Assembly: GCA_017405305.1 (NCBI GenBank)
Contig: JAFRAT010000017.1
Location: 1-64,000 of the forward strand
Source of the DNA: Aeriscardovia sp.
GTDB lineage: Bacteria; Actinomycetota; Actinomycetes; Actinomycetales; Bifidobacteriaceae
DNA length: 64,000 bases
Direction of reading: 5' to 3'
Shown: positions 1 to 64,000 of the stretch, piece after piece
Numbering within the stretch: the first letter of the stretch is position 1
Layout of the letters: every line of letters begins with the position of its first letter
The notes under the pieces: model-generated
The model's database searches: none
What the model saw: the letters and a program-made list of their open reading frames with translations, nothing else
What the model was told of the DNA's origin: nothing
Program-made: the position numbers and the translations under genes

Positions 1-2
1 CC

Positions 3-914
3 GCGCGCAACGCCGCGCGCCACCAGAACGCGCAGGCGATGCGAGTCCAGCAGGCCCGCGCCATGGGGGCGCTGCGTCCCGCGCAGACCGGCGCGGACCC
101 GGCCATGAACCGGTCCGCCGCCGCGCGCGTCCGTAGCGCCCGCAGCATGCAGTACCGCAACGCCGCCGCGTTCGCGGCGAACCCCGCCAGCCCGCGCATG
201 GCGGGCAACCGCGCGCCGATCCAGCGTGACCAGCGCCGCAACCCGTACGCCGTCCGCGGACCGCAGGCCGCCAGGCGCGCCGCCGAAGCGGAGACCAAGA
301 AAAAGGGCGGCCTGACGCGCACCACGATCATCACGGTCGGCATCCTCGTCCTCGCGCTGCTGCTGGGCTGGTGCATCAAATCCCTGGACCTCGGCTCCTT
401 CCGCCTGGGCAACGACGATTCGCACGTCCAGTGGAATCTCAACGTCAATTCCGCGCCGATCCCCGGCGGCAAGGCCGAGGAGCAGGCCGACGCCAACGTG
501 ACAGGCGCCGACGTCGGCTCCAACGGTTCCTCGTCCAGCAGCGCGAACGTCAAGAACGCGCAGGCCGTCCCAGCTCCGGAATCGGCGAACACGACCGCCT
601 ACACGGTCAGCAGCACGCGGATCGTCCGCTCGCCGAGTCTCCAGGGCCTGGGCCTGCAGATCCACCTCGCCCAGCCCGAACCGGTGCAGAAGATCGTCAT
701 CACCACCCGCTACGGCGGCGGCCAGGCCGCGGTCTACGCGAATTCCACGGCGCAGGACCCGCAGAACGGCACCGCCCTGGCGAACTTCTCCTTCTCCTCC
801 AACGGCCAGACCACGGTGACGCTTCCCTCCGCCACGCAGACACAGGATCTCGTCATCTGGGTTTCCCGGAGCCCGGCCGGCGGTTTCTACTACCAAAGCG
901 TCGAAGTGTACTGA
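3..914 (+). CDS. 5'-truncated single-pass membrane protein with extracellular beta-sandwich-like tail
   Basis: The reading frame is open to the window edge, so the true start probably lies upstream; the first internal ATG is at 39. The visible protein has an Ala/Arg/Gln-rich, basic, low-complexity N-terminal half, then one strong membrane segment (about residues 93-115 counted from the ATG at 39, core ITVGILVLALLLGW). A Ser/Asn/Ala-rich linker and a C-terminal region of about 100 residues (TTAYTVSSTRIVRSP to YYQSVEVY) follow, alternating like a beta-sandwich. That tail resembles the discoidin-like domain at the C-terminus of some actinobacterial MurJ/MviN and kinase-like envelope proteins; this is family resemblance only. 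Predicted topology is N-terminus in, C-terminus out. Function unknown. Confidence 0.6.
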   Translation, partial: ARNAARHQNAQAMRVQQARAMGALRPAQTGADPAMNRSAAARVRSARSMQYRNAAAFAANPASPRMAGNRAPIQRDQRRNPYAVRGPQAARRAAEAETKKKGGLTRTTIITVGILVLALLLGWCIKSLDLGSFRLGNDDSHVQWNLNVNSAPIPGGKAEEQADANVTGADVGSNGSSSSSANVKNAQAVPAPESANTTAYTVSSTRIVRSPSLQGLGLQIHLAQPEPVQKIVITTRYGGGQAAVYANSTAQDPQNGTALANFSFSSNGQTTVTLPSATQTQDLVIWVSRSPAGGFYYQSVEVY

Positions 915-1138
915 GCCGCGGTCCCGGCATCGTGGTCATGCCGTTGGCATGCCATGACCACGACGTAAAGGCCTGCACCGCTATTCCAAGCGCTGTCCGA
1001 AAAGATGGTATCGATTCCAGAGCATTTCCTTGGAACCACCGCTGGCGCGGCCGCCCGCGCCATCCTAGAATCTGATGGCAAAACGGGCGCGGAGCGGCTG
1101 CCGGACGGCGCCGCGGCCGCCCGGGCAAGAAGGCTCCT

Positions 1139-2785
1139 ATGTCATCCCAGAACGCAGCGGCGCCCACGCCCGTGCGGCGGACGCTGACCCTGTTCGGTTT
1201 CTTCGCCATGACGGCGTCGATGGTCATGGCCGTTTACGAGTACCCCAGTTTCGGCACGTCCAAATTCTCCTGCGTGTTCTTCGCCCTGCTGGGCGGCCTG
1301 TTCTGGTTCCTGCCCATGGCGTTGATGGCCGCTGAGATGGCGTCCGTCGACGGCTGGTCGGAAGGCGGCATCTTCGGCTGGGTCAGCAACGCCCTGCACA
1401 ACGAACGGCTCGGTTTCATGGCCCTCTTCTTCCAGTGGTTCCAGATCACCGTGGGATATGTGACCATGAGCTATGTCATCATCGGCCTGCTCTCGGAGAT
1501 CCTCGGCTGGCCCGCCCTCAATGATTCCCCGGGACTCAAATTCGTCGCCGTGCTCGTCATCTTCTTCGGCGTCACGCTCCTGCAGCTGGGCGGAACGAAG
1601 CACACCGCGGCCATCGCCAAGATCGGCTTCATCGTGGGCATTCTCTGTTCGGCGATCATCCTCTTCGTGTTCGCCATCGTCTATCTGGCGCAGGGGCACC
1701 CCGTCCAGATCCGGTTCGGCGCGCGGCAGTTCTTCCCTGACTTCAGCCAGATGGGCACGCTGACGATTTTCGCCACCTTCATCCTGGCGTACACGGGCGT
1801 GGAAGCCTCCGGATCGCACGTCAACGAGCTGCAGAAACCCGGCCGCAACTACCCGCTGGCCATGTTCATCCTCGTGGCCATCGCCATCATCTTCGACTCC
1901 TTGGGCGGCATCTCCGTGGCATCGGTCATCCCGGAGAAGGAGCTCTCTCTCAACGCCGGCATCTATCAGACCCTTGACTACCTCATGTACGTCGACACCG
2001 GCCGGACGCACCATCTCACTTGGCTGCTCGACCTGGTGTGCCTGCTCATCTGCTTCGGCGTCATCGCCGAGATCGGCTCCTGGGTCGTCGGCCCGTCCAA
2101 GGGCCTGCAGGGCAGCGCCTGGTACGGTCTCATGCCCAAGTGGGTCTCCCACCAGAACAAGTACGGCGTGCCGACCTTCATGATCGCCGCGCAGTTCTGC
2201 GTGGTCGCCGTGTGGGACGCGGTCCTGACCTTCGGCGGCGGCAGCGACGGCAACATGTCGTTCCTCATCGCCACGACCCTCACAAGCCTTGTGTACCTCG
2301 TGTGCTACCTGCTGATGTACGTGTCCTACTTCCGCCTCATCTACACGGAGAAGGAGCTCAAGCGCACGTACAACGTGCCCGGCGGCACCGTCGGCAAGAC
2401 GATCTTCGCTTGCTGCGGCCTGCTGTGCTCGCTTTTCGCCTTCGCCGTGTCGTTCATCCCGACGTCGGCCCTGCCGGTGTCCGACGGCGCTCGCTTTGTC
2501 GTGATCCTGACATACTGCTTCCTTGGCACCGTCATCCTGGCGTTCACGATTCCGGCTTTCCGCCGCCACTACCTTAAGAAGCTGGATCCGAGCGAGATCC
2601 GCGTCATGCACTTCCGTCTGCTGTGGCGCCGCGTGCCGACCATCATGCAAGATGCCGTGGACGCCGCCCGCAAGCGCAACCACGTGACCGAGGTTGACGG
2701 CCACCTCGTCCAGATGCTGGAGGACAAGAACGGCGAGAAAAACAGAGTGGAGAGGTCCGACCGCTTCGAGGACTCCGGTTTCTGA
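1139..2785 (+). CDS. APC-superfamily amino-acid permease, GadC-like
   Basis: A 548-residue polytopic protein with about twelve hydrophobic segments that imports or exchanges amino acids across the cytoplasmic membrane. The N-terminus (LTLFGFFAMTASMVMAVYEY) and the AAEMASVDGWSEGGIFGW segment are typical of the glutamate:GABA antiporter (GadC/YjeM-like) branch. A charged C-terminal tail of about 70 residues follows the last membrane segment. The start is supported by AAGAAGG at 1127-1133, five bases before ATG. It stands alone and ends at a strong hairpin facing a convergent pair. Substrate cannot be assigned: no decarboxylase gene is nearby. A second, divergent member of the family lies at 35.3-37.0 kb. 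Confidence 0.88.
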   Translation: MSSQNAAAPTPVRRTLTLFGFFAMTASMVMAVYEYPSFGTSKFSCVFFALLGGLFWFLPMALMAAEMASVDGWSEGGIFGWVSNALHNERLGFMALFFQWFQITVGYVTMSYVIIGLLSEILGWPALNDSPGLKFVAVLVIFFGVTLLQLGGTKHTAAIAKIGFIVGILCSAIILFVFAIVYLAQGHPVQIRFGARQFFPDFSQMGTLTIFATFILAYTGVEASGSHVNELQKPGRNYPLAMFILVAIAIIFDSLGGISVASVIPEKELSLNAGIYQTLDYLMYVDTGRTHHLTWLLDLVCLLICFGVIAEIGSWVVGPSKGLQGSAWYGLMPKWVSHQNKYGVPTFMIAAQFCVVAVWDAVLTFGGGSDGNMSFLIATTLTSLVYLVCYLLMYVSYFRLIYTEKELKRTYNVPGGTVGKTIFACCGLLCSLFAFAVSFIPTSALPVSDGARFVVILTYCFLGTVILAFTIPAFRRHYLKKLDPSEIRVMHFRLLWRRVPTIMQDAVDAARKRNHVTEVDGHLVQMLEDKNGEKNRVERSDRFEDSGF

Positions 2786-2826
2786 CCTGGTAGGGATTCC
2801 AGGCGATCCGATAGCAAGGGCAAGAA

Positions 2827-2860
2827 GAGGGGCGCCGCGTCGAGTGAAGCGGCGCCCCTC
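2827..2860. terminator. Bidirectional terminator hairpin, 12-bp perfect stem
   Basis: GAGGGGCGCCGC (2827-2838) and its exact complement (2849-2860) flank a 10-nt loop between the permease and the convergent trmL operon. No U-tract follows on either strand. Confidence 0.75.
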
Positions 2861-2882
2861 TGCCGTGTTCGGCTCGCCTGGC

Positions 2883-3269
2883 CTATTCCACGTGCTCATT
2901 GGCGTCGGACTCTTGGAAGATGTAGGCGTACGCGGCGTCGACGAGCCACTCGTCCGGCGTCTGGCCATGGTCCTCCGCACTGGTGGCCACCGCGGACCAC
3001 AGCGCGTCCGGCATCTCGATGACGTGCCGCCCGTTGGCGGCATCGGCTTCGCTGTCCTGCCGATCCTTGGCCTGGATGCCCAAGCGCAGGACCTCCAGGA
3101 TGACGTCCTTGCCTTTGCGCGCCATCTGCGCGGCCAGTTCGCCGGCCTTGTAAGTGCGGTAGATCTCCGTTTTGCACAGGTCGGCCGCTGTATGCGCCGC
3201 GCGGCGCATGGGGTCGGGATGTCGGACGGTTCCGCGGCGCTGGGCGCCGCCGCGCTCCGCACCGGTCAT
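2883..3269 (-). CDS. Small protein with ribbon-helix-helix-like C-terminus, coupled to trmL
   Basis: A 128-residue protein whose ATG overlaps the trmL stop as ATGA (3266-3269), implying translational coupling. The N-terminal 30 residues are basic and low-complexity. The middle (KAGELAAQMARKGKDVIL) is helical. The C-terminal part, RHVIEMPDALW followed by two predicted helices (SAVATSAEDHG, TPDEWLVDAAYAYI), has the strand-helix-helix outline of CopG/RHH DNA-binding proteins. The DNA-binding role is inference from pattern only; no adjacent toxin-like gene is present, since the coupled partner is a tRNA methyltransferase. The family is not otherwise recognised. Confidence 0.72.
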   Translation of the reverse strand: MTGAERGGAQRRGTVRHPDPMRRAAHTAADLCKTEIYRTYKAGELAAQMARKGKDVILEVLRLGIQAKDRQDSEADAANGRHVIEMPDALWSAVATSAEDHGQTPDEWLVDAAYAYIFQESDANEHVE

Positions 3270-3934
3270 TTCCCGCCCTGGAACCCGAGCTGGCGCCAGG
3301 CCTCGTAGATGGCGATGGACGCGCAGTTCGCCAGGTTGAGGCTGCGCAGGCTGGGGCGCATTGGCAGCCGCACCTGCTCGGCCACATGCGGTCCGAACAT
3401 GATGCTGAGCGGGTCGGGGACGTTGCCCGGCTCCGGTCCGAACAGGAGAATGTCGGTCGGCCTGTATTTGATGTCCGTGTGCAGCTTGCCGGCGCGGGCG
3501 GTGAACGCGATGATGCGCGAGTCCGGCATGGATTTGACGAGGTCGTCGAAATCCGGGTGCAGTACGACGTGGGCCATGTCGTGGTAGTCGAGGCCCGCGC
3601 GGCGAAGCTTGGTGTCCTTGAGGTCGAAGCCGAGCGGTTCGATGAGGTGGAGAATCGTGCCCGTCACGGCGCACAAGCGGATGGCCGAACCCGTGTTGCC
3701 TGGGATGCGCGGCGAATAGAAGCACAGGTGCGGCGTCGAGGTCTTGGTTTCGGCGGCCTGTTGGGCGCTGATCATGGCGTCGGCGGTGCTGATGGGGTTG
3801 CCGTGCGCGTCCGTGAGCAGCTCGTCCGGGCCGTAGTTGGATTTGCGGTAGCCGTATTCGAACATGGACTCGACCCTGTCTACGGCCGCGGTTTCGGCGG
3901 TGTTCATCCGCTGCTGTTCTTTTTCGTCCGACAT
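3266..3934 (-). CDS. trmL: SpoU-family tRNA (cytidine/uridine-34 2'-O)-methyltransferase
   Basis: SPOUT methyltransferase that 2'-O-methylates the wobble nucleotide of tRNA-Leu isoacceptors in the characterised TrmL family. Visible family blocks are YSPRIPGNTGSAIRLCAVTG near the N-terminus, ILLFGPEPGNVPD, and the SAM-binding trefoil-knot end LPMRPSLRSLNLANCASIAIYEAWRQ. An N-terminal extension of about 60 residues precedes the domain. I chose ATG at 3934 (MSDEKEQQ); an in-frame TTG at 3964 would add ten residues, and an ATG at 3907 would also spare the domain. No good Shine-Dalgarno precedes 3934, and mutY diverges only about 20 bp away, so promoters overlap and the transcript may be leaderless. 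First gene of a two-gene operon. Confidence 0.85.
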   Translation of the reverse strand: MSDEKEQQRMNTAETAAVDRVESMFEYGYRKSNYGPDELLTDAHGNPISTADAMISAQQAAETKTSTPHLCFYSPRIPGNTGSAIRLCAVTGTILHLIEPLGFDLKDTKLRRAGLDYHDMAHVVLHPDFDDLVKSMPDSRIIAFTARAGKLHTDIKYRPTDILLFGPEPGNVPDPLSIMFGPHVAEQVRLPMRPSLRSLNLANCASIAIYEAWRQLGFQGGK

Positions 3935-3953
3935 ACGCGAAAGATTAGGGAAT

Positions 3954-4877
3954 ATGACTGACAATCACGCGTTCGGCCGCGAGGATGCCGAAGCGCTGGT
4001 TCCACGCCTGCGGGTCTGGTGGGAAACGGCTGCGAGAGACCTGCCCTGGCGGGGCGAGGACGGGCCGGCCTGGGGTGTCCTTGTCTCCGAGGTCATGAGC
4101 CAGCAGACGCCGATGTCGCGGGTCGCGCCGTACTGGACGGACTGGATGCGCCGCTGGCCTACGCCGGATTCGTGCGCGGCCGCGAGCAAGGCGGAGATCC
4201 TGACGGCCTGGGGGAATCTGGGCTATCCTTCGCGTGCCCTGCGCCTGCGGGCCTGCGCCCAAACCGTCGTCGAACGGTTCGGCGGCAGCGTGCCGCAGGA
4301 CTACGGGGACCTGGTCTCGCTGCCGGGCGTGGGCCGGTACACGGCCAGCGCCGTCTTGTCGTTTGCGTTCGGGAAGCGCGTCGCCGTCGTCGATACGAAC
4401 ATCCGGCGTGTCGTGTCCCGCGCGTTCGACGGCGGGGAGAGCATCGGGGGCGCGACGACGAAAGCGGACCTTGCCCGCGCCGTCGAGCTGCTGCCGCGGG
4501 AGGATGGCGACTCCGTCGTCTGGAACCAGACGCTGATGGAAATCGGCGCGACCGTCTGCACATCGTCCAATCCGCGCTGCGGGACCTGTCCGCTGGCCGG
4601 AGTCTGCCGATGGAAGCGCGCGGGCTATCCGGGGATGGGCGCGGCGCGCACGCGCTCGGCGCAAAAGTGGAAAGGCACCGACCGCCAGGTCCGCGGCATT
4701 GTGCTCAAAGCCTTGCGCCGGCAGGCGAAGGACGGCGTCGCCCGGCCGCGTCTAGCGCCGGACGATCTGGAAGCCCTGTGGCCCGACTCCGGCCAGCTGC
4801 GCGCCTGCGTCGCCGCGCTGGATGCCGACGGCCTGGTGGCCATCGGCCGGGACGGCGGCGTCACGTTCCCGGACTGA
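3954..4877 (+). CDS. mutY: A/G-specific adenine DNA glycosylase
   Basis: Removes adenine mispaired with 8-oxoguanine in base-excision repair. The 307-residue protein shows the HhH-GPD core: SQQTPMSRVAPYW, helix-hairpin-helix LPGVGRYTASAVLSFAFG, and the catalytic Asp in VAVVDTNIRRVVSRAF. A [4Fe-4S] cluster signature C-x6-C-x2-C-x5-C (CTSSNPRCGTCPLAGVC) follows. The tail is shorter than in E. coli MutY (350 aa), as is common in actinobacteria, and appears as a short winged-helix-like region rather than a full NUDIX-like domain. Start chosen at ATG 3954 because the domain begins just after it; AGGG sits close upstream. The 3' end overlaps the convergent radA by 17 bp. Confidence 0.93.
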   Translation: MTDNHAFGREDAEALVPRLRVWWETAARDLPWRGEDGPAWGVLVSEVMSQQTPMSRVAPYWTDWMRRWPTPDSCAAASKAEILTAWGNLGYPSRALRLRACAQTVVERFGGSVPQDYGDLVSLPGVGRYTASAVLSFAFGKRVAVVDTNIRRVVSRAFDGGESIGGATTKADLARAVELLPREDGDSVVWNQTLMEIGATVCTSSNPRCGTCPLAGVCRWKRAGYPGMGAARTRSAQKWKGTDRQVRGIVLKALRRQAKDGVARPRLAPDDLEALWPDSGQLRACVAALDADGLVAIGRDGGVTFPD

Positions 4878-6315
4878 GGTGTCGCGCGGCGCTGACGACC
4901 CCGGCCGCCGTCAACGCCTCCCGGATGGCCGGCACCCGGACGATCCGCAGCGAGGCGAGCCGTTCCTCCTTGCGCAGCCGTTGGCGCGCGGGGACGAGGA
5001 CGATCCGGAACCCCAGCCGTTGGGCCTCGAGCAAGCGCTGCTCCAAGCGTGGAACGGGCCGCACCTCGCCGGTGAGGGAGACCTCGCCGAAGGCTGCCGT
5101 CGTGCGCGGCACGGGCCTGCCGGTCGCGGCGGACGCCAGAGCCACGCAGGCCGCCAGGTCGCAGGACGGCTCCTTGGCGCTGCCGCCGGCGATGGTGGAG
5201 AGGTACAGGTCCTTGTTCAGCAGCTGGACGCGCGCGTGCTTGTGCATGACGGCCACTAGCATGGCGACACGGTTGTAGTCCACGCCGTTGACGGCCCGTC
5301 GGGGCGCCGGCAGCGCGCTCGACGTCACCAAGGCCTGGATTTCGATCGGCATACTGCGCCGGCCCTCCAGGGTGAAGGTGATGCAGGCGCCTTCGCTGGG
5401 CGCGTCAAAGCTGGAGACGAACAGGCCCGATGGGTCGGCGACTTCGTTGATCCCTGCGTCGTCCATGTCGAAGCAGCCGACCTCGTCCGTCGGCCCGAAA
5501 CGGTTTTTGACGGCGCGCAGCATTCTCAGGGCCGTGCGGCTGTCGCCCTCGAACCGGCAGACGACGTCCACCAGATGCTCCAGGGTTCTCGGGCCGGCGA
5601 CGGACCCGTCCTTGGTGACATGGCCGACGAGCAGAGTGGGGATATTGAAGGACTTGGCCACGCCGATGACGCCGTGCGCCACTTCGCGCACCTGCGCCGA
5701 TCCGCCGGAGATGCCGTCGCTGTCGCCGGACATGATGGTCTGCACGGAGTCGACGATGGCCAGGTCCGGCCGATGCGAGGCCATGAGGTCGAGCGCGCTG
5801 CCCAGGTCCGTAGTAGACGCCAGCAGCAGCCGTTCGTCCATCGCCCCGACGCGGCGGGCCCGCAGCCGGATCTGCGCCGCCGACTCCTCGCCGGAGATGT
5901 AGAGGACAGTCCTGCCGCCGCGGGCGATGCTGCCAGCCGTCTCCAGCAGCAGCGTCGACTTGCCGATGCCCGGCTCGCCGGCGACAAGCACAACCGATCC
6001 GGGTACGATGCCGCCGCCCAGGACCCGATCGAACTCCGAGAAACCGGTGGCCAGCCGCTTATCCCCCTCGTCCGCTTCCCCGCCCAGGTCGGTAATGGGC
6101 CGCGCCGCGGCGTCACCGGCGCCGACGGTTCCCAGGCCCGCTGCGCCGCCGCTTCCCATGCCCGGCTTCCGTCCCGCCGCCGTGCGGGCAGGCGCCATGG
6201 GAGCGTGGTGCTCCTGGACGGTTCCCCACTGCCCGCAGTTCGGGCACCGCCCGTACCACTTGACGCCGCTCCAGCCGCATTCGGAACACAGGTACATGGT
6301 CGTCGTTCTCGTCAT
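4861..6315 (-). CDS. radA: DNA repair protein RadA
   Basis: RecA-like, Lon-like branch-migration ATPase acting in recombinational repair. In order: a four-cysteine zinc finger (CSECGWSGVKWYGRCPNC), Walker A GEPGIGKSTLLLETA, a Walker B region LAIVDSVQTI, the RadA hallmark KNRFG inside AVKNRFGPTDEVG, and a C-terminal Lon-protease-like domain ending near VPAIREALTAAG. At 484 residues it is slightly longer than E. coli RadA (460), with a Gly/Ala-rich linker after the zinc finger. Start is ATG 6315; an ATG six codons in (MYLCSECG) is equally compatible. A -10-like GATAGC a few bases upstream suggests a short or absent leader. Tail-to-tail overlap with mutY. Confidence 0.95.
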   Translation of the reverse strand: MTRTTTMYLCSECGWSGVKWYGRCPNCGQWGTVQEHHAPMAPARTAAGRKPGMGSGGAAGLGTVGAGDAAARPITDLGGEADEGDKRLATGFSEFDRVLGGGIVPGSVVLVAGEPGIGKSTLLLETAGSIARGGRTVLYISGEESAAQIRLRARRVGAMDERLLLASTTDLGSALDLMASHRPDLAIVDSVQTIMSGDSDGISGGSAQVREVAHGVIGVAKSFNIPTLLVGHVTKDGSVAGPRTLEHLVDVVCRFEGDSRTALRMLRAVKNRFGPTDEVGCFDMDDAGINEVADPSGLFVSSFDAPSEGACITFTLEGRRSMPIEIQALVTSSALPAPRRAVNGVDYNRVAMLVAVMHKHARVQLLNKDLYLSTIAGGSAKEPSCDLAACVALASAATGRPVPRTTAAFGEVSLTGEVRPVPRLEQRLLEAQRLGFRIVLVPARQRLRKEERLASLRIVRVPAIREALTAAGVVSAARHLSPGT

Positions 6316-6378
6316 GCTTCGACGCTATCGCGTTTCCTGCCCGACGCCTCCGGAAGCGTCCACTCGGCGTGGAAAAAT

Positions 6379-7008
6379 ATGCCCATGAGCTCAGAACCGA
6401 AAAAACGCCACACCGGCGCGAGCGTGACCATCGCCGTGGTCGTTCTGATCGTCCTCTGCCTTCTTTCCGCGTTCATCTGGCCCGGCTGGGCCGTCAAGAC
6501 AACGCCGCAGCAGCAGGCGGCGTCCCCGGCCCAGAGTTCCGAAGCGGCGAAAAGCGACGCGCCGACGCCCGCCAAAACGCCTGCCGCGCTGCCGCTGCCC
6601 GACAACGCCACGAACCTGCTGAAGGCCATGCCAGCCACCGTCGGGTCATACTCCCGCCAGCAGATCACCAACGTCACTCTGTGGGAGCAGGCCCTGCCGC
6701 TCGAGGAACACCAGATCGTGTATTCCAACGGCGCCGCCTCGCAGGATATCACCCTGACCGTCGCGCAATGGGCGCTCGCCGACAACGCGAAGAGCGAGTT
6801 CGCGTCCCTGGCCGCCAAGATGACCGGCGCGAAAATCGCCGACGGCGACGTCAAGGTCAACGGCCAGTCCACCGGCAGCTACCAGGTGAACGAGGACCAA
6901 GGCGATTCCGGCCAGGCGACCGCGCTGTGGCAGAACAGCACCTGCGTCTTCCAGGTCACTGGCCCGACAGCGGAGGTCAGGACCTTCTACAAGCAGTTCC
7001 CGTTGTGA
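6379..7008 (+). CDS. Membrane-anchored hypothetical protein
   Basis: A 209-residue protein with a short cytosolic N-terminus (MPMSSEPKKRH), one membrane-spanning segment (about residues 15-36, VTIAVVVLIVLCLLSAFIW), a Gln/Ala/Ser/Pro-rich linker, and an extracytoplasmic domain of about 130 residues (LLKAMPATVGSYSRQQ to TFYKQFPL). No cysteine lipobox is seen. Two in-frame ATGs (6379 and 6385) are possible starts. It is transcribed divergently from radA and sits upstream of the bS22 gene, with no sign of sharing its transcript because bS22 has its own promoter. I do not recognise the family. Confidence 0.75.
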   Translation: MPMSSEPKKRHTGASVTIAVVVLIVLCLLSAFIWPGWAVKTTPQQQAASPAQSSEAAKSDAPTPAKTPAALPLPDNATNLLKAMPATVGSYSRQQITNVTLWEQALPLEEHQIVYSNGAASQDITLTVAQWALADNAKSEFASLAAKMTGAKIADGDVKVNGQSTGSYQVNEDQGDSGQATALWQNSTCVFQVTGPTAEVRTFYKQFPL

Positions 7009-7054
7009 CGACGCTGGGCGTGAGTCCCGCGAAAGGAGTACCATTGCGCGATGG

Positions 7055-7084
7055 TTGACTTTTCGTAGTCGTTGCCGGTAAAGA
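7055..7084 (+). promoter_or_regulatory. Predicted promoter for bS22
   Basis: TTGACT at 7055-7060 and TAAAGA at 7079-7084, separated by 18 bp, just upstream of the small ribosomal protein gene. Prediction by consensus only. Confidence 0.45.
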
Positions 7085-7097
7085 TTGGAGGCCCGTT

Positions 7098-7190
7098 ATG
7101 GGATCAGTCATCAAGAAGCGCCGCAAGCGCATGAGCAAGAAGAAGCATCGCAAAATGCTTCGCAAGACCCGTCATCAGCGCAATAAATGA
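7098..7190 (+). CDS. Small ribosomal protein bS22 (AURKAIP1/COX24-domain protein)
   Basis: A 30-codon gene encoding an extremely basic peptide, beginning [19 protein letters not shown] and ending RHQRNK. This matches the tiny actinobacterial protein annotated as AURKAIP1/COX24-domain protein and found in mycobacterial 30S subunits as bS22. GGAGG at 7087-7091 with a 6-nt spacer to ATG makes translation very likely. It is followed at once by a long terminator hairpin, so it appears to be monocistronic. Its length is below many gene-calling cut-offs, so it is easily missed. Confidence 0.9.
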
Positions 7191-7203
7191 GTCTTGGCTG
7201 AAA

Positions 7204-7264
7204 GGATCTGGAAACCCTCCGCGGCCCCTGCAAGACGCAGGGGCCGCGGAGGGTTTCCAGATCC
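7204..7264. terminator. 27-bp perfect inverted repeat, bidirectional terminator
   Basis: Arms 7204-7230 and 7238-7264 are exact reverse complements around a 7-nt loop (CAAGACG). It lies between bS22 (+) and rpiA (-), which converge. No U-run follows; the stem is much longer than a typical intrinsic terminator. Confidence 0.8.
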
Positions 7265-7297
7265 GGGCGCACCAGGGCGGATGGCGGCCCGCCCGTC

Positions 7298-8020
7298 TCA
7301 GCGCTTGAGCGGGTTGACGAGGACGGCCGGCTTGCCGGGATTGCCGACGATGACCTCGTCCACCATGCCCAGGAACAAGCCATGCTCCACCACGCCGACG
7401 GTGGAAATGAGATCCTGCGCCAGTTCGCGCGGATGATCGATGTGGCCCAGATGCAGGTCGACGATGTAATTGTTCTCGTCGGTGCGGATCGGCGTCCCGT
7501 CCTCGCCTGTGCGCAGGACCGGCTCGTAGCCGCGTTCGCGGAATCGGGAAACGACGTGCCGCGCGCCGAAGGGGATGACCTCGATCGGCAGCGGGAAGGC
7601 ACCGATCTCGTCGCAGAGCTTGGAGCGGTCGACGATCCACACGTAGCGGTCGGAGTTGACAGCCACGATTTTCTCCCACAGCAGTGCCGCGCCGCCGCCC
7701 TTGATGCCGTTGAAGTTCGCGTCGACCTGGTCAGCGCCGTCGATGGTGAGGTCCAGGCGGCCGACGTCGTCGATGTCGACGATGCGGATGCCATAGCTTT
7801 CCGCCTGCCGGGTCGTGCGCCGGGACGTGGTCACGCCGGTGATGTCCAGGCCCTCCTCCTGATGGCGACGGCCGAGTTCGTCGACCAGGTAGCGCACGGT
7901 GGATCCGGTTCCCAGTCCGACGGCCATGCCCGGCTTGACCAGCCGCGCCGCGGCGATGCCTGCTTCCTTTTTCAGCGCGTCCTGCGCTGCTTTCGCTTCG
8001 TTCCGAGTCGCGTCGTCCAT
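7298..8020 (-). CDS. rpiA: Ribose-5-phosphate isomerase A
   Basis: Interconverts ribose-5-phosphate and ribulose-5-phosphate; in bifidobacteria-like organisms this supports pentose flow into the phosphoketolase pathway. The 240-residue product carries the family blocks GLGTGSTVRYLVDELG, DGADQVD (catalytic Asp), IKGGGAALLWEKIVA, and a C-terminal GMVDEVIVG. The start at 8020 is supported by a strong Shine-Dalgarno AAGGAGG (complement of 8025-8031) four bases before ATG. Unusually, the upstream RNase HI frame runs into rpiA without a stop, so a longer fused product is also possible. Ends at the 27-bp hairpin shared with bS22. Confidence 0.93.
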   Translation of the reverse strand: MDDATRNEAKAAQDALKKEAGIAAARLVKPGMAVGLGTGSTVRYLVDELGRRHQEEGLDITGVTTSRRTTRQAESYGIRIVDIDDVGRLDLTIDGADQVDANFNGIKGGGAALLWEKIVAVNSDRYVWIVDRSKLCDEIGAFPLPIEVIPFGARHVVSRFRERGYEPVLRTGEDGTPIRTDENNYIVDLHLGHIDHPRELAQDLISTVGVVEHGLFLGMVDEVIVGNPGKPAVLVNPLKR

Positions 8021-8752
8021 GATGCCTCCTTGCGTCCAATGGCGAGCGATGGTGCTCCTCTTCAGGGTAGCAGCGCGCCGGGCCGGAAGCTGGGCGGATC
8101 CGGTGGCGGAGCTGCGCGCTGGCTGGATGCTTGGCTGTTGGGCGCATGGCTGTCGGACAGGGGCCGTCGCGGCGCCCGGTTTCAGCGTTGCGACCTGTCG
8201 GAGCACCTCTGGCGGCACGGTCAGGCCCTGTCGGTACGGCGAGTCGAGAAGCGTCTGCCAGCCCTCGAGCGGCATGCGCCCCGGTTTCGTCCCCGCTTCG
8301 ACGGCAGAGGAGTAGCCGTGAGCCAGCCCGTCGACGATCTCGTTGAACTTGTTGCCCGCGTGGCCTTTGACCCACTTGAAGCTGACGGTTCCCGGGCGGT
8401 TGGTCGTTTCCCAGTCGATGGCCTTGATGATGGCGGCGTTCTTGACGGGCTTCTTCTGCGAGTTTTTCCAACCGTTGCGCTTCCAGCCGCGGATCCAGGT
8501 GCTGGAGCAGTTGATGGCGTACTGGGAGTCCGACTCGATGAGCAGGCGCGCGCTGTCATGGTGGTGACGCAGGGCTTCGAGGACCGCGCAGAGCTCGCCG
8601 ATCTGGTTCGTGCCGTTGTTGGCGCCGCCGGCGTCGTGCGCGCCGCTCGCATGGTTGATCCATCCCCAGCCCATGGGGCCGTTGGGGTTGCGCAGGGCGC
8701 TGCCGTCGGTGGAAACGATGTCCGTGTACTGTTCGCTGTTCGCTGCTGTCAT
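7298..8752 (-). CDS. rnhA: RNase HI in frame with rpiA (possible RNase HI-RpiA fusion)
   Basis: From ATG 8752 (TGGAGG just upstream) the protein begins with an RNase HI domain that cleaves RNA in RNA:DNA hybrids: catalytic Asp in STDGSALRNPNG, Glu in NQIGELCAV, Asp in IESDSQYAIN, and VKGHAGNKFNEIVDGLA carrying the conserved His and last Asp. The domain ends near residue 145; about 95 residues of Pro/Ala/Gln/Ser-rich linker follow. No stop codon occurs before the rpiA start at 8020, so the 484-codon frame reads through into the complete isomerase. RpiA also has its own Shine-Dalgarno, so both free RpiA and a fused product are plausible. Which form dominates cannot be seen from sequence. Confidence 0.75.
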   Translation of the reverse strand: MTAANSEQYTDIVSTDGSALRNPNGPMGWGWINHASGAHDAGGANNGTNQIGELCAVLEALRHHHDSARLLIESDSQYAINCSSTWIRGWKRNGWKNSQKKPVKNAAIIKAIDWETTNRPGTVSFKWVKGHAGNKFNEIVDGLAHGYSSAVEAGTKPGRMPLEGWQTLLDSPYRQGLTVPPEVLRQVATLKPGAATAPVRQPCAQQPSIQPARSSATGSAQLPARRAATLKRSTIARHWTQGGIMDDATRNEAKAAQDALKKEAGIAAARLVKPGMAVGLGTGSTVRYLVDELGRRHQEEGLDITGVTTSRRTTRQAESYGIRIVDIDDVGRLDLTIDGADQVDANFNGIKGGGAALLWEKIVAVNSDRYVWIVDRSKLCDEIGAFPLPIEVIPFGARHVVSRFRERGYEPVLRTGEDGTPIRTDENNYIVDLHLGHIDHPRELAQDLISTVGVVEHGLFLGMVDEVIVGNPGKPAVLVNPLKR

Positions 8753-9450
8753 GCCTCCACTGTACGGCGCGCGGCGGGGAGACCGGGGCTGCGGACGAGG
8801 TGGAACGACGAAGTTTTTCCGGGAGCGGGATCGCTGCTCGCATGAGGCAGGACTTTGGGAACGATGGTCCGCGTCGTCTGTCCCCCGGGTCTTTTTCAGA
8901 AAGATGACATGCTGTCCGGCAACGGTGTTGCGGCGCATCCTCGGCGCGGCGGAAGGACCGCCATCGTCGCCGCCTTGGTGTGCTGCGCCGCGCGCCTGCG
9001 TTTGCCGGCGCCTACCAGGCGCCGGCCCGGTCCATGTCATGTCTATGGCTCCGAGGCCGCTACCGAGACGAAGCCGGCTGATTGGCCCGGAAGACGCGGC
9101 TACGGCCTGCCCCGTCGGAAGCCATCCGCCGGCTGCCTGTCCGCGTCTTCGCGTCCCTGGGGCGCCAACGACCTCGTGCAGCACACGATGGCCGCCGAAC
9201 GCGTCGGCCCGCGGCTGATGGATCTGCTGGACGGTTTCCAGCCGGATCCTGCAGATGATTGGCCACGCTTGCTCCGGCGGGGCACGAGTCGCGAGTCCAT
9301 ATGGGCGTGCGCGGCGAATCGGCCCCCGCCCGCCCCGGCCTCGCTCCGTGCTCTTGATGTTTGTGTGAGCATTCCTGAAAAGGGCCGTTGCCGGCGTTGA
9401 TTCGCCGGGTAAGTTGCCGAAAGGTATGTACGCGACGGAAAGGCGTCACC
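8753..9450. other. 698-bp stretch without a convincing gene
   Basis: Open frames here are short, Arg/Pro-rich and lack conserved motifs. A 9-bp GC-rich hairpin (9004-9012 with 9018-9026, loop TACCA) is the only clear structure. The left part presumably holds the rnhA promoter and the right end the acyltransferase promoter. It may be a decayed gene; no family could be recognised. Confidence 0.5.
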
Positions 9451-10614
9451 GTGTCACAGCAGCAAACGATCGGCGAAGCGCTGGCGACGGCTCCTAAAGG
9501 GCGCATCGAGGCGATCGACGTGGCCAAAGGCATCGGTATCCTGTCGATCATCGTCGGTCATCTGGCCGCCGAGGCGCCATACAACACGCAGCGCATCGTC
9601 GCGTTCGTTTTCCTGTACCATGTGCCGATCTTTTTCTTCGTCGCCGGGTACTTCCTCAGCGTGAAACGGCCCTTCGGCCAGTTCGTCAAATCCAAGGCGC
9701 AGCGCCTGCTTTACCCGTTCGCGTTCGCGTCGGCCATCATGTTCCTTGTCGCGCTGCTGCTGCGGGTGATGCGAGGCCACTGCCTGCCGCCGACCATCTA
9801 CCGCAGCCCGCTGGACGCGTTTGAGGCCGGAGTGCTCGGATACGGCGCCCCGCAGGGCTCCATGTTCCCGCAGGTCACCTGGATCGGCGCCATCTGGTTC
9901 CTCGAAGCGCTGTTCTGGTCGCTGCTCGCCGGCTACGGAATCCTCAAGCTCGAGGCTCTGATGCTGGGACGGGTGCCGCAATGGCTGACGATGGGTCTGC
10001 TGCTGCTGGCGACCTTCGGCGTGGCGTACGGTGCGCGCGCGCTGCTGCCGGCCGTAGGCCTGCTGCCGCTGAACATCTCCACGGCCCTCTTCTCGCTGTT
10101 TTACCTGTACCTCGGGCATGTGCTGCGACGCTTCGATTTCTTCGCCAAGGATATGAACGTCTTCCTGTTTCTCGCGTTCCTAGCCATTTCCGCGGTGATG
10201 TACCACTTCCGCTACTTCGTCAACATGGTCATCGACGATGCCGACCCGCACTGGCTCGGCTTCTTCGCCGCCATTCCCGCGTCCCTGGCCGTCGTGCAGA
10301 TCTCGCGCTACCTGGTGCGCTTCGTCAGGCCGGCCGCCAACCTGCTGACCTTCTTCGGGCGCAACTCGCTTATCTTCCTCGTGGTGCACATCCTGCTCAT
10401 CAACCTGGGCGGCACGTATCTGCTCTATCGCGCCGTGCCGTTCGTCATGCCGAACGCGCTGTCGTTCTACTTGCTCATCGCCATCCATCTGACGGCCGGG
10501 ACGCTCGTCTCGCTGCTCAACGGCCGGTGGAAGCCGTTGCAGAAGATCTTTGGCGTGCCGGTGAAGCTGTCGCAGGAGCGAAGGGTGACCGCGCCGGCGA
10601 AACAGAGCGCCTGA
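9451..10614 (+). CDS. Acyltransferase-3 family integral membrane protein
   Basis: A 387-residue membrane protein with about ten hydrophobic segments, of the family that transfers acetyl or other acyl groups to envelope carbohydrates (OafA/WecH-like). The N-terminal block RIEAIDVAKGIGILSIIVGH contains the conserved His of the family, and YHVPIFFFVAGYFLSV follows. I chose GTG at 9451 because GGAAAGGCG precedes it at about 8 nt; an ATG-like start at 9388 would add 21 residues without similarity. It stands alone and converges on pgm across a 30-bp palindrome. The acceptor is unknown. A second, unrelated-looking member of the superfamily is at 51.1-52.3 kb. Confidence 0.85.
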   Translation: MSQQQTIGEALATAPKGRIEAIDVAKGIGILSIIVGHLAAEAPYNTQRIVAFVFLYHVPIFFFVAGYFLSVKRPFGQFVKSKAQRLLYPFAFASAIMFLVALLLRVMRGHCLPPTIYRSPLDAFEAGVLGYGAPQGSMFPQVTWIGAIWFLEALFWSLLAGYGILKLEALMLGRVPQWLTMGLLLLATFGVAYGARALLPAVGLLPLNISTALFSLFYLYLGHVLRRFDFFAKDMNVFLFLAFLAISAVMYHFRYFVNMVIDDADPHWLGFFAAIPASLAVVQISRYLVRFVRPAANLLTFFGRNSLIFLVVHILLINLGGTYLLYRAVPFVMPNALSFYLLIAIHLTAGTLVSLLNGRWKPLQKIFGVPVKLSQERRVTAPAKQSA

Positions 10615-10649
10615 GAGAGAGGATTCCGAAAGGCGAAGCGCGTGGGAGG

Positions 10650-10711
10650 GGCAGGGAAGGAGGAAGGGGCTGTTCCCAGTGCTGGGAACAGCCCCTTCCT
10701 CCTTCCCTGCC
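10650..10711. terminator. 30-bp perfect inverted repeat between convergent genes
   Basis: Arms 10650-10679 and 10682-10711 are exact reverse complements with only two central bases (TG), making a near-continuous 62-bp palindrome. The left arm is almost all purine outside its tip. It separates the acyltransferase (+) and pgm (-); no U-tract follows. Confidence 0.75.
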
Positions 10712-10797
10712 GTCGTCGAAGAGCCAAGCCGCCGTTATCGGAATGGATTCTCGGCGCTTAGCGAGTCAGAACGGTTCGCGCGTCGTCGTCTTCCGGT

Positions 10798-12480
10798 TCA
10801 CTGCAGCGCGGCGTCCACGATGGCGTTCGCGTCGGACAAGACGGCATCCAACGCGTCCGGCGATTCGAAGGACTCGGCGTAGATCTTGTAGATGTTCTCC
10901 GTGCCGGACGGGCGGGCAGCAAACCAGTTGTCTTTGGTCGTCACCTTGAGGCCGCCGATCGGCGCTCCGTCCCCCGGGGCGACGGTGAGCTTGGCGTCGA
11001 TGGCTTCGCCGGCGAGGGTGCCGGCTGCCACGCTGCTGCCGGAGAGCTTCTTGAGACGTGCCTTCTGCTCGAGCGTGCACGGAGTATCGACGCGCTTGTA
11101 CCAGCTTTCGCCGAAGCGCGCGATCTGTTCCTGGTGCAGCTGCGCCGGGTCCTTGCCGGCCTTGGCGGTGATTTCCGCGGCGAGCAGGTCGGGGATGAGG
11201 CCATCCTTGTCGGTGGTCCAGATGCGGCCGTCCTTGCGCAGGAAGCTCATGCCGGAACTTTCTTCGCCGCCGAAGCCGATGGTGCCGTCCATCAGCGGGT
11301 CGACGAACCACTTGAAGCCGACCGGCACCTCGTAGAGCGGGGCGTGGATGGCCGCCGCCACGCGGTCGATGAGCGAGGAGCTGACGAGTGTCTTGCCCAC
11401 GCCAGCGCCTTGCGGCCAGCCCGGGCGGTTGCCGCCGAAAAGGTACTCGACGCAGACGGCGAGGTAATGGTTCGGGTTCATGACGCCCCAGCCTGGACAG
11501 ACGATGCCATGGCGATCGGCGTCCGGGTCGGCGCCGCCCACGAGGTCGTACTTGTCCCACGCGCCGTCGTTGAGCCGGTCGACGAGACCTTTCATGGCGT
11601 ACTGGGAACTCGGGTCCATGCGGATCCTGCCGTCGTGGTCGACGGTCATGAAGGCCCAGCGCGGGTCGATCGTGTCATTGACGAGCTCGAGGTCGATGCC
11701 GTACTGCTCGGCGATGAGCGGCCAATAGTGCACGCTAGCGCCGCCCAGCGGGTCGATGCCCAAGCGCACTCCGGAGGCGCGGATGGCGTCGAAGTCAATG
11801 ACGTTGGCGAGGTCATCCACATAGTGCTTGCGGAAGTCGAAGCGCTCGACGAGGTCGGATACGATCGCCTTCTCGAAGGGCACACGCGCCACGGACCTCC
11901 ACTGCGGCAGGATCTCGTTGGCACGCCGCGCGATGGCGTCGGTGATGTCGGTGTCGGCCGGACCGCCGTTGACGTTGTCGTATTTGAAGCCTCCGTCGGT
12001 CGGCGGGTTGTGGGACGGGGTGACGACGATCCCGTCAGCCAGGTCCTCGCCGCTGAAGCGCTGCGTGCCGTCCGCGGCGCGGTTGTGCGTCAGGACGGCC
12101 TGGGACACGGTCGGCGTCGGCGTGTAGCCGTCGCGCGAATCGATGCGCACGCGCGCGCCGGAGGCGACGAGCACCTCGAGGGCCGTCTTGAAGGCCGGCA
12201 GGCTCAGCGCATGGGTGTCGCGGCCGATGTAGAGCGGGCCGGTGACGTGGCGCGCGGCGCGGCTCTCCACGATCGCCTGCGTGATGGAGACGATGTGCGC
12301 TTCGTTGAAGGACGTCTCGAGGCTGGAACCGCGGTGGCCGCTGGTGCCGAAGGACACGCGCTGGGCCGTCACGAACGGGTCGGGAACGAGGTCATAGTAT
12401 TTGCTGATGACCTCGTCGACATCGATGAGATCATCCGGTGCGGCGGGCATTCCCGCGTTTTTTGCTACCATGCCCCTCAT
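10798..12480 (-). CDS. pgm: Phosphoglucomutase, alpha-D-glucose-phosphate-specific
   Basis: Interconverts glucose-1-phosphate and glucose-6-phosphate, linking glycogen and nucleotide-sugar synthesis to central metabolism. The 560-residue length fits the E. coli Pgm type. Landmarks in order: [10 protein letters not shown], the phosphoserine loop [13 protein letters not shown], the metal-binding DPDADRHG, the sugar-binding [12 protein letters not shown], and the phosphate-binding [13 protein letters not shown]. Several ATGs crowd the 5' end (12480, 12471, 12450); I kept the longest, though the domain would be intact from any of them. Downstream is the 30-bp palindrome; upstream it is head-to-tail with the kinase-family gene, 30 bp away. 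Confidence 0.95.
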
Positions 12481-12510
12481 TGTGCCATGGGCCGGTGAGT
12501 TTTCCCGGGA

Positions 12511-13626
12511 TTACGCCGGATCCTGACGGGATTTTTTCCAGGGAAGGGACACCCGTGGCGTGCGCACGAGAAGCGCCTGGCGGTCGATGCCGACGCGTAT
12601 GTGCCGGGTGACGCCGAGGACGTCCCCGTCGGCCTCGGCAAGGGCCGGCTCGTCGAGGGTCAGTTCGGCTTCGACGCCCTGAATCTCCTCGATGTCGGAG
12701 TTGATCGTCAGAGGGCTGCCGCCAGGCTTGCCGGTGATGGTCTGGTAGAGCATGTCGTTGGCCAGGCCGGTCCAGCCCAACAGCCCGGCCTTGGCGTCGA
12801 GGAGGGCGAAATCGAGCAGGCCATCCGCGTAATCCGCTTGCGGCATGAGCGAGACGACCGGGATCCTGCCGCAGTTGCCGATAAGGAAAGTGCGGAACAG
12901 GGCATTGGCGGACTGGACGATGGTGCCATCGGCCTTGCGCACGACGATGGTGCCGCGGTGCCGGCGCGCGTTGAGGTGGCGAACGGCGCCGACGAAATAG
13001 GCCATCCAGCCGATGGCCTTCTTCAACTTCGGGTTCGTCGAGTCGATCATGACAGCGTCGAAGCCGATGCCGCTGATGAGGAGGAAGCCGTGCCGCTGCC
13101 GCGGTTCATCGGAGTCCAGCAGCGCCAGATGCCCCATGTCGACGCGCTGGGAGCCGTGGGAGACGACCACGCGCAGAGCCTCGTCCAGGTCGTCGAGGGG
13201 GATGCCGAGGTTTCGGGCAAAGAGGTTGGCCGTCCCGATGGGCAGCACGCCCAGCGCGCGGTCCGTGCCGGCCACGGCCGTCGCCACGGTCCTGACGGTG
13301 CCGTCACCCCCGCAGGCCACGACGACATCCGCCCCGGCGGCGATGGCTTCCCTGCCGCAGGCGTAGCCGTCCTTGTCGAGCAGCGTGTCGATGAAGAGGA
13401 TATCGTGGATGCCGTGGTCCTCGCAGAACCGGCGGATGCGCTCCTTGACCTCGTCGGCATGCGGTTTCGAAGGATTGACGATGAAAGCGTACCGGACAGG
13501 GTCGGTCCGTCGCTTCCGGAGCGTCGATTCGAGCGCCTGACGCCGCCGGGATCGGTGGACGGCGGCGACGACGGCTGGCAGCGCGACCAGCAGCAGAAGG
13601 AAGACGCTCATCGCCAGCCAGGTCAT
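12511..13626 (-). CDS. Diacylglycerol kinase / lipid kinase family protein
   Basis: ATP-dependent lipid kinase of the DAGK catalytic-domain family. After an N-terminal membrane segment (MTWLAMSVFLLLLVALPAVV) comes YAFIVNPSKP, the signature VVACGGDGTVRTVATAVAG, and LPIGTANLFARNLGIPLDD, then the C-terminal beta-sandwich ending RVSLPWKKSRQDPA. Phosphorylation of a lipid or sphingoid substrate at the membrane is the family role; the substrate here is unknown. Start set at ATG 13626, directly before the hydrophobic segment; an in-frame GTG at 13641 lies next to GGAGG and is possible. Transcribed divergently from serS and probably with pgm downstream. Confidence 0.87.
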   Translation of the reverse strand: MTWLAMSVFLLLLVALPAVVAAVHRSRRRQALESTLRKRRTDPVRYAFIVNPSKPHADEVKERIRRFCEDHGIHDILFIDTLLDKDGYACGREAIAAGADVVVACGGDGTVRTVATAVAGTDRALGVLPIGTANLFARNLGIPLDDLDEALRVVVSHGSQRVDMGHLALLDSDEPRQRHGFLLISGIGFDAVMIDSTNPKLKKAIGWMAYFVGAVRHLNARRHRGTIVVRKADGTIVQSANALFRTFLIGNCGRIPVVSLMPQADYADGLLDFALLDAKAGLLGWTGLANDMLYQTITGKPGGSPLTINSDIEEIQGVEAELTLDEPALAEADGDVLGVTRHIRVGIDRQALLVRTPRVSLPWKKSRQDPA

Positions 13627-13745
13627 CGTTCGCCCATTCACCCCTCCATTATGTCCTGCGGATCGTCCGCTCCGGCAGCCGCCAGCGCTGTCGTTCCTGG
13701 ATTTCCGCATTTGCGCGAGCGTTCCGAAGCGTCCGGACAAAACGG

Positions 13746-13751
13746 TAATCT
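13746..13751 (+). promoter_or_regulatory. Predicted -10 element giving a leaderless serS mRNA
   Basis: TAATCT at 13746-13751 ends six bases before the serS ATG, which places transcription start at or next to the start codon. No Shine-Dalgarno is visible. The -35 region is weak. Confidence 0.45.
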
Positions 13752-13757
13752 GACCTC

Positions 13758-15050
13758 ATGCTCGATATTCAGTTCATCCGCGACCATGCGGACGTCGTCC
13801 GTGAGTCCCAGCGCAAGCGCGGCGAGTCCGTCGAACTGGTCGACGAAGTGCTCGCCCTGGACAGGCTCCGCCGCGACGCCCTGCAGCGCTACGAGTCCGC
13901 CCGCGCCGACCAGAAGGCCGCCGGCAAGAAAATCGCCGCCGCCCCGAAAGAAAAGAAAGCGGCCGCCGCCGCCCAAGTGAAACAGCTCTCCGAAGAGGTC
14001 AGCAAACTCAAGGCCGACGCCGACAAGGCCGACGAAGACTACAAGGCCGCCGCCTGGCAGCTGTCCAACATCATCGAGCCAGAAGCGCCGGAAGGCGGTG
14101 AGGACGACTTCATCGTCCGCGAGAAGCACGGCGGAATCCGCGACTTCGCAGCCGAAGGCTTCGAACCGAAGGACCACCTCGCGCTCGGCGAACTGTCCGG
14201 CGGCATCGACATGAAGCGTGGCGTCAAAGTCGGCGGCTCCCGTTTCTACTTCCTCAAGGGCGACATCGCCCGCCTGGAAGTGGCGCTGCACACCATGGCC
14301 TTCGACTACGCCCGCTCCCAGGGCTTCGTCCCGACCATCACCCCGACGCTCGTGCGCCCGGAGATCATGGGCGGCACCGGCTTCCTCAACCAGCACTCCG
14401 ACGAAATCTACCGCCTGCGCACCCCGGACGACGACTACCTGGTCGGCACCTCCGAAGTGGCGCTCGCCGGTATGCACGAGAACGAGATTCTTGACTTCTC
14501 CGAAGGCCCGGTGAAGTACGCCGGCTGGTCCGCCTGCTACCGCCGCGAGGCTGGTGCCGCGGGCAAGGACACCCACGGCATCATCCGCGTCCACCAGTTC
14601 TACAAAGTGGAGATGTTCGTCTTCTGCAAGCCGGAAGAGGCCCGCGGCATGCACGAACGGCTCCTGAGCATGGAGAAGGAGATGCTCGGCCGCGTCGAGG
14701 TGCCGTTCCGCGTCATTGACACCGCCGCCGGCGACCTCGGCTCCTCCGCATCCCGCAAGTTCGACTGCGAGGCTTGGGTTCCGACGCAGAACCGCTACCG
14801 CGAGCTAACGTCCACGTCCAATTGCGGCGAGTACCAGTCCCGCCGCCTCAACATCCGCTATCGCAAGGACGACGGCAGCGCAGCCGCCTGCGCCACCCTC
14901 AACGGCACGCTGGCGACCACTCGCTGGCTCGTGCCTATCCTCGAGAACCATCAGCAGAAGGACGGCAGCGTCGTCATCCCGCAGGCCCTGCGCGCGTACA
15001 TGGGCGGCCAGGAAATCATCGAACCGGCATGCCGCAAAGTGACAGCCTGA
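13758..15050 (+). CDS. serS: Seryl-tRNA synthetase
   Basis: Class II synthetase charging tRNA-Ser. Residues about 30-100 form the long antiparallel coiled coil that grips the tRNA variable arm, here very rich in Ala/Lys. The catalytic core shows motif 2 (ACYRREAGAAGKDTHGIIR, then HQFYKVEMF) and motif 3 (ATLNGTLATTRWLVPILE). The length of 430 residues is normal. The cognate tRNA-Ser gene lies 46 bp downstream. Translation probably starts leaderless from ATG 13758 (see the -10 element just upstream). Divergent from the lipid kinase gene. Confidence 0.97.
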   Translation: MLDIQFIRDHADVVRESQRKRGESVELVDEVLALDRLRRDALQRYESARADQKAAGKKIAAAPKEKKAAAAAQVKQLSEEVSKLKADADKADEDYKAAAWQLSNIIEPEAPEGGEDDFIVREKHGGIRDFAAEGFEPKDHLALGELSGGIDMKRGVKVGGSRFYFLKGDIARLEVALHTMAFDYARSQGFVPTITPTLVRPEIMGGTGFLNQHSDEIYRLRTPDDDYLVGTSEVALAGMHENEILDFSEGPVKYAGWSACYRREAGAAGKDTHGIIRVHQFYKVEMFVFCKPEEARGMHERLLSMEKEMLGRVEVPFRVIDTAAGDLGSSASRKFDCEAWVPTQNRYRELTSTSNCGEYQSRRLNIRYRKDDGSAAACATLNGTLATTRWLVPILENHQQKDGSVVIPQALRAYMGGQEIIEPACRKVTA

Positions 15051-15065
15051 GGCCCTGGACCCCTG

Positions 15066-15074
15066 TGTTATAGT
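15066..15074 (+). promoter_or_regulatory. Predicted extended -10 promoter of tRNA-Ser
   Basis: TGTTATAGT (extended TGN plus TATAGT at 15069-15074) lies 21 bp before the tRNA 5' end. No good -35 was found at the right spacing. Confidence 0.45.
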
Positions 15075-15095
15075 GAGCGGGTGCGCGCGCTCAGT

Positions 15096-15182
15096 GGATA
15101 GGTGCCCGAGCGGTCGATGGGACTGGTCCTGAAAACCAGCGAGTCATTCATGGCTCCGCGAGTTCGAATCTCGCCCTATCCG
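15096..15182 (+). tRNA. tRNA-Ser (anticodon TGA)
   Basis: Complete 87-nt cloverleaf: acceptor GGATAGG pairs with CCTATCC (15175-15181), discriminator G at 15182, no encoded CCA. Anticodon stem CTGGT/ACCAG encloses the loop CCTGAAA, giving anticodon TGA at 15130-15132. The long variable arm is typical of tRNA-Ser; the T arm is GCGAG-TTCGAAT-CTCGC. Position 33 is C rather than the near-universal U. Confidence 0.95.
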
Positions 15183-15192
15183 CGTCTTGCTG

Positions 15193-15225
15193 GAGCCTCG
15201 GGGAACACCCGGGGCTCTTTGTTTT
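15193..15225 (+). terminator. Intrinsic terminator after tRNA-Ser
   Basis: GAGCCTCGGG (15193-15202) pairs with CCCGGGGCTC (15208-15217) with one G-U pair, then TTTGTTTT. This is one of the few hairpins here with a clear U-tract. Confidence 0.85.
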
Positions 15226-15270
15226 GGAGGCCCGTCCGCGCCGTTCGCGGCGGGAACGAAAAGAGGAACG

Positions 15271-16044
15271 ATGATCGAAATCAAGACCCCTCAGGAGGTC
15301 GAAGCCATGCGCCCGGCGGCGCAGCTCGTCGCCGACTGCCTCAGCGAGCTCAAGGACATGACCAAGGTCGGCATGAATCTGCTGGAGATTGACGAGTACA
15401 CGCACAAGCGCATCGCCGACTATAAGGGCGCCAGCTCGCCGTACGTCGGCGACGACGAGATGGGAACCGTGCCGTTCGGCCATTGGATCTGCACGTCCGT
15501 CAATGACGTGGTCCTGCACGGCGTCCCGCACGACTACGCGCTCAAGGACGGCGACCTGTTGTCCCTTGACCTGTCCATCGCGGTGGACGGTTGGTGCGGC
15601 GACTCCGCCATCAGCTTCGTGGTCGGCGACCACGCCCGTCCGGAGGACCTGCACCTCATCAAGGCCACGGAGGACGCCCTGGCGGCCGCCATTGACCAGT
15701 GCCACGCCGGCAACCACCTGGGCGACGTGTCCGCCGCCGCCGGCGCCGTCGCGCACGAACGCGGCTATGAGGTTAACACCGTCTTCGGCGGCCATGGCAT
15801 CGGCCGCGACATGCACTGCGACCCGTACGTGCCGAACGACGGTCGCGCGCACCGCGGCTACCGTCTGCGTCCCGGCCTCGTCATCTGCATCGAGCCATGG
15901 CTCATGGCCGGCACGGACAAAATCGCCGAGGACCCGGACGGCTGGTCCGTGCATTCCGCCGACGGTTCGCGCGGCGCCCACACCGAGCATGAGATTTGCA
16001 TCACCGACGGCGATCCGATCATCATGACCGCCCGCCGGAAGTGA
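15271..16044 (+). CDS. map: Methionine aminopeptidase, type I
   Basis: Removes the initiator methionine from nascent proteins. The 257-residue protein shows the pita-bread fold landmarks: two metal-binding Asp in LSLDLSIAVDGWCGDSA, His in FGGHGIGRDMH, Glu in ICIEPW, and Glu in HTEHEICITDGDP. The substrate His is in VLHGVPHDYAL. The start at ATG 15271 follows AAGAGGA; upstream in-frame sequence is the tRNA terminator and not coding. Located between tRNA-Ser and prfB, consistent with a translation-related cluster. Confidence 0.95.
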   Translation: MIEIKTPQEVEAMRPAAQLVADCLSELKDMTKVGMNLLEIDEYTHKRIADYKGASSPYVGDDEMGTVPFGHWICTSVNDVVLHGVPHDYALKDGDLLSLDLSIAVDGWCGDSAISFVVGDHARPEDLHLIKATEDALAAAIDQCHAGNHLGDVSAAAGAVAHERGYEVNTVFGGHGIGRDMHCDPYVPNDGRAHRGYRLRPGLVICIEPWLMAGTDKIAEDPDGWSVHSADGSRGAHTEHEICITDGDPIIMTARRK

Positions 16045-16110
16045 CCGAACCGGCACGGCAGACGGGCGCGGGCCGCCCCGCGTCCCCGAAACGGAAGCGT
16101 AAGGGAGTTT

Positions 16111-17241
16111 ATGGCAGACATTGATTTTACCCAGGATCTGGCCGCCGCGAAGGAGACGTTCGCCACCATCTCCGACGCCGTCAATCCTGACAAGCTGCGC
16201 GCGCAGGCCGCCGATCTGGAGCAGCAGGCGGCCGCGCCGGGGCTATGGGACGATCCGGACCACGCCCAGGAGGTCACCTCCAAGCTATCGAGCACGCAGA
16301 CGATGCTCAAGCGCATCGACAGCATGAAGACACGCATCGACGACGTGGAAACCCTGGAATCGCTGGGCGAGGAGATGATGGACGCCGACACCATCGCCGA
16401 AGCCAAGTCCGGCGTCAAGGCGATCCGCAGGGACCTCGCCGATCTCGAGATCAGCACCTTGCTCGACGGCGAGTACGACGAACGCCAGGCGGTCGTCACC
16501 ATCCGTTCCGGCGCGGGCGGCGTCGACGCGGCCGACTGGGCGAGCATGCTCCTGCGCATGTACTTGCGCTGGGCCGAGCGCCATGGCTACAAGACCAAAG
16601 TGCTCAACACCTCCTACGGCGAAGAGGCCGGCATTAAGTCCGCGACCTTCCAGATCAACGAGCCGTACGCCTACGGCAAACTGTCAGTCGAAGGCGGCAC
16701 GCACCGCTTGGTGCGCATCTCGCCGTTCGACAACCAGGGGCGCCGCCAGACCAGCTTCGCCGGCGTCGAGGTCATTCCGCTGGTAGCCACGAGCGACCAC
16801 ATCGACATACCGGATTCCGACATCCGCGTCGACACCTTCCAGGCGTCCGGCCCGGGCGGCCAAGGCGTGAACACGACATACTCCGCCGTGCGCATCACCC
16901 ACCTGCCCACCGGCTTGGTCGTGTCCATGCAGGACGAGCGCAGCCAGATCCAGAACCGCGCCGCCGCCATGCAGGTCCTCGAATCCCGCCTTCTCGTGCT
17001 CAAGAAGGAGGAGGAACGCAAGAAACGCAAGGAGCTCGCGGGCGACGTCAAGGCCAGCTGGGGCGACCAGATCCGTTCCTACGTGACGCACCCGTACCAG
17101 ATGGTCAAAGACCTGCGCACCGGCTGCGAGACTTCCCAGGTGGATAGCGTCTTCGACGGCGACATTGACGCCTTCATCGACGCCGGCATCCGCTGGCGCC
17201 ATCAGGAGCGCATCAGGGAAGAAGCTGAAGCCGGCGAGTGA
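16111..17241 (+). CDS. prfB: Peptide chain release factor 2
   Basis: Recognises UGA and UAA and triggers peptide release. The peptidyl-transferase motif [18 protein letters not shown] carries GGQ, and the stop-codon-reading SPF tripeptide is in [11 protein letters not shown]. The 376-residue frame is uninterrupted from ATG 16111 (AAGGGAG upstream); the in-frame UGA and programmed +1 frameshift of E. coli prfB are absent. It ends at a strong hairpin with a U-tract, separating it from smpB. Confidence 0.96.
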
Positions 17242-17257
17242 GCCGCGTCTCTGAAGC

Positions 17258-17307
17258 AAGGCGCTGCCGGGAACCCGCGAACGGACAGGTTCCCGGCAGC
17301 GCCTTTT
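17258..17307 (+). terminator. Terminator after prfB, 18-bp perfect stem
   Basis: Arms 17258-17275 and 17288-17305 are exact complements around a 12-nt loop, followed by TTTT and then CC. Strong intrinsic terminator. Confidence 0.85.
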
Positions 17308-17439
17308 CCAAGCGGGAAAGCGGGCCGACGCCGTGTCACGCAAAAGCCCGCGCCGGCCGCAGGCGGCGCGCGGCACAATGGGAAGCGGAACAACGGGAAA
17401 GCGGCAGCCAGGGACGGAGCCGCCGGAAGGAGCCAGAGG

Positions 17440-17922
17440 ATGAAGAAGAGCAACGAAAAGGTCATCGCCAACAACCGCCGCGCGCGGCATGACTACTTCC
17501 TGGAGGACGAGTTGGAAGCGGGCCTGTCGCTGACGGGCACCGAGGTCAAGTCGCTGCGCATGGGGCGCGCGTCCCTGGCGGAGGCGTTCGTCTCCATCGA
17601 CAGGCGCGGCGAGGTGTGGCTGGAGAACGCGAACATCCCTGAGTACCTTGACGGCACGTGGACGAACCACGCCCCGCGCCGCAAGCGCAAGCTCCTGCTG
17701 CACGCCAAGCAAATCGCCAAGCTTTCCCGCCGCACGGAGGCCAAAGGCTACACGATCGCGCCGCTGAGCCTCTACTTCAACGAGGACGGCCGCGCCAAGC
17801 TGCGCATCGCCCTGGCACGCGGCAAAAAGGAGTACGACAAGCGCGCCGCGCTGCGCGCCGAGGATGACAAGCGCGCGATGCAGCGCGCCATTCGCCTCAA
17901 GAACCTCGAGAACCACCGTTGA
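17440..17922 (+). CDS. smpB: SsrA-binding protein SmpB
   Basis: Binds tmRNA and brings it to stalled ribosomes for trans-translation. The 160-residue protein has the conserved start NNRRARHDYFLEDELEAGL, then LTGTEVKSLRMGRASLAEAF, the OB-fold core, and the C-terminal basic helix KKEYDKRAALRAEDDKR. ATG 17440 is preceded by GGAAGGAG. In many actinobacteria ftsE and ftsX lie between prfB and smpB; here only 198 bp, including the prfB terminator, separates the two. tmRNA (ssrA) was not seen nearby. Confidence 0.95.
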   Translation: MKKSNEKVIANNRRARHDYFLEDELEAGLSLTGTEVKSLRMGRASLAEAFVSIDRRGEVWLENANIPEYLDGTWTNHAPRRKRKLLLHAKQIAKLSRRTEAKGYTIAPLSLYFNEDGRAKLRIALARGKKEYDKRAALRAEDDKRAMQRAIRLKNLENHR

Positions 17923-17962
17923 GAGAAGCCGCGCGCGGGTGTTTTGATCGCCGAGGCTTCTC
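17923..17962 (+). terminator. Possible hairpin after smpB
   Basis: GAGAAGCC (17923-17930) and GGCTTCTC (17955-17962) are complementary, beginning directly after the smpB stop. The loop is 24 nt and no U-tract follows, so this is a weak call. Confidence 0.35.
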
Positions 17963-18097
17963 GTTCCGGGTTTGCCCGACGGCGGCAGCAGACCCGTGCC
18001 AGGCCCGTCGTTTCCAGCGTTCCAAGTCCTCCGCGCCGGCCACAGAGGAGTCGTGAAGGTTGCGGAAGGCCTCAGCCGGCGGACAGCGCCTCTGCTT

Positions 18098-18103
18098 TAG
18101 ACT
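18098..18103 (+). promoter_or_regulatory. Predicted -10 element giving a leaderless glmS mRNA
   Basis: TAGACT at 18098-18103 ends six bases before the glmS ATG, so the transcript should begin at the start codon. No ribosome binding site is visible. Confidence 0.4.
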
Positions 18104-18109
18104 GGGCGT

Positions 18110-19996
18110 ATGTGCGGAATCGTTGGATATTCAGGACCTATGACCGTTTCGACCAAGCCCTTGGACGTGTGCTTGCAGGGGCTGGGCCGCTTGGAGTACC
18201 GCGGGTATGATTCCGCCGGCGTCGCGTGCGCCGCGCCGGGAATGGACCACGTCGTCTGGTGCAAGAAAGCCGGGCGCCTCAGCGTCCTCGAGAACGAACT
18301 GGCGAAGCACCCGCTGCCGCCGGCGCAGACGTGCATCGGCCACACACGCTGGGCCACCAACGGCGAGCCGAGCGACATCAACGCGCACCCGCACATCAGC
18401 CAGGACGGCAAGATCGCGCTCATCCACAACGGCATCATCGAGAACGCCAACCAGCTGAAGTTCAATCTCCAGTCCGAGGGCTATAACTTCGTCTCGCAGA
18501 CCGACAGCGAAGTCGCCGCCAAGCTGCTGGGCAAGATCGCCAACCGGATCATCGAAGACACCGGCAAGCCGGATCTCTTCGCCGCCGTGCGCCGCCTGGG
18601 CAAGATGCTCTCCGGCACTTTCGCCATCCTCGCCATCGACGTGCGCCAGCCGGACGTCGTATGCGCCATCCGCCGCGACGAGCCACTCGTCGTTGGCCTG
18701 GGCGAGGACGAAAGCTTCCTCGCTTCCGACGTGACCGCCTTCGTAGCCTACACGAAGAACGCGCTGGAGATCGGCCAGGACAACGCCGTCATGATCCGAG
18801 GCGGCCGCGTCGAAGCCACCGATTTCGACGGCAATCCCGTCGAAGCGCGCCGCTTCACCGTAGACTGGGACGCCTCCGCCGTCGAGAAAGGCGGCTGGGA
18901 TTCCTTCATGGACAAGGAAATCCACGAGGACCCGGCTTCCGTGCGCGAGACCCTCATGGGCCGCTTCGACCTAGACGGCAACATCGTGCTCGACGAACTG
19001 CACATCGACGAGAGCACGCTGAAGAACATCGACAAGATCACCGTCGTCGCCTGCGGCACGGCCTCCTACGCCGGTTTCATCGCCAAGTACGCCATCGAGC
19101 ACTGGGTCCACATCCCGGTCGAAGTGGCGCTCGCGCACGAGTTCCGCTACCGCGACCCGGTTCTCACCCCGCGCACGCTGGTCGTGGCCATCTCCCAGTC
19201 GGGCGAAACCATGGACACGCTCATGGCCATCCGCCACGCCCGCGAGCAGGACTCCAAGGTGCTGGCCATCTGCAACACGCAGGGTTCGTCCATCCCGCGT
19301 GAATCCGACGCCGTGCTATACACGCACGCCGGCCCGGAGATCGCCGTGGCGTCCACCAAGGCGTTCGTTGCGCAGATCACGGCCTGCTATCTGCTGGGCC
19401 TCTACCTGGCGCAGGTGAAAGGCGCGATGTACCGCGACGAAATTCACGGCGTCGTCCAAGGCCTGCGCGCCATGCCAGGCAAAATCCAGTGGGTGCTCGA
19501 GCATGACGCCGACGTCGTCAAGTCCACTGCCATCGCGCTTGTCAGCCGCCCAGCGTTCCTCTTCCTGGGCCGCCATGTGGGTTACCCGGTTGCGCTCGAA
19601 GGCGCGCTCAAGCTCAAGGAGATCGCTTACGCCTTCACGCAGGGCTTCGCCGCCGGCGAACTCAAGCACGGCCCGATAGCGCTTGTCGAGGAAGGCGTGC
19701 CGGTCGTCGTCATCGTGCCGTCCGCGCGCCAGGGCAACGTGCTGCACGACAAGGTCGTCTCCAACATCGAGGAGGTCAAGGCCCGCGGCGCGTACACAAT
19801 CGCCGTCGCCGAGGAAGGCGATCCGGACGTGGAGCGCTACGCCGATGTCATCTTCTGGCGTCCACAGTGCCCGACGTTGATGAGTCCGCTTGTCGACGTC
19901 GTCCCGTTGCAGCTGTTCGCAATGGACATGGCCAACGCCAAGAAGCTCGACGTGGACAAGCCGCGCAACCTCGCCAAGTCCGTCACCGTGGAGTGA
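18110..19996 (+). CDS. glmS: Glutamine-fructose-6-phosphate aminotransferase (isomerizing)
   Basis: Makes glucosamine-6-phosphate from fructose-6-phosphate and glutamine, the first committed step to UDP-GlcNAc and peptidoglycan. The protein begins MCGIVGYSGP, where Cys2 becomes the N-terminal nucleophile after Met removal; this fixes the start. The glutaminase domain contains RLEYRGYDSAGVA and CIGHTRWATNGEPS. Two SIS domains follow, with TVVACGTASYAGF, AISQSGETMDTLMA and IASTKAF-like VASTKAFVAQITA, ending in the conserved DKPRNLAKSVTVE. At 628 residues the length is normal. No glmS ribozyme is expected or seen. nnrD follows after 19 bp. Confidence 0.97.
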   Translation: MCGIVGYSGPMTVSTKPLDVCLQGLGRLEYRGYDSAGVACAAPGMDHVVWCKKAGRLSVLENELAKHPLPPAQTCIGHTRWATNGEPSDINAHPHISQDGKIALIHNGIIENANQLKFNLQSEGYNFVSQTDSEVAAKLLGKIANRIIEDTGKPDLFAAVRRLGKMLSGTFAILAIDVRQPDVVCAIRRDEPLVVGLGEDESFLASDVTAFVAYTKNALEIGQDNAVMIRGGRVEATDFDGNPVEARRFTVDWDASAVEKGGWDSFMDKEIHEDPASVRETLMGRFDLDGNIVLDELHIDESTLKNIDKITVVACGTASYAGFIAKYAIEHWVHIPVEVALAHEFRYRDPVLTPRTLVVAISQSGETMDTLMAIRHAREQDSKVLAICNTQGSSIPRESDAVLYTHAGPEIAVASTKAFVAQITACYLLGLYLAQVKGAMYRDEIHGVVQGLRAMPGKIQWVLEHDADVVKSTAIALVSRPAFLFLGRHVGYPVALEGALKLKEIAYAFTQGFAAGELKHGPIALVEEGVPVVVIVPSARQGNVLHDKVVSNIEEVKARGAYTIAVAEEGDPDVERYADVIFWRPQCPTLMSPLVDVVPLQLFAMDMANAKKLDVDKPRNLAKSVTVE

Positions 19997-20015
19997 CGCG
20001 GGCTGTGGTTTGCGC

Positions 20016-21140
20016 ATGAAACGGTTCACTCTCAAAGACGCGGCGGCTGTGCTCCGGCCGCCCGTCGCGGCAGATTCCAAATACACCCGGGGCGTCGTCG
20101 GCCTTCTGACTGGTTCGGAGAAGTACCCAGGGGCAGGCGTGCTTTCAGCGATGGCCGCCGATCGCTGCGGAGCGGGGTACGTGCGCTACGTCGGACCGCG
20201 CCGCTGCGAGGATCTGATTCTGCAGCGCTGCCCGGAGGTCGTGCTGGGCGAAGGCCGGTGCGACGCCTGGGTGATGGGTTCCGGCATAGCGAACAGCGCG
20301 AAGGACGCGCGCCGCGGCACCATGTCCCGTCTGCTGGCCGCCGCTGGAAGCAAACAGCCCGCCGATGCCGCCGCCGCGGCGCCGGCATGCGTGGTGGACG
20401 CGGGAGCGCTGGACGAGCTGGCGCCGGGCGGCACCTACAACTGGACGGTCATCACGCCGCACATCGGCGAGCTGGCGCGCCTGCTGCAGTCAGCCGGCAT
20501 CGCCGACGCGACCGAGGACGCCATCCGGTCCGACCGGGCTGCCTGGGTTCTGCGCGCCCGCGACCTGTTCGGCTGCGCCGTTGTCCTCAAGTGCGCGCAC
20601 ACGCTCGTCGCGCCGGCTCCGGGGTCCGCTTCGGCCCGTCCCGCAGGACAGCGGACAGTAGTGCGGAACACGGCAGAACAGCGTCCGGGCATGACCCGTG
20701 CCATCGGCCACGTTGGCGGGAACCGCCCTGGCTCTGTCCGCGAGAACGGCGTCCTGCAGGTAATCGCCCCGACGTACTGGCTCGCCAGCGCCGGCACCGG
20801 CGATGTCCTGGCGGGCGTGATGGGCGGCGTGCTGGCCCAGCTGAGGCTGCGCCTGCTCGATGGCAGCGTGGACTTCGCTTCGGCAGTCGCGTCCGCGGTG
20901 CTCGTCCACGGCCTGGCCGGCGGCTTCGCTTCGGGCGTGCTCGACCCCGGGCAGCCGTTGCGCGCCGAATCCGCTCTGATGGGCATGGCCGCCGACACAG
21001 CGGCCGTAGGCCATCCGCTGACGGCGTCGCAGGTCGCGGAACAGGTGCCGGCCGCCATCCATGCCGTGCTGGCCGCCGGAGCCTCCACGCCAGCGACGTC
21101 GTTCCGATCCCGTCCGGTCTTCCACGGGTCGTTGCGCTGA
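20016..21140 (+). CDS. nnrD: ADP-dependent NAD(P)H-hydrate dehydratase
   Basis: Repairs hydrated NAD(P)H (NADHX/NADPHX) using ADP. Ribokinase-like CARKD domain: DSKYTRGVVGLLTGSEKYPGA near the start, WVMGSGI, VVDAGALD, VITPHIGELARLL, and the catalytic-loop SAGTGDVLAGVMGG. The NnrE epimerase domain often fused in front is absent. About 45 residues of Pro/Arg/Gly-rich sequence (APAPGSASARPAG to GSVRENG) are inserted between the core strands, unusual for the family. ATG 20016 lies 19 bp after glmS, and the stop overlaps the next start as TGATG, so it sits in a glmS-nnrD-pseudouridine-synthase operon. Confidence 0.9.
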   Translation: MKRFTLKDAAAVLRPPVAADSKYTRGVVGLLTGSEKYPGAGVLSAMAADRCGAGYVRYVGPRRCEDLILQRCPEVVLGEGRCDAWVMGSGIANSAKDARRGTMSRLLAAAGSKQPADAAAAAPACVVDAGALDELAPGGTYNWTVITPHIGELARLLQSAGIADATEDAIRSDRAAWVLRARDLFGCAVVLKCAHTLVAPAPGSASARPAGQRTVVRNTAEQRPGMTRAIGHVGGNRPGSVRENGVLQVIAPTYWLASAGTGDVLAGVMGGVLAQLRLRLLDGSVDFASAVASAVLVHGLAGGFASGVLDPGQPLRAESALMGMAADTAAVGHPLTASQVAEQVPAAIHAVLAAGASTPATSFRSRPVFHGSLR

Positions 21141-21883
21141 TGACGGACAAGACGACCGGGAACGGGACGGAGCCGCGCCACCGCTTCGTCACGCAGGAGC
21201 CGGACGTGCCGTTCCGATGCACTGTCCTGTTCGAGAATGCGCGCGTCATCGTCGTCGACAAACCGCATTTCCTGGCCACCACGCCGCGGGGCATGTGGTA
21301 CCGCAACACGGCCTTGATGCGTCTGCGTAAGCGGCTCGGCAACACGGATCTCGTCCCGGCGCACCGCCTCGACCGCGCGACGGCCGGCGTCCTCCTTTTC
21401 GTCAAGCATGTGGACGACCGCGGCGCCTATCAGATGAAGTTCCAGCTGCACGAGGTGACGAAGACCTACGAGTGCCTGGCGCCGGCCGGCGAGGGAATGG
21501 CGTTCCCGCGCGTCGTCGAGTCGCGGATCGTCAAGGAGGTCGGCGTGCTTCAGGCCTACGAGACGGAGGGCCGCCCCAACGCGCGCACGCTCGTCGAGCG
21601 CAAACCCGAGACCGAGCTGACCGACGCCGACCGGGCCGCGATGGCAGCGCATCCGGGCACGGCCGTCTACGTGCTGCATCCGCGCACGGGCAAAACGCAC
21701 CAGCTGCGTGTGCACATGAACGGTTTGGGTCTGCCGATCGTGGGCGACGACCTGTATCCGCGAGTCGTGGGCCGCGCCCACGACGATTTCAGCTCCCCGC
21801 TGGAGCTGGTGGCGCGCCGTCTAGAGATGGACGACCCCGTCAGCGGCGAGCACTGGGATTTCCGCTCGCGCATCCCGCTGTGA
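21140..21883 (+). CDS. RluA-family RNA pseudouridine synthase
   Basis: Isomerises specific uridines in rRNA or tRNA. The 247-residue protein contains the catalytic block LVPAHRLDRATAGVLLFVK (Asp of HRLD) and the C-terminal TGKTHQLRVHMNGLGLPIVGD. The N-terminal S4 domain of RluC/RluD is absent, as in RluA-type enzymes. The VDKPHFLATTPRG segment replaces the usual DKP.G..VHP. Its ATG overlaps the nnrD stop by one base. Target site unknown. Confidence 0.9.
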   Translation: MTDKTTGNGTEPRHRFVTQEPDVPFRCTVLFENARVIVVDKPHFLATTPRGMWYRNTALMRLRKRLGNTDLVPAHRLDRATAGVLLFVKHVDDRGAYQMKFQLHEVTKTYECLAPAGEGMAFPRVVESRIVKEVGVLQAYETEGRPNARTLVERKPETELTDADRAAMAAHPGTAVYVLHPRTGKTHQLRVHMNGLGLPIVGDDLYPRVVGRAHDDFSSPLELVARRLEMDDPVSGEHWDFRSRIPL

Positions 21884-22074
21884 GACGCGCGGCGAGATGC
21901 GCCGTGCGAACCGCCGCAAGGAAGAGGAAAGAGGCTGCACGGCGCCGTTCCCCTCGCGTTTCCACCCGTTGCGGGAATCATGGTCCGTCGCCGGAATCTA
22001 TGGTTAAATACTGGGTGAGGCGCGTCCGCCTTGCCCCATTCGATTCCGCGAAGCCGCATCCTCGCGGCGTAGAA

Positions 22075-23019
22075 ATGGCATCAACCATGACATTCACAGC
22101 AACGAAGAAAAATCTCCTCCGCATCCTGGCCGCGATCGCGGCGACGGCGTTTCTCGTTTTGACGGCGGCCTGCGGCAACGCCGATGCGTCCGGCTCCTCC
22201 CCGTCATCCTCCAGCACGGCCATGTCGAAGGTCGACGTCGCCGTCAGCGTCAACCAGTGGGAGTCCATCGCCAAGACCATCGGCGGCCAGGACGTCGATC
22301 TGCATGTCATCCTGTCGAACGACAACGTCAATGCTCACGAGTTCGAGCCCGAAGCCAACGACGTCGCGCAGCTCGAGGCAGCGAAAGTCGTCCTCGTCAA
22401 CGGCGTGGGCTATGACCAGTGGGCCACCAACGCCGCGCGCAAAGGCCGCGGCGACATCGTCGACGCGGCATCCGCCGGCGGCATCAAAATGGGCGCGAAC
22501 CCGCACGTTTGGTTTTCCGCCTCCGTGCGCAAAGCCGCCGCCAAGGCGTATCTCGCCGCCCTGGAGAAGGCCGCTCCGCAGGACAAGGCCACCTTCGAGA
22601 AGAACTACCAGACCTGGCTATCCGGCGAGGACAAGCTCGACTCCGAACTGTCGGCCGCCCGCGCTGAACTCAACGGCAAGACGTACGCCGCCACCGCGCC
22701 GGTGTCCCACTACCTCATGAAGGACCTCGGGCTGACGTGCGAAACCCCGACCGGCTTCGCGCAAGCCGAACTCAATCAGTCCAACCCGGCTCCGGAAGAC
22801 ATCCAGGAATTTCAGAACCTCATCAAAGAGAAGAAGATCGACCTGCTCGTCGACAACGTCCAAGAAGCCAACTCCACGACGAACATGATCGTGGAGCAGG
22901 CGAAGAAGGCGGGCATCCCGGTCGTCGACTTCACCGAAACCATGCCACAGCAATACCCGAACCTCGACGCCTGGGTCATGGCGCTGACCAAGAACATCGA
23001 GGCCGCGGCGAAGAAGTGA
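22075..23019 (+). CDS. Metal (zinc/manganese) ABC transporter substrate-binding lipoprotein
   Basis: A 314-residue cluster A-I solute-binding protein. The signal peptide ends with a lipobox (VLTAAC), so the mature protein is lipid-anchored outside the membrane. Candidate metal ligands are three His (NVNAHEFEP, NPHVWFS, APVSHYLMKD) and the acidic loop LLVDNVQEAN, the ZnuA/TroA pattern. No His-rich loop is seen. No permease or ATPase gene is adjacent, so it must work with a transporter encoded elsewhere. ATG 22075 was chosen; ATG 22087 is also possible, and an ATG at 22000 would give an implausibly long signal peptide. Confidence 0.88.
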   Translation: MASTMTFTATKKNLLRILAAIAATAFLVLTAACGNADASGSSPSSSSTAMSKVDVAVSVNQWESIAKTIGGQDVDLHVILSNDNVNAHEFEPEANDVAQLEAAKVVLVNGVGYDQWATNAARKGRGDIVDAASAGGIKMGANPHVWFSASVRKAAAKAYLAALEKAAPQDKATFEKNYQTWLSGEDKLDSELSAARAELNGKTYAATAPVSHYLMKDLGLTCETPTGFAQAELNQSNPAPEDIQEFQNLIKEKKIDLLVDNVQEANSTTNMIVEQAKKAGIPVVDFTETMPQQYPNLDAWVMALTKNIEAAAKK

Positions 23020-23233
23020 CTGCGCAAAGACCGCCAAACCCATCGGCGGACCAAAGGAGAACCCCACGGCCCGGCTCCCGCGTTCTCCGGGTCTCGCGGG
23101 CCGCGGAAACAGGCCGTTTCCCGTAAGAAGCCTGTGTCAAGGACGGCCGGACTGGCGATTCCCCGGCCCGCGCACGGCACAATGGAAAAGGTATCCCGGA
23201 GAATCGTCTGAAAGCGAAAGAAACGGATCAGCC

Positions 23234-24679
23234 ATGCCCTCAGCCCAGTCTTCTTCCACTGCGTCCGCCGCGCTAAGCGTCCACCCGTCCTCGCCGTCTG
23301 TCCTGACGGCCCAGACCTTCCGCAGCACAGCCCGCGTAGCCGACATCGAACTGGACGAACAGGGGCGCGCGAACTACGAAGCGGCCCGCCGATCCATGCC
23401 CGCGCAGGCGATCGTGGACATGGCCGCTCTCAAAGGAAACATGAAGCGCCTTGTCGAGGTCGTCGGCGGCCCGGAATCTGGTACTGCCGTCCTGGGCGTG
23501 GTGAAAGCCGATGCCTATGGCCACGGCCTCGTGCCGACGGCCCTGGCGGCGCTCGCGGGCGGCGCGGCCTGGCTTGGCACGGCGAAAGTGAGCGAAGCGC
23601 TGCTGCTGCGCCGCGCCGGCATCGGCCCAGATCGTTGCCACATCATCGGCTGGATGAGCAGCGCGCCCGCAGCCCCGCTGGACCAGCTCATCGTCAACGA
23701 CGTCGACATGGGTATCGGTTCCTTCGCTGGCATCGACGCGGCCTTGGCCGCCGCTCGCCGCACGGCTCGCCCCGCTCGCATCCACGTGGCCGTCGATACC
23801 GGCTTCGGCCGCAACGGCTTCATGCCCGACGAATTCGACGCCGCGCTGGACAAGCTTGTCGCCGGCAAACAGGCCGGCCTGCTGGACGTCGTGGGCGTCT
23901 ATAGCCATCTGGCCGTCGCCGACGCGCCCAACAACGCCGCGTTCGTAGCGAACACGGACGACCAAGTCACGTCCTTCTCCGGCTTCGTCGACCGCATGAC
24001 GGCCGCCGGCGTGCCGCCGCGCATCCGCCATCTGGCCAACACGGCCGCTACCTTCACCCGACCAGACACCCGCTTCGAAATGGTCCGTCCAGGCAATGGC
24101 CTCTACGGCTACGAGGCCGACCCATGTATGGGAACATCGTCCGACTTCGGCCTGACGCCAGCGATGTCCCTGCAAGCGCAGCTGGGAACCGTCAAACGCG
24201 TGCCAGCCGGCCAAGCGATTTCCTACGGCCGCACGTACAGCGCGCCGCAGGCCACCAGCATAGCAATCGTGCCGCTGGGCTACGCCGACGGCATCCAACG
24301 CTCCGCATCCGGCTTCGACGAACAAGGAGCCCTAGGCATCGAACACCTCGGCGGCCCGGTGCGTGTCATCACCAAGAACGGCCCGCGCCTATGCCGCGTC
24401 TCCGGCCGCGTGTGCATGGACCAGTTCCTCATCGACTTGCACGGTTACGCCGACGACCTCGACGTGCGCGAGGGCGACACAGTCCAGCTGTTCGCCCCAG
24501 GCCGCGGCGCCGACGACCTCGAGCCGACGGCGGATGACTGGGCCGCGAACGCCAGCACCATCAACTACGTCATCTACACCTGCCTGCGCAACCGCATCCC
24601 ACGCCTGTACCTTCACGCGCGCGACGTGCTGTCGGAATCCGACCTGGCTCTGATGGACCCGCGCTCGATTCTCAGCTGA
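23234..24679 (+). CDS. alr: Alanine racemase
   Basis: PLP enzyme making D-alanine for peptidoglycan. The PLP lysine is in VLGVVKADAYGHG, the second catalytic base (Tyr) in SYGRTYSAP, and VDTGFGRNGF, VRPGNGLYGY and RVCMDQFLIDLHG are conserved. From ATG 23234 the protein has an N-terminal extension of about 55 Ser/Ala-rich residues before the barrel begins at MPAQAIVDMAALKGN; a start at 23396 would give a conventional length, so the 5' boundary is uncertain. dgt follows after 11 bp, with dnaG next. Confidence 0.93.
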   Translation: MPSAQSSSTASAALSVHPSSPSVLTAQTFRSTARVADIELDEQGRANYEAARRSMPAQAIVDMAALKGNMKRLVEVVGGPESGTAVLGVVKADAYGHGLVPTALAALAGGAAWLGTAKVSEALLLRRAGIGPDRCHIIGWMSSAPAAPLDQLIVNDVDMGIGSFAGIDAALAAARRTARPARIHVAVDTGFGRNGFMPDEFDAALDKLVAGKQAGLLDVVGVYSHLAVADAPNNAAFVANTDDQVTSFSGFVDRMTAAGVPPRIRHLANTAATFTRPDTRFEMVRPGNGLYGYEADPCMGTSSDFGLTPAMSLQAQLGTVKRVPAGQAISYGRTYSAPQATSIAIVPLGYADGIQRSASGFDEQGALGIEHLGGPVRVITKNGPRLCRVSGRVCMDQFLIDLHGYADDLDVREGDTVQLFAPGRGADDLEPTADDWAANASTINYVIYTCLRNRIPRLYLHARDVLSESDLALMDPRSILS

Positions 24680-24690
24680 AAGGATTCCTC

Positions 24691-26004
24691 ATGGCGGATC
24701 TGTCTGGACTCGTTCCTGTTCCCGGCGAAACGACGCCGGACGAGGAACCGCTTTTCGAAGGCTACCTACGCGAGGACGAGGAACGCTGGGCACCAGAAGC
24801 CCCGAAGTCGCACACACGCACCGAGTTCGAGCGCGACCGCGCTCGGCTCATCCATTCCTCCGCGCTACGCCGACTAGGTGCCAAGACCCAAATCCAGATG
24901 GCAGGCACCGACGACTTCGCCCGCACTCGTCTGACGCACACGCTGGAAGTCGCCCAAATCGGCCGCCAAATCGGCGAGCTGCTAGGCTGCGATCCCAATG
25001 TGGTGGACGCCGCCTGCCTAGCGCACGATATCGGCCATCCGCCATTCGGCCACAATGGGGAGCGGGCGCTCGCGGCCATCGCACAGGACATCGGCGGCTT
25101 CGAAGGCAACGCTCAGACGCTGCGCCTGTTGACCCGCCTGGAGCCGAAGATCGTCATCGACGATGGCCGGTCTGTCGGACTCAACCTCACCCGCGCCAGT
25201 TTGGACGCCTGCATCAAGTACCCCTGGACTTACGCGCAGGCCGCACAGCACCCCAAAGGGGAACGCAGCGCCAAGTTCGGCGTGTATCCGGACGATATGG
25301 ACGTGTTCCGCTGGCTCAAAAAGAACTCGCCCGAGAACCGCACGCCGATGGAGTGCCAGGTGATGGATCTGGCGGACGACATCGCCTACTCGGTGCATGA
25401 CGTCGAAGATGCCATCGAGGCGGGGTCGTTCAACCCGATCGCACTGGAGGATCCGCGGCTCGTCGAAGGAATTGTCGTCAAAGCCCGCCAGTGGTACGGG
25501 CAGCAGTGGGACTCCGACAGCCTGGAGGCGGCGTTTGGCCGCATCCGCGCGCAGAAACTCCTGCCCGCTCGCTTCACCGGCACGCGCGCGTCCCTGGCGG
25601 CGCTGAAAACCGCCACGAGCAACCTCATTGGCCGCTTCGCCTTGTCTGTCGAGCAGGCCACGCGCGAACAGTACGGCGACCGGCCACTGACGCGCTACGA
25701 GGCGAACGTCGTCGTGCCCGAAGAAACCGAGTACGAGATCGTCGCGCTCAAAGGCATCTCCGTCTACTTCGTCATGGCGCCCAACGAACAGCTGCCATTC
25801 CACGAGGAGCAGCTGCGCATCGTCTCGGACCTCGTCGATGTCATGATGGCCGACAGCCCACGGCCTTCGGCCGCGCTAGAGACGCAGTTCCTCGACGACT
25901 GGTACCGGGCGTCTGACGGCAGCGAGCGCCTGCGCGTAGCCATCGACCAGGTGGCGAGCCTGACGGACGGCAGCGCGCTGGCCCTGCACTCGCTGCTTTG
26001 TTAA
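24691..26004 (+). CDS. dgt: Deoxyguanosinetriphosphate triphosphohydrolase-like protein
   Basis: HD-superfamily dNTP triphosphohydrolase, which releases tripolyphosphate from dNTPs. HD signature residues: RTRLTHTLEVAQIGR (first His), then AHDIGHPPFGHNGE (HD pair) and the DLADDIAYSVHDVEDA Asp. The 437-residue length matches the type-2 dGTPase-like subfamily. Shine-Dalgarno AAAGGA precedes ATG 24691. Its position directly ahead of dnaG is a widespread actinobacterial arrangement. Confidence 0.94.
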   Translation: MADLSGLVPVPGETTPDEEPLFEGYLREDEERWAPEAPKSHTRTEFERDRARLIHSSALRRLGAKTQIQMAGTDDFARTRLTHTLEVAQIGRQIGELLGCDPNVVDAACLAHDIGHPPFGHNGERALAAIAQDIGGFEGNAQTLRLLTRLEPKIVIDDGRSVGLNLTRASLDACIKYPWTYAQAAQHPKGERSAKFGVYPDDMDVFRWLKKNSPENRTPMECQVMDLADDIAYSVHDVEDAIEAGSFNPIALEDPRLVEGIVVKARQWYGQQWDSDSLEAAFGRIRAQKLLPARFTGTRASLAALKTATSNLIGRFALSVEQATREQYGDRPLTRYEANVVVPEETEYEIVALKGISVYFVMAPNEQLPFHEEQLRIVSDLVDVMMADSPRPSAALETQFLDDWYRASDGSERLRVAIDQVASLTDGSALALHSLLC

Positions 26005-26126
26005 CCGCCGAGCATCCGCAGACACGGTCCGGTCACGGAGCTAAGCGCGCGGCCTGGTCGGACAGCGTCGCGCACGGAACCCGTCCAGAGCGACGGCAAA
26101 GCTGAAGGAAAGCGAATCGGGGAAGC

Positions 26127-28175
26127 ATGGCTGGAATCATCAAGAAAGAAGATATCGAACAAGTGCGCAACGCCGCCGACCTCTATGACGTGGTATCGCA
26201 GACGGTGACGCTGAAGTCCTCCGGCTCCGGGACGTACATGGGCCTGTGCCCCTTCCACGACGAAAAGACGCCGAGCTTCTCCGTGCGCCCGTCGCTAGGC
26301 ATGTGGCACTGCTTCGGCTGCGGCGCCGGCGGCGACATTTTCAGCTACGTCGAGAAGCGTGACTCCGTGGGCTTCGCCGAAGCCGTCGAGGAGCTGGCCG
26401 ACATGTACAGCATCGAGTTGCACTATGAGGCGCAGCCGGGCAGGACTGTGCGCCAGGAGGGTTCCAAGCGCTCGCGGCTGCTGCAGGCCAACGAGGAGGC
26501 GCAGAAGTTCTTTGAGGCTAACCTCGGCACAGCTGAAGCCATGCCGGCGCGCCAGCTACTGGGAGGTCGCAACTTCACGGCCGCCCAGGCGCAGCACTTC
26601 GGCTGCGGCTACGCTCCCCGGGGAGGCCACGCCCTCGTCGACCATCTGTCTTCCAAGGGCTTCACCCGCAAGGAGATGGTCGACGCCGGCCTGGCGCGGC
26701 TGGGCCAGCGCGACATCCACGACTGGTTCCAAGGCCGGGCCACCTGGCCGATTCGCGACTCCGCGGGCCGCACGTTGGGTTTCGGCGCCCGCAGACTGTA
26801 TGATGACGACCGTCTGGAGGCTAAGTACATCAATACTCCCGACACCCAGCTGTACGGGAAGAAGAAGGTGCTTTACGGTCTGGACCTGGCCAAGAACGCC
26901 ATCATCGCCAAACGGCAGGTCGTCATCGTCGAGGGTTACACGGACGTGATGGCATGCCACATTGCCGGTGTCGATACGGCAGTGGCCACCTGCGGCACGG
27001 CGTTCAGCTACGACCACGCCAAGATCGTGCGCCGGCTCATCTCCGATGATTCCTTGGGTGCCATCCAGCTCATTGGACCCGTCAACGGCTCGAAGGTCGT
27101 CTTCACGTTCGACGGAGACGCGGCCGGCCAGAAAGCCGCCATGCACGCGTTCCGCCTCGACGGCGCCTTTCTCACGCAGACCTTCGTGGCCGTCGCGCCG
27201 GACAACCTCGACCCGTGCGACCTGCGCATCCAGCGCGGCGATGAGGCCGTCCGTCGACTCGTGGACGATCCGCAGCCGCTGTACGACTTCGTTATCAACA
27301 CGGCTATCGACCGGTGCGATACGCAGTATACAGCCGGCGTTGTGGGAGCGATGAAGGCCGTCGCGCCCGTCATCGCGCAGATCAAGGACCGTTCGCTCGT
27401 CGAAGCGTACACGCGCAAGACAGCGGGGCGCTTGGGCGTGCCCGTGCCGGCGATGTCCCAGGAGGTGGCGTCCGCGCGAGCAGCGCTGCATATCCAGGAC
27501 GAGGACGCCTACGCACCACGAAAAGGCTGGGCCGCGGTCGCTCCGGGACACGAGTACGAGGAAGCGCAGCGGCAGGCCGAGCAGCTGGCTCGCCAAGAGC
27601 TGGAGCGTCGCGCGCTGATCGGTGCCGACGGCCGGCGCCAGCGGTACTTCCGCATCGACGACCAGACCTTCCTGCGCGAGCAGCAGTTCCTGGGAGTGGT
27701 CATCCAGACACCTGCGTCTATCGACGCTACGCTCTTCAGCCAGCTGTCGGCTAACAGCTTCGAGACGCCGATCTTCCGCCAGCTGTTCCTGGCGGTAACG
27801 GTGGCCGGAGGTCTATCCACGGCTGTTCAGATGACGCCCAAACAGTGGGCGCAGAGGTTGATGGAGTCCAGCGGGCCGGGCCTGACGCCGGTCGTGTCGG
27901 AACTGGCAGTGATGCCGCTGCCGATGCTCATCAGCCCGCCGCGTTCCTCGACGCCGGCCGCGGGGGACATGTCAGAGCCGACGAAGGAGACGCGCGCCTA
28001 TGCGACGAGCCTCATGCTCTCGCTCATCGACGCCTCGTTCCTGCGCCAAATCGCCGCGGTGCGCCAGCAGATGTCGATAACGGCGGATCCTCAGGCGCAG
28101 GCGCAGTTGCTGAGCGTGCTGGTGGATCTGCAGAAGCAGCGCAAGGAAATGCAGGCCCGCGCCGCGAACCAGTAA
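26127..28175 (+). CDS. dnaG: DNA primase
   Basis: Synthesises RNA primers for replication. The CHC2 zinc-binding domain is intact (CPFHDEKTPSFSV and WHCFGCGAGG), followed by the catalytic core with RDSAGRTLGFGARRL and the TOPRIM block VIVEGYTDVMACHIAGV, plus VFTFDGDAAGQKA. A long C-terminal region (from about residue 440) is the presumed helicase-binding domain and is Arg/Gln rich. The 682-residue length is normal for actinobacteria. ATG 26127 follows GGGGAA. Convergent with tRNA-Arg and xseB. Confidence 0.96.
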   Translation: MAGIIKKEDIEQVRNAADLYDVVSQTVTLKSSGSGTYMGLCPFHDEKTPSFSVRPSLGMWHCFGCGAGGDIFSYVEKRDSVGFAEAVEELADMYSIELHYEAQPGRTVRQEGSKRSRLLQANEEAQKFFEANLGTAEAMPARQLLGGRNFTAAQAQHFGCGYAPRGGHALVDHLSSKGFTRKEMVDAGLARLGQRDIHDWFQGRATWPIRDSAGRTLGFGARRLYDDDRLEAKYINTPDTQLYGKKKVLYGLDLAKNAIIAKRQVVIVEGYTDVMACHIAGVDTAVATCGTAFSYDHAKIVRRLISDDSLGAIQLIGPVNGSKVVFTFDGDAAGQKAAMHAFRLDGAFLTQTFVAVAPDNLDPCDLRIQRGDEAVRRLVDDPQPLYDFVINTAIDRCDTQYTAGVVGAMKAVAPVIAQIKDRSLVEAYTRKTAGRLGVPVPAMSQEVASARAALHIQDEDAYAPRKGWAAVAPGHEYEEAQRQAEQLARQELERRALIGADGRRQRYFRIDDQTFLREQQFLGVVIQTPASIDATLFSQLSANSFETPIFRQLFLAVTVAGGLSTAVQMTPKQWAQRLMESSGPGLTPVVSELAVMPLPMLISPPRSSTPAAGDMSEPTKETRAYATSLMLSLIDASFLRQIAAVRQQMSITADPQAQAQLLSVLVDLQKQRKEMQARAANQ

Positions 28176-28195
28176 CACGGCCGATGAAGAAAAGG

Positions 28196-28268
28196 TGCCC
28201 CGAGCCGGATTCGAACCGGCGACACGCAGATTAGAAGTCAGCTGCTCTTTCCGCTGAGCTACCGGGGC
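28196..28268 (-). tRNA. tRNA-Arg (anticodon TCT)
   Basis: Reading the minus strand: acceptor GCCCCGG pairs with TCGGGGC, discriminator A, no encoded CCA. D arm GCTC/GAGC, anticodon loop CTTCTAA (TCT), T arm GCCGG-TTCGAAT-CCGGC. The anticodon stem GCTGA/TCTGC contains a U-U mismatch at 29-41. Confidence 0.93.
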
Positions 28269-28316
28269 GATGAGGGAAGAACACTCCCACGGACGCCTTC
28301 CATTGTACGACGCGGG

Positions 28317-28670
28317 TCAGCGCTCCAGGTTGCCCTGCGTGCCGGCAGCCGTACCCGCGCTGGCTTGCTGCTCCTGGGTGGTGACGAGTTTGGCGCGCAC
28401 GGCGTCCAGCAGGGATTGTGCGCGGCGGGCGAGCGCTTCGCCGAGCTCCCACTGGCGCATGGACTGGTCTAAGTCGAGTCCGCCGGTTTCCAGCTTCTGG
28501 ACGGCCTGGATGAGTTCGTCGCGGGCCTGCTCGTAGTTCAGGGAGGCGATGCGAGCCTTCTCGTCGGCGTTGAGGCCAGGAAAGCCTGCTTGTGTGGCTG
28601 ATGCGTTCTGATTCGCCGGGTTCGCGCCGGCGGTGTCCTCGATGTTTTCGGTGGCGGTGGTGTCGGCCAT
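28317..28670 (-). CDS. xseB: Exodeoxyribonuclease VII small subunit
   Basis: Partner of XseA in ssDNA degradation. The family core is LNYEQARDELIQAVQKLETGG then LDLDQSMRQWELGEALARRAQ, residues about 44-85. This 117-residue version is longer than E. coli XseB (80 aa), with a Thr/Asn/Ala-rich N-terminal 35 residues and a Gln/Ala/Gly tail. ATG 28670 follows AGAGG. Lies 64 bp after xseA in the same operon. Confidence 0.92.
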   Translation of the reverse strand: MADTTATENIEDTAGANPANQNASATQAGFPGLNADEKARIASLNYEQARDELIQAVQKLETGGLDLDQSMRQWELGEALARRAQSLLDAVRAKLVTTQEQQASAGTAAGTQGNLER

Positions 28671-28734
28671 GAGATCCTCTTTCCTTCTCTGGTTGATGTG
28701 GTATGGATTGGTGCGGATCAGCGCGAAGTGCGGC

Positions 28735-30000
28735 TTACTTCGCGTCGATACGCGTGACCGTTGCCTGCGCGCGCCCGCGTTTGAGCGTGACGGCAATGGC
28801 GTCGCCCGCGGCAAGCAGGGCCGAGTCATCGACCACGTGCCCGTCTGGACCCTGCACGACAGCGTAGCCGCGGTCAAGCGTGGACTGCGGACTGAGCGCG
28901 GTGAGCGCGGCGGAGAACCGGTCGACGTCGGCGCAGCAGCTGTCCACCAGGCGGCGGACAGCAATGTCCAGCCTGGCGCGCGACTCGTCGACGAATCGTT
29001 GGGGCTGCTCAAGCATGGTCAGCGGGTTCGTCAGGCTCGGACGGCTGGCATAGCCCTCGAGTAGACGCGTCTCGGCGTCCATGCGGGCAGACATGCGGTT
29101 CTCCAGCCGTTGGCGCGCCTGCAGGACGATGTTCCATTGTTCGCGCACGTCCGGCACGACGCGCTTAGCGGCGTCGGTGGGGGTGGAGGCGCGCAGATCG
29201 GCAGCCAGGTCGATGAGCGTCCAGTCGTCCTCGTGGCCAATGGCCGACACGATCGGGGTGACGCAAGCGGCCGTCGCCCGCACGACGGACTCGTCCGAAA
29301 AACCGATGAGGTCCTCAAAGGAGCCGCCGCCGCGGGCCACGACGATAACGTCGACGTCTGGATCGGCGTCGAGCCGGCGGATGGCCGCGACCACGTCGGA
29401 CGGACACTGCGAACCCTGCACGTGCGCATGGACCACGGTGAATTCGATGGCTGGCCAGCGCAGCCGCGCGTTGGTGACGACATCGCCTTCGGCGCGGGCC
29501 TGCGGCGCGCAGACAAGTCCGATGCGGCGGGGGACGGCCGGCAGCGGGACCTTGTTCGCCTCGTCGAAGAGGCCTTCGCCCTTGAGCCGACGGCGCAGCT
29601 CCTCGATCTGAGCCCGCAGGCTACCCGTGCCGACGCGGCGGATGTCGTCGCTGAAGAAGCTCAAGCGCGTCTGCTTCTGCCAGATATCCGGTCGACCGTG
29701 CACCACGACGCGGTCGCCTTGGTTGAAATCACGGGCGAGCTGGGCGAATTTCCCGAAACCCATCACCTGGATGGAAACCTCCATCGCGTTGTCGCGCAGA
29801 GTGATGTACGCGCTGCCGACGCGGCGGGTGTTGATCTCGGAAATCTGGCCGTCGATCCACAGCGCTGGCCACTTCGCCATGGCATCGTGGAAAACGCGGG
29901 AGGCATGGCTGACCGGCCAGGGAGTCTCCGGCGTGGTGTCCTTGGCGAGCTGTGGCATCGGTTTAGCGCTGGCCACGGCTGTCGGATTCTGGAATTCCAT
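28735..30000 (-). CDS. xseA: Exodeoxyribonuclease VII large subunit
   Basis: Catalytic subunit that degrades single-stranded DNA from both ends. An N-terminal OB fold (ALWIDGQISEINTRRVGSAY, then MEVSIQVMGF) precedes the core blocks VIVVARGGGSFEDLIGFSDE, IVSAIGHEDDWTLIDLAADL and RASTPTDAA, followed by a coiled-coil region and a C-terminal LDRGYAVVQGPDG. The 421-residue length is normal for actinobacteria. First gene of xseA-xseB, divergent from the alpha/beta hydrolase gene 60 bp away. Confidence 0.95.
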   Translation of the reverse strand: MEFQNPTAVASAKPMPQLAKDTTPETPWPVSHASRVFHDAMAKWPALWIDGQISEINTRRVGSAYITLRDNAMEVSIQVMGFGKFAQLARDFNQGDRVVVHGRPDIWQKQTRLSFFSDDIRRVGTGSLRAQIEELRRRLKGEGLFDEANKVPLPAVPRRIGLVCAPQARAEGDVVTNARLRWPAIEFTVVHAHVQGSQCPSDVVAAIRRLDADPDVDVIVVARGGGSFEDLIGFSDESVVRATAACVTPIVSAIGHEDDWTLIDLAADLRASTPTDAAKRVVPDVREQWNIVLQARQRLENRMSARMDAETRLLEGYASRPSLTNPLTMLEQPQRFVDESRARLDIAVRRLVDSCCADVDRFSAALTALSPQSTLDRGYAVVQGPDGHVVDDSALLAAGDAIAVTLKRGRAQATVTRIDAK

Positions 30001-30060
30001 GTCTCCAGGTTAAGCCCTAGGCTTGAAGAAGCGCGAAACAGCGCGGAGAGCGAGGCTGAT

Positions 30061-31314
30061 ATGTCGAAGCGAACCCGTTCCAACTACGTGCCGGGAAACG
30101 CGCCCGGCGTTCCTTACGCGTCCAACTTTTCCGCCGGCGCGGGCGCCGCGCTCGTCGACAGCGTACCCGTCGAGAGGATCAAGACTCTGCCGGAGGAGGG
30201 CTACGCCGATCTCATGGACCGGTTCGTTCTGCCCGTTCTGGCGCGCTGCCGCCACGACCTGTGGACGCACGTCGAAGGCGATTTCGTCCCAATCGAGGGC
30301 GTTGGTCCGGAGACGCGCTCCGGCATCCACTCCGTGCTGTATTCCGGCGCAGACTTCTTGCGCTGCCTGTCCCTCGTGGCCCGCTGCCGCCACGACGGCG
30401 GGCTGGGCGGCCTGACACTCGACGACCTGCCGCTGCAGCGCGAGTACCCCAACATCGTGCATTCTCGCGAAAGCGCGCCGGCAGGCACGGTCGTCGTCTC
30501 CATGGGCTTCATCGAATCCGAGATCAAATTCCGCGAGCTGACCTGGTACTTCCTGCAGTTCGGCTTTGACGTGCTCGTCATCGAGCACCGCGGCCAGGGC
30601 TATTCCTCGCGCGAGACGAGTGACCCGAACGTGCAAAGCATGACGGACTGGCGCAACTACGAGACCGACTTCGTCGCGGCCCTGTGCCAGACGCGGAAGG
30701 CCTTCAACCCGCCAGCCCCGCTGCTGCTCTACGGCCACTCCATGGGCGGAGCCATCGCGGCAGCGATAGAGGAGGATTACCCGAGCCTCTTCGCGCGGGC
30801 AGTCCTTTCGGCACCGATGATGACGCCCCAGCTCAAGGCCCCTGCGATGGCGCTCTACCCGGTGGCGGCCGCGCTCGTCGCCGCGGGCAAAGGCAAGGAA
30901 CGCGTGCTCTCGTTCCCCGATTTCGATCCCAATGGCGCCGCCGAGGACAAAGGAGCCTCGTCCCTGGCGCGCCTGTCCTGGTACTACGCGCACCGCGCCG
31001 GCGACCCGCATTGGCATCTGTCTTCGCCAAGCTACGACTGGGGTCTGGCCGCCCTGCGGATGGACCGTTACGTGCTGTCTCCCCGCAACGTGCGCCGGAT
31101 CGACACCCCGACGCTGCTCTTCCAGGCTGGGCTGGATTCCTGGGTGCGCCCAAGCGCGGAGAACTTCTTCGTCGACGAGGCACGCCGGGCTGGCGTGCCC
31201 ATCCACTTCTACAACGTGCCCCAGGGCCGCCACGAGCTGTTCTTCGAGAAACCGCCGATGCTCGCCAAATACATAGGGACCCTGCTGGGCTTCTTCCTCG
31301 CGGCCTCGCGCTGA
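30061..31314 (+). CDS. Alpha/beta hydrolase (lysophospholipase-like)
   Basis: A 417-residue serine hydrolase. The nucleophile elbow is LLLYGHSMGGAIAAA, an oxyanion-region block precedes it (VVSMGFIESEIKFRELTWYF), and VIEHRGQGYSSRET follows the PldB/monoacylglycerol-lipase pattern. The likely acid and His are in QAGLDSWVRPS and QGRHELFFEKP. No signal peptide is seen, so it should be cytosolic. The 120-residue N-terminal region before the fold is unassigned. ATG 30061 chosen; upstream in-frame sequence is antisense to xseA. Substrate unknown. Confidence 0.88.
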   Translation: MSKRTRSNYVPGNAPGVPYASNFSAGAGAALVDSVPVERIKTLPEEGYADLMDRFVLPVLARCRHDLWTHVEGDFVPIEGVGPETRSGIHSVLYSGADFLRCLSLVARCRHDGGLGGLTLDDLPLQREYPNIVHSRESAPAGTVVVSMGFIESEIKFRELTWYFLQFGFDVLVIEHRGQGYSSRETSDPNVQSMTDWRNYETDFVAALCQTRKAFNPPAPLLLYGHSMGGAIAAAIEEDYPSLFARAVLSAPMMTPQLKAPAMALYPVAAALVAAGKGKERVLSFPDFDPNGAAEDKGASSLARLSWYYAHRAGDPHWHLSSPSYDWGLAALRMDRYVLSPRNVRRIDTPTLLFQAGLDSWVRPSAENFFVDEARRAGVPIHFYNVPQGRHELFFEKPPMLAKYIGTLLGFFLAASR

Positions 31315-31423
31315 GCCGACGTCCGCGCCCGGCCATAGTCGCCTGGGGTACCGAGCGCGGGATGGGCCGGCGGAAGCCCGTCTGACCGCAGTTTCGCCGC
31401 CAGCCGCCGTTGACAAGCCGGAA

Positions 31424-31432
31424 TGCTAAAGT
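31424..31432 (+). promoter_or_regulatory. Predicted extended -10 promoter for the ileS leader
   Basis: TGCTAAAGT (extended TGN plus TAAAGT at 31427-31432) sits just upstream of the T-box stem I region. A TTGACA at 31410-31415 is too close to act as its -35. Confidence 0.4.
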
Positions 31433-31437
31433 TTCGC

Positions 31438-31711
31438 TTGTTCGGCAGCGATCCGTCATCAGCGGGGAGCCTTCGGAAGAACGGAGCGGCGTCGGCGCGC
31501 CGCTCCCAGTAGAACCGGCGGGAGGGCCCGTATAGCCCGTTTTCAAGTGACCGGCGGCGCGCAGCGTCGTCCGGTAAGCGGGGTGGTACCGCGGTCGGCG
31601 CGCGTCGCGCGCGGGCGGTCGACACGATCGACCGCCGCACCGATCGTCCTCGTGCAGGCAATGGCAGCGCAGCAGCGGCCGCGTGGATCAAGCGGAGCAC
31701 GAGGAGGGTGC
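31438..31711 (+). promoter_or_regulatory. ileS T-box riboswitch, translational type
   Basis: The leader carries the T-box sequence GGGTGGTACCGCGG at 31581-31594, which pairs with the acceptor end of uncharged tRNA. Upstream, GTCATCAGCGGGGAGCC and the CTTCGGAAGAACGG region match the short stem I of actinobacterial ileS leaders; ATC at 31458-31460 is the likely Ile specifier. A 9-bp stem follows (31483-31491 with 31498-31506). Downstream, TCCTCGTGC (31647-31655) is exactly complementary to GCACGAGGA (31697-31705), which contains the Shine-Dalgarno. Without uncharged tRNA-Ile this helix would hide the ribosome binding site; binding would free it. Confidence 0.9.
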
Positions 31712-34700
31712 ATGGTCTATCCGAAATCCGCCGTGGGCGAGAGCGGCAAGTCCGTAAATCCAAGCCCGAATTTCCCAAAGGAAGAGGAGAGCGTCCTCGA
31801 CTACTGGGACAAGGACGACACGTTCAACAAATCCATTTCCCAGCGCGAAGCCGGCGACCGTTCCGGCAACGAGTTTGTCTTCTTCGACGGCCCGCCGTTC
31901 GCCAACGGCCTGCCGCACTACGGTCATCTGCTGACCGGCTACGCCAAGGACGTCATCCCGCGCTACCAGACCATGAAAGGCCGTCGCGTCGAGCGCGTTT
32001 TCAACTGGGACACACACGGTCTGCCGGCAGAGCTGGAGGCGCAGAAGCAGCTCGGCTTCACCAACAAAAACCAGATCGACGAACTAGGCATCGCCAGGTT
32101 CAACGATGTGTGCCGCCAGTCCATCATGAAGTACTCCGAGCAGTGGAAGAGCTACGTGCGCCGCCAGGGACGCTGGGTCGACTTCGACAAAGGCATCAAG
32201 ACAATGGACGTCGACTACATGGAGTCTGTCATCTGGGCCTTCAAGCGGCTGTACAGCCAGGGCCTCATTTACAAGGGCCACCGCGTGCTGCCGTACTGTC
32301 CAGTCGACGAAACGCCGCTGAGCAACCACGAGCTGCACATGGACGACGACGTCTACCAGGACAAGCAGGACCAGACCGTGTCCGTGGCCGTGGCCCTCAA
32401 GGACGAGCCGGGCGCGTACGCCGTCTTCTGGACGACTACCCCGTGGACCGTGCCGAGCAACCTGGCCATTGTCGTCGGCGCCGACATGGACTACGTCGAA
32501 GTGCGGCCGGTTGGGGGCGCCTTCGCCGGCAGGAAGCTGTGGTTCGCTCAGGCCCGTGTCGGCGAGTACGCCACGGAGCTGGGCGAGGATTACGAGGTCC
32601 TGCGCACGGTCAAGGGAAAGGACATGGAAGGCTGGGAGTACTACCCGGTGTTCCGCTACTCCGTGTCCGACGCAGTGCGCAAGGCGGGCGGAGCGCCCGG
32701 TCCGAACGCGTACAAGATTTACACCGCCGACTATGTCGACACCACCGAAGGCACCGGTCTCGTCCACCAGGCGCCCTACGGGGAGGACGACATGAACACA
32801 CTCAAGGCCCACGGGATCGGCACCATCGACTTCACCGACGATGCGGCGCGCTTCACTGGCCTCGTGCCGGACTACGAGGGCCTCCAGGTCTTCGAGGCGA
32901 ACAAACCGATCATCAAGGACTTGCGCAACGGCGCCGGCCCGCTGGCCGTCGTCCCGGAAAACGAACGCGCGATTCTGATCCAGGAGAAGAGCTACATCCA
33001 CAGCTACCCGCACTGCTGGCGCTGCGGCTCGCCGCTCATCTACAAGCCGGTCTCCAGCTGGTTCGTCAAGGTCAGCGACGTCAAGGACGAGATGATCGCC
33101 CAGAACAAGCAGATCAACTGGATTCCGTCCAATGTGCGCGATGGCCAGTTCGGCAAATGGCTCGAAGGCGCCCGCGACTGGTCCATCACCCGCAACCGCT
33201 ACTGGGGCACTCCGATCCCAGTGTGGGAGTCCGACGATCCCAAACATCCGCGCATCGACGTCTACGGCAGCCTCAAAGAGCTGCAACGCGACTTCGGCCG
33301 TCTACCGATCGACGACCATGGCCAGCCGAACCTGCATCGCCCGTGGATCGATCAGCTGACGCGCCCGAACCCGGACGATCCGACCGGGAAGTCCACCATG
33401 CGCCGCGTGTCCGACGTGCTCGACGTGTGGTTCGACTCCGGCTCCATCTCTTTCGCGCAGAAACACTACCCGTTCGAGAACAAAGGGTGGTTCAGTGACC
33501 ACTTCCCGGCGGACTTCGTGGTCGAGTACATCGGCCAGACCCGCGGCTGGTTCTACGTCCAGGACGTCATGACGACCGCGCTGTTCGGCAAGGCTCCGTT
33601 CAAGAACGTCATCTGCCACGGCATCGTGCTCGGCTCCGACGGCGAAAAGATGAGCAAGCACCTGCACAACTACCCGGACGTCAACGGCATCTTCGACAAG
33701 TACGGCTCCGATGCCATGCGCTGGTTCCTCATGAGCAGTCCGATCCTGCGCGGCGGCAACCTCATCGTCACCGAGAAAGCCATCCGCGACACGGTTCGCC
33801 GGACGCTGCTGCCGCTGTGGAGCTCGTACTACTTCTTCACGCTGTACGCCAACGCCGCGAACGGGGGCAAGGGCCTCGGCGCCCGCCCGCTGCGCGCCGA
33901 CGAAATCGACGACCTCGGCAACATGGACCGCTACATCCTCGCCAAGCTGCACCGCGTGGTGGACGCCATGCAGAGGGATCTTGACGGCTTTGCCATCTCC
34001 GACGCCTGCGCCGAGGCAGACGCCTTCATCGACGCTTTGACGAACTGGTACATCCGCAACTCCCGCGGCCGCTTCTGGCACGAAGACGCGAATGCTTTCA
34101 ACACGCTGTACACCGTTCTGGAAGTCTTCTGCCGCGCCGTCGCGCCGCTGCTGCCGATGGAGGCGGAGACCATCTGGAAAGGCCTGACGGGCGGTGAGTC
34201 CGTGCACCTGACCGACTGGCCGTTCCTGGCCGGCGAGAAGAGCGGCGAGTCGACCGCCCTGGGCCTGGTCGTGCGCGACGACCCGAGCTTGCTGAACGCT
34301 ATGGAAAAGGTGCGCGACGTCGTCTCCACCGCGCTGTCCCTGCGCAAGGCACGCAAAATCCGCGTGCGCCAGCCGCTGCGCCGCCTCGCAGTCGTCGTGG
34401 ACGACGTCGAAGCCGTGTCCGCGTACGAGGACCTGCTGGCCCGCGAGCTGAACGTCAAGAGCATCGAGTTCTCCGCCGTTGCCGATGCCAAGGAGCATGG
34501 TCTGGAGTTGGTGTCCCAGCTGAAGGTCAACGCCCGCGCCGCCGGCCCGCGCCTAGGCAAAGCCGTGCAGTTCGCCATACGCGGTGCCAAGTCCGGCGAC
34601 TGGCGCGTGGAAACCGACGGCACCGTGGTCGTGGCCTCTCCGAACGGCGACATCGCCTTGCAGGACGGCGAATACGAGCTGACCCGCTCTGTCGTCGAGG

Positions 34701-35032
34701 AGACAGGTGCGTCCGACGGGTCCGTCTCCGCGTCCGCGGCGCTGCCGTCGGGCGGTTTCGTGCTGCTGGACTTGGCCATGGACGACGAACTTGTCGCCGA
34801 AGGCTGGGCGCGCGATGCGATCCGCGTCATCCAGGACGCCCGCAAGGACGCCGGTCTCGATGTCTCCGACCACATCAGCCTGACGCTGACGGTCCCGGCG
34901 TCCGACGCTGTCGGCGTGACGGCCGCGAAGCGCTTCCGCGGACTCATCGCGTCCGAGACGTTGGCTGATGTCATGACGACCGAGATCTCCGCCGACATGA
35001 CGGAATTGGGCGTGGAAGTCGCCAAGGCCTGA
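31712..35032 (+). CDS. ileS: Isoleucyl-tRNA synthetase, eukaryote-like (IleS2) type
   Basis: Class I synthetase charging tRNA-Ile, 1106 residues. The HIGH motif appears as GLPHYGHLLTGYAKD and the KMSKS motif as DGEKMSKHLHNYPD; these variants mark the eukaryote-like IleRS group, which is intrinsically mupirocin-resistant, as known for bifidobacteria. The CP1 editing domain (TTPWTVPSNLAIVVG) and a C-terminal anticodon-binding domain (LRKARKIRVRQPLRRLAV) are intact. GAGGAGGG precedes ATG 31712 and is the target of the T-box sequestering helix. The frame is open upstream to 31547, but that sequence is the structured leader. Confidence 0.97.
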   Translation: MVYPKSAVGESGKSVNPSPNFPKEEESVLDYWDKDDTFNKSISQREAGDRSGNEFVFFDGPPFANGLPHYGHLLTGYAKDVIPRYQTMKGRRVERVFNWDTHGLPAELEAQKQLGFTNKNQIDELGIARFNDVCRQSIMKYSEQWKSYVRRQGRWVDFDKGIKTMDVDYMESVIWAFKRLYSQGLIYKGHRVLPYCPVDETPLSNHELHMDDDVYQDKQDQTVSVAVALKDEPGAYAVFWTTTPWTVPSNLAIVVGADMDYVEVRPVGGAFAGRKLWFAQARVGEYATELGEDYEVLRTVKGKDMEGWEYYPVFRYSVSDAVRKAGGAPGPNAYKIYTADYVDTTEGTGLVHQAPYGEDDMNTLKAHGIGTIDFTDDAARFTGLVPDYEGLQVFEANKPIIKDLRNGAGPLAVVPENERAILIQEKSYIHSYPHCWRCGSPLIYKPVSSWFVKVSDVKDEMIAQNKQINWIPSNVRDGQFGKWLEGARDWSITRNRYWGTPIPVWESDDPKHPRIDVYGSLKELQRDFGRLPIDDHGQPNLHRPWIDQLTRPNPDDPTGKSTMRRVSDVLDVWFDSGSISFAQKHYPFENKGWFSDHFPADFVVEYIGQTRGWFYVQDVMTTALFGKAPFKNVICHGIVLGSDGEKMSKHLHNYPDVNGIFDKYGSDAMRWFLMSSPILRGGNLIVTEKAIRDTVRRTLLPLWSSYYFFTLYANAANGGKGLGARPLRADEIDDLGNMDRYILAKLHRVVDAMQRDLDGFAISDACAEADAFIDALTNWYIRNSRGRFWHEDANAFNTLYTVLEVFCRAVAPLLPMEAETIWKGLTGGESVHLTDWPFLAGEKSGESTALGLVVRDDPSLLNAMEKVRDVVSTALSLRKARKIRVRQPLRRLAVVVDDVEAVSAYEDLLARELNVKSIEFSAVADAKEHGLELVSQLKVNARAAGPRLGKAVQFAIRGAKSGDWRVETDGTVVVASPNGDIALQDGEYELTRSVVEETGASDGSVSASAALPSGGFVLLDLAMDDELVAEGWARDAIRVIQDARKDAGLDVSDHISLTLTVPASDAVGVTAAKRFRGLIASETLADVMTTEISADMTELGVEVAKA

Positions 35033-35069
35033 CACGGACACGGGCGGGCTGCGACGCCCGTGTCCGTGT
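35032..35069 (+). terminator. Hairpin directly after ileS, 15-bp perfect stem
   Basis: Arms 35032-35046 and 35055-35069 are exact complements around GGCTGCGA, starting at the last base of the ileS stop codon. No U-tract. Confidence 0.75.
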
Positions 35070-35145
35070 CCGCCTAGGTTGTATTCGGCCGCGGCGGGCG
35101 TGCCGCCGGTCCGGGCCTCGTTGAAAACGACGAGAACCGAAAAAC

Positions 35146-35192
35146 GATGAGGGGGTCTACACAGAGAAATCCGTGCAGACCCCCCCCTCATC
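35146..35192. terminator. Second hairpin between ileS and the convergent permease
   Basis: GATGAGGGGGTCT (35146-35158) pairs with AGA-C8-TCATC, with about three extra C as a bulge. It lies between convergent genes and reads as a backup terminator for both. Confidence 0.55.
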
Positions 35193-35289
35193 GCGTCTTG
35201 CCAGGCGGAACCGCCTGCGGGCACCGTGGAAAGCGGGTCCGAGGGGAACCGCTCGTCGGGAGACGGACCGACGGCGGTTCCCGACGAGA

Positions 35290-37047
35290 TCATTCCTCGG
35301 TAGCGGCCTTTGCGTCCTGGGCGAGAAGCGCGTCCTCGATCAGTTCCTTCGGCAGGCTATCCATGGTGTCGGTTATGGAGAAGCGGTGCTTGATCGGCAT
35401 GCCCATGGAGTTCTGGTCGTAGGACAGGACCGTGGTGGACACGTTCGACAGCGACTTGCCCGGCTTCTTGAGACCTTCGATTTCCCATGTATACGGGGCG
35501 AACTTGTTCGCCGGGTCGACCCAATCCTTGTTCTTGGAGATCGCGGACAGGATAAACGGGATGGCCACGATGATGACGCAGAGCAGGATGATAACCGTCA
35601 CATAGGTGACCGGCGAGCCGACCTCCTCGGCCACCTGGGCCGGCGGCCAGATCGCCATGACAATGCCGAAGATGCTGGTGGCGATGCCGGCGCCGGCGAC
35701 GATCCAGGCGCCGGTCTTGCCGCCGGGCACGGAGAAGACGCGCGGACGGTTGGTCTGCGTGTACTTCATGCGCAGGAACGTGGCGAACATGAGAATGTAG
35801 TAAATGAGGTAGAGCACCGTCGTGGCCTGCGAGATCATAATGACGAAGCCTTCGACGTTCGGCATGAGTTCGAAGACGAAGGACAGGACTGTGAAAATGA
35901 TGCACTGCAGGTACACCAGGCGCGCCGGCATGCCGTGCTTGTTCTTTGCCTGGAGCCACTTCGGCATGAAGCCGGCGCCGCCGGCCTGGCCGAACATGAG
36001 GGACGGGGCCGCGAACATGGCGATGTTGGCGGTGACGTTATTAAACATGCTGATGTAGACGATGACCAGGTAGAGCCATGGTGCGCCGATCGTGGCACCC
36101 AGGACCATGAATACCTGGTTGAGCGAGTAGATGACGTTGATGCTGTCGTTCGGGACGACCATGGCGATGACGAGCGTGCCGACGATGAAGATGACGAGGC
36201 AGGCAAAGACCGTCAGAACGGTGGCAGTGACATAGCTGCGCTCCGGGTGCTTCATCTTGGCGACGTAGACGGCGTTATCGTCGATGCCGGCGTAGCCGAA
36301 GAACACGGTCGCGGCGAGCGAGAGAGTGGACATGCCCCAGGTGTTCGGGACGATGTCCTTCGGGTTGGTGCTCATGTAGATGTGGTGGCCTTGGGCGATG
36401 TAGACGATGCCGAGGACGATCATGAGCAGCAGCGGCAGGATGGTGCCGACGGTGACGCCGACAGCGACGATCTTGTCGAAGAACTTGACGCCCTTGTTGC
36501 AGATCCAGGCTTCGATCCAGAAGCTGATGATCCAGGCGATCATGATCCAGATGAATGCGGCCTGGCTGATGTACTTCGTCGGGTCCTCGGCGAAGTTGAT
36601 GGCGTAGTTGAAGTTCGGTCCGAAGAACGCGATGGTCTCGGTGTAGGAGGCCGGCGTCTGGGCGAGGTTCAGAGCGTTCTGGATCCACAGGACGAAAACG
36701 CAGAGGACGGCCCAGGACCTGCCGATGCCTTCGCCGACCCAGCGGAAGATGCCGCCGGCCTCAGGCCAGCCGGTCGCCAGCTCGGCGGCGACCAGAGCAG
36801 TCGGGATGAAGAAGAGGATGGCTCCGGCGATGTAGAAGAAGACCGAGGAGAGGCCATAGAAGGCCATCTGCACGTCGTTGCCGATGCCGACCATCATCGA
36901 GATGTTCATGAAGGTCATGGCGAGGATGGAAACGTAGCGCTTCTTGAGGTTCGGATTCGCATGGAACCTGGCGTACGTGCCGTGGGTCGTGGTGACGATA
37001 GGGCCGTCCGATGTGGGCGAGGACGGCTGGACAGCTGTTGTGTTCAT
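35290..37047 (-). CDS. APC-superfamily amino-acid permease, glutamate:GABA antiporter-like
   Basis: A 585-residue polytopic protein with about twelve membrane segments. The N-terminal membrane block (LAMTFMNISMMVGIGNDVQ), AAELATGWPEAGGIFRWVGE and the NRPRVFSVPGGKTGAWIVAG loop are typical of the GadC branch of APC transporters. A hydrophilic tail of about 75 residues follows the last segment. The start at 37047 is set by GGAGG with a five-base spacer; two further ATGs upstream lack such support. The intergenic region upstream carries a repeated operator-like motif, so expression is probably regulated. Shares family but not close similarity with the permease at 1.1-2.8 kb. Substrate unknown. 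Confidence 0.9.
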   Translation of the reverse strand: MNTTAVQPSSPTSDGPIVTTTHGTYARFHANPNLKKRYVSILAMTFMNISMMVGIGNDVQMAFYGLSSVFFYIAGAILFFIPTALVAAELATGWPEAGGIFRWVGEGIGRSWAVLCVFVLWIQNALNLAQTPASYTETIAFFGPNFNYAINFAEDPTKYISQAAFIWIMIAWIISFWIEAWICNKGVKFFDKIVAVGVTVGTILPLLLMIVLGIVYIAQGHHIYMSTNPKDIVPNTWGMSTLSLAATVFFGYAGIDDNAVYVAKMKHPERSYVTATVLTVFACLVIFIVGTLVIAMVVPNDSINVIYSLNQVFMVLGATIGAPWLYLVIVYISMFNNVTANIAMFAAPSLMFGQAGGAGFMPKWLQAKNKHGMPARLVYLQCIIFTVLSFVFELMPNVEGFVIMISQATTVLYLIYYILMFATFLRMKYTQTNRPRVFSVPGGKTGAWIVAGAGIATSIFGIVMAIWPPAQVAEEVGSPVTYVTVIILLCVIIVAIPFILSAISKNKDWVDPANKFAPYTWEIEGLKKPGKSLSNVSTTVLSYDQNSMGMPIKHRFSITDTMDSLPKELIEDALLAQDAKAATEE

Positions 37048-37130
37048 AGTATCCTCCATGGCTGTCGTCGGCGACAGCCTAACCACGCCACTCTATGACA
37101 AAAAGCTGTGCGTTCTAGATGTTTTCGCCG

Positions 37131-37174
37131 TGGAAACGTTGCCATTTTTTGATGGAAACGTTGCCATGGCAACG
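37131..37174. promoter_or_regulatory. Operator-like direct repeat plus palindrome
   Basis: TGGAAACGTTGCCAT occurs twice, at 37131-37145 and 37153-37167, with starts 22 bp apart (two helical turns). The second copy overlaps the perfect 16-bp palindrome CGTTGCCATGGCAACG (37159-37174). The central CG and imperfect symmetry resemble LacI-family operators. The site lies in the 370-bp divergent region between the permease (start 37047, minus) and the TRIC-like gene (start 37418, plus). The remainder of this region shows no gene. Confidence 0.6.
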
Positions 37175-37417
37175 GTTCTGCGCAAAGACCCCTTCGCGGA
37201 AGCCGGACGGGAAGGTGGAACGTCTACGGCTAATAATCCAGCGGCCTCCAGAAACGCAGCCGGACGGCGCTGCCGCTGGCTTCCGTATCCTGCCTGACAC
37301 GCCCGGCCATCAGACGGATGCGCGCTTTGTAAACGAATAGTTGCGCCTCGGCGTGCCCGCCATCCGTCGGCGATAATGGGCGATGAGACACGCGGGGAAC
37401 GACGGGAAGGGGAAAGG

Positions 37418-38380
37418 ATGTCACTGCTTCTTGCGGGAGCCGCCGTCGCGGCCGGCGCTCCGGTTCGCGCGCTCGCCGCGGCCCATCCGCCGCTGGCCGG
37501 CCTGGACTCGGCGCCGGTCCTGACCCTCGCGGCCCCGATCACGGAGGCGGCGCCGCTGCCGCTGGAAAGCAACTGGTTCTTCCTGGCGGTCGAATATCTG
37601 GCGACTTTCTTTTGCGGAACCATCGGCGGCATGGCGGCTTATCAGCATGGCTACGACTCTTTCGCCATCATGGTGGCTGCCTGGTTCACCGCCTTGGGAG
37701 GCGGCACCATCCGAGACGTGCTCATCGGCTGTTTCCCGCCGGTCAACCTCTCGAACTACTGGTACCTGGGCATCGCGCTGTTCTCAGGCGTCATTGTCAT
37801 CATCTTCCATCCCGAGATGGAGAAAATGTACTGGACGACGACGGTGTTCGACGCCTTGGCCCTGGCTCTCTTCGCCGTCGACGGCACCACGAAGGGCATC
37901 GCCTACCATATGCCCGCCATCACGGCCGTGTTTCTTGGCCTCATCACCGGCGTCGGCGGCGGCGTGTGCAGGGACATCATCATCAATGAGGTGCCGATGG
38001 TCATCAAGGACCGGCATTTCTACGCCGTGCCCGCCCTGGGTGCCAGCGTGCTGACGGTCTTCGTGTGCAAGGCCTACATCCGCAACCTCATCAATTTCCC
38101 CGCCGAGATCATCCTCGACCTCATCATTGTGACGCTGGTCGTGGCGGTAAGGCTGCTGTCCGTGAAATTCGACTGGGTCATGCCTGGCGCTGCCAAACGG
38201 ACACGGGCGCTGACCTTGCACCGGTCGCGCTCCGGCATCCGCCACCACCATCCGAGCTACCGCAGCACGAGTGCCGGCCATCGCACCACGATCGACCGGT
38301 CGCGCACGGGGCGCGCGCACGTGCATCGCCGCCGTCGCCGCCGTTCGAAGAAAGACGGCGAGGAACAGCTGCTGAGGTAA
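37418..38380 (+). CDS. TRIC-family (YadS/UPF0126) cation channel
   Basis: A 320-residue membrane protein with two repeats of the TRIC fold: WFTALGGGTIRDVLIGCFPP and GLITGVGGGVCRDIIINEVP, each with the conserved GGG.xRD motif. TRIC-family proteins form trimeric potassium-permeable channels; a transport role for amino acids has also been suggested for some bacterial members. An Ala-rich hydrophobic N-terminus (residues 1-50) and an Arg/His-rich C-terminal tail of about 70 residues are extra to the core. ATG 37418 follows GGGGAAAGG. It diverges from the permease gene across the repeated motif. Confidence 0.87.
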   Translation: MSLLLAGAAVAAGAPVRALAAAHPPLAGLDSAPVLTLAAPITEAAPLPLESNWFFLAVEYLATFFCGTIGGMAAYQHGYDSFAIMVAAWFTALGGGTIRDVLIGCFPPVNLSNYWYLGIALFSGVIVIIFHPEMEKMYWTTTVFDALALALFAVDGTTKGIAYHMPAITAVFLGLITGVGGGVCRDIIINEVPMVIKDRHFYAVPALGASVLTVFVCKAYIRNLINFPAEIILDLIIVTLVVAVRLLSVKFDWVMPGAAKRTRALTLHRSRSGIRHHHPSYRSTSAGHRTTIDRSRTGRAHVHRRRRRRSKKDGEEQLLR

Positions 38381-38403
38381 AAACGTTTTTCGGCGGCCCC
38401 GTT

Positions 38404-39063
38404 TTAGCGGGCAAAAATGCGCCCGCCGTCGCGCAGCAGGATGACGGCACAGAGCACTAGGATCCACAGGACGTCGCCCAGCAGGTCGAGGTTCGGCCGG
38501 TAGCAGTCGTCCAGATAGCGGCGCAGCCCGGCGAAGCGTCCGCCGGCGCGCGGAGCGTCCTGGATGACGACGGTGGCGTGCGTGATAGCCATGAACTGAA
38601 TGGTGGTGGAGAACATCAGCGTCAGGCACCAGGGGCACAAGGCGTTGATGACGAACAGCTCCTGGCTCAGCAGCCAGTAGGAGTAGAGCAGCGCGGCTAG
38701 TCCGCCCCACCAGGTGGCGAGGGAGAACCAGCGCGGGAAGCGCGTGCGCGTCAGCCCCAGCACAGCGATGGTCACGAACACGGCTTCGAAGCAGATGCCG
38801 AAGAACGAATTGGGGAAGTGCATCCCGAACAGGTGGATGGGGTCGGCTTGCCAGCTGGCAGCCACGTCCGAGCAGGAGACGACGGCGTTGATGTCGCAGG
38901 ACAGCGCGATGTCCGGCTTGGCCGCCATCTTGAGGGTATCGGATGAGAGACAGAACGAGACGACCAATGCCACGAGCGACATGACCAGCATGACGAGATA
39001 GACGGCGGTCGGCTGGTGCCTCCAGGATTCGCGCCAGTTGTTCCTCGTCGCCCTCGGATTCAT
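38404..39063 (-). CDS. Vitamin K epoxide reductase (VKOR) family protein
   Basis: Membrane oxidoreductase that reoxidises a DsbA-like partner for disulfide formation, usually passing electrons to a quinone. Five or so hydrophobic segments; redox residues are a first pair in CDINAVVSCSDV and the active-site CPWC (INALCPWCLTL). The 219-residue length and the C-terminal membrane end fit actinobacterial VKOR; no thioredoxin domain is fused. ATG 39063 follows GAGGAAGG. Divergent from the PHP gene, convergent with the TRIC-like gene. Confidence 0.9.
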   Translation of the reverse strand: MNPRATRNNWRESWRHQPTAVYLVMLVMSLVALVVSFCLSSDTLKMAAKPDIALSCDINAVVSCSDVAASWQADPIHLFGMHFPNSFFGICFEAVFVTIAVLGLTRTRFPRWFSLATWWGGLAALLYSYWLLSQELFVINALCPWCLTLMFSTTIQFMAITHATVVIQDAPRAGGRFAGLRRYLDDCYRPNLDLLGDVLWILVLCAVILLRDGGRIFAR

Positions 39064-39129
39064 ATCATGCCTTCCTCGTGATCGCGCCGTGGCGCGCCTT
39101 GCTACGGACACCAGCTTACGATAAGCCCT

Positions 39130-40002
39130 ATGGAAAAGACCTCAGGATGGGATTTGCACTGCCACACCGTTTTCTCGGATGGCACGCGCACGCCGCTGCA
39201 ATTAGTGCAGGAAGCGCGCGAACGTGGTTTGGACGGCGCGGCGATTACCGACCATGACACCGCGGCTGGCTGGACAGAAGCTGCAAATGCCGCGCGTGAA
39301 CTGGGGATGCCCTTGATCCGCGGCACCGAGATGAGCGCGCACTGGCCATTGGGCGGAAGGAAAATCTCCGTCCACGTGCTGGCCTGGCTATACGACCCCG
39401 ATGGCCGTCGGCTGGCCGAGCTATTCGCCCGCACCCGCCAGCGACGTCTCGAGCGCGCCCGGATCATGGTGGCCAACCTCGCGCGGGATTATCCCATCAG
39501 CTGGGAGTCGGTATGCGACCAGGCTAAGGAAAGCGACGCGACGACCGTCGGACGGCCGCATATGGCGGACGCGCTCGTGGCCGCCGGCGTGTACCGCACG
39601 CGCGCGGACGCCTTTGACGGCGTTCTCAGCAAGCGCGGGCCGTACTACGTGCCGGTGGAGACGCCTACAGCGACGGAAGCCATCCGCGCCATCAAGGACG
39701 CCGGAGGAGTCGCGGCGCTAGCCCACGTTGGGTCGTTCGCGCGCAACCGCGTCATCCTGTCGGATGATCAGATCCGCGCGTGCGTCGATTGCGGGCTGGA
39801 CGCGCTGGAGGTGCGCCACCGCGAGAACTCGCCGGAGCAGCGCACCCGTCTGACGGGGCTGGCGCGCCGGTGGGGGCTGCTGGTCACAGGCGGCTCGGAC
39901 TGGCACGGTCGGGGCGGCAAACCGAACATGCTGGGCGAGAACAGCACGGACGCCGCCACTGTCAAGGAGATCGCGCGCCGCGGGGCTATTCCCGTCGTGT
40001 GA
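39130..40002 (+). CDS. PHP-domain phosphoesterase
   Basis: A 290-residue metal-dependent phosphoesterase of the YciV/RNase AM group, whose characterised members hydrolyse 3',5'-nucleoside bisphosphates or short 5' RNA ends. PHP motifs: WDLHCHTVFSDGT, AAITDHDTAAGW, LIRGTEMSAHW, AALAHVGSF, and VTGGSDWHGRG, together supplying the His/Asp/Glu metal ligands. ATG 39130 begins just before the first motif. Ends at a terminator hairpin shared with the convergent DUF3107 gene. Confidence 0.92.
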   Translation: MEKTSGWDLHCHTVFSDGTRTPLQLVQEARERGLDGAAITDHDTAAGWTEAANAARELGMPLIRGTEMSAHWPLGGRKISVHVLAWLYDPDGRRLAELFARTRQRRLERARIMVANLARDYPISWESVCDQAKESDATTVGRPHMADALVAAGVYRTRADAFDGVLSKRGPYYVPVETPTATEAIRAIKDAGGVAALAHVGSFARNRVILSDDQIRACVDCGLDALEVRHRENSPEQRTRLTGLARRWGLLVTGGSDWHGRGGKPNMLGENSTDAATVKEIARRGAIPVV

Positions 40003-40011
40003 GAAACGAAA

Positions 40012-40048
40012 AAGGTCCCGTGCCGGCGAACGCCAAGCGCGGGGCCTT
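40012..40048. terminator. Terminator between PHP gene and DUF3107
   Basis: AAGGTCCCG (40012-40020) pairs with CGGGGCCTT (40040-40048) with one G-U pair, followed by CTTC; on the minus strand the run is also U-rich (TTTTTCG). Probably bidirectional. Confidence 0.6.
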
Positions 40049-40071
40049 CTTCATCCGGCCGACTGGCACGC

Positions 40072-40317
40072 TCACTGGTTGAGTGGGCCGAATCCCAGCG
40101 GCCGCGCCTTCTGCGCGCCGACGACGGCATAGCCAACGGCGGATCCCGGGATGAGGATGCGGCGGCCCTTTGCGTCGGTGAGCCGTGTGGTGGAACCGTT
40201 GGCGATGGCCTCATCGAGGTCGTCCATCACGCTATCGGCGGATTGCTCCGTGGTAAAGGTCAGGGGGCGTCCGACCTGCTTGATGCCGATTTCGACGTTG
40301 ATTTCGCTGGTGTTCAC
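40072..40317 (-). CDS. DUF3107 protein
   Basis: An 81-residue actinobacteria-specific protein (family of the mycobacterial TB9.4 protein). The whole sequence fits the family: a beta strand-rich start VEIGIKQVGRPLTF, the central QSADSVMDDLDEAIANG, and the basic ILIPGSAVGYAVVG end. Function unknown. Its ATG overlaps the stop of the upstream phosphotransferase gene by four bases (40314-40317), so the two are translationally coupled. Confidence 0.92.
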   Translation of the reverse strand: MNTSEINVEIGIKQVGRPLTFTTEQSADSVMDDLDEAIANGSTTRLTDAKGRRILIPGSAVGYAVVGAQKARPLGFGPLNQ

Positions 40318-42245
40318 TTGTTCTCTCCATTCTTCGCGCTCTGGACGGTGGCTTGCAGGACCATCGTAGCCGGGTAGGCGGTTTCATCGCTGCCGTTTTC
40401 GCTGTCCGCATGCGCGGTGACGATAGTCATGTGCCGGTCCTTTGCGGATTGCAGGGCCGCGGCCTGCGCCGCCGAAATCGAGTAGGTGTCGTTGGACGCC
40501 GCCGCAGGCTGGGGCGTCGTCGGCTGGACCGCGGACTGGCTCGTGGTCGGCTTGCGCAGCGGTTCGTCCGCGCCGCGTAGCCGTACGGAACCGGCGACGT
40601 GCACGTCCGCTCCGATGGACTGCCGCTGGCTGGCAGCGAAGGACGCGGCACTGAACAGAGCGGTGTCCAACTCGCTCATCGGCTTTGGATTGCCGTTCTC
40701 GTCCAGATTCGCCTTCTTCTCTTGCTCGGCCTGCAGATCGATGCCGTTGCGGTTGGCGATGGCGGCGCGCGCGACTGTCTGCAGCATGGCCGCGGCCAGG
40801 GCCGGGTCCTGCGGCCGTGCCGCAGGACCCGGCCGGGCGGAGGCGTTGAGCTGAGCGTCGTTCCGATCGGTAAAGCCGTCGGCGGCACTCTGGTCGCTCG
40901 CGGTCGCGGCCAGGCGCGCGCTGGCTTCGGCGGAACGCTCCGCAGACGCGGCGGCGTTATTGGCAGACGCGTTATCATCGAGGTCGTCGGTCTGGATGCC
41001 GGTGCTGCGCGCAGCGTCGACCACAACGCGCGCAGCGTCCTCGGCGGACGACGGCACGTCGGGGCGCGCGGGATCGAGCGTCGACACGATGCTCGTCACG
41101 GCCTCGGACGCAGCGTCACCGGTGCCGTCGCCCCAGCGGATGGATGGTCCGCCGAACTCCTGTTGGACTTGCTCGCGCATTCGCGGGGAGCCGGACTTGC
41201 CCAGCAGCGTGCCGACGGTCACCGTGGAGTTGGCGTCCTCCTTGGCGGCGTCCTCTTGGCTTGCGCGGGAGGCGTTGACGGAGTTGTCCGGCGTAACGGC
41301 GGTGACCGGAGTCAGGATGGAGGCGAGGTTCTCCACGCGGACGCGCGCCTCGTCGATCCAGACGCGGTCCATGGAGTCGAGGGAGCGAAGGAAGTCGGTG
41401 ACGATGTTCATCTGGCGCCACAGGCGGGCGCGCGGCACGATGCGCGAGTCCATATGCGAACCCATGACGCGGCCGTACTCCGACAAGACGGCGTCGCGCT
41501 GCACATCGGAGATGGAGTCCTCGAACAGCCACGCAAAGTCGCGGGCCGGGTCGCTGATCTGCAGTCGCTCCCAGTTGCGGATGGCACTGACGCCAGAATC
41601 GAGGAACAGCACGTCATTGGGCCGGTAATCGCCGTGCACGAGGCTCGCGCGGAAGTCCCACAACGCGTCGACAGTGATGAGCTGGTCCCAGCGGTTGAGG
41701 ATGGAGCGCGGAATGTCGCGCTCGATGGTCAGATGGTCCATCCAGGCCTTCAACTCTTCGCGGATCGCCGAGCCGCTGAACGTCTGGTAGCCGGATTCCA
41801 TGAGTTTGTCCGGCTTGAGACAGTGGATCTTGGCGATGGCCGCGCCCAGGGACGCGCACAGGGAGGTGTCCAGGGATTCGAACGGGCGCGGGAACCCTTC
41901 GAGCTGCAGGGTGATGAGGACTGTCTTTAGACCGTTATCCGTCTTGGCGTCGCCGGTGTGCACAGTCCTCTCGAGCTGGAAACCCAGCCGGCGCAGCAGC
42001 TCGCCGCTTGGACGGATGGAGTTGGCAGCAGCGGCGCGTTTGCGCAGCAGCGCGCAGGCCTGTTCGTCTAGGCCAACGCTGATGTCGTAGGAGTCGCCGT
42101 TCTGGGTCAGAAGGATGCCGGTAACGATGTCCTTGCCCTCGTCCGTGCGCGGCAAATCGTCCGTCAGACTCACCGACACGATCGGCAAGTCGGGAGCAAC
42201 GGCGGACGCGAGCGCAGCAAGGAAATAGGGACTCCGATTTTTCAC
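40314..42245 (-). CDS. Aminoglycoside-phosphotransferase-like protein with long disordered tail
   Basis: A 643-residue protein: residues about 1-300 have the APH (kinase-like) fold, with the catalytic loop SLVHGDYRPNDVLFLD and SDPARDFAWLFEDS; residues 330-643 are Ala/Ser/Asp/Gln-rich and probably disordered. The second metal-binding Asp, normally in a V-I-D-W-E context, reads A-I-R-N-W-E, so this may be an inactive or altered kinase. The start is GTG at 42245; an overlapping ATG is out of frame. It diverges from the helicase gene by about 50 bp and couples to DUF3107 downstream. Substrate unknown; no sign of antibiotic-resistance function. Confidence 0.82.
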   Translation of the reverse strand: MKNRSPYFLAALASAVAPDLPIVSVSLTDDLPRTDEGKDIVTGILLTQNGDSYDISVGLDEQACALLRKRAAAANSIRPSGELLRRLGFQLERTVHTGDAKTDNGLKTVLITLQLEGFPRPFESLDTSLCASLGAAIAKIHCLKPDKLMESGYQTFSGSAIREELKAWMDHLTIERDIPRSILNRWDQLITVDALWDFRASLVHGDYRPNDVLFLDSGVSAIRNWERLQISDPARDFAWLFEDSISDVQRDAVLSEYGRVMGSHMDSRIVPRARLWRQMNIVTDFLRSLDSMDRVWIDEARVRVENLASILTPVTAVTPDNSVNASRASQEDAAKEDANSTVTVGTLLGKSGSPRMREQVQQEFGGPSIRWGDGTGDAASEAVTSIVSTLDPARPDVPSSAEDAARVVVDAARSTGIQTDDLDDNASANNAAASAERSAEASARLAATASDQSAADGFTDRNDAQLNASARPGPAARPQDPALAAAMLQTVARAAIANRNGIDLQAEQEKKANLDENGNPKPMSELDTALFSAASFAASQRQSIGADVHVAGSVRLRGADEPLRKPTTSQSAVQPTTPQPAAASNDTYSISAAQAAALQSAKDRHMTIVTAHADSENGSDETAYPATMVLQATVQSAKNGENK

Positions 42246-42296
42246 ATTTCAACACTAATACAAACGAAGCGATGAAATCCTGGCATACGCGCAAAA

Positions 42297-43919
42297 ATGA
42301 GAATTATGACACAAATCCCTTCTGACGAGCTGCTGGCCGGCTTGGACGACGCTCAGCGACGTGCCGCGACCTGTCTCGACGGGCCGGTCCGTATCCTGGC
42401 GGTAGCCGGTGCCGGCAAGACGCGGACCATCACCCGGCGCATCGCCTACGGGTGCGCGACCGGCAAGTGGAACCCTCGCCGGACGGTGGCCGTCACGTTC
42501 ACCGACAAGGCCGCGCAGGAGATGCAGAGCCGCCTGCGGAAGTTGGGAGCAGCCGAAGTGACGGCGGCGACCTTCCACTCGTTAGCGTTTTCGCAGCTGG
42601 GACGCGTCTGGCGCGACCTTGTTGGCGGCGACATGCCCATCCTCATGGCCGGACCGTCCAGCCACGGTCCGGCTGGCCAGGACCCAGAGGCACCCGACCC
42701 CCTAGCGCTGGTGGCCGACGTCGTCGATAGCGTTTCACCGGCGCAGAGCACGTCGCCCCGCGAAGCCCAGGATGTGCTCTCGGAGATCTCCTGGACGAAA
42801 TCAGAGCTGATTCCACCCGAGGATTACCCGGCGATGTGTGCGCGCACGAGCCGCGTCCCACCGGCAGCGCTGGACCCCAAGCGGATGCAGGCCATTCTGC
42901 TGCGCTACGAGCAGGCGAAATCCGAACGGCACGCTATGGACTTCGACGACATTCTGCTGATTCTCTGCCACCTGATCGAGACGTCAGACGAAGCAGCGAT
43001 GATGACGCGCGATACGATCGGCTGGCTCACAGTCGACGAGTACCAGGACGTTTCCCCGCTGGAGCACCGGCTCGTGGACCTGTGGCTGGGCGCGGGGAGC
43101 AGGGCGAAATCCACGGCGTCGGCGAACCGCAATATCTGCGTGGTGGGCGACCCGGCGCAGACCATCTATTCCTTCGCCGGAGCCACCAGCTGGTACCTGC
43201 TAAACTTCGCGCGCGAGTTCGCTCCCTTGTCGGCCGACGTCAAGCTGACGACGGACTACCGGTCGGTGCCCGCCATCGTCGGCTGCGCGAACCGCGTGCT
43301 GGGGCGCTCGCCGCAGGCGCGGAACTATGTGCGCCTGCATCCGGCGGACGTGGCAACCTCGGCAGCGGCACCGGCTGCTGCTACGGTTTTGTCTGCTCAT
43401 GCGTCTCCGGGCCTTCGGTTCGTCCGGTTTGACACTGACGAGCAGGAGGCGCGGGCGGTCGCGCGGAGAATTGCCGAGCTGACCGCTGGCGGCGAGCCAG
43501 GTGACGAGATCGCCGTTCTGACGCGGACCAACGCGCAGCTGGACCCGTTCCGCGCAGCGATGGAGGAAGCGGGCATCCCCTACCGGATGCGCCGCGACGG
43601 GGCCGTCGGCGCGGAGAAACCGACGGTACCCCGGTCCATCCGGGAGGCCATTCGCCGGGGGAGCGTCTCGTCGCTGCCAGCACCGGTGACGCTCTCGACG
43701 ATCCACGCCGCCAAGGGTCTGGAGTGGAACATCGTGTTCGTGTGCGGCGCATCCGACGGGCTCATCCCGTACAGCGCCGCCGCGGGCGACGAGCAAATCG
43801 AGGAAGAACGCCGTCTGCTTTACGTCGCCGTCACTCGCGGCAGGCGCCGGGTGCTGCTGTCCTACGCGCTGCGCAAGGACGCGGTCTCGCCGCTACGCCG
43901 TTCCAGCCGGTTCCTCTGA
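42297..43919 (+). CDS. Compact UvrD/PcrA-like ATP-dependent DNA helicase
   Basis: Superfamily 1A helicase, 540 residues. Motifs in order: Q-motif region LDDAQRRAATCLDGP, Walker A AVAGAGKTRTITRR, motif II TVDEYQDVSPLEH, motif III TIYSFAGATSWYLL, motif IV KLTTDYRS, motif V LSTIHAAKGLEWNIVF, motif VI LLYVAVTRGRRRVLLSYAL. Only about 30 residues separate RMRRDGAVG from motif V, where subdomain 2B (over 100 residues) sits in UvrD/PcrA; no HRDC or RQC domain follows. A -10-like CATACG seven bases before ATG 42297 suggests a leaderless start; ATG 42306 is the alternative. Confidence 0.87.
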   Translation: MRIMTQIPSDELLAGLDDAQRRAATCLDGPVRILAVAGAGKTRTITRRIAYGCATGKWNPRRTVAVTFTDKAAQEMQSRLRKLGAAEVTAATFHSLAFSQLGRVWRDLVGGDMPILMAGPSSHGPAGQDPEAPDPLALVADVVDSVSPAQSTSPREAQDVLSEISWTKSELIPPEDYPAMCARTSRVPPAALDPKRMQAILLRYEQAKSERHAMDFDDILLILCHLIETSDEAAMMTRDTIGWLTVDEYQDVSPLEHRLVDLWLGAGSRAKSTASANRNICVVGDPAQTIYSFAGATSWYLLNFAREFAPLSADVKLTTDYRSVPAIVGCANRVLGRSPQARNYVRLHPADVATSAAAPAAATVLSAHASPGLRFVRFDTDEQEARAVARRIAELTAGGEPGDEIAVLTRTNAQLDPFRAAMEEAGIPYRMRRDGAVGAEKPTVPRSIREAIRRGSVSSLPAPVTLSTIHAAKGLEWNIVFVCGASDGLIPYSAAAGDEQIEEERRLLYVAVTRGRRRVLLSYALRKDAVSPLRRSSRFL

Positions 43920-44063
43920 GCAGGCTCGCCGGGAGGAAGACGGTCGAAGAAAGCGCTGCAAGAGCGAAAGAACCGCGCTGGCATGATGCTGGCACGGTCC
44001 TTTGATTGATGTTGGCCTGCCGGACGAGTGGCCGAAATCGGCTCACCGCGAGGAGGGGTTGGA

Positions 44064-45704
44064 TCACTTGCTTTCGCCGGTGTCGGAAGCGCCGCTGCCG
44101 TCATCGTTGTTGTCGGCGTCGGAACCGCCGTGATCGATGCCCTTATCGACGTCGTTCGTATTGTCGCCGCTGCCGTTCGCGGCTTCTTCGGCCAGGAGCT
44201 TGTCGAGGGCGGCGTCCCAGTCCATCATGCCGCGCGGAGCTGGGCTGTCCGTTGCGGACGTCCCGTTCGCTGTGGCGTCGGAAGAGCCGGTGCTGGAGCC
44301 GCCTTCGCGCCTCGCGCTTGGGGTATTGCTTTCGTCGGTCATGTTCCCGTTGCTCGCAATGCCGCGGCGCGCCGCGCTTCCGTTGATCGCGTTGCCGTCG
44401 GTGCCGGGAATCTGCGGCAGCAGGTCCGGGTGGGCCCAGTGGGCGTCGCGGGACGCCGCACCGTCAGCTGTGAGCTTCTCCCAGACGCCGCAGGCCTCGC
44501 GTGCCGCGCGTGGGCGCAGCTCCAGACCCAGCAGGCTCTCGAAGGTCCGTTCGGCCGGACCGCCCGCCGCGCGCCGCCGGCGCATCATCTCTCGCAGCTG
44601 GCCGATATGCGGCAGGAACGCGTTGCCGGCGCGCCAGGTGGCGCAGTCCACCCAGCCTTCGACGAGCGCGAGCATGGATTCCAGGCGGCGCTTGGCCTCG
44701 AGTTGCTCCGGGGATTCCTCCATGCCGACCTTGGCTAGGTTGACGGCCCCGCCGATCTCTCCGGGATTCATGGACACCGCCCCGCGCAGCTGTTCCTCGA
44801 CGGCATCAAGGTCGATGCCGATGCTGCGGGCGTATTTGTCGATGAGCACCTCGATCTGCGGCATCAGCCACGGCGTCGACGCGAACAGCCGGGCGTGCGC
44901 CGCTTCGCGCAGCGCGACAAAGCCCATGACCTCGTCGACGGGCAGCTTCAGGCCGTCGGCGAACGCCTGGATGTTCTCTGGCACGAGCGCGCCGGCTGGG
45001 TTCTCTGTCATGGCCATGCTTTGATCGAAGCTGCCGAACACCTCGTGCGCCAGGCGGCCGGAGGCCTGTCCGAGCTGGATGGCGAAAGTGGTGCTGCCCA
45101 GCAGCCGCATGATCCGACGCGGGTCCTTCATTCCCTCGGGGACGGGAATGGGCACCGGTCCGGCGAACAGGCCCGTGATTTCGCCGTCCAGGCCGCCCAG
45201 GCGTTCGGTGAACACGGATTCCAGCGCGGCGGTCGCCGACTTGGCTACGGGCGTCGCCAGCGTGAGCCAGGAGCCGATGGTCGCTTTCGTCCAGCCGGTC
45301 GGTGTGAGCACGTCGGGCTCGCCCGGCGCCGGGTCGAAGGCTGTCGCGGAGTCCAGCCACAGGTTCGCCCCGCTCAGGGCCGAGCGGGCCTGGCTCTCCT
45401 GCGCTGCGCTGAGGAAACCGCGGGAGTCCTCGCCGGCCTTGCGTTCGGCGAGCGTGGCCGCCAGACGGCGGTTGATAGGCTCCTGGTCGGAGCCGTCTGC
45501 CTGCGCGAAGGACGACATCCCGCTCTCGGCGAACGCGGCCAGCAGGTCGTGCATGTCCTGCGGCTTAGGGAGCTTGCCTGGGTCCTGCGACAGCAGCTGG
45601 TCCTGGATTTCCCGGGGGAGCCGCGAGAACTGGTTCCACAGGGCTTCGCCTTGGAGGGAACCGAAGGAATCGATCATCCACTGGTGCAGTTCGTTGCTGT
45701 CCAT
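44064..45704 (-). CDS. DUF2342 zinc-dependent metalloprotease-like protein
   Basis: A 546-residue member of the actinobacterial DUF2342 family (annotated as zinc-dependent metalloprotease or F420-associated hydrolase). The metallohydrolase-like helix reads GFVALREAAHARLFASTPWL, with the family's RE..H pattern in place of a full HExxH. The N-terminal HQWMIDSFGSLQGEALWNQF, LGSTTFAIQLGQASGRLAHE and QLREMMRRRRAAGGP blocks are also familial. The last 110 residues are Asp/Ser/Gly/Asn-rich and probably disordered. Divergent from the S16 protease gene, its usual neighbour in actinobacteria. Confidence 0.87.
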   Translation of the reverse strand: MDSNELHQWMIDSFGSLQGEALWNQFSRLPREIQDQLLSQDPGKLPKPQDMHDLLAAFAESGMSSFAQADGSDQEPINRRLAATLAERKAGEDSRGFLSAAQESQARSALSGANLWLDSATAFDPAPGEPDVLTPTGWTKATIGSWLTLATPVAKSATAALESVFTERLGGLDGEITGLFAGPVPIPVPEGMKDPRRIMRLLGSTTFAIQLGQASGRLAHEVFGSFDQSMAMTENPAGALVPENIQAFADGLKLPVDEVMGFVALREAAHARLFASTPWLMPQIEVLIDKYARSIGIDLDAVEEQLRGAVSMNPGEIGGAVNLAKVGMEESPEQLEAKRRLESMLALVEGWVDCATWRAGNAFLPHIGQLREMMRRRRAAGGPAERTFESLLGLELRPRAAREACGVWEKLTADGAASRDAHWAHPDLLPQIPGTDGNAINGSAARRGIASNGNMTDESNTPSARREGGSSTGSSDATANGTSATDSPAPRGMMDWDAALDKLLAEEAANGSGDNTNDVDKGIDHGGSDADNNDDGSGASDTGESK

Positions 45705-45760
45705 CGCTGTTGTGTCCCATCTGTTTTGGTGCGCTGATAACCGTCTATACTATGAAAAAT

Positions 45761-46651
45761 ATGTCTTCTTTGCACCGCGAGGTCTCGAGCTTGCAATCCG
45801 TTCAGCCATCAGGGGAAAAGTGTCGTTGGTGGCGTCGGAACGTCGGATGGATGTTGCTCGTCGTTCTGGTGGCGTGCCTGTTCCTCCCGACAAATTATGT
45901 CATCGAGATGCCCGGTCCGACGATGAACGTTCTGGGTCGCGAGACGCTCGACGACGGCGGATCCGGCAATGCCGCGGCCTCGAAGGAAGACGCCATCCGC
46001 ATCGCAGGTGCTCCGGTCAAGCCGACGAGCGGCAAGCTGCTGATGGTCACTGTCAACGTGGAAGGCTCGCCGCAAGACCCGATCAACGCCATGCAGACGC
46101 TGGCGGCCTGGTTCCATCCGCAGGAGGCGGTCATGCCGCGCGAGGTCGTGTTCCCTATCGGCGAGACGACGAAGGCCTACGACAAGCAGATCGATGGGCA
46201 AATGTCCGGCGCGCAGGGCCAGGCCCAGTCCGTGGCGCTGAAATTCATCGCGCAGCGGCATCTGGCGGATCTGGATGACCAGGACATCAGAATCGACATG
46301 AACGCAGGCGATGTCGGCGGCCCGAGCGCGGGGATGATGTTCGCGCTCGGTACTATCGACAAGCTGACGACCGGCACCATGGCGGGCGATCAGACCATCG
46401 CTGGCACCGGCACTATTTCCGCGGAGGAACAGATCGGTAAAATCGGCGGCATCCGGCTGAAGATGCTCGGTGCCCGCCGCGACGGCGCGTCCTGGTTCCT
46501 GGCGCCGTCCGGCAACTGCCCCGATGTCGCGGGCTACGTGCCCGCGGGACTGCGGGTCGTCAAGGTCTCGACGCTCTTGCAGGCCTACGACGCCGTCGTG
46601 GCAATCGGCCAGGGCCATGGAGCGGATCTGCCGACCTGCACGGCGAAGTGA
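45761..46651 (+). CDS. Membrane-anchored S16 (Lon-like, YlbL family) protease lacking an evident PDZ domain
   Basis: A 296-residue protein: one N-terminal membrane segment (VGWMLLVVLVACLFLPTNYV), an extracytoplasmic region beginning IEMPGPTMNVLGRE, and a C-terminal Lon S16 domain. The catalytic Ser is in VGGPSAGMMFALGTID and the Lys in IGKIGGIRLKMLGARRDGA. In YlbL-type proteins a PDZ domain normally lies between these parts; here MSGAQGQAQSVALKFIAQR leads almost directly into S16. TATACT at 45746-45751 places transcription start next to ATG 45761, which I chose; ATG 45752 overlaps the promoter. Probably a cell-surface processing or quality-control protease. Confidence 0.87.
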   Translation: MSSLHREVSSLQSVQPSGEKCRWWRRNVGWMLLVVLVACLFLPTNYVIEMPGPTMNVLGRETLDDGGSGNAAASKEDAIRIAGAPVKPTSGKLLMVTVNVEGSPQDPINAMQTLAAWFHPQEAVMPREVVFPIGETTKAYDKQIDGQMSGAQGQAQSVALKFIAQRHLADLDDQDIRIDMNAGDVGGPSAGMMFALGTIDKLTTGTMAGDQTIAGTGTISAEEQIGKIGGIRLKMLGARRDGASWFLAPSGNCPDVAGYVPAGLRVVKVSTLLQAYDAVVAIGQGHGADLPTCTAK

Positions 46652-46702
46652 TAAACAGGCGCAGGCATAGTGACGACGGGTGGCGAAGTAAAGAACGGCT
46701 GC

Positions 46703-46708
46703 TATGCT
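46703..46708 (+). promoter_or_regulatory. Predicted -10 element giving a leaderless DUF3052 mRNA
   Basis: TATGCT, with TGC ahead of it (extended -10), ends eight bases before the GTG start at 46717. No Shine-Dalgarno is visible. Confidence 0.4.
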
Positions 46709-46716
46709 CTTTGCTT

Positions 46717-47154
46717 GTGGTAAGCACAACCCCAACGCAGGCTGCAGGGCTTGGTTTCAAGAAAGATGACATTATTCAGGAGTGGCTCTGGGACGAGGAC
46801 GTCGACGAGGGTGTCCGCGACGCGATTTCGTCCATCACCGGCCAGGATCTTGTTGACGAGGATTATGACGGTGCCGTGGACGGCGCCATCATCTGGTGGC
46901 GCGACGGCGACGACGAGGACGCTTTGACGGATGATGTTGTCGACGCGGAGGCGCCGTTGGATCCCGACAGCCCCTTCTGGATCATCGCGCCCAAGCCAGG
47001 CCGCGACGGCGCGGCAAGCCCGTCGGTCATCCAGAACGCCGCCAAAAGCGCCGGCATGAACCCGGCCAAGCCGATGAGCCTCAGTGCCGACTGGAACGCT
47101 ATTCGCCTGCTGCCGTTCGGAGCGGGACGTCAGCGCCACTCCGCCGAGCATTGA
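46717..47154 (+). CDS. DUF3052 protein
   Basis: A 145-residue acidic actinobacterial protein. Family landmarks: DIIQEWLWDEDVDEGVRDAI, GQDLVDEDYDGAVDGAIIWW, and a C-terminal half ending SLSADWNAIRLLPFG. The function of the family is unknown. I chose GTG at 46717 because the family sequence begins a few residues later and a -10 element sits just upstream; an ATG at 46648 would add 23 unrelated residues. Convergent with the TM2 gene across a strong hairpin. Confidence 0.85.
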   Translation: MVSTTPTQAAGLGFKKDDIIQEWLWDEDVDEGVRDAISSITGQDLVDEDYDGAVDGAIIWWRDGDDEDALTDDVVDAEAPLDPDSPFWIIAPKPGRDGAASPSVIQNAAKSAGMNPAKPMSLSADWNAIRLLPFGAGRQRHSAEH

Positions 47155-47254
47155 GAGACCAGATACCGAGCGCCGCGCGCCAGGCCAGCGCGCGGCGGAT
47201 CCGGGTCGAAGCCGTCGGAGCGCGCCATTGTAGGCGCGTGAGTCCTATGAACAG

Positions 47255-47295
47255 AAAAGGGCGGCCGCGGAGGGAAATCCCGCGGCCGCCCTTTT
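47255..47295. terminator. Bidirectional terminator, 16-bp perfect stem
   Basis: AAAAGGGCGGCCGCGG (47255-47270) and its exact complement (47280-47295) flank a 9-nt loop; U-runs occur on both strands. Lies between DUF3052 (+) and the TM2 gene (-). Confidence 0.85.
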
Positions 47296-47331
47296 CCATG
47301 CCGTTTCGCGCCGGTGTCCGCTCCCGGCCGC

Positions 47332-47679
47332 TCAGTCCTGCAGCTGCATGCCCTCGGCGTCGAGATGCCATTTCGAACCCGGGTGCGAGGCGAGGATATT
47401 GATGCCCTCGACCAGGCCCCAGATGAGCGAGACAATCGGACCCACGCCCACGCACACCCAGCCCACGAGCGTCAGCAGCAGCTGGCAGATGCCTCTGCCG
47501 GTATTGCCCAGGTAAAAGTTGTGGACGCCGAAAAGCCCCAGGAAAATGCCATAGAGACCAGCGACGATTTTCGATTTCTCCGACATCCCCGGGCCGCGGA
47601 GGTATTGCTGCTGATAGGTCCACGGGGCGCGCTGGCGCGGATCAGGCCCGGTGAAGTTCTGGTTGCCGAAGTCGTTCAT
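47332..47679 (-). CDS. TM2-domain membrane protein
   Basis: A 115-residue protein with a hydrophilic Gln/Pro-rich N-terminus and the TM2 domain: KIVAGLYGIFLGLFGVHNFY, LGNTGRGICQLLLTLVGWV, then VSLIWGLVEGINIL. Two membrane hairpin segments. TM2 proteins are widespread with no established biochemical role. ATG 47679 follows AAAGGAG. tRNA-Val lies just upstream on the same strand. Confidence 0.88.
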   Translation of the reverse strand: MNDFGNQNFTGPDPRQRAPWTYQQQYLRGPGMSEKSKIVAGLYGIFLGLFGVHNFYLGNTGRGICQLLLTLVGWVCVGVGPIVSLIWGLVEGINILASHPGSKWHLDAEGMQLQD

Positions 47680-47703
47680 GTCGCTCCTTTCGCGCGGTTC
47701 GAG

Positions 47704-47777
47704 TGGGCGATGAGGGGTTCGAACCCCCGACATCCACGGTGTAAACGTGGCGCTCTGACCAGCTGAGCTAATCGCCC
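47704..47777 (-). tRNA. tRNA-Val (anticodon TAC)
   Basis: Minus strand: acceptor GGGCGAT/ATCGCCC, discriminator A, no encoded CCA. Anticodon stem CCACG/CGTGG encloses TTTACAC (TAC). T arm GGGGG-TTCGAAC-CCCTC has one G-U pair. Confidence 0.95.
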
Positions 47778-47912
47778 GGATCCCGTCCAGTCTACCAGCC
47801 ACTCCTCCGTTTCCGGGACGGCTGTGGCGTCGGCTCTCCTCTGCGACCGTGATCCGGGATAAAATCGAAACAGCTGTGCTCAGGGGTTCTCCCGCACAGA
47901 CAGGAGGCTCTG

Positions 47913-48347
47913 ATGGCAACAAGCTATGAGGTCAGGAAAATCTCGAGGCGCCTGGATTTCGCCAGGCGTTGGAAAGCGAAGGTATCAAAAATGGCTGGAT
48001 TCGAACTGGGCGACGGCGTACGCAAGGTGTTCCTCGCCGGGATCGGCGCCATCGCGGCGACCGCAGAGAAAGGCCAGAAGCTTGTCAACGATCTCGTTGA
48101 CAAAGGCGAGCTGACGGTCGACCAGGGAAAGTCCCTCAACTCCGAGCTGGCGCATCGCGTCAAGGAGAAGACGGGCGTCGTGCGCGATGCCGCCCTGGAA
48201 GGCCGCATGAAACTCATGTCCGACGAGGAGCGCGCGGAGTTCGTGCGCAAAGTCAACGAGTTCGCCCACGGCGCCGCGACCCGACCTGCCAAGTCGGCGG
48301 ACGGTTCCGCGGCAGCCGACTCCAAGGAGACGGCGGAGCAGCGGTGA
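47913..48347 (+). CDS. Phasin-like / PHA-granule-associated family protein
   Basis: A 144-residue, highly helical amphipathic protein. The core FELGDGVRKVFLAGIGAIAA then EKGQKLVNDLVDKGELTVDQGK resembles phasin (PhaI/PhaF) family proteins. The second half is Ala/Lys/Glu-rich with a disordered tail. ATG 47913 has a strong AGGAGG; an ATG at 47991 would keep the core. A hairpin CTGTGC/GCACAG (47874-47879, 47894-47899) precedes the Shine-Dalgarno. Its stop overlaps the GTG of the following ABC1-kinase gene by four bases, so they are coupled. No PHA synthase is in the window; storage-granule function is doubtful. Confidence 0.82.
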   Translation: MATSYEVRKISRRLDFARRWKAKVSKMAGFELGDGVRKVFLAGIGAIAATAEKGQKLVNDLVDKGELTVDQGKSLNSELAHRVKEKTGVVRDAALEGRMKLMSDEERAEFVRKVNEFAHGAATRPAKSADGSAAADSKETAEQR

Positions 48348-50089
48348 CGGCGGAGCAGCGGCCTGGCGGGACCGACCCGTCCCGGGGAAGCAAGGATGTC
48401 TACGGCGCCGTCGCCGTCAAGGCGGCCGGCGACTTGCGGAAAGCGGGGAAAGCGTCCGGCGAGGATGTCGACGATTCGCGCGGCAGCCGTCTCAAGCGGT
48501 TGAGACAGATCGTGGGCGTGCTGCGCCGCTACGACCTGTTCCGCGGGGTGACGCCCGACAAGCTGTGCAATATGCTGCAGGCGCTGGGCCCGACCTTCGT
48601 CAAGGCCGGCCAAATCCTGTCGATGCGTTCGGAGATCCTGCCGCAGTCCTACTGCGACGCGCTGGCCAAGCTGCGCACCCACGCCAATCCGATGCCGTAC
48701 CAAACCGTGCTGGACACGCTGGAATCCGAGTACAGCCGCCCGATTGACGAGGTCTTCTCCTCGATCGACCGGCATCCATTGGGTTCCGCGTCGCTGGCGC
48801 AAGTGCACCACGCCACGCTCGTGACGGGCGAGGACGTCGCCGTCAAGGTGCAACGTCCCGGCGCCCGCGAGATGATGGCGCAGGACATCGAAATCATGCG
48901 CTCCGTCATGAAGTGGGCGTCCCGTCTGCTCGGCGCCTGGCAAGTTGTCGATCTGCAAGGCGTAGTCGAGGAGATCTGGGCGAGTTTCCGCTCCGAGACC
49001 GACTTCCTCGAGGAGACACGCAGCCTGCAAGAATTCCGCGAGTTCACAGCGTCCTACCGCTACATGGACTGCCCACGCGTCTACCCGCGCTGGTGCACGA
49101 GGCGCGTGGTCGTCATGGACTATGTGCGCGGCATTCCGCTGGGCCACACCGGCGAACTCGAGGCCGAGGGCTACGACCTGCAGGAGATCGGCACCAAGCT
49201 TGTCGACAACTACTCCGCGCAGATCCTGGACGAAGGCTTCTTCCACGCCGACCCGCATCCCGGCAACATCATCGTGCGCGACGGGAAGATCGTCCTCATC
49301 GACCTAGGCATGACCGGGCGCCTGACGTCCCGCATGCGTTCGCTGCTGCGCGGCATGATCTTCGCGCTTGCCAAAGGCGATTCCGTGGAACTCGAGAACA
49401 GCTTGCTGAGCCTGGCGCGCCTCAAGAAGAGCACCGGCGGCGTGGACCGCGCCGCGCTGCTGAACGACATCGACGACATCGTCGACGGTTTCGGGACCAT
49501 CGACCTGGCGGAGCTGGACATCGGTCAGTTCGTCATGTCCCTGTTCCAGATGGTCGAGCGCAACGGCCTGGAGCTGCCCGGCAGCGTCACGCTCGTTGCC
49601 CGCGCGCTAGTCACACTCGAAGGCACGCTCACGCGGTTCATCCCGGACGTCAACATGCTGGAGGTTATCGAGAGGCATGTCAAAAGCTCTGAGAACATCC
49701 GCGACGTTGCACGCAAAGAGACCGTGAGCCTGACGACGGAAGGGCTGCGGGCCACACACGGCCTGTTCGGCTCTCTGGCGGATTCCAAGACGGCCATGCG
49801 CCAGCTGACGCGCGGACAGCTGAAAGTCAACGCCGAACTCGTCCACCCGCAGGGCGCCGTGCAGCAGCTGTCGTATATCGTCGACCGCTTGACGATGGCC
49901 ATCATCATCGCCGGCCTGTTCGTCGGCTCGTCCATCGTCTACTACGCCCGCATCCAGCCAGTCATCTTCGGCATCCCGGTCGTGGGCATGATGGGCTACG
50001 TCGTGGCCTTCGTGCTGGGCGTATGGATCGTGATCGACATCCTGCACAAGAACCACTTGCTCAAGAAGCGTGCCAAGCGCAGGCGATAG
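48344..50089 (+). CDS. ABC1/UbiB-family atypical kinase-like protein
   Basis: A 581-residue member of the UbiB/ADCK family, known from quinone biosynthesis and lipid-related functions. Landmarks: the KxGQ motif in FVKAGQILSMRSEILPQSY, the Ala-rich nucleotide loop PLGSASLAQVHHA, VAVKVQRPGA (Lys), ETDFLEETR, the catalytic loop FFHADPHPGNIIV, and metal-binding LIDLGMTGRL. Two C-terminal hydrophobic segments (TMAIIIAGLFVGSSIVYYA and PVVGMMGYVVAFVLGVWIVI) anchor it in the membrane, as is usual. GTG start overlaps the phasin-like stop. Quinone synthesis is not expected in a bifidobacterial relative, so another lipid substrate is likely. Confidence 0.9.
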   Translation: MTAEQRPGGTDPSRGSKDVYGAVAVKAAGDLRKAGKASGEDVDDSRGSRLKRLRQIVGVLRRYDLFRGVTPDKLCNMLQALGPTFVKAGQILSMRSEILPQSYCDALAKLRTHANPMPYQTVLDTLESEYSRPIDEVFSSIDRHPLGSASLAQVHHATLVTGEDVAVKVQRPGAREMMAQDIEIMRSVMKWASRLLGAWQVVDLQGVVEEIWASFRSETDFLEETRSLQEFREFTASYRYMDCPRVYPRWCTRRVVVMDYVRGIPLGHTGELEAEGYDLQEIGTKLVDNYSAQILDEGFFHADPHPGNIIVRDGKIVLIDLGMTGRLTSRMRSLLRGMIFALAKGDSVELENSLLSLARLKKSTGGVDRAALLNDIDDIVDGFGTIDLAELDIGQFVMSLFQMVERNGLELPGSVTLVARALVTLEGTLTRFIPDVNMLEVIERHVKSSENIRDVARKETVSLTTEGLRATHGLFGSLADSKTAMRQLTRGQLKVNAELVHPQGAVQQLSYIVDRLTMAIIIAGLFVGSSIVYYARIQPVIFGIPVVGMMGYVVAFVLGVWIVIDILHKNHLLKKRAKRRR

Positions 50090-50133
50090 TGAACGATGGA
50101 TGCGCGGTCGTGACGGTCGCGGCATGCGGCGCG

Positions 50134-50162
50134 TTGCCTTGGTCGCTTCGGTGGTGTATACT
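50134..50162 (+). promoter_or_regulatory. Predicted promoter of tRNA-His
   Basis: TTGCCT (50134-50139) and TATACT (50157-50162) with a 17-bp spacer, about 29 bp upstream of the tRNA. Confidence 0.65.
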
Positions 50163-50190
50163 CCGAACCGTTGCGCACACATGCGCGCAT

Positions 50191-50264
50191 GGTGGACATA
50201 GCTCAGTTGGTAGAGCACCTGATTGTGGTTCAGGAGGTCGCGTGTTCGAGCCACGTTGTCCACC
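50191..50264 (+). tRNA. tRNA-His (anticodon GTG)
   Basis: Extra G-1 at 50191 pairs with discriminator C (50264), the tRNA-His hallmark. Acceptor GTGGACA/TGTCCAC, anticodon loop TTGTGGT within CCTGA/TCAGG. No encoded CCA. Confidence 0.96.
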
Positions 50265-50273
50265 CGTTCGGAG

Positions 50274-50301
50274 AGCCGGGGCCTTCGGGTTCCGGCTTTT
50301 T
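50274..50301 (+). terminator. Intrinsic terminator after tRNA-His
   Basis: AGCCGGGGCC (50274-50283), UUCG tetraloop, GGTTCCGGCT (50288-50297) with two G-U pairs, then a run of T to 50301. Confidence 0.9.
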
Positions 50302-50431
50302 CATAGCTTTCCCCGGTGGAATGCAGGGGGGGTGTCCTCCGTCGTGGGTCCGCTCGCGGCCATCCTCGCGTAGGGGAGGAATTCCAAGGCTTTTCTCGAG
50401 CCAAGGGACATCTGCCAATCGTGTCCGCCTG

Positions 50432-50699
50432 AGTAAAGGGGTCCCCGTGCTGCAGGGCGTCGACCTGGACCGCGAGCCAGACGAGTCCGCGTCGCGATCC
50501 TCGGCGAATCAACGCTCATGAGCATCATCGGCGGTCTCGACCGCCGGTTCGAGGGGATGGTCCGCGTAAGCGAGCGGCTGTTCGGCTATTACGACAAGAA
50601 AACCATGAGCGAATACCGGCGGCGTGACGGTCGGCCACATCTCCAGGATTTGCCGTCTCAGCCACATCGATGCGTTCGCCGCCAGCTGCAGAGATAGAA
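50432..50699 (+). pseudogene. Degenerate ABC-transporter ATPase remnant
   Basis: Conceptual translation in changing frames gives KGVPVLQGVDLDREPDE, then MSIIGGLDRRFEGMVRVSER followed by LFGYYDKKTMSEYRRR, then TVGHIS and LSHIDAFAA. These line up with the start of a MacB/LolD-type ATPase (L-x-G-V-D-L before Walker A, S-I-I-G-G-L-D after it, and the GHISQ-like Q-loop region). The Walker A itself is destroyed, at least two frameshifts are needed, and the rest of the gene is missing. It lies between tRNA-His and tRNA-Leu/Thr, a typical recombination site. The preceding 50302-50431 shows nothing recognisable. Confidence 0.65.
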
Positions 50700-50712
50700 A
50701 CCCGGAGCGGGA

Positions 50713-50752
50713 AAAGGCGGCCGCGGGCGAGGGACGGATCAGGGCCGCCTTT
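50713..50752 (-). terminator. Terminator for the minus-strand tRNA-Leu/Thr pair
   Basis: AAAGGCGGCC (50713-50722) is the exact complement of GGCCGCCTTT (50743-50752); on the minus strand the stem is followed by a U-run (TTTTC). Loop about 20 nt. Confidence 0.6.
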
Positions 50753-50788
50753 AGAACCAAGGAAAACCAAGGAAAACCAAGGAAAACC
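50753..50788. repeat. 10-bp tandem repeat (GGAAAACCAA)
   Basis: Three full-length units from 50761 to 50790 (the last ending GG instead of AA) plus a partial leading unit, immediately beside the tRNA-Leu 3' end. Confidence 0.8.
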
Positions 50789-50796
50789 GGGGACCG

Positions 50797-50876
50797 TGCG
50801 CGAGAAGGGACTCGAACCCTCATGTCAAAGACACAGGAACCTAAATCCTGCGCGTCTACCATTTCGCCACTCGCGC
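50797..50876 (-). tRNA. tRNA-Leu (anticodon TAG)
   Basis: Minus strand: acceptor GCGCGAG/CTCGCGC, discriminator A. Anticodon stem CAGGA/TCCTG encloses TTTAGGT (TAG). Variable arm TGTC-TTTG-ACA, T arm with TTCGAGT. Class II tRNA. Confidence 0.94.
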
Positions 50877-50930
50877 GAGAACGGGGCGGCAGGCCTTCCA
50901 TCGTCGGGAAAGCGCCGCCGCACAAAAAAG

Positions 50931-51003
50931 AGCCACTTGACAGAATCGAACTGTCGACCTTCTCATTACGAGAGAGACGCTCTACCGACTGAGCTAAAGT
51001 GGC
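50931..51003 (-). tRNA. tRNA-Thr (anticodon CGT)
   Basis: Minus strand: acceptor GCCACTT/AAGTGGC, discriminator U, no encoded CCA. Anticodon loop CTCGTAA (CGT); stem TCTCT/TGAGA with a U-U at 31-39. T arm GACAG-TTCGATT-CTGTC. Probably co-transcribed with tRNA-Leu downstream. Confidence 0.92.
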
Positions 51004-51122
51004 CTTCCGCTTGCCGAAACAGACAATCCCACACAAGCACGACCAGCATAGCCTGTTATTTCGATATTGTCCACTTGACTATCACGCCGGCGGCCGCAGG
51101 AGAGGCGTGTACCCTGGAAAAA

Positions 51123-52343
51123 ATGAGGGGAACGGCGGCACAGCTGGAACGGACGACGGGACAGGGACCGCGCCAGTGGCGCGTCGAGGCGCTGCGGTTG
51201 GTGGCCATCGGCGGCATCGCGGTTTTCCACACTTTCGTTCCCTGGTTCGACAAGATGGCGTATGCCGCCCCGTTCCCGACGGACTGCCGTGGGCTGTCCA
51301 CATCGTTCTGGGGGCTGTTCCTGCTGGGCTGCATCAACCTGCTGGGCGCGATGGGCAACGCCATCTTCTTCATGATCTCGGGCTATTTCCTGCTGCCGTC
51401 AATGGCGCGGGACAGCCATCGGCCGGGGTACGCAGCCCGCCAAGGGTTCAAGGCCGCCCGCCGGGCGGCCGTTATCGTCGCCACCATCGCCGTGTACAGC
51501 GTGCTGACGGTGTTGCTCGTGGCGTTGCTGCACATCCCCGGTCCGGATTTCCACACCACGCGCTGGCTGGTCATGGACCTGGAATTCGTCTGGCTCTACC
51601 TGCTTTTCGTCATCATCGCCCCGCTGGTCGCGCGGGCGCAAGACCGCTGGAGCGCCTGGCCGCTTGTCTTGATCGCCGCTTTTATCGTCGTCTTCGCGCT
51701 TAACGGCTACGTGGCCTTCTTCTCGCAGGGCGGCGTCAACCACGCGCTGGACGGCTGGCGCAAATGGCTTAGCGCGGCCACGTACTTCGTCGGGTTCTGC
51801 CTGGCCGGCTTGATGGACCAACACCGCGCCAGCCTGCGCCGCTGGGGGGCCGCGCCCCTGTGGTGGGCGATCGGCGCGAGCGTCGTCGTCGAACTGGGCG
51901 CGGCCGCACTGAAGTCGCCATGGCTTTCGGGAGCGATCTCCTTCAAATCGACGTCACTCCTGTCGTTCTGGCTTGCTCTGGCGGCCCTGTCCTGCGCAGT
52001 CCTGCCGCGCGGCGAGCGCGCCGTCGCCCGGCCCGCCGGAGCGCGCCACGCCAGCCATTTGCCAGACGACCGGCCCGGCCCTGCCGCCGTCCGCCTGTTG
52101 GCCAGCGGCATCCTCGGCTTCTACGTGTTCCAATCGATGCTCACGCGCTTCTGGCATTCGCTCATCATCCCGGCACTGGACGGCCTCGCCTCCGGTCCGT
52201 CGGTCCCGTTCTCCGCGACGCTGCTGTTCGTCGCCGCCGGCACCGCCGCGAGCCTGCTTTACGCAACGGTCCTGCTGTGCGTCGACCGCGTCGTGCGCCA
52301 GCCGGCGACCCGAGCCATCACCCAGATCTTCCAGCGCCGCTAA
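51123..52343 (+). CDS. Acyltransferase-3 family integral membrane protein
   Basis: A 406-residue protein with about ten hydrophobic segments. The N-terminus RVEALRLVAIGGIAVFHTFV contains the conserved His of the family, and GNAIFFMISGYFLLPSMARD is the usual second block. Families of this type O-acylate envelope polysaccharides or lipids. ATG 51123 follows GGAAA; longer starts overlap the tRNAs. It stands alone between the tRNA pair and pgi and differs clearly from the acyltransferase at 9.5-10.6 kb. A GC-rich loop near residues 290-315 (PRGERAVARPAGARHA) is unusual in a membrane protein. Confidence 0.84.
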   Translation: MRGTAAQLERTTGQGPRQWRVEALRLVAIGGIAVFHTFVPWFDKMAYAAPFPTDCRGLSTSFWGLFLLGCINLLGAMGNAIFFMISGYFLLPSMARDSHRPGYAARQGFKAARRAAVIVATIAVYSVLTVLLVALLHIPGPDFHTTRWLVMDLEFVWLYLLFVIIAPLVARAQDRWSAWPLVLIAAFIVVFALNGYVAFFSQGGVNHALDGWRKWLSAATYFVGFCLAGLMDQHRASLRRWGAAPLWWAIGASVVVELGAAALKSPWLSGAISFKSTSLLSFWLALAALSCAVLPRGERAVARPAGARHASHLPDDRPGPAAVRLLASGILGFYVFQSMLTRFWHSLIIPALDGLASGPSVPFSATLLFVAAGTAASLLYATVLLCVDRVVRQPATRAITQIFQRR

Positions 52344-52354
52344 ACGCGCTGATT

Positions 52355-52365
52355 GCAACGTTTCC
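52355..52365. promoter_or_regulatory. Operator-like motif upstream of pgi
   Basis: GCAACGTTTCC at 52355-52365 is identical to the core of the repeated motif at 37131-37167 read on the other strand. It lies about 75 bp before the pgi start. Regulation by a shared LacI-like factor is inference. Confidence 0.35.
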
Positions 52366-52438
52366 CAGCAACCGCGGTGTCTGCTTCGGACAGTATTTTT
52401 GAAGTGTCTTTCGCATCAACGTCGAGGAAAGGACTGCC

Positions 52439-54133
52439 ATGGTCATCGAATCACCAGTGGACGCCACGAAAACGCAGGCATGGGCGGAGCTGACGCAAAT
52501 GTACACGGACATGCACAAGAAAGGCATCGACCTGCGGCGCTGGTTTGCCGACGAGCCGAACCGCGCACGCGAGCTGTCCTTCGACGCGGGCGACCTGCGC
52601 ATCGACCTGTCCAAGAACCTCATCCAGCCATCGATGGTGCCGATCTTCGCCCAACTCGCCGAGGAAGTCCACCTGCGCGCGCGCACGGAGGACATGTTCG
52701 CCGGCAAGCACATCAACGTCACCGAGGACCGCGCCGCGCTGCACACCGCGCTACGCCGCCCCGAGTCCGACATCGGCTCCGTCGTGGCCGACGGCCAGGA
52801 CGTCGTCTCCGACGTGCGCGCTATGCTCCGGCGTGTCTACGCGTTCGCCGACAAAGTCCGCTCCGGCGAGTGGACCGGCGTGACCGGCAAGCGCATCGAA
52901 ACGGTCGTCAACATCGGCATCGGCGGCTCCGACCTGGGCCCCGTCATGGCGTACGAGGCGCTCAAGCCGTACGCCGACGCCGGCATCTCCGCACGATTCA
53001 TCAGCAACATCGATCCGAACGACATCGCGGAGAAGACCCGCGGCCTCGACCCGCAGACCACGCTGTTCGTCGTCGTCTCCAAGACCTTCACGACCGTCGA
53101 GACCATCACCAACGCCACCGACGCGCGCGCCTGGCTGCTTGATTCCCTGACCGCGTCCGGCGCCATCGACGGCTCCGAAGAATCCCACGCCGAGGCCGTG
53201 CGCCGCCACTTCGTCGCCGTGTCCACCGCGCTGGAGAAAGTCAAGGCCTTCGGCATCGCCCCGGAGAACACCTTCGGATTCTGGAACTGGGTCGGCGGCC
53301 GTTACTCCGTCGACTCCGCGGTCGGCACCGTCCTCGCCATCGTCCTCGGCCCACGCCGCTTCGACGACTTCCTCGCCGGTTTCCACGCCATGGACAAATA
53401 CTTCCGCACCACGCCGTACGAGAAGAACGCCGTAGCCCTCATGGGCCTGATGAACGTATGGTACACCGATTTCTTCGGTGCCGAGTCCCACGCCGTCCTG
53501 CCGTACAACCAGTACCTGCACCGCTTTCCGGCTTACCTGCAGCAACTGACCATGGAGTCCAACGGCAAATCCGTGCGCTGGGACGGCACGCCGGCGCGTT
53601 CCAAGACGGGCGAGATATTCTGGGGAGAACCGGGCACGAACGGCCAGCACTCCTTCTACCAGCTCATCCACCAGGGCACCCATCTCATCCCGGCGGACTT
53701 CATCGCCTTCGCCAACACGCGCAACCCACTGCGCTGCGGCGACCAGGACGTCCAAGAGCTGCTCCTATCCAACTTCCTGGCCCAAACCAAGGCGCTCGCA
53801 TTCGGCAAAACCGCCGACGAAGTCCGCGCCGAAGGAACACCCGACGTCATCGTGCCCGCCCGCGTGTTCAACGGCAACCGACCGACCACGTCGATTTTCG
53901 GCGACGAGCTGACCCCGTATTCGCTGGGCGAGCTCATTTCCCTGTACGAGATGATCGTCTTCACCGAGGGCACCGTCTGGGGCATCGACTCCTTCGACCA
54001 GTGGGGAGTGGAGCTCGGCAAGATCCTGGCCAAGCAGATCAGCCCGGCGCTGTCCCAAAACGACGAGGCGCTCGCGGCCCAGGATCAGTCCACGCGCTCG
54101 CTGATCGAGTGGTACCGCGTCCATCGCCGCTGA
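52439..54133 (+). CDS. pgi: Glucose-6-phosphate isomerase
   Basis: Interconverts glucose-6-phosphate and fructose-6-phosphate, essential for hexose entry into the bifid shunt. The 564-residue protein carries [54 protein letters not shown] (signature), the catalytic Glu in the [15 protein letters not shown] region, and [19 protein letters not shown] (second signature with the catalytic His). The C-terminal Lys is in [20 protein letters not shown] 52439 follows GAGGAAAGG. Confidence 0.97.
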
Positions 54134-54166
54134 CAGCTAAATCGCCGGCGGGCGTTGTTCGATCCC

Positions 54167-54217
54167 GGGCGCCGCCGGCCCTGGCCTCCGGGCCGTCCTT
54201 CCCGGCCGCCCCTCTTT
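54167..54217 (+). terminator. Terminator after pgi
   Basis: GGGCG-CC-GCCGG (54167-54178, CC bulged) pairs with CCGGCCGCCC (54202-54211), followed by CTCTTTT. Confidence 0.65.
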
Positions 54218-54258
54218 TGAGGTTCGCCACAGGTTTCGATGCTGGTCCGTTCAGGAAT

Positions 54259-54287
54259 TTGAAAAAACCGGCACGATGTTGTATTCT
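54259..54287 (+). promoter_or_regulatory. Predicted rho promoter
   Basis: TTGAAA (54259-54264) and TATTCT (54282-54287) with a 17-bp spacer. The predicted start near 54294 leaves a leader of about 130 nt before the rho ATG at 54427, room for the autoregulation known for rho in other bacteria. Confidence 0.65.
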
Positions 54288-54426
54288 GGAAATGGTCCCG
54301 GCGGAAATGACGATTTTTCCCCGAATTTTGGCCGATTCCCATTGAGTCCGCATGAATCACAGGCGTACTATAACGGTTTCGTTTCTTTACGTTCCGCGGC
54401 GGACGCGCTGCTGGTTGACGAAAGGT

Positions 54427-56196
54427 ATGAGAGTGTCAGCAAGTCAGGATCTGACCAGTATGAAGTTGGTGGAACTCAAAGAGTTGGCGAAGCGGATGGG
54501 GCTCCGTGGCACCTCGATGATGAGGAAAACGGAACTGATCGCCACGCTGCAAGCTGCCCGCTCCGGAGGCAAGGCCCCGGCTGGCGTGGCCACCGCCACG
54601 CCGCGCGTCGCGCGCCGTTCCCAGGCGTCCGCGACCGCCGACGCGAAGGACGAGAACCAGGGGAGCGCCTGCGCCAACGGCCCCGCCGCCGCGGCGTTCG
54701 CTGACAAGCCGGCGTTCGTCGAATCCGCTGCTCCGCGCGCCAAGGGCCTGCGCCGCCCGCAGACCGAGGGTATCGAAAAGCTCGATTTGGGCATCACGCT
54801 GCCCACTCGCCAGGATGGCAAGCGCCGTCACGACGGCATGGACTTTAACGAGGAGCAAAGCCGCGGACTGGACAGCATCCTCGCCGTCCTGCCGGACCAC
54901 TCCGGCCGCCATAGTGACGACGGATTGCGCGATCGCCAGCGCGAAGACCATGCCGAACGCGGCTTCCGTCGCCAGCACGACCGCGCCGGCCGTCGTTCCG
55001 ACCGCGACAGCCACGAGGAAGCCCGCGAATCCCGCCCAGAGCACGAGAATCGGCCGCTGGTCCCGGTAGCCGGCATCGTCGACATCCTCGACTCCTATGC
55101 GTTCATCCGCACGAGTGGCTACCTGCCGGGGCCGAACGATGTGTACGTGTCCATGGGCATGGTCAAGAAGTACGGCTTGCGCAAGGGCGACGCTGTGCAG
55201 GGCGCCATCCGTCCTCCGCGCGAGAACGACCGCCGTTCACGACGCCAGAAGTTCGTGCCGCTCCAGGCCATCACCTCCATCAACGGCATGGACATGGAGG
55301 AAGCCCGCGAGCGTCCGCAGTTCAGCAAGCTGACGCCGTTGTACCCGCAGGAGCGTCTGCGCATGGAAACGGAGCCGAGCAAGCTCGTCGGCCGTCTCAT
55401 TGACATCGTGTCTCCGATCGGCAAAGGTCAGCGTGGCCTCATCGTCGCGCCTCCGAAGGCCGGCAAGACCATTACGCTACAGAACATCGCCAACGCCATC
55501 ACAGCGAACAATCCCGAGTGCCATTTGATGGTCGTCTTGGTGGACGAGCGTCCAGAGGAAGTCACCGATATGCAGCGCACAGTGCATGGCGAGGTCATAT
55601 CCTCGACTTTTGACCGTCCGGCGTCCGACCACACCATCGTCGCCGAGCTGGCCATCGAGCGCGCCAAGCGCCTGGTGGAGCTGGGCCAGGACGTGGTCGT
55701 GCTGCTGGATTCCATCACCCGCCTGGCGCGCGCCTACAACATCGCGGCGCCGGCGTCGGGCAAGGTGCTTTCTGGCGGCGTGGACGCGCAGGCCCTGTAC
55801 CCGCCGAAGAAGTTCTTCGGCGCAGCCCGCAATGTCGAGAACGGCGGATCCCTGACGATCATCGCCACGGCGCTGGTAGAGACTGGCTCCAAGATGGACG
55901 AGGTCATTTTCGAGGAGTTCAAGGGCACCGGCAATATGGAGCTGAAACTCTCCCGCGACCTAGCGGACAAGCGTCTTTTCCCTGCCATCGACATCTCCGC
56001 GTCCGGCACGCGCCGCGAAGAGCTCATCACACCCAAGGCGCAGCTGGCCATCATCTACCGTCTCCGCCGCCTGTTGGGGGGCATGGATGCGGAGCAGGCC
56101 TACCAGACGTTGGTGCCGCGGGTCAAGAAGACGCCGACGAACAAGGACTTCTTCACCGTCATCGCGCAGAACATGAATCTGCCAAAGACCGCCTGA
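54427..56196 (+). CDS. rho: Transcription termination factor Rho
   Basis: Hexameric RNA-dependent ATPase that ends transcription and couples it to translation. Rho-N domain [20 protein letters not shown] at residues about 15-45, then a long low-complexity insert (about residues 50-215) with a strongly charged Arg/Asp/His stretch ([12 protein letters not shown] to ESRPEHENR), typical of high-GC Gram-positives. The RNA-binding domain [20 protein letters not shown] and ATPase domain follow: Walker [44 protein letters not shown], and [21 protein letters not shown] (Q-loop). The 589 residues start at ATG 54427; AAAGG lies very close to it. Confidence 0.96.
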
Positions 56197-56255
56197 GAGG
56201 GCGTATCCGCAGGGGAGGCACGGTCCGCTGCTCGCTTGGCAGCGTTTTGCAGGCG

Positions 56256-56522
56256 TCACGGTCTCACTGCGCGTCGGCTTTCTTCGCGCGGCATGAAGAG
56301 GCGGTGGACGATGGTCGCCAGCGCACCGCCGGTGGCGGGGCCGTCGACCTTGCCGGTGACGCCGATGACAGGCGTCACGAAGAAGAAGAAGATCATGACG
56401 ATTTCGATGACGATGGTCGGCCCGGAGCTTCGCCAAAGCGTTGAAGCCAAGGCGCGAACAATGAAGCCTTTGGAGGCGAAGCGCCGCAGCGGATCGGCCG
56501 CGGCGCGACCGCCGAGAAACAA
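56256..56522 (-). CDS. Small hypothetical membrane protein
   Basis: An 88-codon frame with a TTG start and one long hydrophobic stretch, IVIEIVMIFFFFVTPVIGVTG, flanked by basic residues and ending PREESRRAVRP. Third codon positions are strongly G/C in the second half, as in neighbouring genes, arguing that the frame is translated or was until recently. No good Shine-Dalgarno; the in-frame sequence upstream of the TTG is Pro/Gly-rich and has no other start, so it could also be a 5'-degraded remnant. Lies between rho and valS. No recognised family. Confidence 0.4.
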   Translation of the reverse strand: MFLGGRAAADPLRRFASKGFIVRALASTLWRSSGPTIVIEIVMIFFFFVTPVIGVTGKVDGPATGGALATIVHRLFMPREESRRAVRP

Positions 56523-56618
56523 CTCCGAACGTTCCGATGGACCCGGCGGCGCGTTTCCTCCGGGCGGTTTTCCTCCCTCTATCGGTGGTGTCCGGGAACC
56601 GGCAGCGTTCCCAGCACG

Positions 56619-56673
56619 GCAGAGGGTCCGATGTCACCGCACCGCGACGGCGCGGTGACATCGGACCCTCTGC
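56619..56673. terminator. 22-bp perfect inverted repeat after valS
   Basis: Arms 56619-56640 and 56652-56673 are exact complements around an 11-nt loop. It lies 79 bp beyond the valS stop (minus strand). No U-tract. Confidence 0.75.
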
Positions 56674-56751
56674 TACCCAGAAAGGGATCGGCCGCGGCCG
56701 GCGCAGCCCATTCCGTTTCCCGCGGCCTGGCGCCGCGCGGACCCAGTCGGT

Positions 56752-59514
56752 TCAGTTCTTCTTTTTCTTGGCCAGCGGTTCGCCCAGCTCGGCGTCGGAC
56801 GTCAGGACCAGGTGGTCGGCAGCGGCCTTGTCATAGGCTGTCTGCGTGGCGTCGGCCTCGATGCCAGCGGCGGCGATGTCCTCGTCGCCCAGTTCCGCCA
56901 GACGCGCCTCGCCGGTCACTTTGCCGGCCTGCAGCACGTCGCCGAAAGCGGCTTCGATGTCCCGCACGCCCTGCGGCATGGCCTTGAGCGTCACCGACAG
57001 GATCGGGGTCTTCATGGAGACCCTTGCTTCGGACTTGACTTTGCGCAGGGCCGCGAGCGCGGCGCCGGCGTTGTCGAGGATGGACACGGATGCGTCGGCG
57101 GCGATGGACTCGTAGGCGTCAGCGTCCGGCCAGGCGGCGCGGTGCACGGAGCCTTCGCCCGCGTGCATCCAGTGCCAGATTTCCTCGGTGGCGAACGGCA
57201 AGTACGGCGCGAATAGGCGGGCGAAGGCGTCGAGACCCAAGCCCAGAGTGGTGCGCGCGGAAGCCACGGCTGCTTCGGACGGCACGTCGTCGTGGTCGTC
57301 AGCGGTGCCGTAAGCGCGGTTCTTCACCAGTTCGATGTAGTCGTCGCAGAATTCCCAGAAGAAAGTCTCAATGAGGTTGAGCGCCTTGGCGTGGTCGAAC
57401 TCGTCCAGCGCCGTGGTGGCCCTGCGCACGACGGACGCAAGCTTGGCCATGGCCGCCTTGTCGAGCGGCTCGGTCACGTCCGCCGGATTCCAGACGCCTT
57501 GCGCGCTCTGGCCCACATGGTGGTTCTCGTCCTCGCGGCCGATGCCCAACGCGAACTTGGTGGCGTTAAGCAGCTTGATGGCCAGGCGGCGGCCGATTTT
57601 CATCTGGCCGGTGTCGTAGGTGGCGTCCACGCCCAGGCGGGCGCAGGCGGCCCAATAGCGCACGGCGTCGGCGCCGAACTTGTCGATCGGCTCCTTGGGC
57701 ACCACGACGTTGCCCTTGGACTTGCTCATCTTCTTGTGGTCCGGATCGAGGATCCAGCCGGAGAGAGCGGCGTCCTTCCATGGCAGCACGTGGTTCTCGA
57801 GATGCGAGCGCACGATGGTGCTGAACAGCCAGGTGCGGATGATGTCCTGGCCCTGCGGGCGCAGATCCATCGGATAGGTTTTTTCGAACAGGCCGTCGCC
57901 CTCGTCCCAGTGCGTGACGATCTGCGGGGTCATGGAGCTGGTGGCCCAGGTGTCCATGATGTCCTTCTCGGCGGTGAAGCCGTTGGGCTGGTCGCGCTGC
58001 TCCTCGGTGAAGCCTTCCGGCACATCGGTCGTCGGGTCTATCGGCAGGCGGTCCTCGGACGGCGTGATCGGGTGGTCGTAGTCCACGACGCCATCGGTCT
58101 TGACCGGATACCACAGCGGGAACGGGACGCCAAAGAAGCGCTGACGGCTGACGAGCCAGTCGGTGTTGAGGCCGTTGACCCAGTTGCCGTAGCGCGCGCG
58201 CATGAAGTCCGGGTGGAAACGCAGCTCGGCTCCGCGGTCGAGCAGCTGGCGGCGCAGGTCCATGTCGGTGCCGCCGTTGCGCAGATACCATTGGCGGGAG
58301 GTGATGATCTCGAGCGGCTTGTCGCCTTTCTCGTAGAAGTTCGTCATGCGGGTGGTGGGCTGCGGCTCGCCGATCATCTCGCCGGATTCGCGCAGCGCCT
58401 CGACAAGGACCTTGCGTGCGCTGAACGTGGTCTTGCCGCTCATGGCCGCGTAGACTTCGCGGCCATGAGCGGTGGCGATCCAGTCCGGGGTTTCCGGGTT
58501 GATGCGACCGTTGCGCAGGAGGATGGCGCGGGTCGGCAGATGCAGGTCGCGCCACCAGGAGACGTCGGTCACGTCGCCGAAGGTGCAGCACATGGCAATG
58601 CCGGCGCCCTTGTCCATTTCCGCCGCCGGGTGGGCGAGGACCGGAACCTCGACGCCGAAGAGCGGGCTGAGGACGGTCGTGCCGAAGAGGTCCTTGTACC
58701 GGCCGTCGTCGGGGTTAGCGATGAGGGCCACGCAGGCGGGCAGCAGCTCCGGGCGGGTGGTCTCGATACAGACGTCGCCGCTGCCGTCGGACTTATGGAA
58801 AGCGAGCTTGTGGTAGGAACCAGGGTATTCGCGGCTTTCCAGTTCGGCTTGCGCCACAGCGGTCTGGAATGTGACGTCCCACAGGCCCGGCGCTTCCTTC
58901 TGGTAGGCCTCGCCGCGGGCGAGGTTGCGCAGGAAGCCCTTCTGGGCCACGCGGCGGGCGCGTTCGCCGATGGTGTGATAGGAGTTCTTCCAGTCCACCG
59001 ACAGGCCGAGTCGGATCCACAGGTCCTTGAACTGCTGCTCGTCCTGGGCGCTCAGCTTCCCGCATAGCTCGATGAAGTTCTGCCGGGAGCAGGGAACCTG
59101 GTCGCGCGCGTCGATTCTCTTGCTGGACGTGCCTTCGAATGGCGGCTTGAAGCCGGGGTCGTATTTGAGGGACGTGTCCACGCGCACGCCGTAGTAGTTC
59201 TGCACGCGGCGCTCGGTCGGCAGGCCGTTGTCGTCCCAGCCCATCGGATAGAAGACATCATAGCCGCGCATGCGTTTGTACCGGGCGATGATGTCGGTGT
59301 GGGTGTAGCTGAACACATGGCCCACGTGCAGGTGGCCCGACACGGTCGGCGGGGGTGTGTCGATGGAGTAGACGGCCTTGCGGTCGCGGTCGCCCTGGAA
59401 GGCGAAGGTCTGGTTCTTCTCCCAGTCCTTCGTCCATTTGTCTTCGAGCCCCTCGACGCCGACTTTGTCCGGCAGCGGCGTCAGATTCGCTGTGATGCTT
59501 CCGTCAGTTGTCAT
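56752..59514 (-). CDS. valS: Valyl-tRNA synthetase
   Basis: Class I synthetase charging tRNA-Val, 920 residues. The HIGH motif reads GHLHVGHVFSYTHTDIIARY and the KMSKS motif DHKKMSKSKGNVVVP; the following GYDVFYPMGWDDNGLPTERR and QNYYGVRVD identify the archaeal-like ValRS type shared by many actinobacteria rather than the E. coli type. An editing domain (CIETTRPELLPACVALIANP) and anticodon-binding region are intact. The C-terminus ends in a Lys-rich LAKKKKN. ATG 59514 is in good position upstream of PLPDKVGVEGLEDKW. Probably followed by a 22-bp palindrome terminator. Confidence 0.97.
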   Translation of the reverse strand: MTTDGSITANLTPLPDKVGVEGLEDKWTKDWEKNQTFAFQGDRDRKAVYSIDTPPPTVSGHLHVGHVFSYTHTDIIARYKRMRGYDVFYPMGWDDNGLPTERRVQNYYGVRVDTSLKYDPGFKPPFEGTSSKRIDARDQVPCSRQNFIELCGKLSAQDEQQFKDLWIRLGLSVDWKNSYHTIGERARRVAQKGFLRNLARGEAYQKEAPGLWDVTFQTAVAQAELESREYPGSYHKLAFHKSDGSGDVCIETTRPELLPACVALIANPDDGRYKDLFGTTVLSPLFGVEVPVLAHPAAEMDKGAGIAMCCTFGDVTDVSWWRDLHLPTRAILLRNGRINPETPDWIATAHGREVYAAMSGKTTFSARKVLVEALRESGEMIGEPQPTTRMTNFYEKGDKPLEIITSRQWYLRNGGTDMDLRRQLLDRGAELRFHPDFMRARYGNWVNGLNTDWLVSRQRFFGVPFPLWYPVKTDGVVDYDHPITPSEDRLPIDPTTDVPEGFTEEQRDQPNGFTAEKDIMDTWATSSMTPQIVTHWDEGDGLFEKTYPMDLRPQGQDIIRTWLFSTIVRSHLENHVLPWKDAALSGWILDPDHKKMSKSKGNVVVPKEPIDKFGADAVRYWAACARLGVDATYDTGQMKIGRRLAIKLLNATKFALGIGREDENHHVGQSAQGVWNPADVTEPLDKAAMAKLASVVRRATTALDEFDHAKALNLIETFFWEFCDDYIELVKNRAYGTADDHDDVPSEAAVASARTTLGLGLDAFARLFAPYLPFATEEIWHWMHAGEGSVHRAAWPDADAYESIAADASVSILDNAGAALAALRKVKSEARVSMKTPILSVTLKAMPQGVRDIEAAFGDVLQAGKVTGEARLAELGDEDIAAAGIEADATQTAYDKAAADHLVLTSDAELGEPLAKKKKN

Positions 59515-59579
59515 GCGGCCCAGTCTACGAATCGCTTGCGACGACTCGCGTCCGGTCTGCTCTGCTAGTTCCGCGCCGG

Positions 59580-61130
59580 CTACCTCAGGTTCCCCAGCGG
59601 CAGCCAGTCGTCGGTCATATTCGTGGGCATGCCGGTCAGGCCGGAATCCCAGGCGCTCTCGACGTCGACCTGGTAGAGCCAGTCGGCTGGCTGTTTGCTG
59701 GCCAGGGTGAGTGCGGCTGCGCGCAGCCCCTGCTCGTAGGCGCTTTCACTCGTGGATCGGACCGCCGCCGTGTATTGCTGGTCGGCGACCGGCGAATCGA
59801 AGCCCCACCAGTTGCTGCCGGTCGTCCAGTAGCCCAGATCATGGCTGCCGTGGTGCAGGTAGAGCACCATGTCGTACCTCATGCTCTGCACCACGTCGGT
59901 GTTCCACTGTTCGCCGCTGATGCGGTAGGGGGTGACCTTCCAGCCGGCGGCCTCGATCTGGCTGACGACAGAGTCGGCCACGGCCTGCGGCACCGCGTCG
60001 GTGTAGGCGAGCGTGTAGGCGCGCGTGTAATAGTAGTCGAACTTCTCGCGGCCCAGCTGCACGTCCGTCGGGAACTGGGCGTTGAGATCCTGGTATCCGG
60101 GGTCGAGGCTCGTGATCGGCCCGCCCAGGGGCGTTCCCAGCCCGCCCGCGGCCGCGACGACCTGCGGGCGGCTGATCATCAGGCGCATGGCCTCTCTGGC
60201 CTGGTAGTCGCTCATGAGGCTGTCGGGGTTGGCGTTGAACATGAGCGTGGCCACCGTCGTCGTAGTGCCGCTCGTCACTGTGTATTTTCCTGAGGATTTC
60301 AGCGACGCGGCGTCAGCGGCGTCGAGATCGATGGCTCCTTGGATCTTCCCCGCCTTGAGCGCGGCCGTCTCGGCGGCGGAATCGGCGAAATAGTCGAGCG
60401 CGACCGTTTTGAAGTGCGGCTTAACGCCCCAATAGTAGTCGTTGCGCCGCAGCGTGACGTCGTTGTCCGCGCAGTTCGCCACGGTGTAGGGGCCAGTGCC
60501 CGGCACGTCGGATCCAGTGTCGCCGGACTTCTCGTCGAAGACGAGCCCCGCCCGCCCGCCCAGCTCCCACAGCAGCTGCTGGTCAGGGTGGAGCAGCGTG
60601 AGCACGACGGTCGTCGAGTCCGGCGTCCGCACGGAACTCAGCCCGCTCAGCTGCTCGTAGCCCGGGTATTTGTGCGCCAGCAGCTGCTGGAACGACCAGG
60701 CCACGTCCTGCGCGGTGACCGCGTCGCCGTTGCTGAAGTCGGCGTTGCGCAGGGTAAAGGTGTATGTCGTGCCGCCGTTGGAGACGGTCCAGCCAGACGC
60801 CAGCGCTGGCGCGACTTTGTTGTCGTTCGTGCGGCCCGTCAGGCCCTCGTACACGTTGCCGATGAGGATGCGGTCCGCGGCGGGGTCGTCGGCGCTGCGC
60901 ACGTCCAGCGACTGCGGAGCGCCCTTGAGGCCGATCGCCAGGGTGGCGTTGGAATCGCCGATACCCGCCAAAGACGAGGAGCCGGTGTGCGTGAAAACCG
61001 GCAGGACAAGCCAGGCGACAATGCCGAGGACGACGAGAAGGAGGACGAATTCAAGCCATTTCGGCGCGCCGCGGTGTGCGGAAGCGCCCTTCTGCGAATG
61101 CTCTGCGCTGCGTGGACCCATGCCCGTCAC
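59580..61130 (-). CDS. ABC transporter family-5 solute-binding protein, membrane-anchored
   Basis: A 516-residue peptide/nickel-type (SBP family 5) binding protein. Instead of a lipobox it has an uncleaved-looking anchor at residues about 25-46 (FVLLLVVLGIVAWLVLPVF). The familial blocks VYEGLTGRTNDNKVAPALAS, WTVSNGGTTYTFTLRNADFS, GDAVTAQDVAWSFQQLL and GTGPYTVA are all present. No permease or ATPase gene accompanies it. Starts at 61130 and 61121 are equally possible. Located head-to-tail with valS (66 bp) and divergent from nth. Substrate unknown; oligopeptides are the family norm. Confidence 0.88.
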   Translation of the reverse strand: MTGMGPRSAEHSQKGASAHRGAPKWLEFVLLLVVLGIVAWLVLPVFTHTGSSSLAGIGDSNATLAIGLKGAPQSLDVRSADDPAADRILIGNVYEGLTGRTNDNKVAPALASGWTVSNGGTTYTFTLRNADFSNGDAVTAQDVAWSFQQLLAHKYPGYEQLSGLSSVRTPDSTTVVLTLLHPDQQLLWELGGRAGLVFDEKSGDTGSDVPGTGPYTVANCADNDVTLRRNDYYWGVKPHFKTVALDYFADSAAETAALKAGKIQGAIDLDAADAASLKSSGKYTVTSGTTTTVATLMFNANPDSLMSDYQAREAMRLMISRPQVVAAAGGLGTPLGGPITSLDPGYQDLNAQFPTDVQLGREKFDYYYTRAYTLAYTDAVPQAVADSVVSQIEAAGWKVTPYRISGEQWNTDVVQSMRYDMVLYLHHGSHDLGYWTTGSNWWGFDSPVADQQYTAAVRSTSESAYEQGLRAAALTLASKQPADWLYQVDVESAWDSGLTGMPTNMTDDWLPLGNLR

Positions 61131-61166
61131 CTTATTGCTGGCTTCAGACCGCGTATGGTGTTCTCC

Positions 61167-61859
61167 ATGGTTATCTCACAGAAAATCGCACCGCAGGGAC
61201 AGGAGCCGGACCGCGCCCGGCGCCGCCGGATGCTCGCCGAGGGGGAGGAACTCGTCGCTTTCTATCCGCGGGCCGCATGCTCCCTGGACTACACGACGCC
61301 CTTCGAACTGGTGGTGGCCACTGTCCTTAGCGCGCAGACCACCGACAAGCGCGTCAACGCCGTCACCAAGGAGCTGTTCGCTCGATGGCCCACGCCGCAG
61401 GCGCTCGCAGCCGCCTTGTTGGAGGACGTGGAGGCCGTCATCCGTCCGCTCGGCTTCTTTCGTACCAAGGCGCTGCACATCGTCGGCCTGTCGCGGGAGT
61501 TGGTCGAGCGCTTCGGAGGCGTCGTTCCCCGCACGATGGCGGAGCTGACAACCCTGCCGGGCGTGGGCCGCAAGACGGCGAACGTGGTGCTGGGCGATGC
61601 CTTCGGCGTGCCGGGTTTCCCCGTCGACACCCATGTGACGCGCGTGACGGGACGTCTGCGCTGGACGGACCAGTGGCGTTCGGCGCATCCGGACCCCGTC
61701 AGGATCGAGAAACAGGTCACGGCCGTTTTCCCGCCGCAGGAGTGGGTGGGGATGAGCCACCGGCTCATCTATTTGGGGCGCGAGATCTGCCATCCACGGC
61801 ATCCGGCCTGCGCTCGCTGCCCGCTGGCAGCGACATGCCCGTCCGCCGGAATGGAGTAA
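61167..61859 (+). CDS. nth: Endonuclease III
   Basis: Bifunctional glycosylase/AP lyase removing oxidised pyrimidines. Core: ATVLSAQTTDKRVNAVT, helix-hairpin-helix with catalytic Lys in LPGVGRKTANVVLGDAFG, catalytic Asp in FPVDTHVTRVTGRL, and a [4Fe-4S] signature CHPRHPACARCPLAATC. The 230-residue length is normal. A -10-like TATGGT at 61154-61159 would place the transcript start at ATG 61167 (leaderless); an in-frame ATG at 61155 overlaps it. Divergent from the solute-binding gene. Confidence 0.94.
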   Translation: MVISQKIAPQGQEPDRARRRRMLAEGEELVAFYPRAACSLDYTTPFELVVATVLSAQTTDKRVNAVTKELFARWPTPQALAAALLEDVEAVIRPLGFFRTKALHIVGLSRELVERFGGVVPRTMAELTTLPGVGRKTANVVLGDAFGVPGFPVDTHVTRVTGRLRWTDQWRSAHPDPVRIEKQVTAVFPPQEWVGMSHRLIYLGREICHPRHPACARCPLAATCPSAGME

Positions 61860-62671
61860 GAAAGCCTTCGGAGCGTGGCGGCGCGCCCTGCAGCGCCGCT
61901 CGGGGTAGCCGAACCAGTGCCTGACGTCGTGGACCATGCCGAAGCGCGCTCAATTCGCTGCCAAGCCGGGCGCTCAGGCGGCGGGCGATCCCGCCGCCTG
62001 AGCGTATGCCGACGCAATGTCCGCAGCCTCGCCCACCCTGCAGCAGCCGGACATGGGCGGAAGACACGACCCGGTGGCTGGACAAGGTACCTGGGCAGCT
62101 CGAACTTTCTGTACGCCAATCGAAGGCGCCCCGTTGCTCGCTTGTCCGTGGCCACAATCGGTTTCGTCCGGCATCTTCGGCGAAACGCCGATCGCGTTGA
62201 TGCGCGGAGCCGAGGCCGCAGGGACATCGAGGCAGGCGCGGGGACGGTCACCACCGTCTCCGGCGAAACCGCGCTGGCCATGTCGCACAAGGATTCCGCG
62301 CAATCGGGAGGCCCTGGCCGGCGTCCAGCAGGAGGATGGTCCCTCCGAACAGCACGCCGAACCGGTGCGGCAGGCGCGACAGCGGAAGCTGCGCCGCCGG
62401 ACTCGAACGCCGTCATCGAAGTCACGTCGATGGGCACTTGTTTCTGGGCCATCAGCATCGCGCGCTTGACAAAAGCGGCAGCATCAACCCCATTGTCCCG
62501 GACGGAGTCGCCCAGAACCCGTCACCCAACCTCAGCCGCGCGTGATCCATCCAGTCCAATCAGCCGCCATCCCGTCCCCGCGGCCCTCCGCTCCTGCTGC
62601 GTCGCGCGGCTCCGCGCCATCAGACGAGCATCGACTAGGCTAGTGACGGAAAGAAGGGGAGGTGGCCAGCG
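61860..62671. other. 812-bp stretch with no intact gene
   Basis: Frames on both strands are short, Arg-rich and motif-poor. On the minus strand, 62458 to about 62005 begins like a gene (MLMAQKQVPIDVTSMTAFES) and a hydrophobic fragment, LPHRFGVLFGGTILLLDAGQ, appears one frame away, suggesting a frameshifted remnant. The hairpin at 61971-62004 sits where a terminator between nth and a convergent gene would be. No family could be named. Confidence 0.45.
61971..62004. terminator. 15-bp perfect hairpin downstream of nth
   Basis: CGCTCAGGCGGCGGG (61971-61985), tetraloop CGAT, exact complement 61990-62004. No U-tract. It lies 112 bp after nth, at the edge of the degenerate stretch. Confidence 0.65.
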
Positions 62672-63340
62672 ATGGCGGCGAAGAAGAACCGAGGTCTGTC
62701 GGAATCCGCGTGGATCGCAGGACTCGTCCTGCTGCTCGCGCCGGCCGCCGTGGCGGCTTCTCGCGGCACGGCGGCCGACGTCCGTATCCTCGATCTTCTC
62801 GTCGCGGCTGCGCTTGTCGTGCTGGTCGCCGGATGCTCGCCCGTCCTGGAAGCGCGCACCCCGAAAGCGCCGCGCTGGTTCGCGCTCCTGTGGGGCCTGG
62901 CGTCCTGCGCCTGCTCCGCGTGCGCGCTGGCGGCGTCGCCGAATCCGGCCCGGTCTTGGCTGGCCGAGTCACTAGCCGCCCTGACCACGTTGGTGGTGGC
63001 GGCCTTCGGCTTCGAGATGCTGCGCCGCCAGCGCACACATCTGATCTCCTCGCTGAGCGTCGTATGTTCGATGGGTCTGGCCGGCTGGCTTTCGGGCGGA
63101 TGGGCGTTCGCGCCGGCCTCGCTGTCGGCGTCGGGACGCCTCGTTCTGTCGCTACTGGTTCTGGCAGCGGTCGCCGTGGCCATCCGCGCGGCGTTCGGGA
63201 CAGCGGAACAACAGCTGCTCCAACAATGCCCTGAAGTAGCTTCCAGCGTGGGCGCGGGCAAGCGGGCGCTCGCGTCGGCGGCGCTGTCTCTGGCCGCGGT
63301 CGGCGCCGTTCCGGCGGTGCTGATGCTGCTGGACTGGTGA
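62672..63340 (+). CDS. Hypothetical integral membrane protein
   Basis: A 222-residue protein with about six hydrophobic segments (for example AWIAGLVLLLAPAAVAA, LLVAALVVLVAGC-like, and LSLLVLAAVAVAIRAAFG), a short basic N-terminus MAAKKNRGLSES, and a hydrophilic loop FGTAEQQLLQQCPEVA. GGGAGGTGG precedes ATG 62672 closely enough to act as Shine-Dalgarno. Convergent with ppa. I do not recognise the family; no enzymatic motif is visible. Confidence 0.75.
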   Translation: MAAKKNRGLSESAWIAGLVLLLAPAAVAASRGTAADVRILDLLVAAALVVLVAGCSPVLEARTPKAPRWFALLWGLASCACSACALAASPNPARSWLAESLAALTTLVVAAFGFEMLRRQRTHLISSLSVVCSMGLAGWLSGGWAFAPASLSASGRLVLSLLVLAAVAVAIRAAFGTAEQQLLQQCPEVASSVGAGKRALASAALSLAAVGAVPAVLMLLDW

Positions 63341-63456
63341 CGGCGGGAACGCAAAAAACCGTCCAGCCGGATGCGAAGATAGGTTCCTCGTCCTGCCGGG
63401 CGGTCTTGAGCGGAACGGAACGGCCGAAGAAGGTCAGCTCCGCGGTTCAGCGCCGC

Positions 63457-63960
63457 TCAGATGGCTTGCTTGCTCTGCGCGAGGCGTTCCTGGGACTCCT
63501 TGATGCAGGCGAGCGCGTGCTCTTTGTCGGTCCAGTAGTCGCCTGGCATGACTTCCTTGCCCGGCTCCAGAGCCTTGTACTGTTCGAAGAAATGCTTGAT
63601 CTCGTCTTTGTGGAAGGCCGGGACGTCGTCGATGTCTTTAATGTTCGCGTAGCGCACGTCGTCCGGCACGACGAGGATTTTGTCGTCGCCGCCTTCCTCG
63701 TCGACCATGTGGTACATACCCACGACGCGGCATTCGATGGCGCAGCCTGGGAACACCGGAATCATGTCCATGACGAGCGCGTCGAGCGGGTCGCCGTCGG
63801 CGCCGAGAGTGCCTTCGATGTAGCCGTAGTCGTCCGGGTAGCCCATGGAAGTGAAGAGGGTGCGGTCGAGCTTGATGCGGCCGGTCTCCGCGTCCATCTC
63901 GTACTTGTTGCGCGAGCCGCGCGGAATTTCGACGAGGACGGTGAAGGTGTCGTCTGCCAT
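63457..63960 (-). CDS. ppa: Inorganic pyrophosphatase
   Basis: Family I soluble pyrophosphatase, hydrolysing the pyrophosphate released in biosynthesis and tRNA charging. The 167-residue protein has [40 protein letters not shown] (metal-binding Asp in DGDPLDALV), and [17 protein letters not shown], all family-conserved. ATG 63960 is four codons before the first strand of the fold. Transcribed toward the hypothetical membrane protein gene. Confidence 0.97.
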
Positions 63961-64000
63961 GTCGTTCCTGCTTTCTGTGTCGATGCCATCGCCGGCAGCG

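Follow-up and report, generated by a model that had tools for sequence, protein, structure and literature searches.

Several described systems lie closest to the locus analysed here. The first is the mycobacterial uvrD2 locus, which we take to be Rv3193c-Rv3198c, where UvrD2, DUF2342, a PDZ-Lon protease and an ABC1 protein are grouped; its S16 protease is presumably Rv3194c, and the UPF0182 neighbour of that protease presumably Rv3193c. Rv3194c is listed among active serine proteases (PMC9817126), and a Tn-seq table on a mycobacterial divisome protein includes Rv3193c (PMC8093794). The second is the membrane-anchored S16 protease YlbL of Bacillus subtilis, related to SepM of Streptococcus; YlbL depends on its Ser/Lys dyad, works against YneA once DNA is damaged and has been proposed to clear this SOS division inhibitor, and the purified protein was inactive in vitro (PMC6051672). 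The third comprises protein families with solved relatives, namely DUF3107/TB9.4/SRB (9nip, deposited as 'Small RNA-Binding protein (SRB)', and 7rur/7rus) and Zincin_2 (TIGR03624, putative hydrolase; 3cmn fold). An earlier sequence-only reading had presented the block as one of uncharacterised genes with an undescribed function, which overstates matters for DUF3107, given its solved structures, and for the S16 protease, whose YlbL/SepM superfamily acts in the DNA-damage checkpoint of Bacillus.

The window, a stretch of 64,000 nucleotides of Aeriscardovia sp., contains the block between positions 40,072 and 50,089; the closest named relatives of the source genome are Aeriscardovia MAGs from the ruminant stomach, family Bifidobacteriaceae. 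All eight genes previously named from the letters were found where they had been placed (Pfam/NCBIfam matches, with the GC3 coding signal in agreement), as follows.

40072-40317, minus strand: DUF3107 (SRB/TB9.4 family; Pfam PF11305, E 5e-21)
40314-42245, minus strand: APH-like protein, predicted pseudokinase (Pfam APH, E 1e-13, residues 74-259)
42297-43919, plus strand: UvrD2-derived SF1 helicase (Pfam UvrD)
44064-45704, minus strand: DUF2342, now Zincin_2 (PF10103, E 1e-91; TIGR03624, 261 bits)
45705-45751, no strand: divergent intergenic region of 47 bp, between the zincin and the first in-frame S16 ATG
45710-46651 (first in-frame ATG 45752), plus strand: S16/Lon_C protease, YlbL/SepM-type (Lon_C, E 3e-9)
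46700-46708, plus strand: TGCTATGCT, extended -10 element of DUF3052 (recurrent in family loci)
46648-47154 as listed (likely start GTG 46717), plus strand: DUF3052 (PF11253, E 7e-41)
about 47332-47682, minus strand: TM2-domain gene, outside the unit and interrupting the block (Pfam TM2, E 2e-15)
47703-47777, minus strand: tRNA-Val(TAC), outside the unit and interrupting the block (ARAGORN and Rfam)
47913-48347, plus strand: phasin-like, first gene of a phasin-UbiB unit (Pfam Phasin, 32 bits; cut-off 28.8)
48344-50089, plus strand: ABC1/UbiB-type atypical kinase with C-terminal TM helices (UbiB, 321 bits)

The start-stop overlaps described for the block are real, at 4 bp each, for APH/DUF3107 and phasin/UbiB, while that of S16/DUF3052 is probably an artefact of choosing the first GTG. 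A search for SOS boxes (TCGAACN4GTTCGA, with as many as 2 mismatches allowed) gave weak scattered matches, with none in the intergenic starts of the block, and consensus promoters and terminators within the block were at or below shuffle level. Compared across genomes, the block is a composite of modules differing in age, and the locus at its heart a bifidobacterial, pared-down version of the actinobacterial uvrD2 locus. As an overall explanation, a pared-down uvrD2 locus that encodes an S16 membrane protease and a zincin-like partner has, in our estimate, about an even chance of being right.

The oldest part of the block is, by its distribution, the divergent two-gene unit formed by the zincin-like DUF2342 gene and S16. 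The two genes lie within 10 kb of each other in 49 of the 54 sampled phylum genomes that carry both on one contig, spanning 16 families, and their orientation is divergent in 48 of these 49 close pairs, as it is in all 17 Bifidobacteriaceae loci with S16. Control genes behaved differently: outside the genus, Rho and PGI, neighbours within 10 kb in the window, never come as close as 20 kb to the zincin, and of 15 family genomes only 5 have IleRS at such a distance, as does no order genome. A shared promoter motif sought in the divergent intergenic region was not conserved, and the divergent layout is itself no proof that zincin and S16 are co-expressed.

These comparisons bear on the strongest rival, in which individually important genes merely sit in a slowly rearranging region without a shared function, and in-place deletion keeps the survivors adjacent. 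In-place gene loss would indeed explain the contiguity of DUF3107, APH, UvrD2 and zincin within the family without selection; DUF3107 lies 3.5-7.7 kb from the zincin in 17/17 same-family genomes, but among 10 order genomes the distance is about 15 kb in 5 and large in others, and PHP and VKOR neighbours likewise persist within the family. The departure of Rho, PGI and IleRS from the zincin in the order, set against a zincin and S16 that stay paired and divergent through 16 families, speaks against it, and we consider synteny alone unlikely, if still a serious competitor. Tested against general synteny, the earlier proposal of a persistent neighbourhood thus survives for the zincin-S16 pair, kept phylum-wide while the controls scatter, and fails for the whole block as one unit. 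It is mainly for zincin and S16 that a shared function is plausible; the pair is a phylum-wide signature that gives the uncharacterised zincin family (Rv3195 type), and likewise the mycobacterial protease Rv3194c, a concrete, testable partner.

The window zincin matches its family over its full length and above the curated cut-offs (TIGR03624, 261 bits against 136; PF10103, 308 bits against 25). In place of the HExxH motif, which the solved relative 3cmn keeps, it has RExxH, the first ligand His being replaced by Arg. This ligand is Arg in 22/22 order and class members, mixed (R/V/I/Q/K/H) within Bifidobacteriaceae and His in 34/34 members of the other clade, and the Glu is kept nearly everywhere. 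The first zinc ligand is variable in Bifidobacteriaceae and Arg across the class, a pattern reported here as new. With this ligand lost in the class, the zincin-like protein would serve in the cytosol as a binding or regulatory partner and not as a peptidase.

The window S16 protein shares with YlbL and SepM a TM anchor (one N-terminal helix, with a hydrophobic segment at residue 47, KD 2.17), a Lon-type Ser/Lys domain and an NCBIfam superfamily; the catalytic Ser (GPSAG) and Lys (GGIRLK; GGIxxK) are invariant in 46/46 aligned sequences. It differs from them in the interval where a PDZ domain is expected, which is 58 aa in the window, with no Pfam PDZ match; in the alignment this interval measures 55-62 aa in all Bifidobacteriaceae members versus 139-161 aa in all others, and Pfam finds a PDZ in the S16 protein of locus L052 and none in that of L023. 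The protein scores 77 bits against the SepM family NF041438, under the cut-off of 200, as does a PDZ-bearing class homologue (116 bits). We conclude from the alignment that S16 has lost its PDZ in Bifidobacteriaceae, a loss that is new here and that provides a natural domain deletion of a membrane Lon-type protease with which to ask what the PDZ does. With the PDZ gone, substrate choice in these bacteria would have to come from the membrane anchor, from the N-terminal linker or from a partner.

By analogy with YlbL, S16, held by its single TM helix, would cut short membrane or extracytoplasmic proteins, and a checkpoint-clearing role is the best lead, if an unproven one. The setting differs from that of YlbL and SepM in that S16 is paired divergently with a zincin-like gene and the source genome lacks a YneA/LysM candidate: a search of that genome for a LysM (YneA/DivS-like) protein found none, and LexA directly adjoins NrdR there with no YneA/DivS-like gene between them, so a Bacillus-type substrate is probably absent from this genome. 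The inactivity of purified YlbL and the S16 score under the SepM cut-off likewise weigh against this lead.

Across the class, the locus reads AdnAB-like/APH/NudC/UvrD2/WhiB/ABC1(MABP1)/SprT-like/NUDIX/zincin|S16/UPF0182, and UvrD2 and the APH-like gene are class-level companions of the pair. The mycobacterial grouping of UvrD2, ABC1, DUF2342 and PDZ-Lon fits this class-wide locus, except that its ABC1 belongs to a subfamily other than that of the window. Unlike the mycobacterial locus, the window has no MABP1-type ABC1, WhiB or UPF0182 here, and the DUF3052 and UbiB-type ABC1 that it carries belong to other modules.

The window helicase resembles UvrD2 (UvrD with HRDC) in its locus and its motor motifs (Walker A, DExQD and motif VI are present) and is the best match among locus helicases; its model (pLDDT 85) matches UvrD/PcrA. 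It differs in lacking the HRDC tail and most of 2B: 26 aa follow motif VI versus 125-168 aa in order and class UvrD2, motifs IV and V are 53 aa apart versus 121-129 aa, and Pfam HRDC is present in L057 and L044 and absent from the window, L023 and L035. HRDC and most of 2B, vestigial in the window, have thus been lost in Bifidobacteriaceae, again a new observation and a natural domain deletion useful for asking what 2B and HRDC do. Since the truncated protein keeps its motor motifs without 2B and HRDC, it would be less auto-inhibited or differently targeted. The adjacency of UvrD2 to the pair within the family could stem from in-place deletions alone, which counts against a functional tie.

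In the APH-like protein of the window, which has a long low-complexity C-terminus, HGDxxxxN has become HGDxxxxD and the second metal-binding (Mg-binding) Asp has become Asn; the Asp of HGD is retained in 4 of 17 family rows, most family relatives having HGG. The protein lacks catalytic residues in Bifidobacteriaceae, which is new here, and is a predicted pseudokinase; a CcrZ-like role was considered and rejected, the match being weak and far under cut-off. DUF3107, which shares its Pfam family with the solved relatives and adjoins the pseudokinase gene in the window, was drawn into the block through loss of the genes in between.

Several unrelated losses at one locus, in a family parts of which have small genomes and a few loci are very divergent, raise the alternative that the PDZ, HRDC, 2B, kinase-residue and zinc-ligand losses are decay of a locus leaving small genomes under relaxed selection. 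We judge this improbable: the S16 dyad, the Walker A and DExQD motifs of the helicase and the Glu of the zincin persist almost throughout, the frames of the block genes are open and supported by a strong GC3 signal, and identical losses recur across genera, in genomes of 2-3 Mb among others. Returning to the pared-down uvrD2 locus, we are highly confident, from comparison of the sequences, in its anatomy, linkage, domain losses and ligand replacement taken jointly. The S16 substrate class, the partner role of the zincin and any helicase-protease tie are, jointly, tentative. More speculative still, and in our view doubtful, is a wider model in which zincin and S16 would be a two-part Actinomycetota membrane proteolysis system, the class zincin an ex-metalloprotease turned cytosolic pseudoenzyme that controls or feeds S16, and the Bifidobacteriaceae locus stripped to catalytic cores (a PDZ-less protease, a helicase without 2B and HRDC, and a pseudokinase).

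The reading in which the genes from DUF3107 through ABC1 form a single functional unit with a shared envelope or DNA-linked role draws on adjacency in the window and on the family-wide closeness of DUF3107, APH, UvrD, zincin, S16 and DUF3052, but is very improbable and, for DUF3052 and phasin/ABC1, largely refuted by position in other genomes. A TM2 gene and tRNA-Val separate the DUF3052 side from the phasin-ABC1 pair. The phasin-like gene is directly upstream of UbiB in 11/11 family genomes, yet each of the 10 family genomes from other genera in which the pair occurs has it far from the block, and it is near only in the window's own genus; it is a separate two-gene unit and an unrelated neighbour. 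The window ABC1 is not of the uvrD2-linked subfamily (UbiB 321 bits versus 101 for MABP1, NF050082; the uvrD2-linked ABC1 scores 488 for MABP1 versus 170 for UbiB), and its candidacy as an Rv3197 orthologue was rejected on these scores and on its location elsewhere in other family genera. The grouping claimed across distant actinobacteria extends to zincin and S16, far above chance, and to UvrD2/APH, but not to DUF3052 past the family or to phasin/ABC1 past the family or genus; DUF3052, phasin and UbiB drop off the guilt-by-association list for the uvrD2 locus.

DUF3052 lies beside a PDH E1 gene (aceE locus) in 13/13 order genomes; its distance in order genomes is at least 165 kb, and it is a later, family-level arrival beside S16 with its own promoter. 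Its conserved start is GTG 46717, 8 nt past the extended -10 element TGCTATGCT, which recurs, exactly or nearly so, a few nt ahead of a GTG in most family loci; a leaderless start there is likely, and translational coupling of S16 and DUF3052 was rejected on the conserved GTG and its extended -10 element. A role for DUF3052 as substitute for the lost PDZ found no support, the protein having neither TM nor signal and its model being methyltransferase-like. No obvious SAM motif was found in DUF3052; the model (pLDDT 86) has a methyltransferase-like Rossmann fold, for which Foldseek returned class I methyltransferases and the anamorsin N-domain.

The eight genes that the sequence-only reading had grouped as one conserved block (40072-50089: DUF3107, APH-like, UvrD, zincin, S16, DUF3052, phasin-like and ABC1/UbiB) were each located by Pfam and NCBIfam where it had placed them, and their GC3 coding signal is strong. 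DUF3052 and the phasin-like gene are separated by a TM2 gene and a tRNA-Val, both on the opposite strand. The zincin-like protein (DUF2342/Zincin_2; 44064-45704, minus strand), encoded in a genome assembly of approximately 1.1 Mb, shares 82% identity with its counterpart in an Aeriscardovia MAG from cattle abomasum and 57% with that in another, from water buffalo, which places the genome within Bifidobacteriaceae as Aeriscardovia-like.

A neighbourhood survey was anchored on the zincin (TIGR03624/PF10103), present in 101/149 phylum genomes and 38/39 close relatives. Eighty neighbourhoods, each of up to 20 kb, were cut around it and searched with iterated profiles built from the window's proteins, which may overlook short or diverged genes; genes in the compared genomes were stop-to-stop ORFs, and the wider locus was defined by unsupervised ORF clustering, with clusters named using Pfam/NCBIfam. 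Counts apply to the genomes sampled, not to the phylum as a whole; these are often drafts in which contig ends conceal neighbours, and zincin and S16 (a YlbL/SepM-type Ser/Lys protease; 45752-46651, plus strand) were on separate contigs in 17 genomes. The two genes shared a contig in 54 sampled phylum genomes and were within 10 kb of each other in 49 of these; 48 of the 49, from 16 families, had them divergent. Such closeness in genomes of 2-9 Mb is far beyond chance. Rho, PGI and IleRS, whose genes in the window all lie less than 10 kb from the zincin, served as synteny controls; none was ever within 20 kb of it in same-order genomes, nor were Rho and PGI in other genera of Bifidobacteriaceae, where IleRS was within 20 kb in 5/15 genomes. 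Persistence across distant actinobacteria, claimed for the whole block, thus holds and exceeds general synteny for the zincin-S16 pair, but does not hold for DUF3052 or phasin-UbiB, which lie elsewhere.

The order DUF3107-APH-UvrD-zincin-S16-DUF3052 was seen in nearly all family loci uncut by contig ends. Order and class loci keep the divergent pair, within a wider locus comprising an AdnAB-like helicase, APH, NudC, UvrD2 with HRDC, WhiB, a MABP1-type ABC1, SprT/YgjP-like, NUDIX and zincin, followed by a PDZ-bearing S16 and UPF0182; this grouping agrees with that of the mycobacterial region given in the sequence-only reading (UvrD2, ABC1, DUF2342, PDZ-Lon). The SprT/YgjP-like metallopeptidase gene was near the zincin in 16/22 order and class loci (L036-L054). 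In one locus (L027, genome G162) the UvrD-APH-DUF3107 segment is inverted and flanks the pair at its S16 end, so this segment can relocate as a whole, independently of zincin-S16-DUF3052.

S16 is the only block gene with a worked-out relative: Bacillus subtilis YlbL, with a Ser/Lys dyad, opposes YneA, an SOS inhibitor of division, once DNA has been damaged (PMC6051672). A YlbL-like role, if true of S16, would place a membrane protease in a DNA-repair neighbourhood. Speaking against such a role, the window's own 1.1 Mb assembly contains no LysM protein and no small membrane gene between LexA and NrdR, which are directly divergent (L126, G000:C10:9271-12459); a conserved role would therefore involve a different substrate. 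An SOS box and a shared promoter were looked for in the block, and neither was found.

Two features mark the genes that fall outside the conserved locus:

46700-46719, plus strand: TGCTATGCT, an extended -10 element, with GTG 8 nt on; putative leaderless promoter common to many bifidobacterial DUF3052 genes
47913-50089: phasin-like gene and UbiB-type ABC1; fixed two-gene unit in Bifidobacteriaceae

DUF3052 is foreign to the conserved locus, sitting elsewhere outside the family: it was 1.6-2.9 kb from the zincin in 17/17 same-family genomes compared, and in 10/10 comparable order genomes it was either separated from it by at least 165 kb or placed on a different contig; a pyruvate dehydrogenase E1 gene adjoined it in 13/13 order genomes. 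A list of actinobacterial signature proteins includes DUF3107 and DUF3052, at distant Streptomyces loci, and describes a thiol-specific antioxidant gene as the invariable DUF3052 neighbour (PMC4255298). Bifidobacterial DUF3052 genes have an element resembling TGCTATGCT a few nucleotides 5' of a GTG start, and DUF3052 is therefore probably expressed alone, from a leaderless message. The apparent start-stop overlap with S16 is then probably an artefact. The DUF3052 model (46717-47154) has a class I methyltransferase-like Rossmann fold near the anamorsin N-terminal domain, at modest TM-scores, with no obvious SAM motif. DUF3107 has relatives with solved structures, one deposited as 'Small RNA-Binding protein'.

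The phasin-UbiB pair was intact in 11/11 of the examined family genomes with this UbiB (L111-L121); outside the window's genus it sits elsewhere in family genomes, and it is not part of the conserved locus. Nor is the window's ABC1 the counterpart of the uvrD2-linked one, being UbiB-type rather than MABP1-type.

Within Bifidobacteriaceae several members of the locus have lost domains or active-site residues. The zincin first ligand is Arg in 22/22 order and class members and varies in the family (R, V, I, Q, K or H); in the remaining clade, made up of F420-associated and basal forms, it is His in 34/34. Because some zincins linked to S16 outside the class have HExxH (L076, L078, L080, L088), the pairing is probably older than the loss of the zinc ligand. 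The S16 Ser/Lys dyad is present in every aligned sequence, whereas the PDZ interval spans 55-62 aa in all family members versus 139-161 aa in others; Pfam found PDZ in the S16 of locus L052, and not in that of the window or L023. Large-genome class members of family f5 (G128:C1:5882799-5883596, G023, G107) have a second, unlinked S16 whose profile match likewise skips the PDZ interval, which argues that PDZ-less forms have more than one origin or represent an older paralogue. The APH-like protein is without the second catalytic Asp in 17/17 family rows, and only 4/17 retain the Asp of HGD. The UvrD2 tail past motif VI is 26-48 aa in the family versus 125-168 aa, and motif IV-V spacing is 29-69 aa in 15/18 family members (exceptions L020, L022, L034) versus 121-129 aa. 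As modelled by AlphaFold (pLDDT 85), the window helicase matches UvrD/PcrA; the rmsd was low only against PcrA chains aligned over approximately 430 columns.
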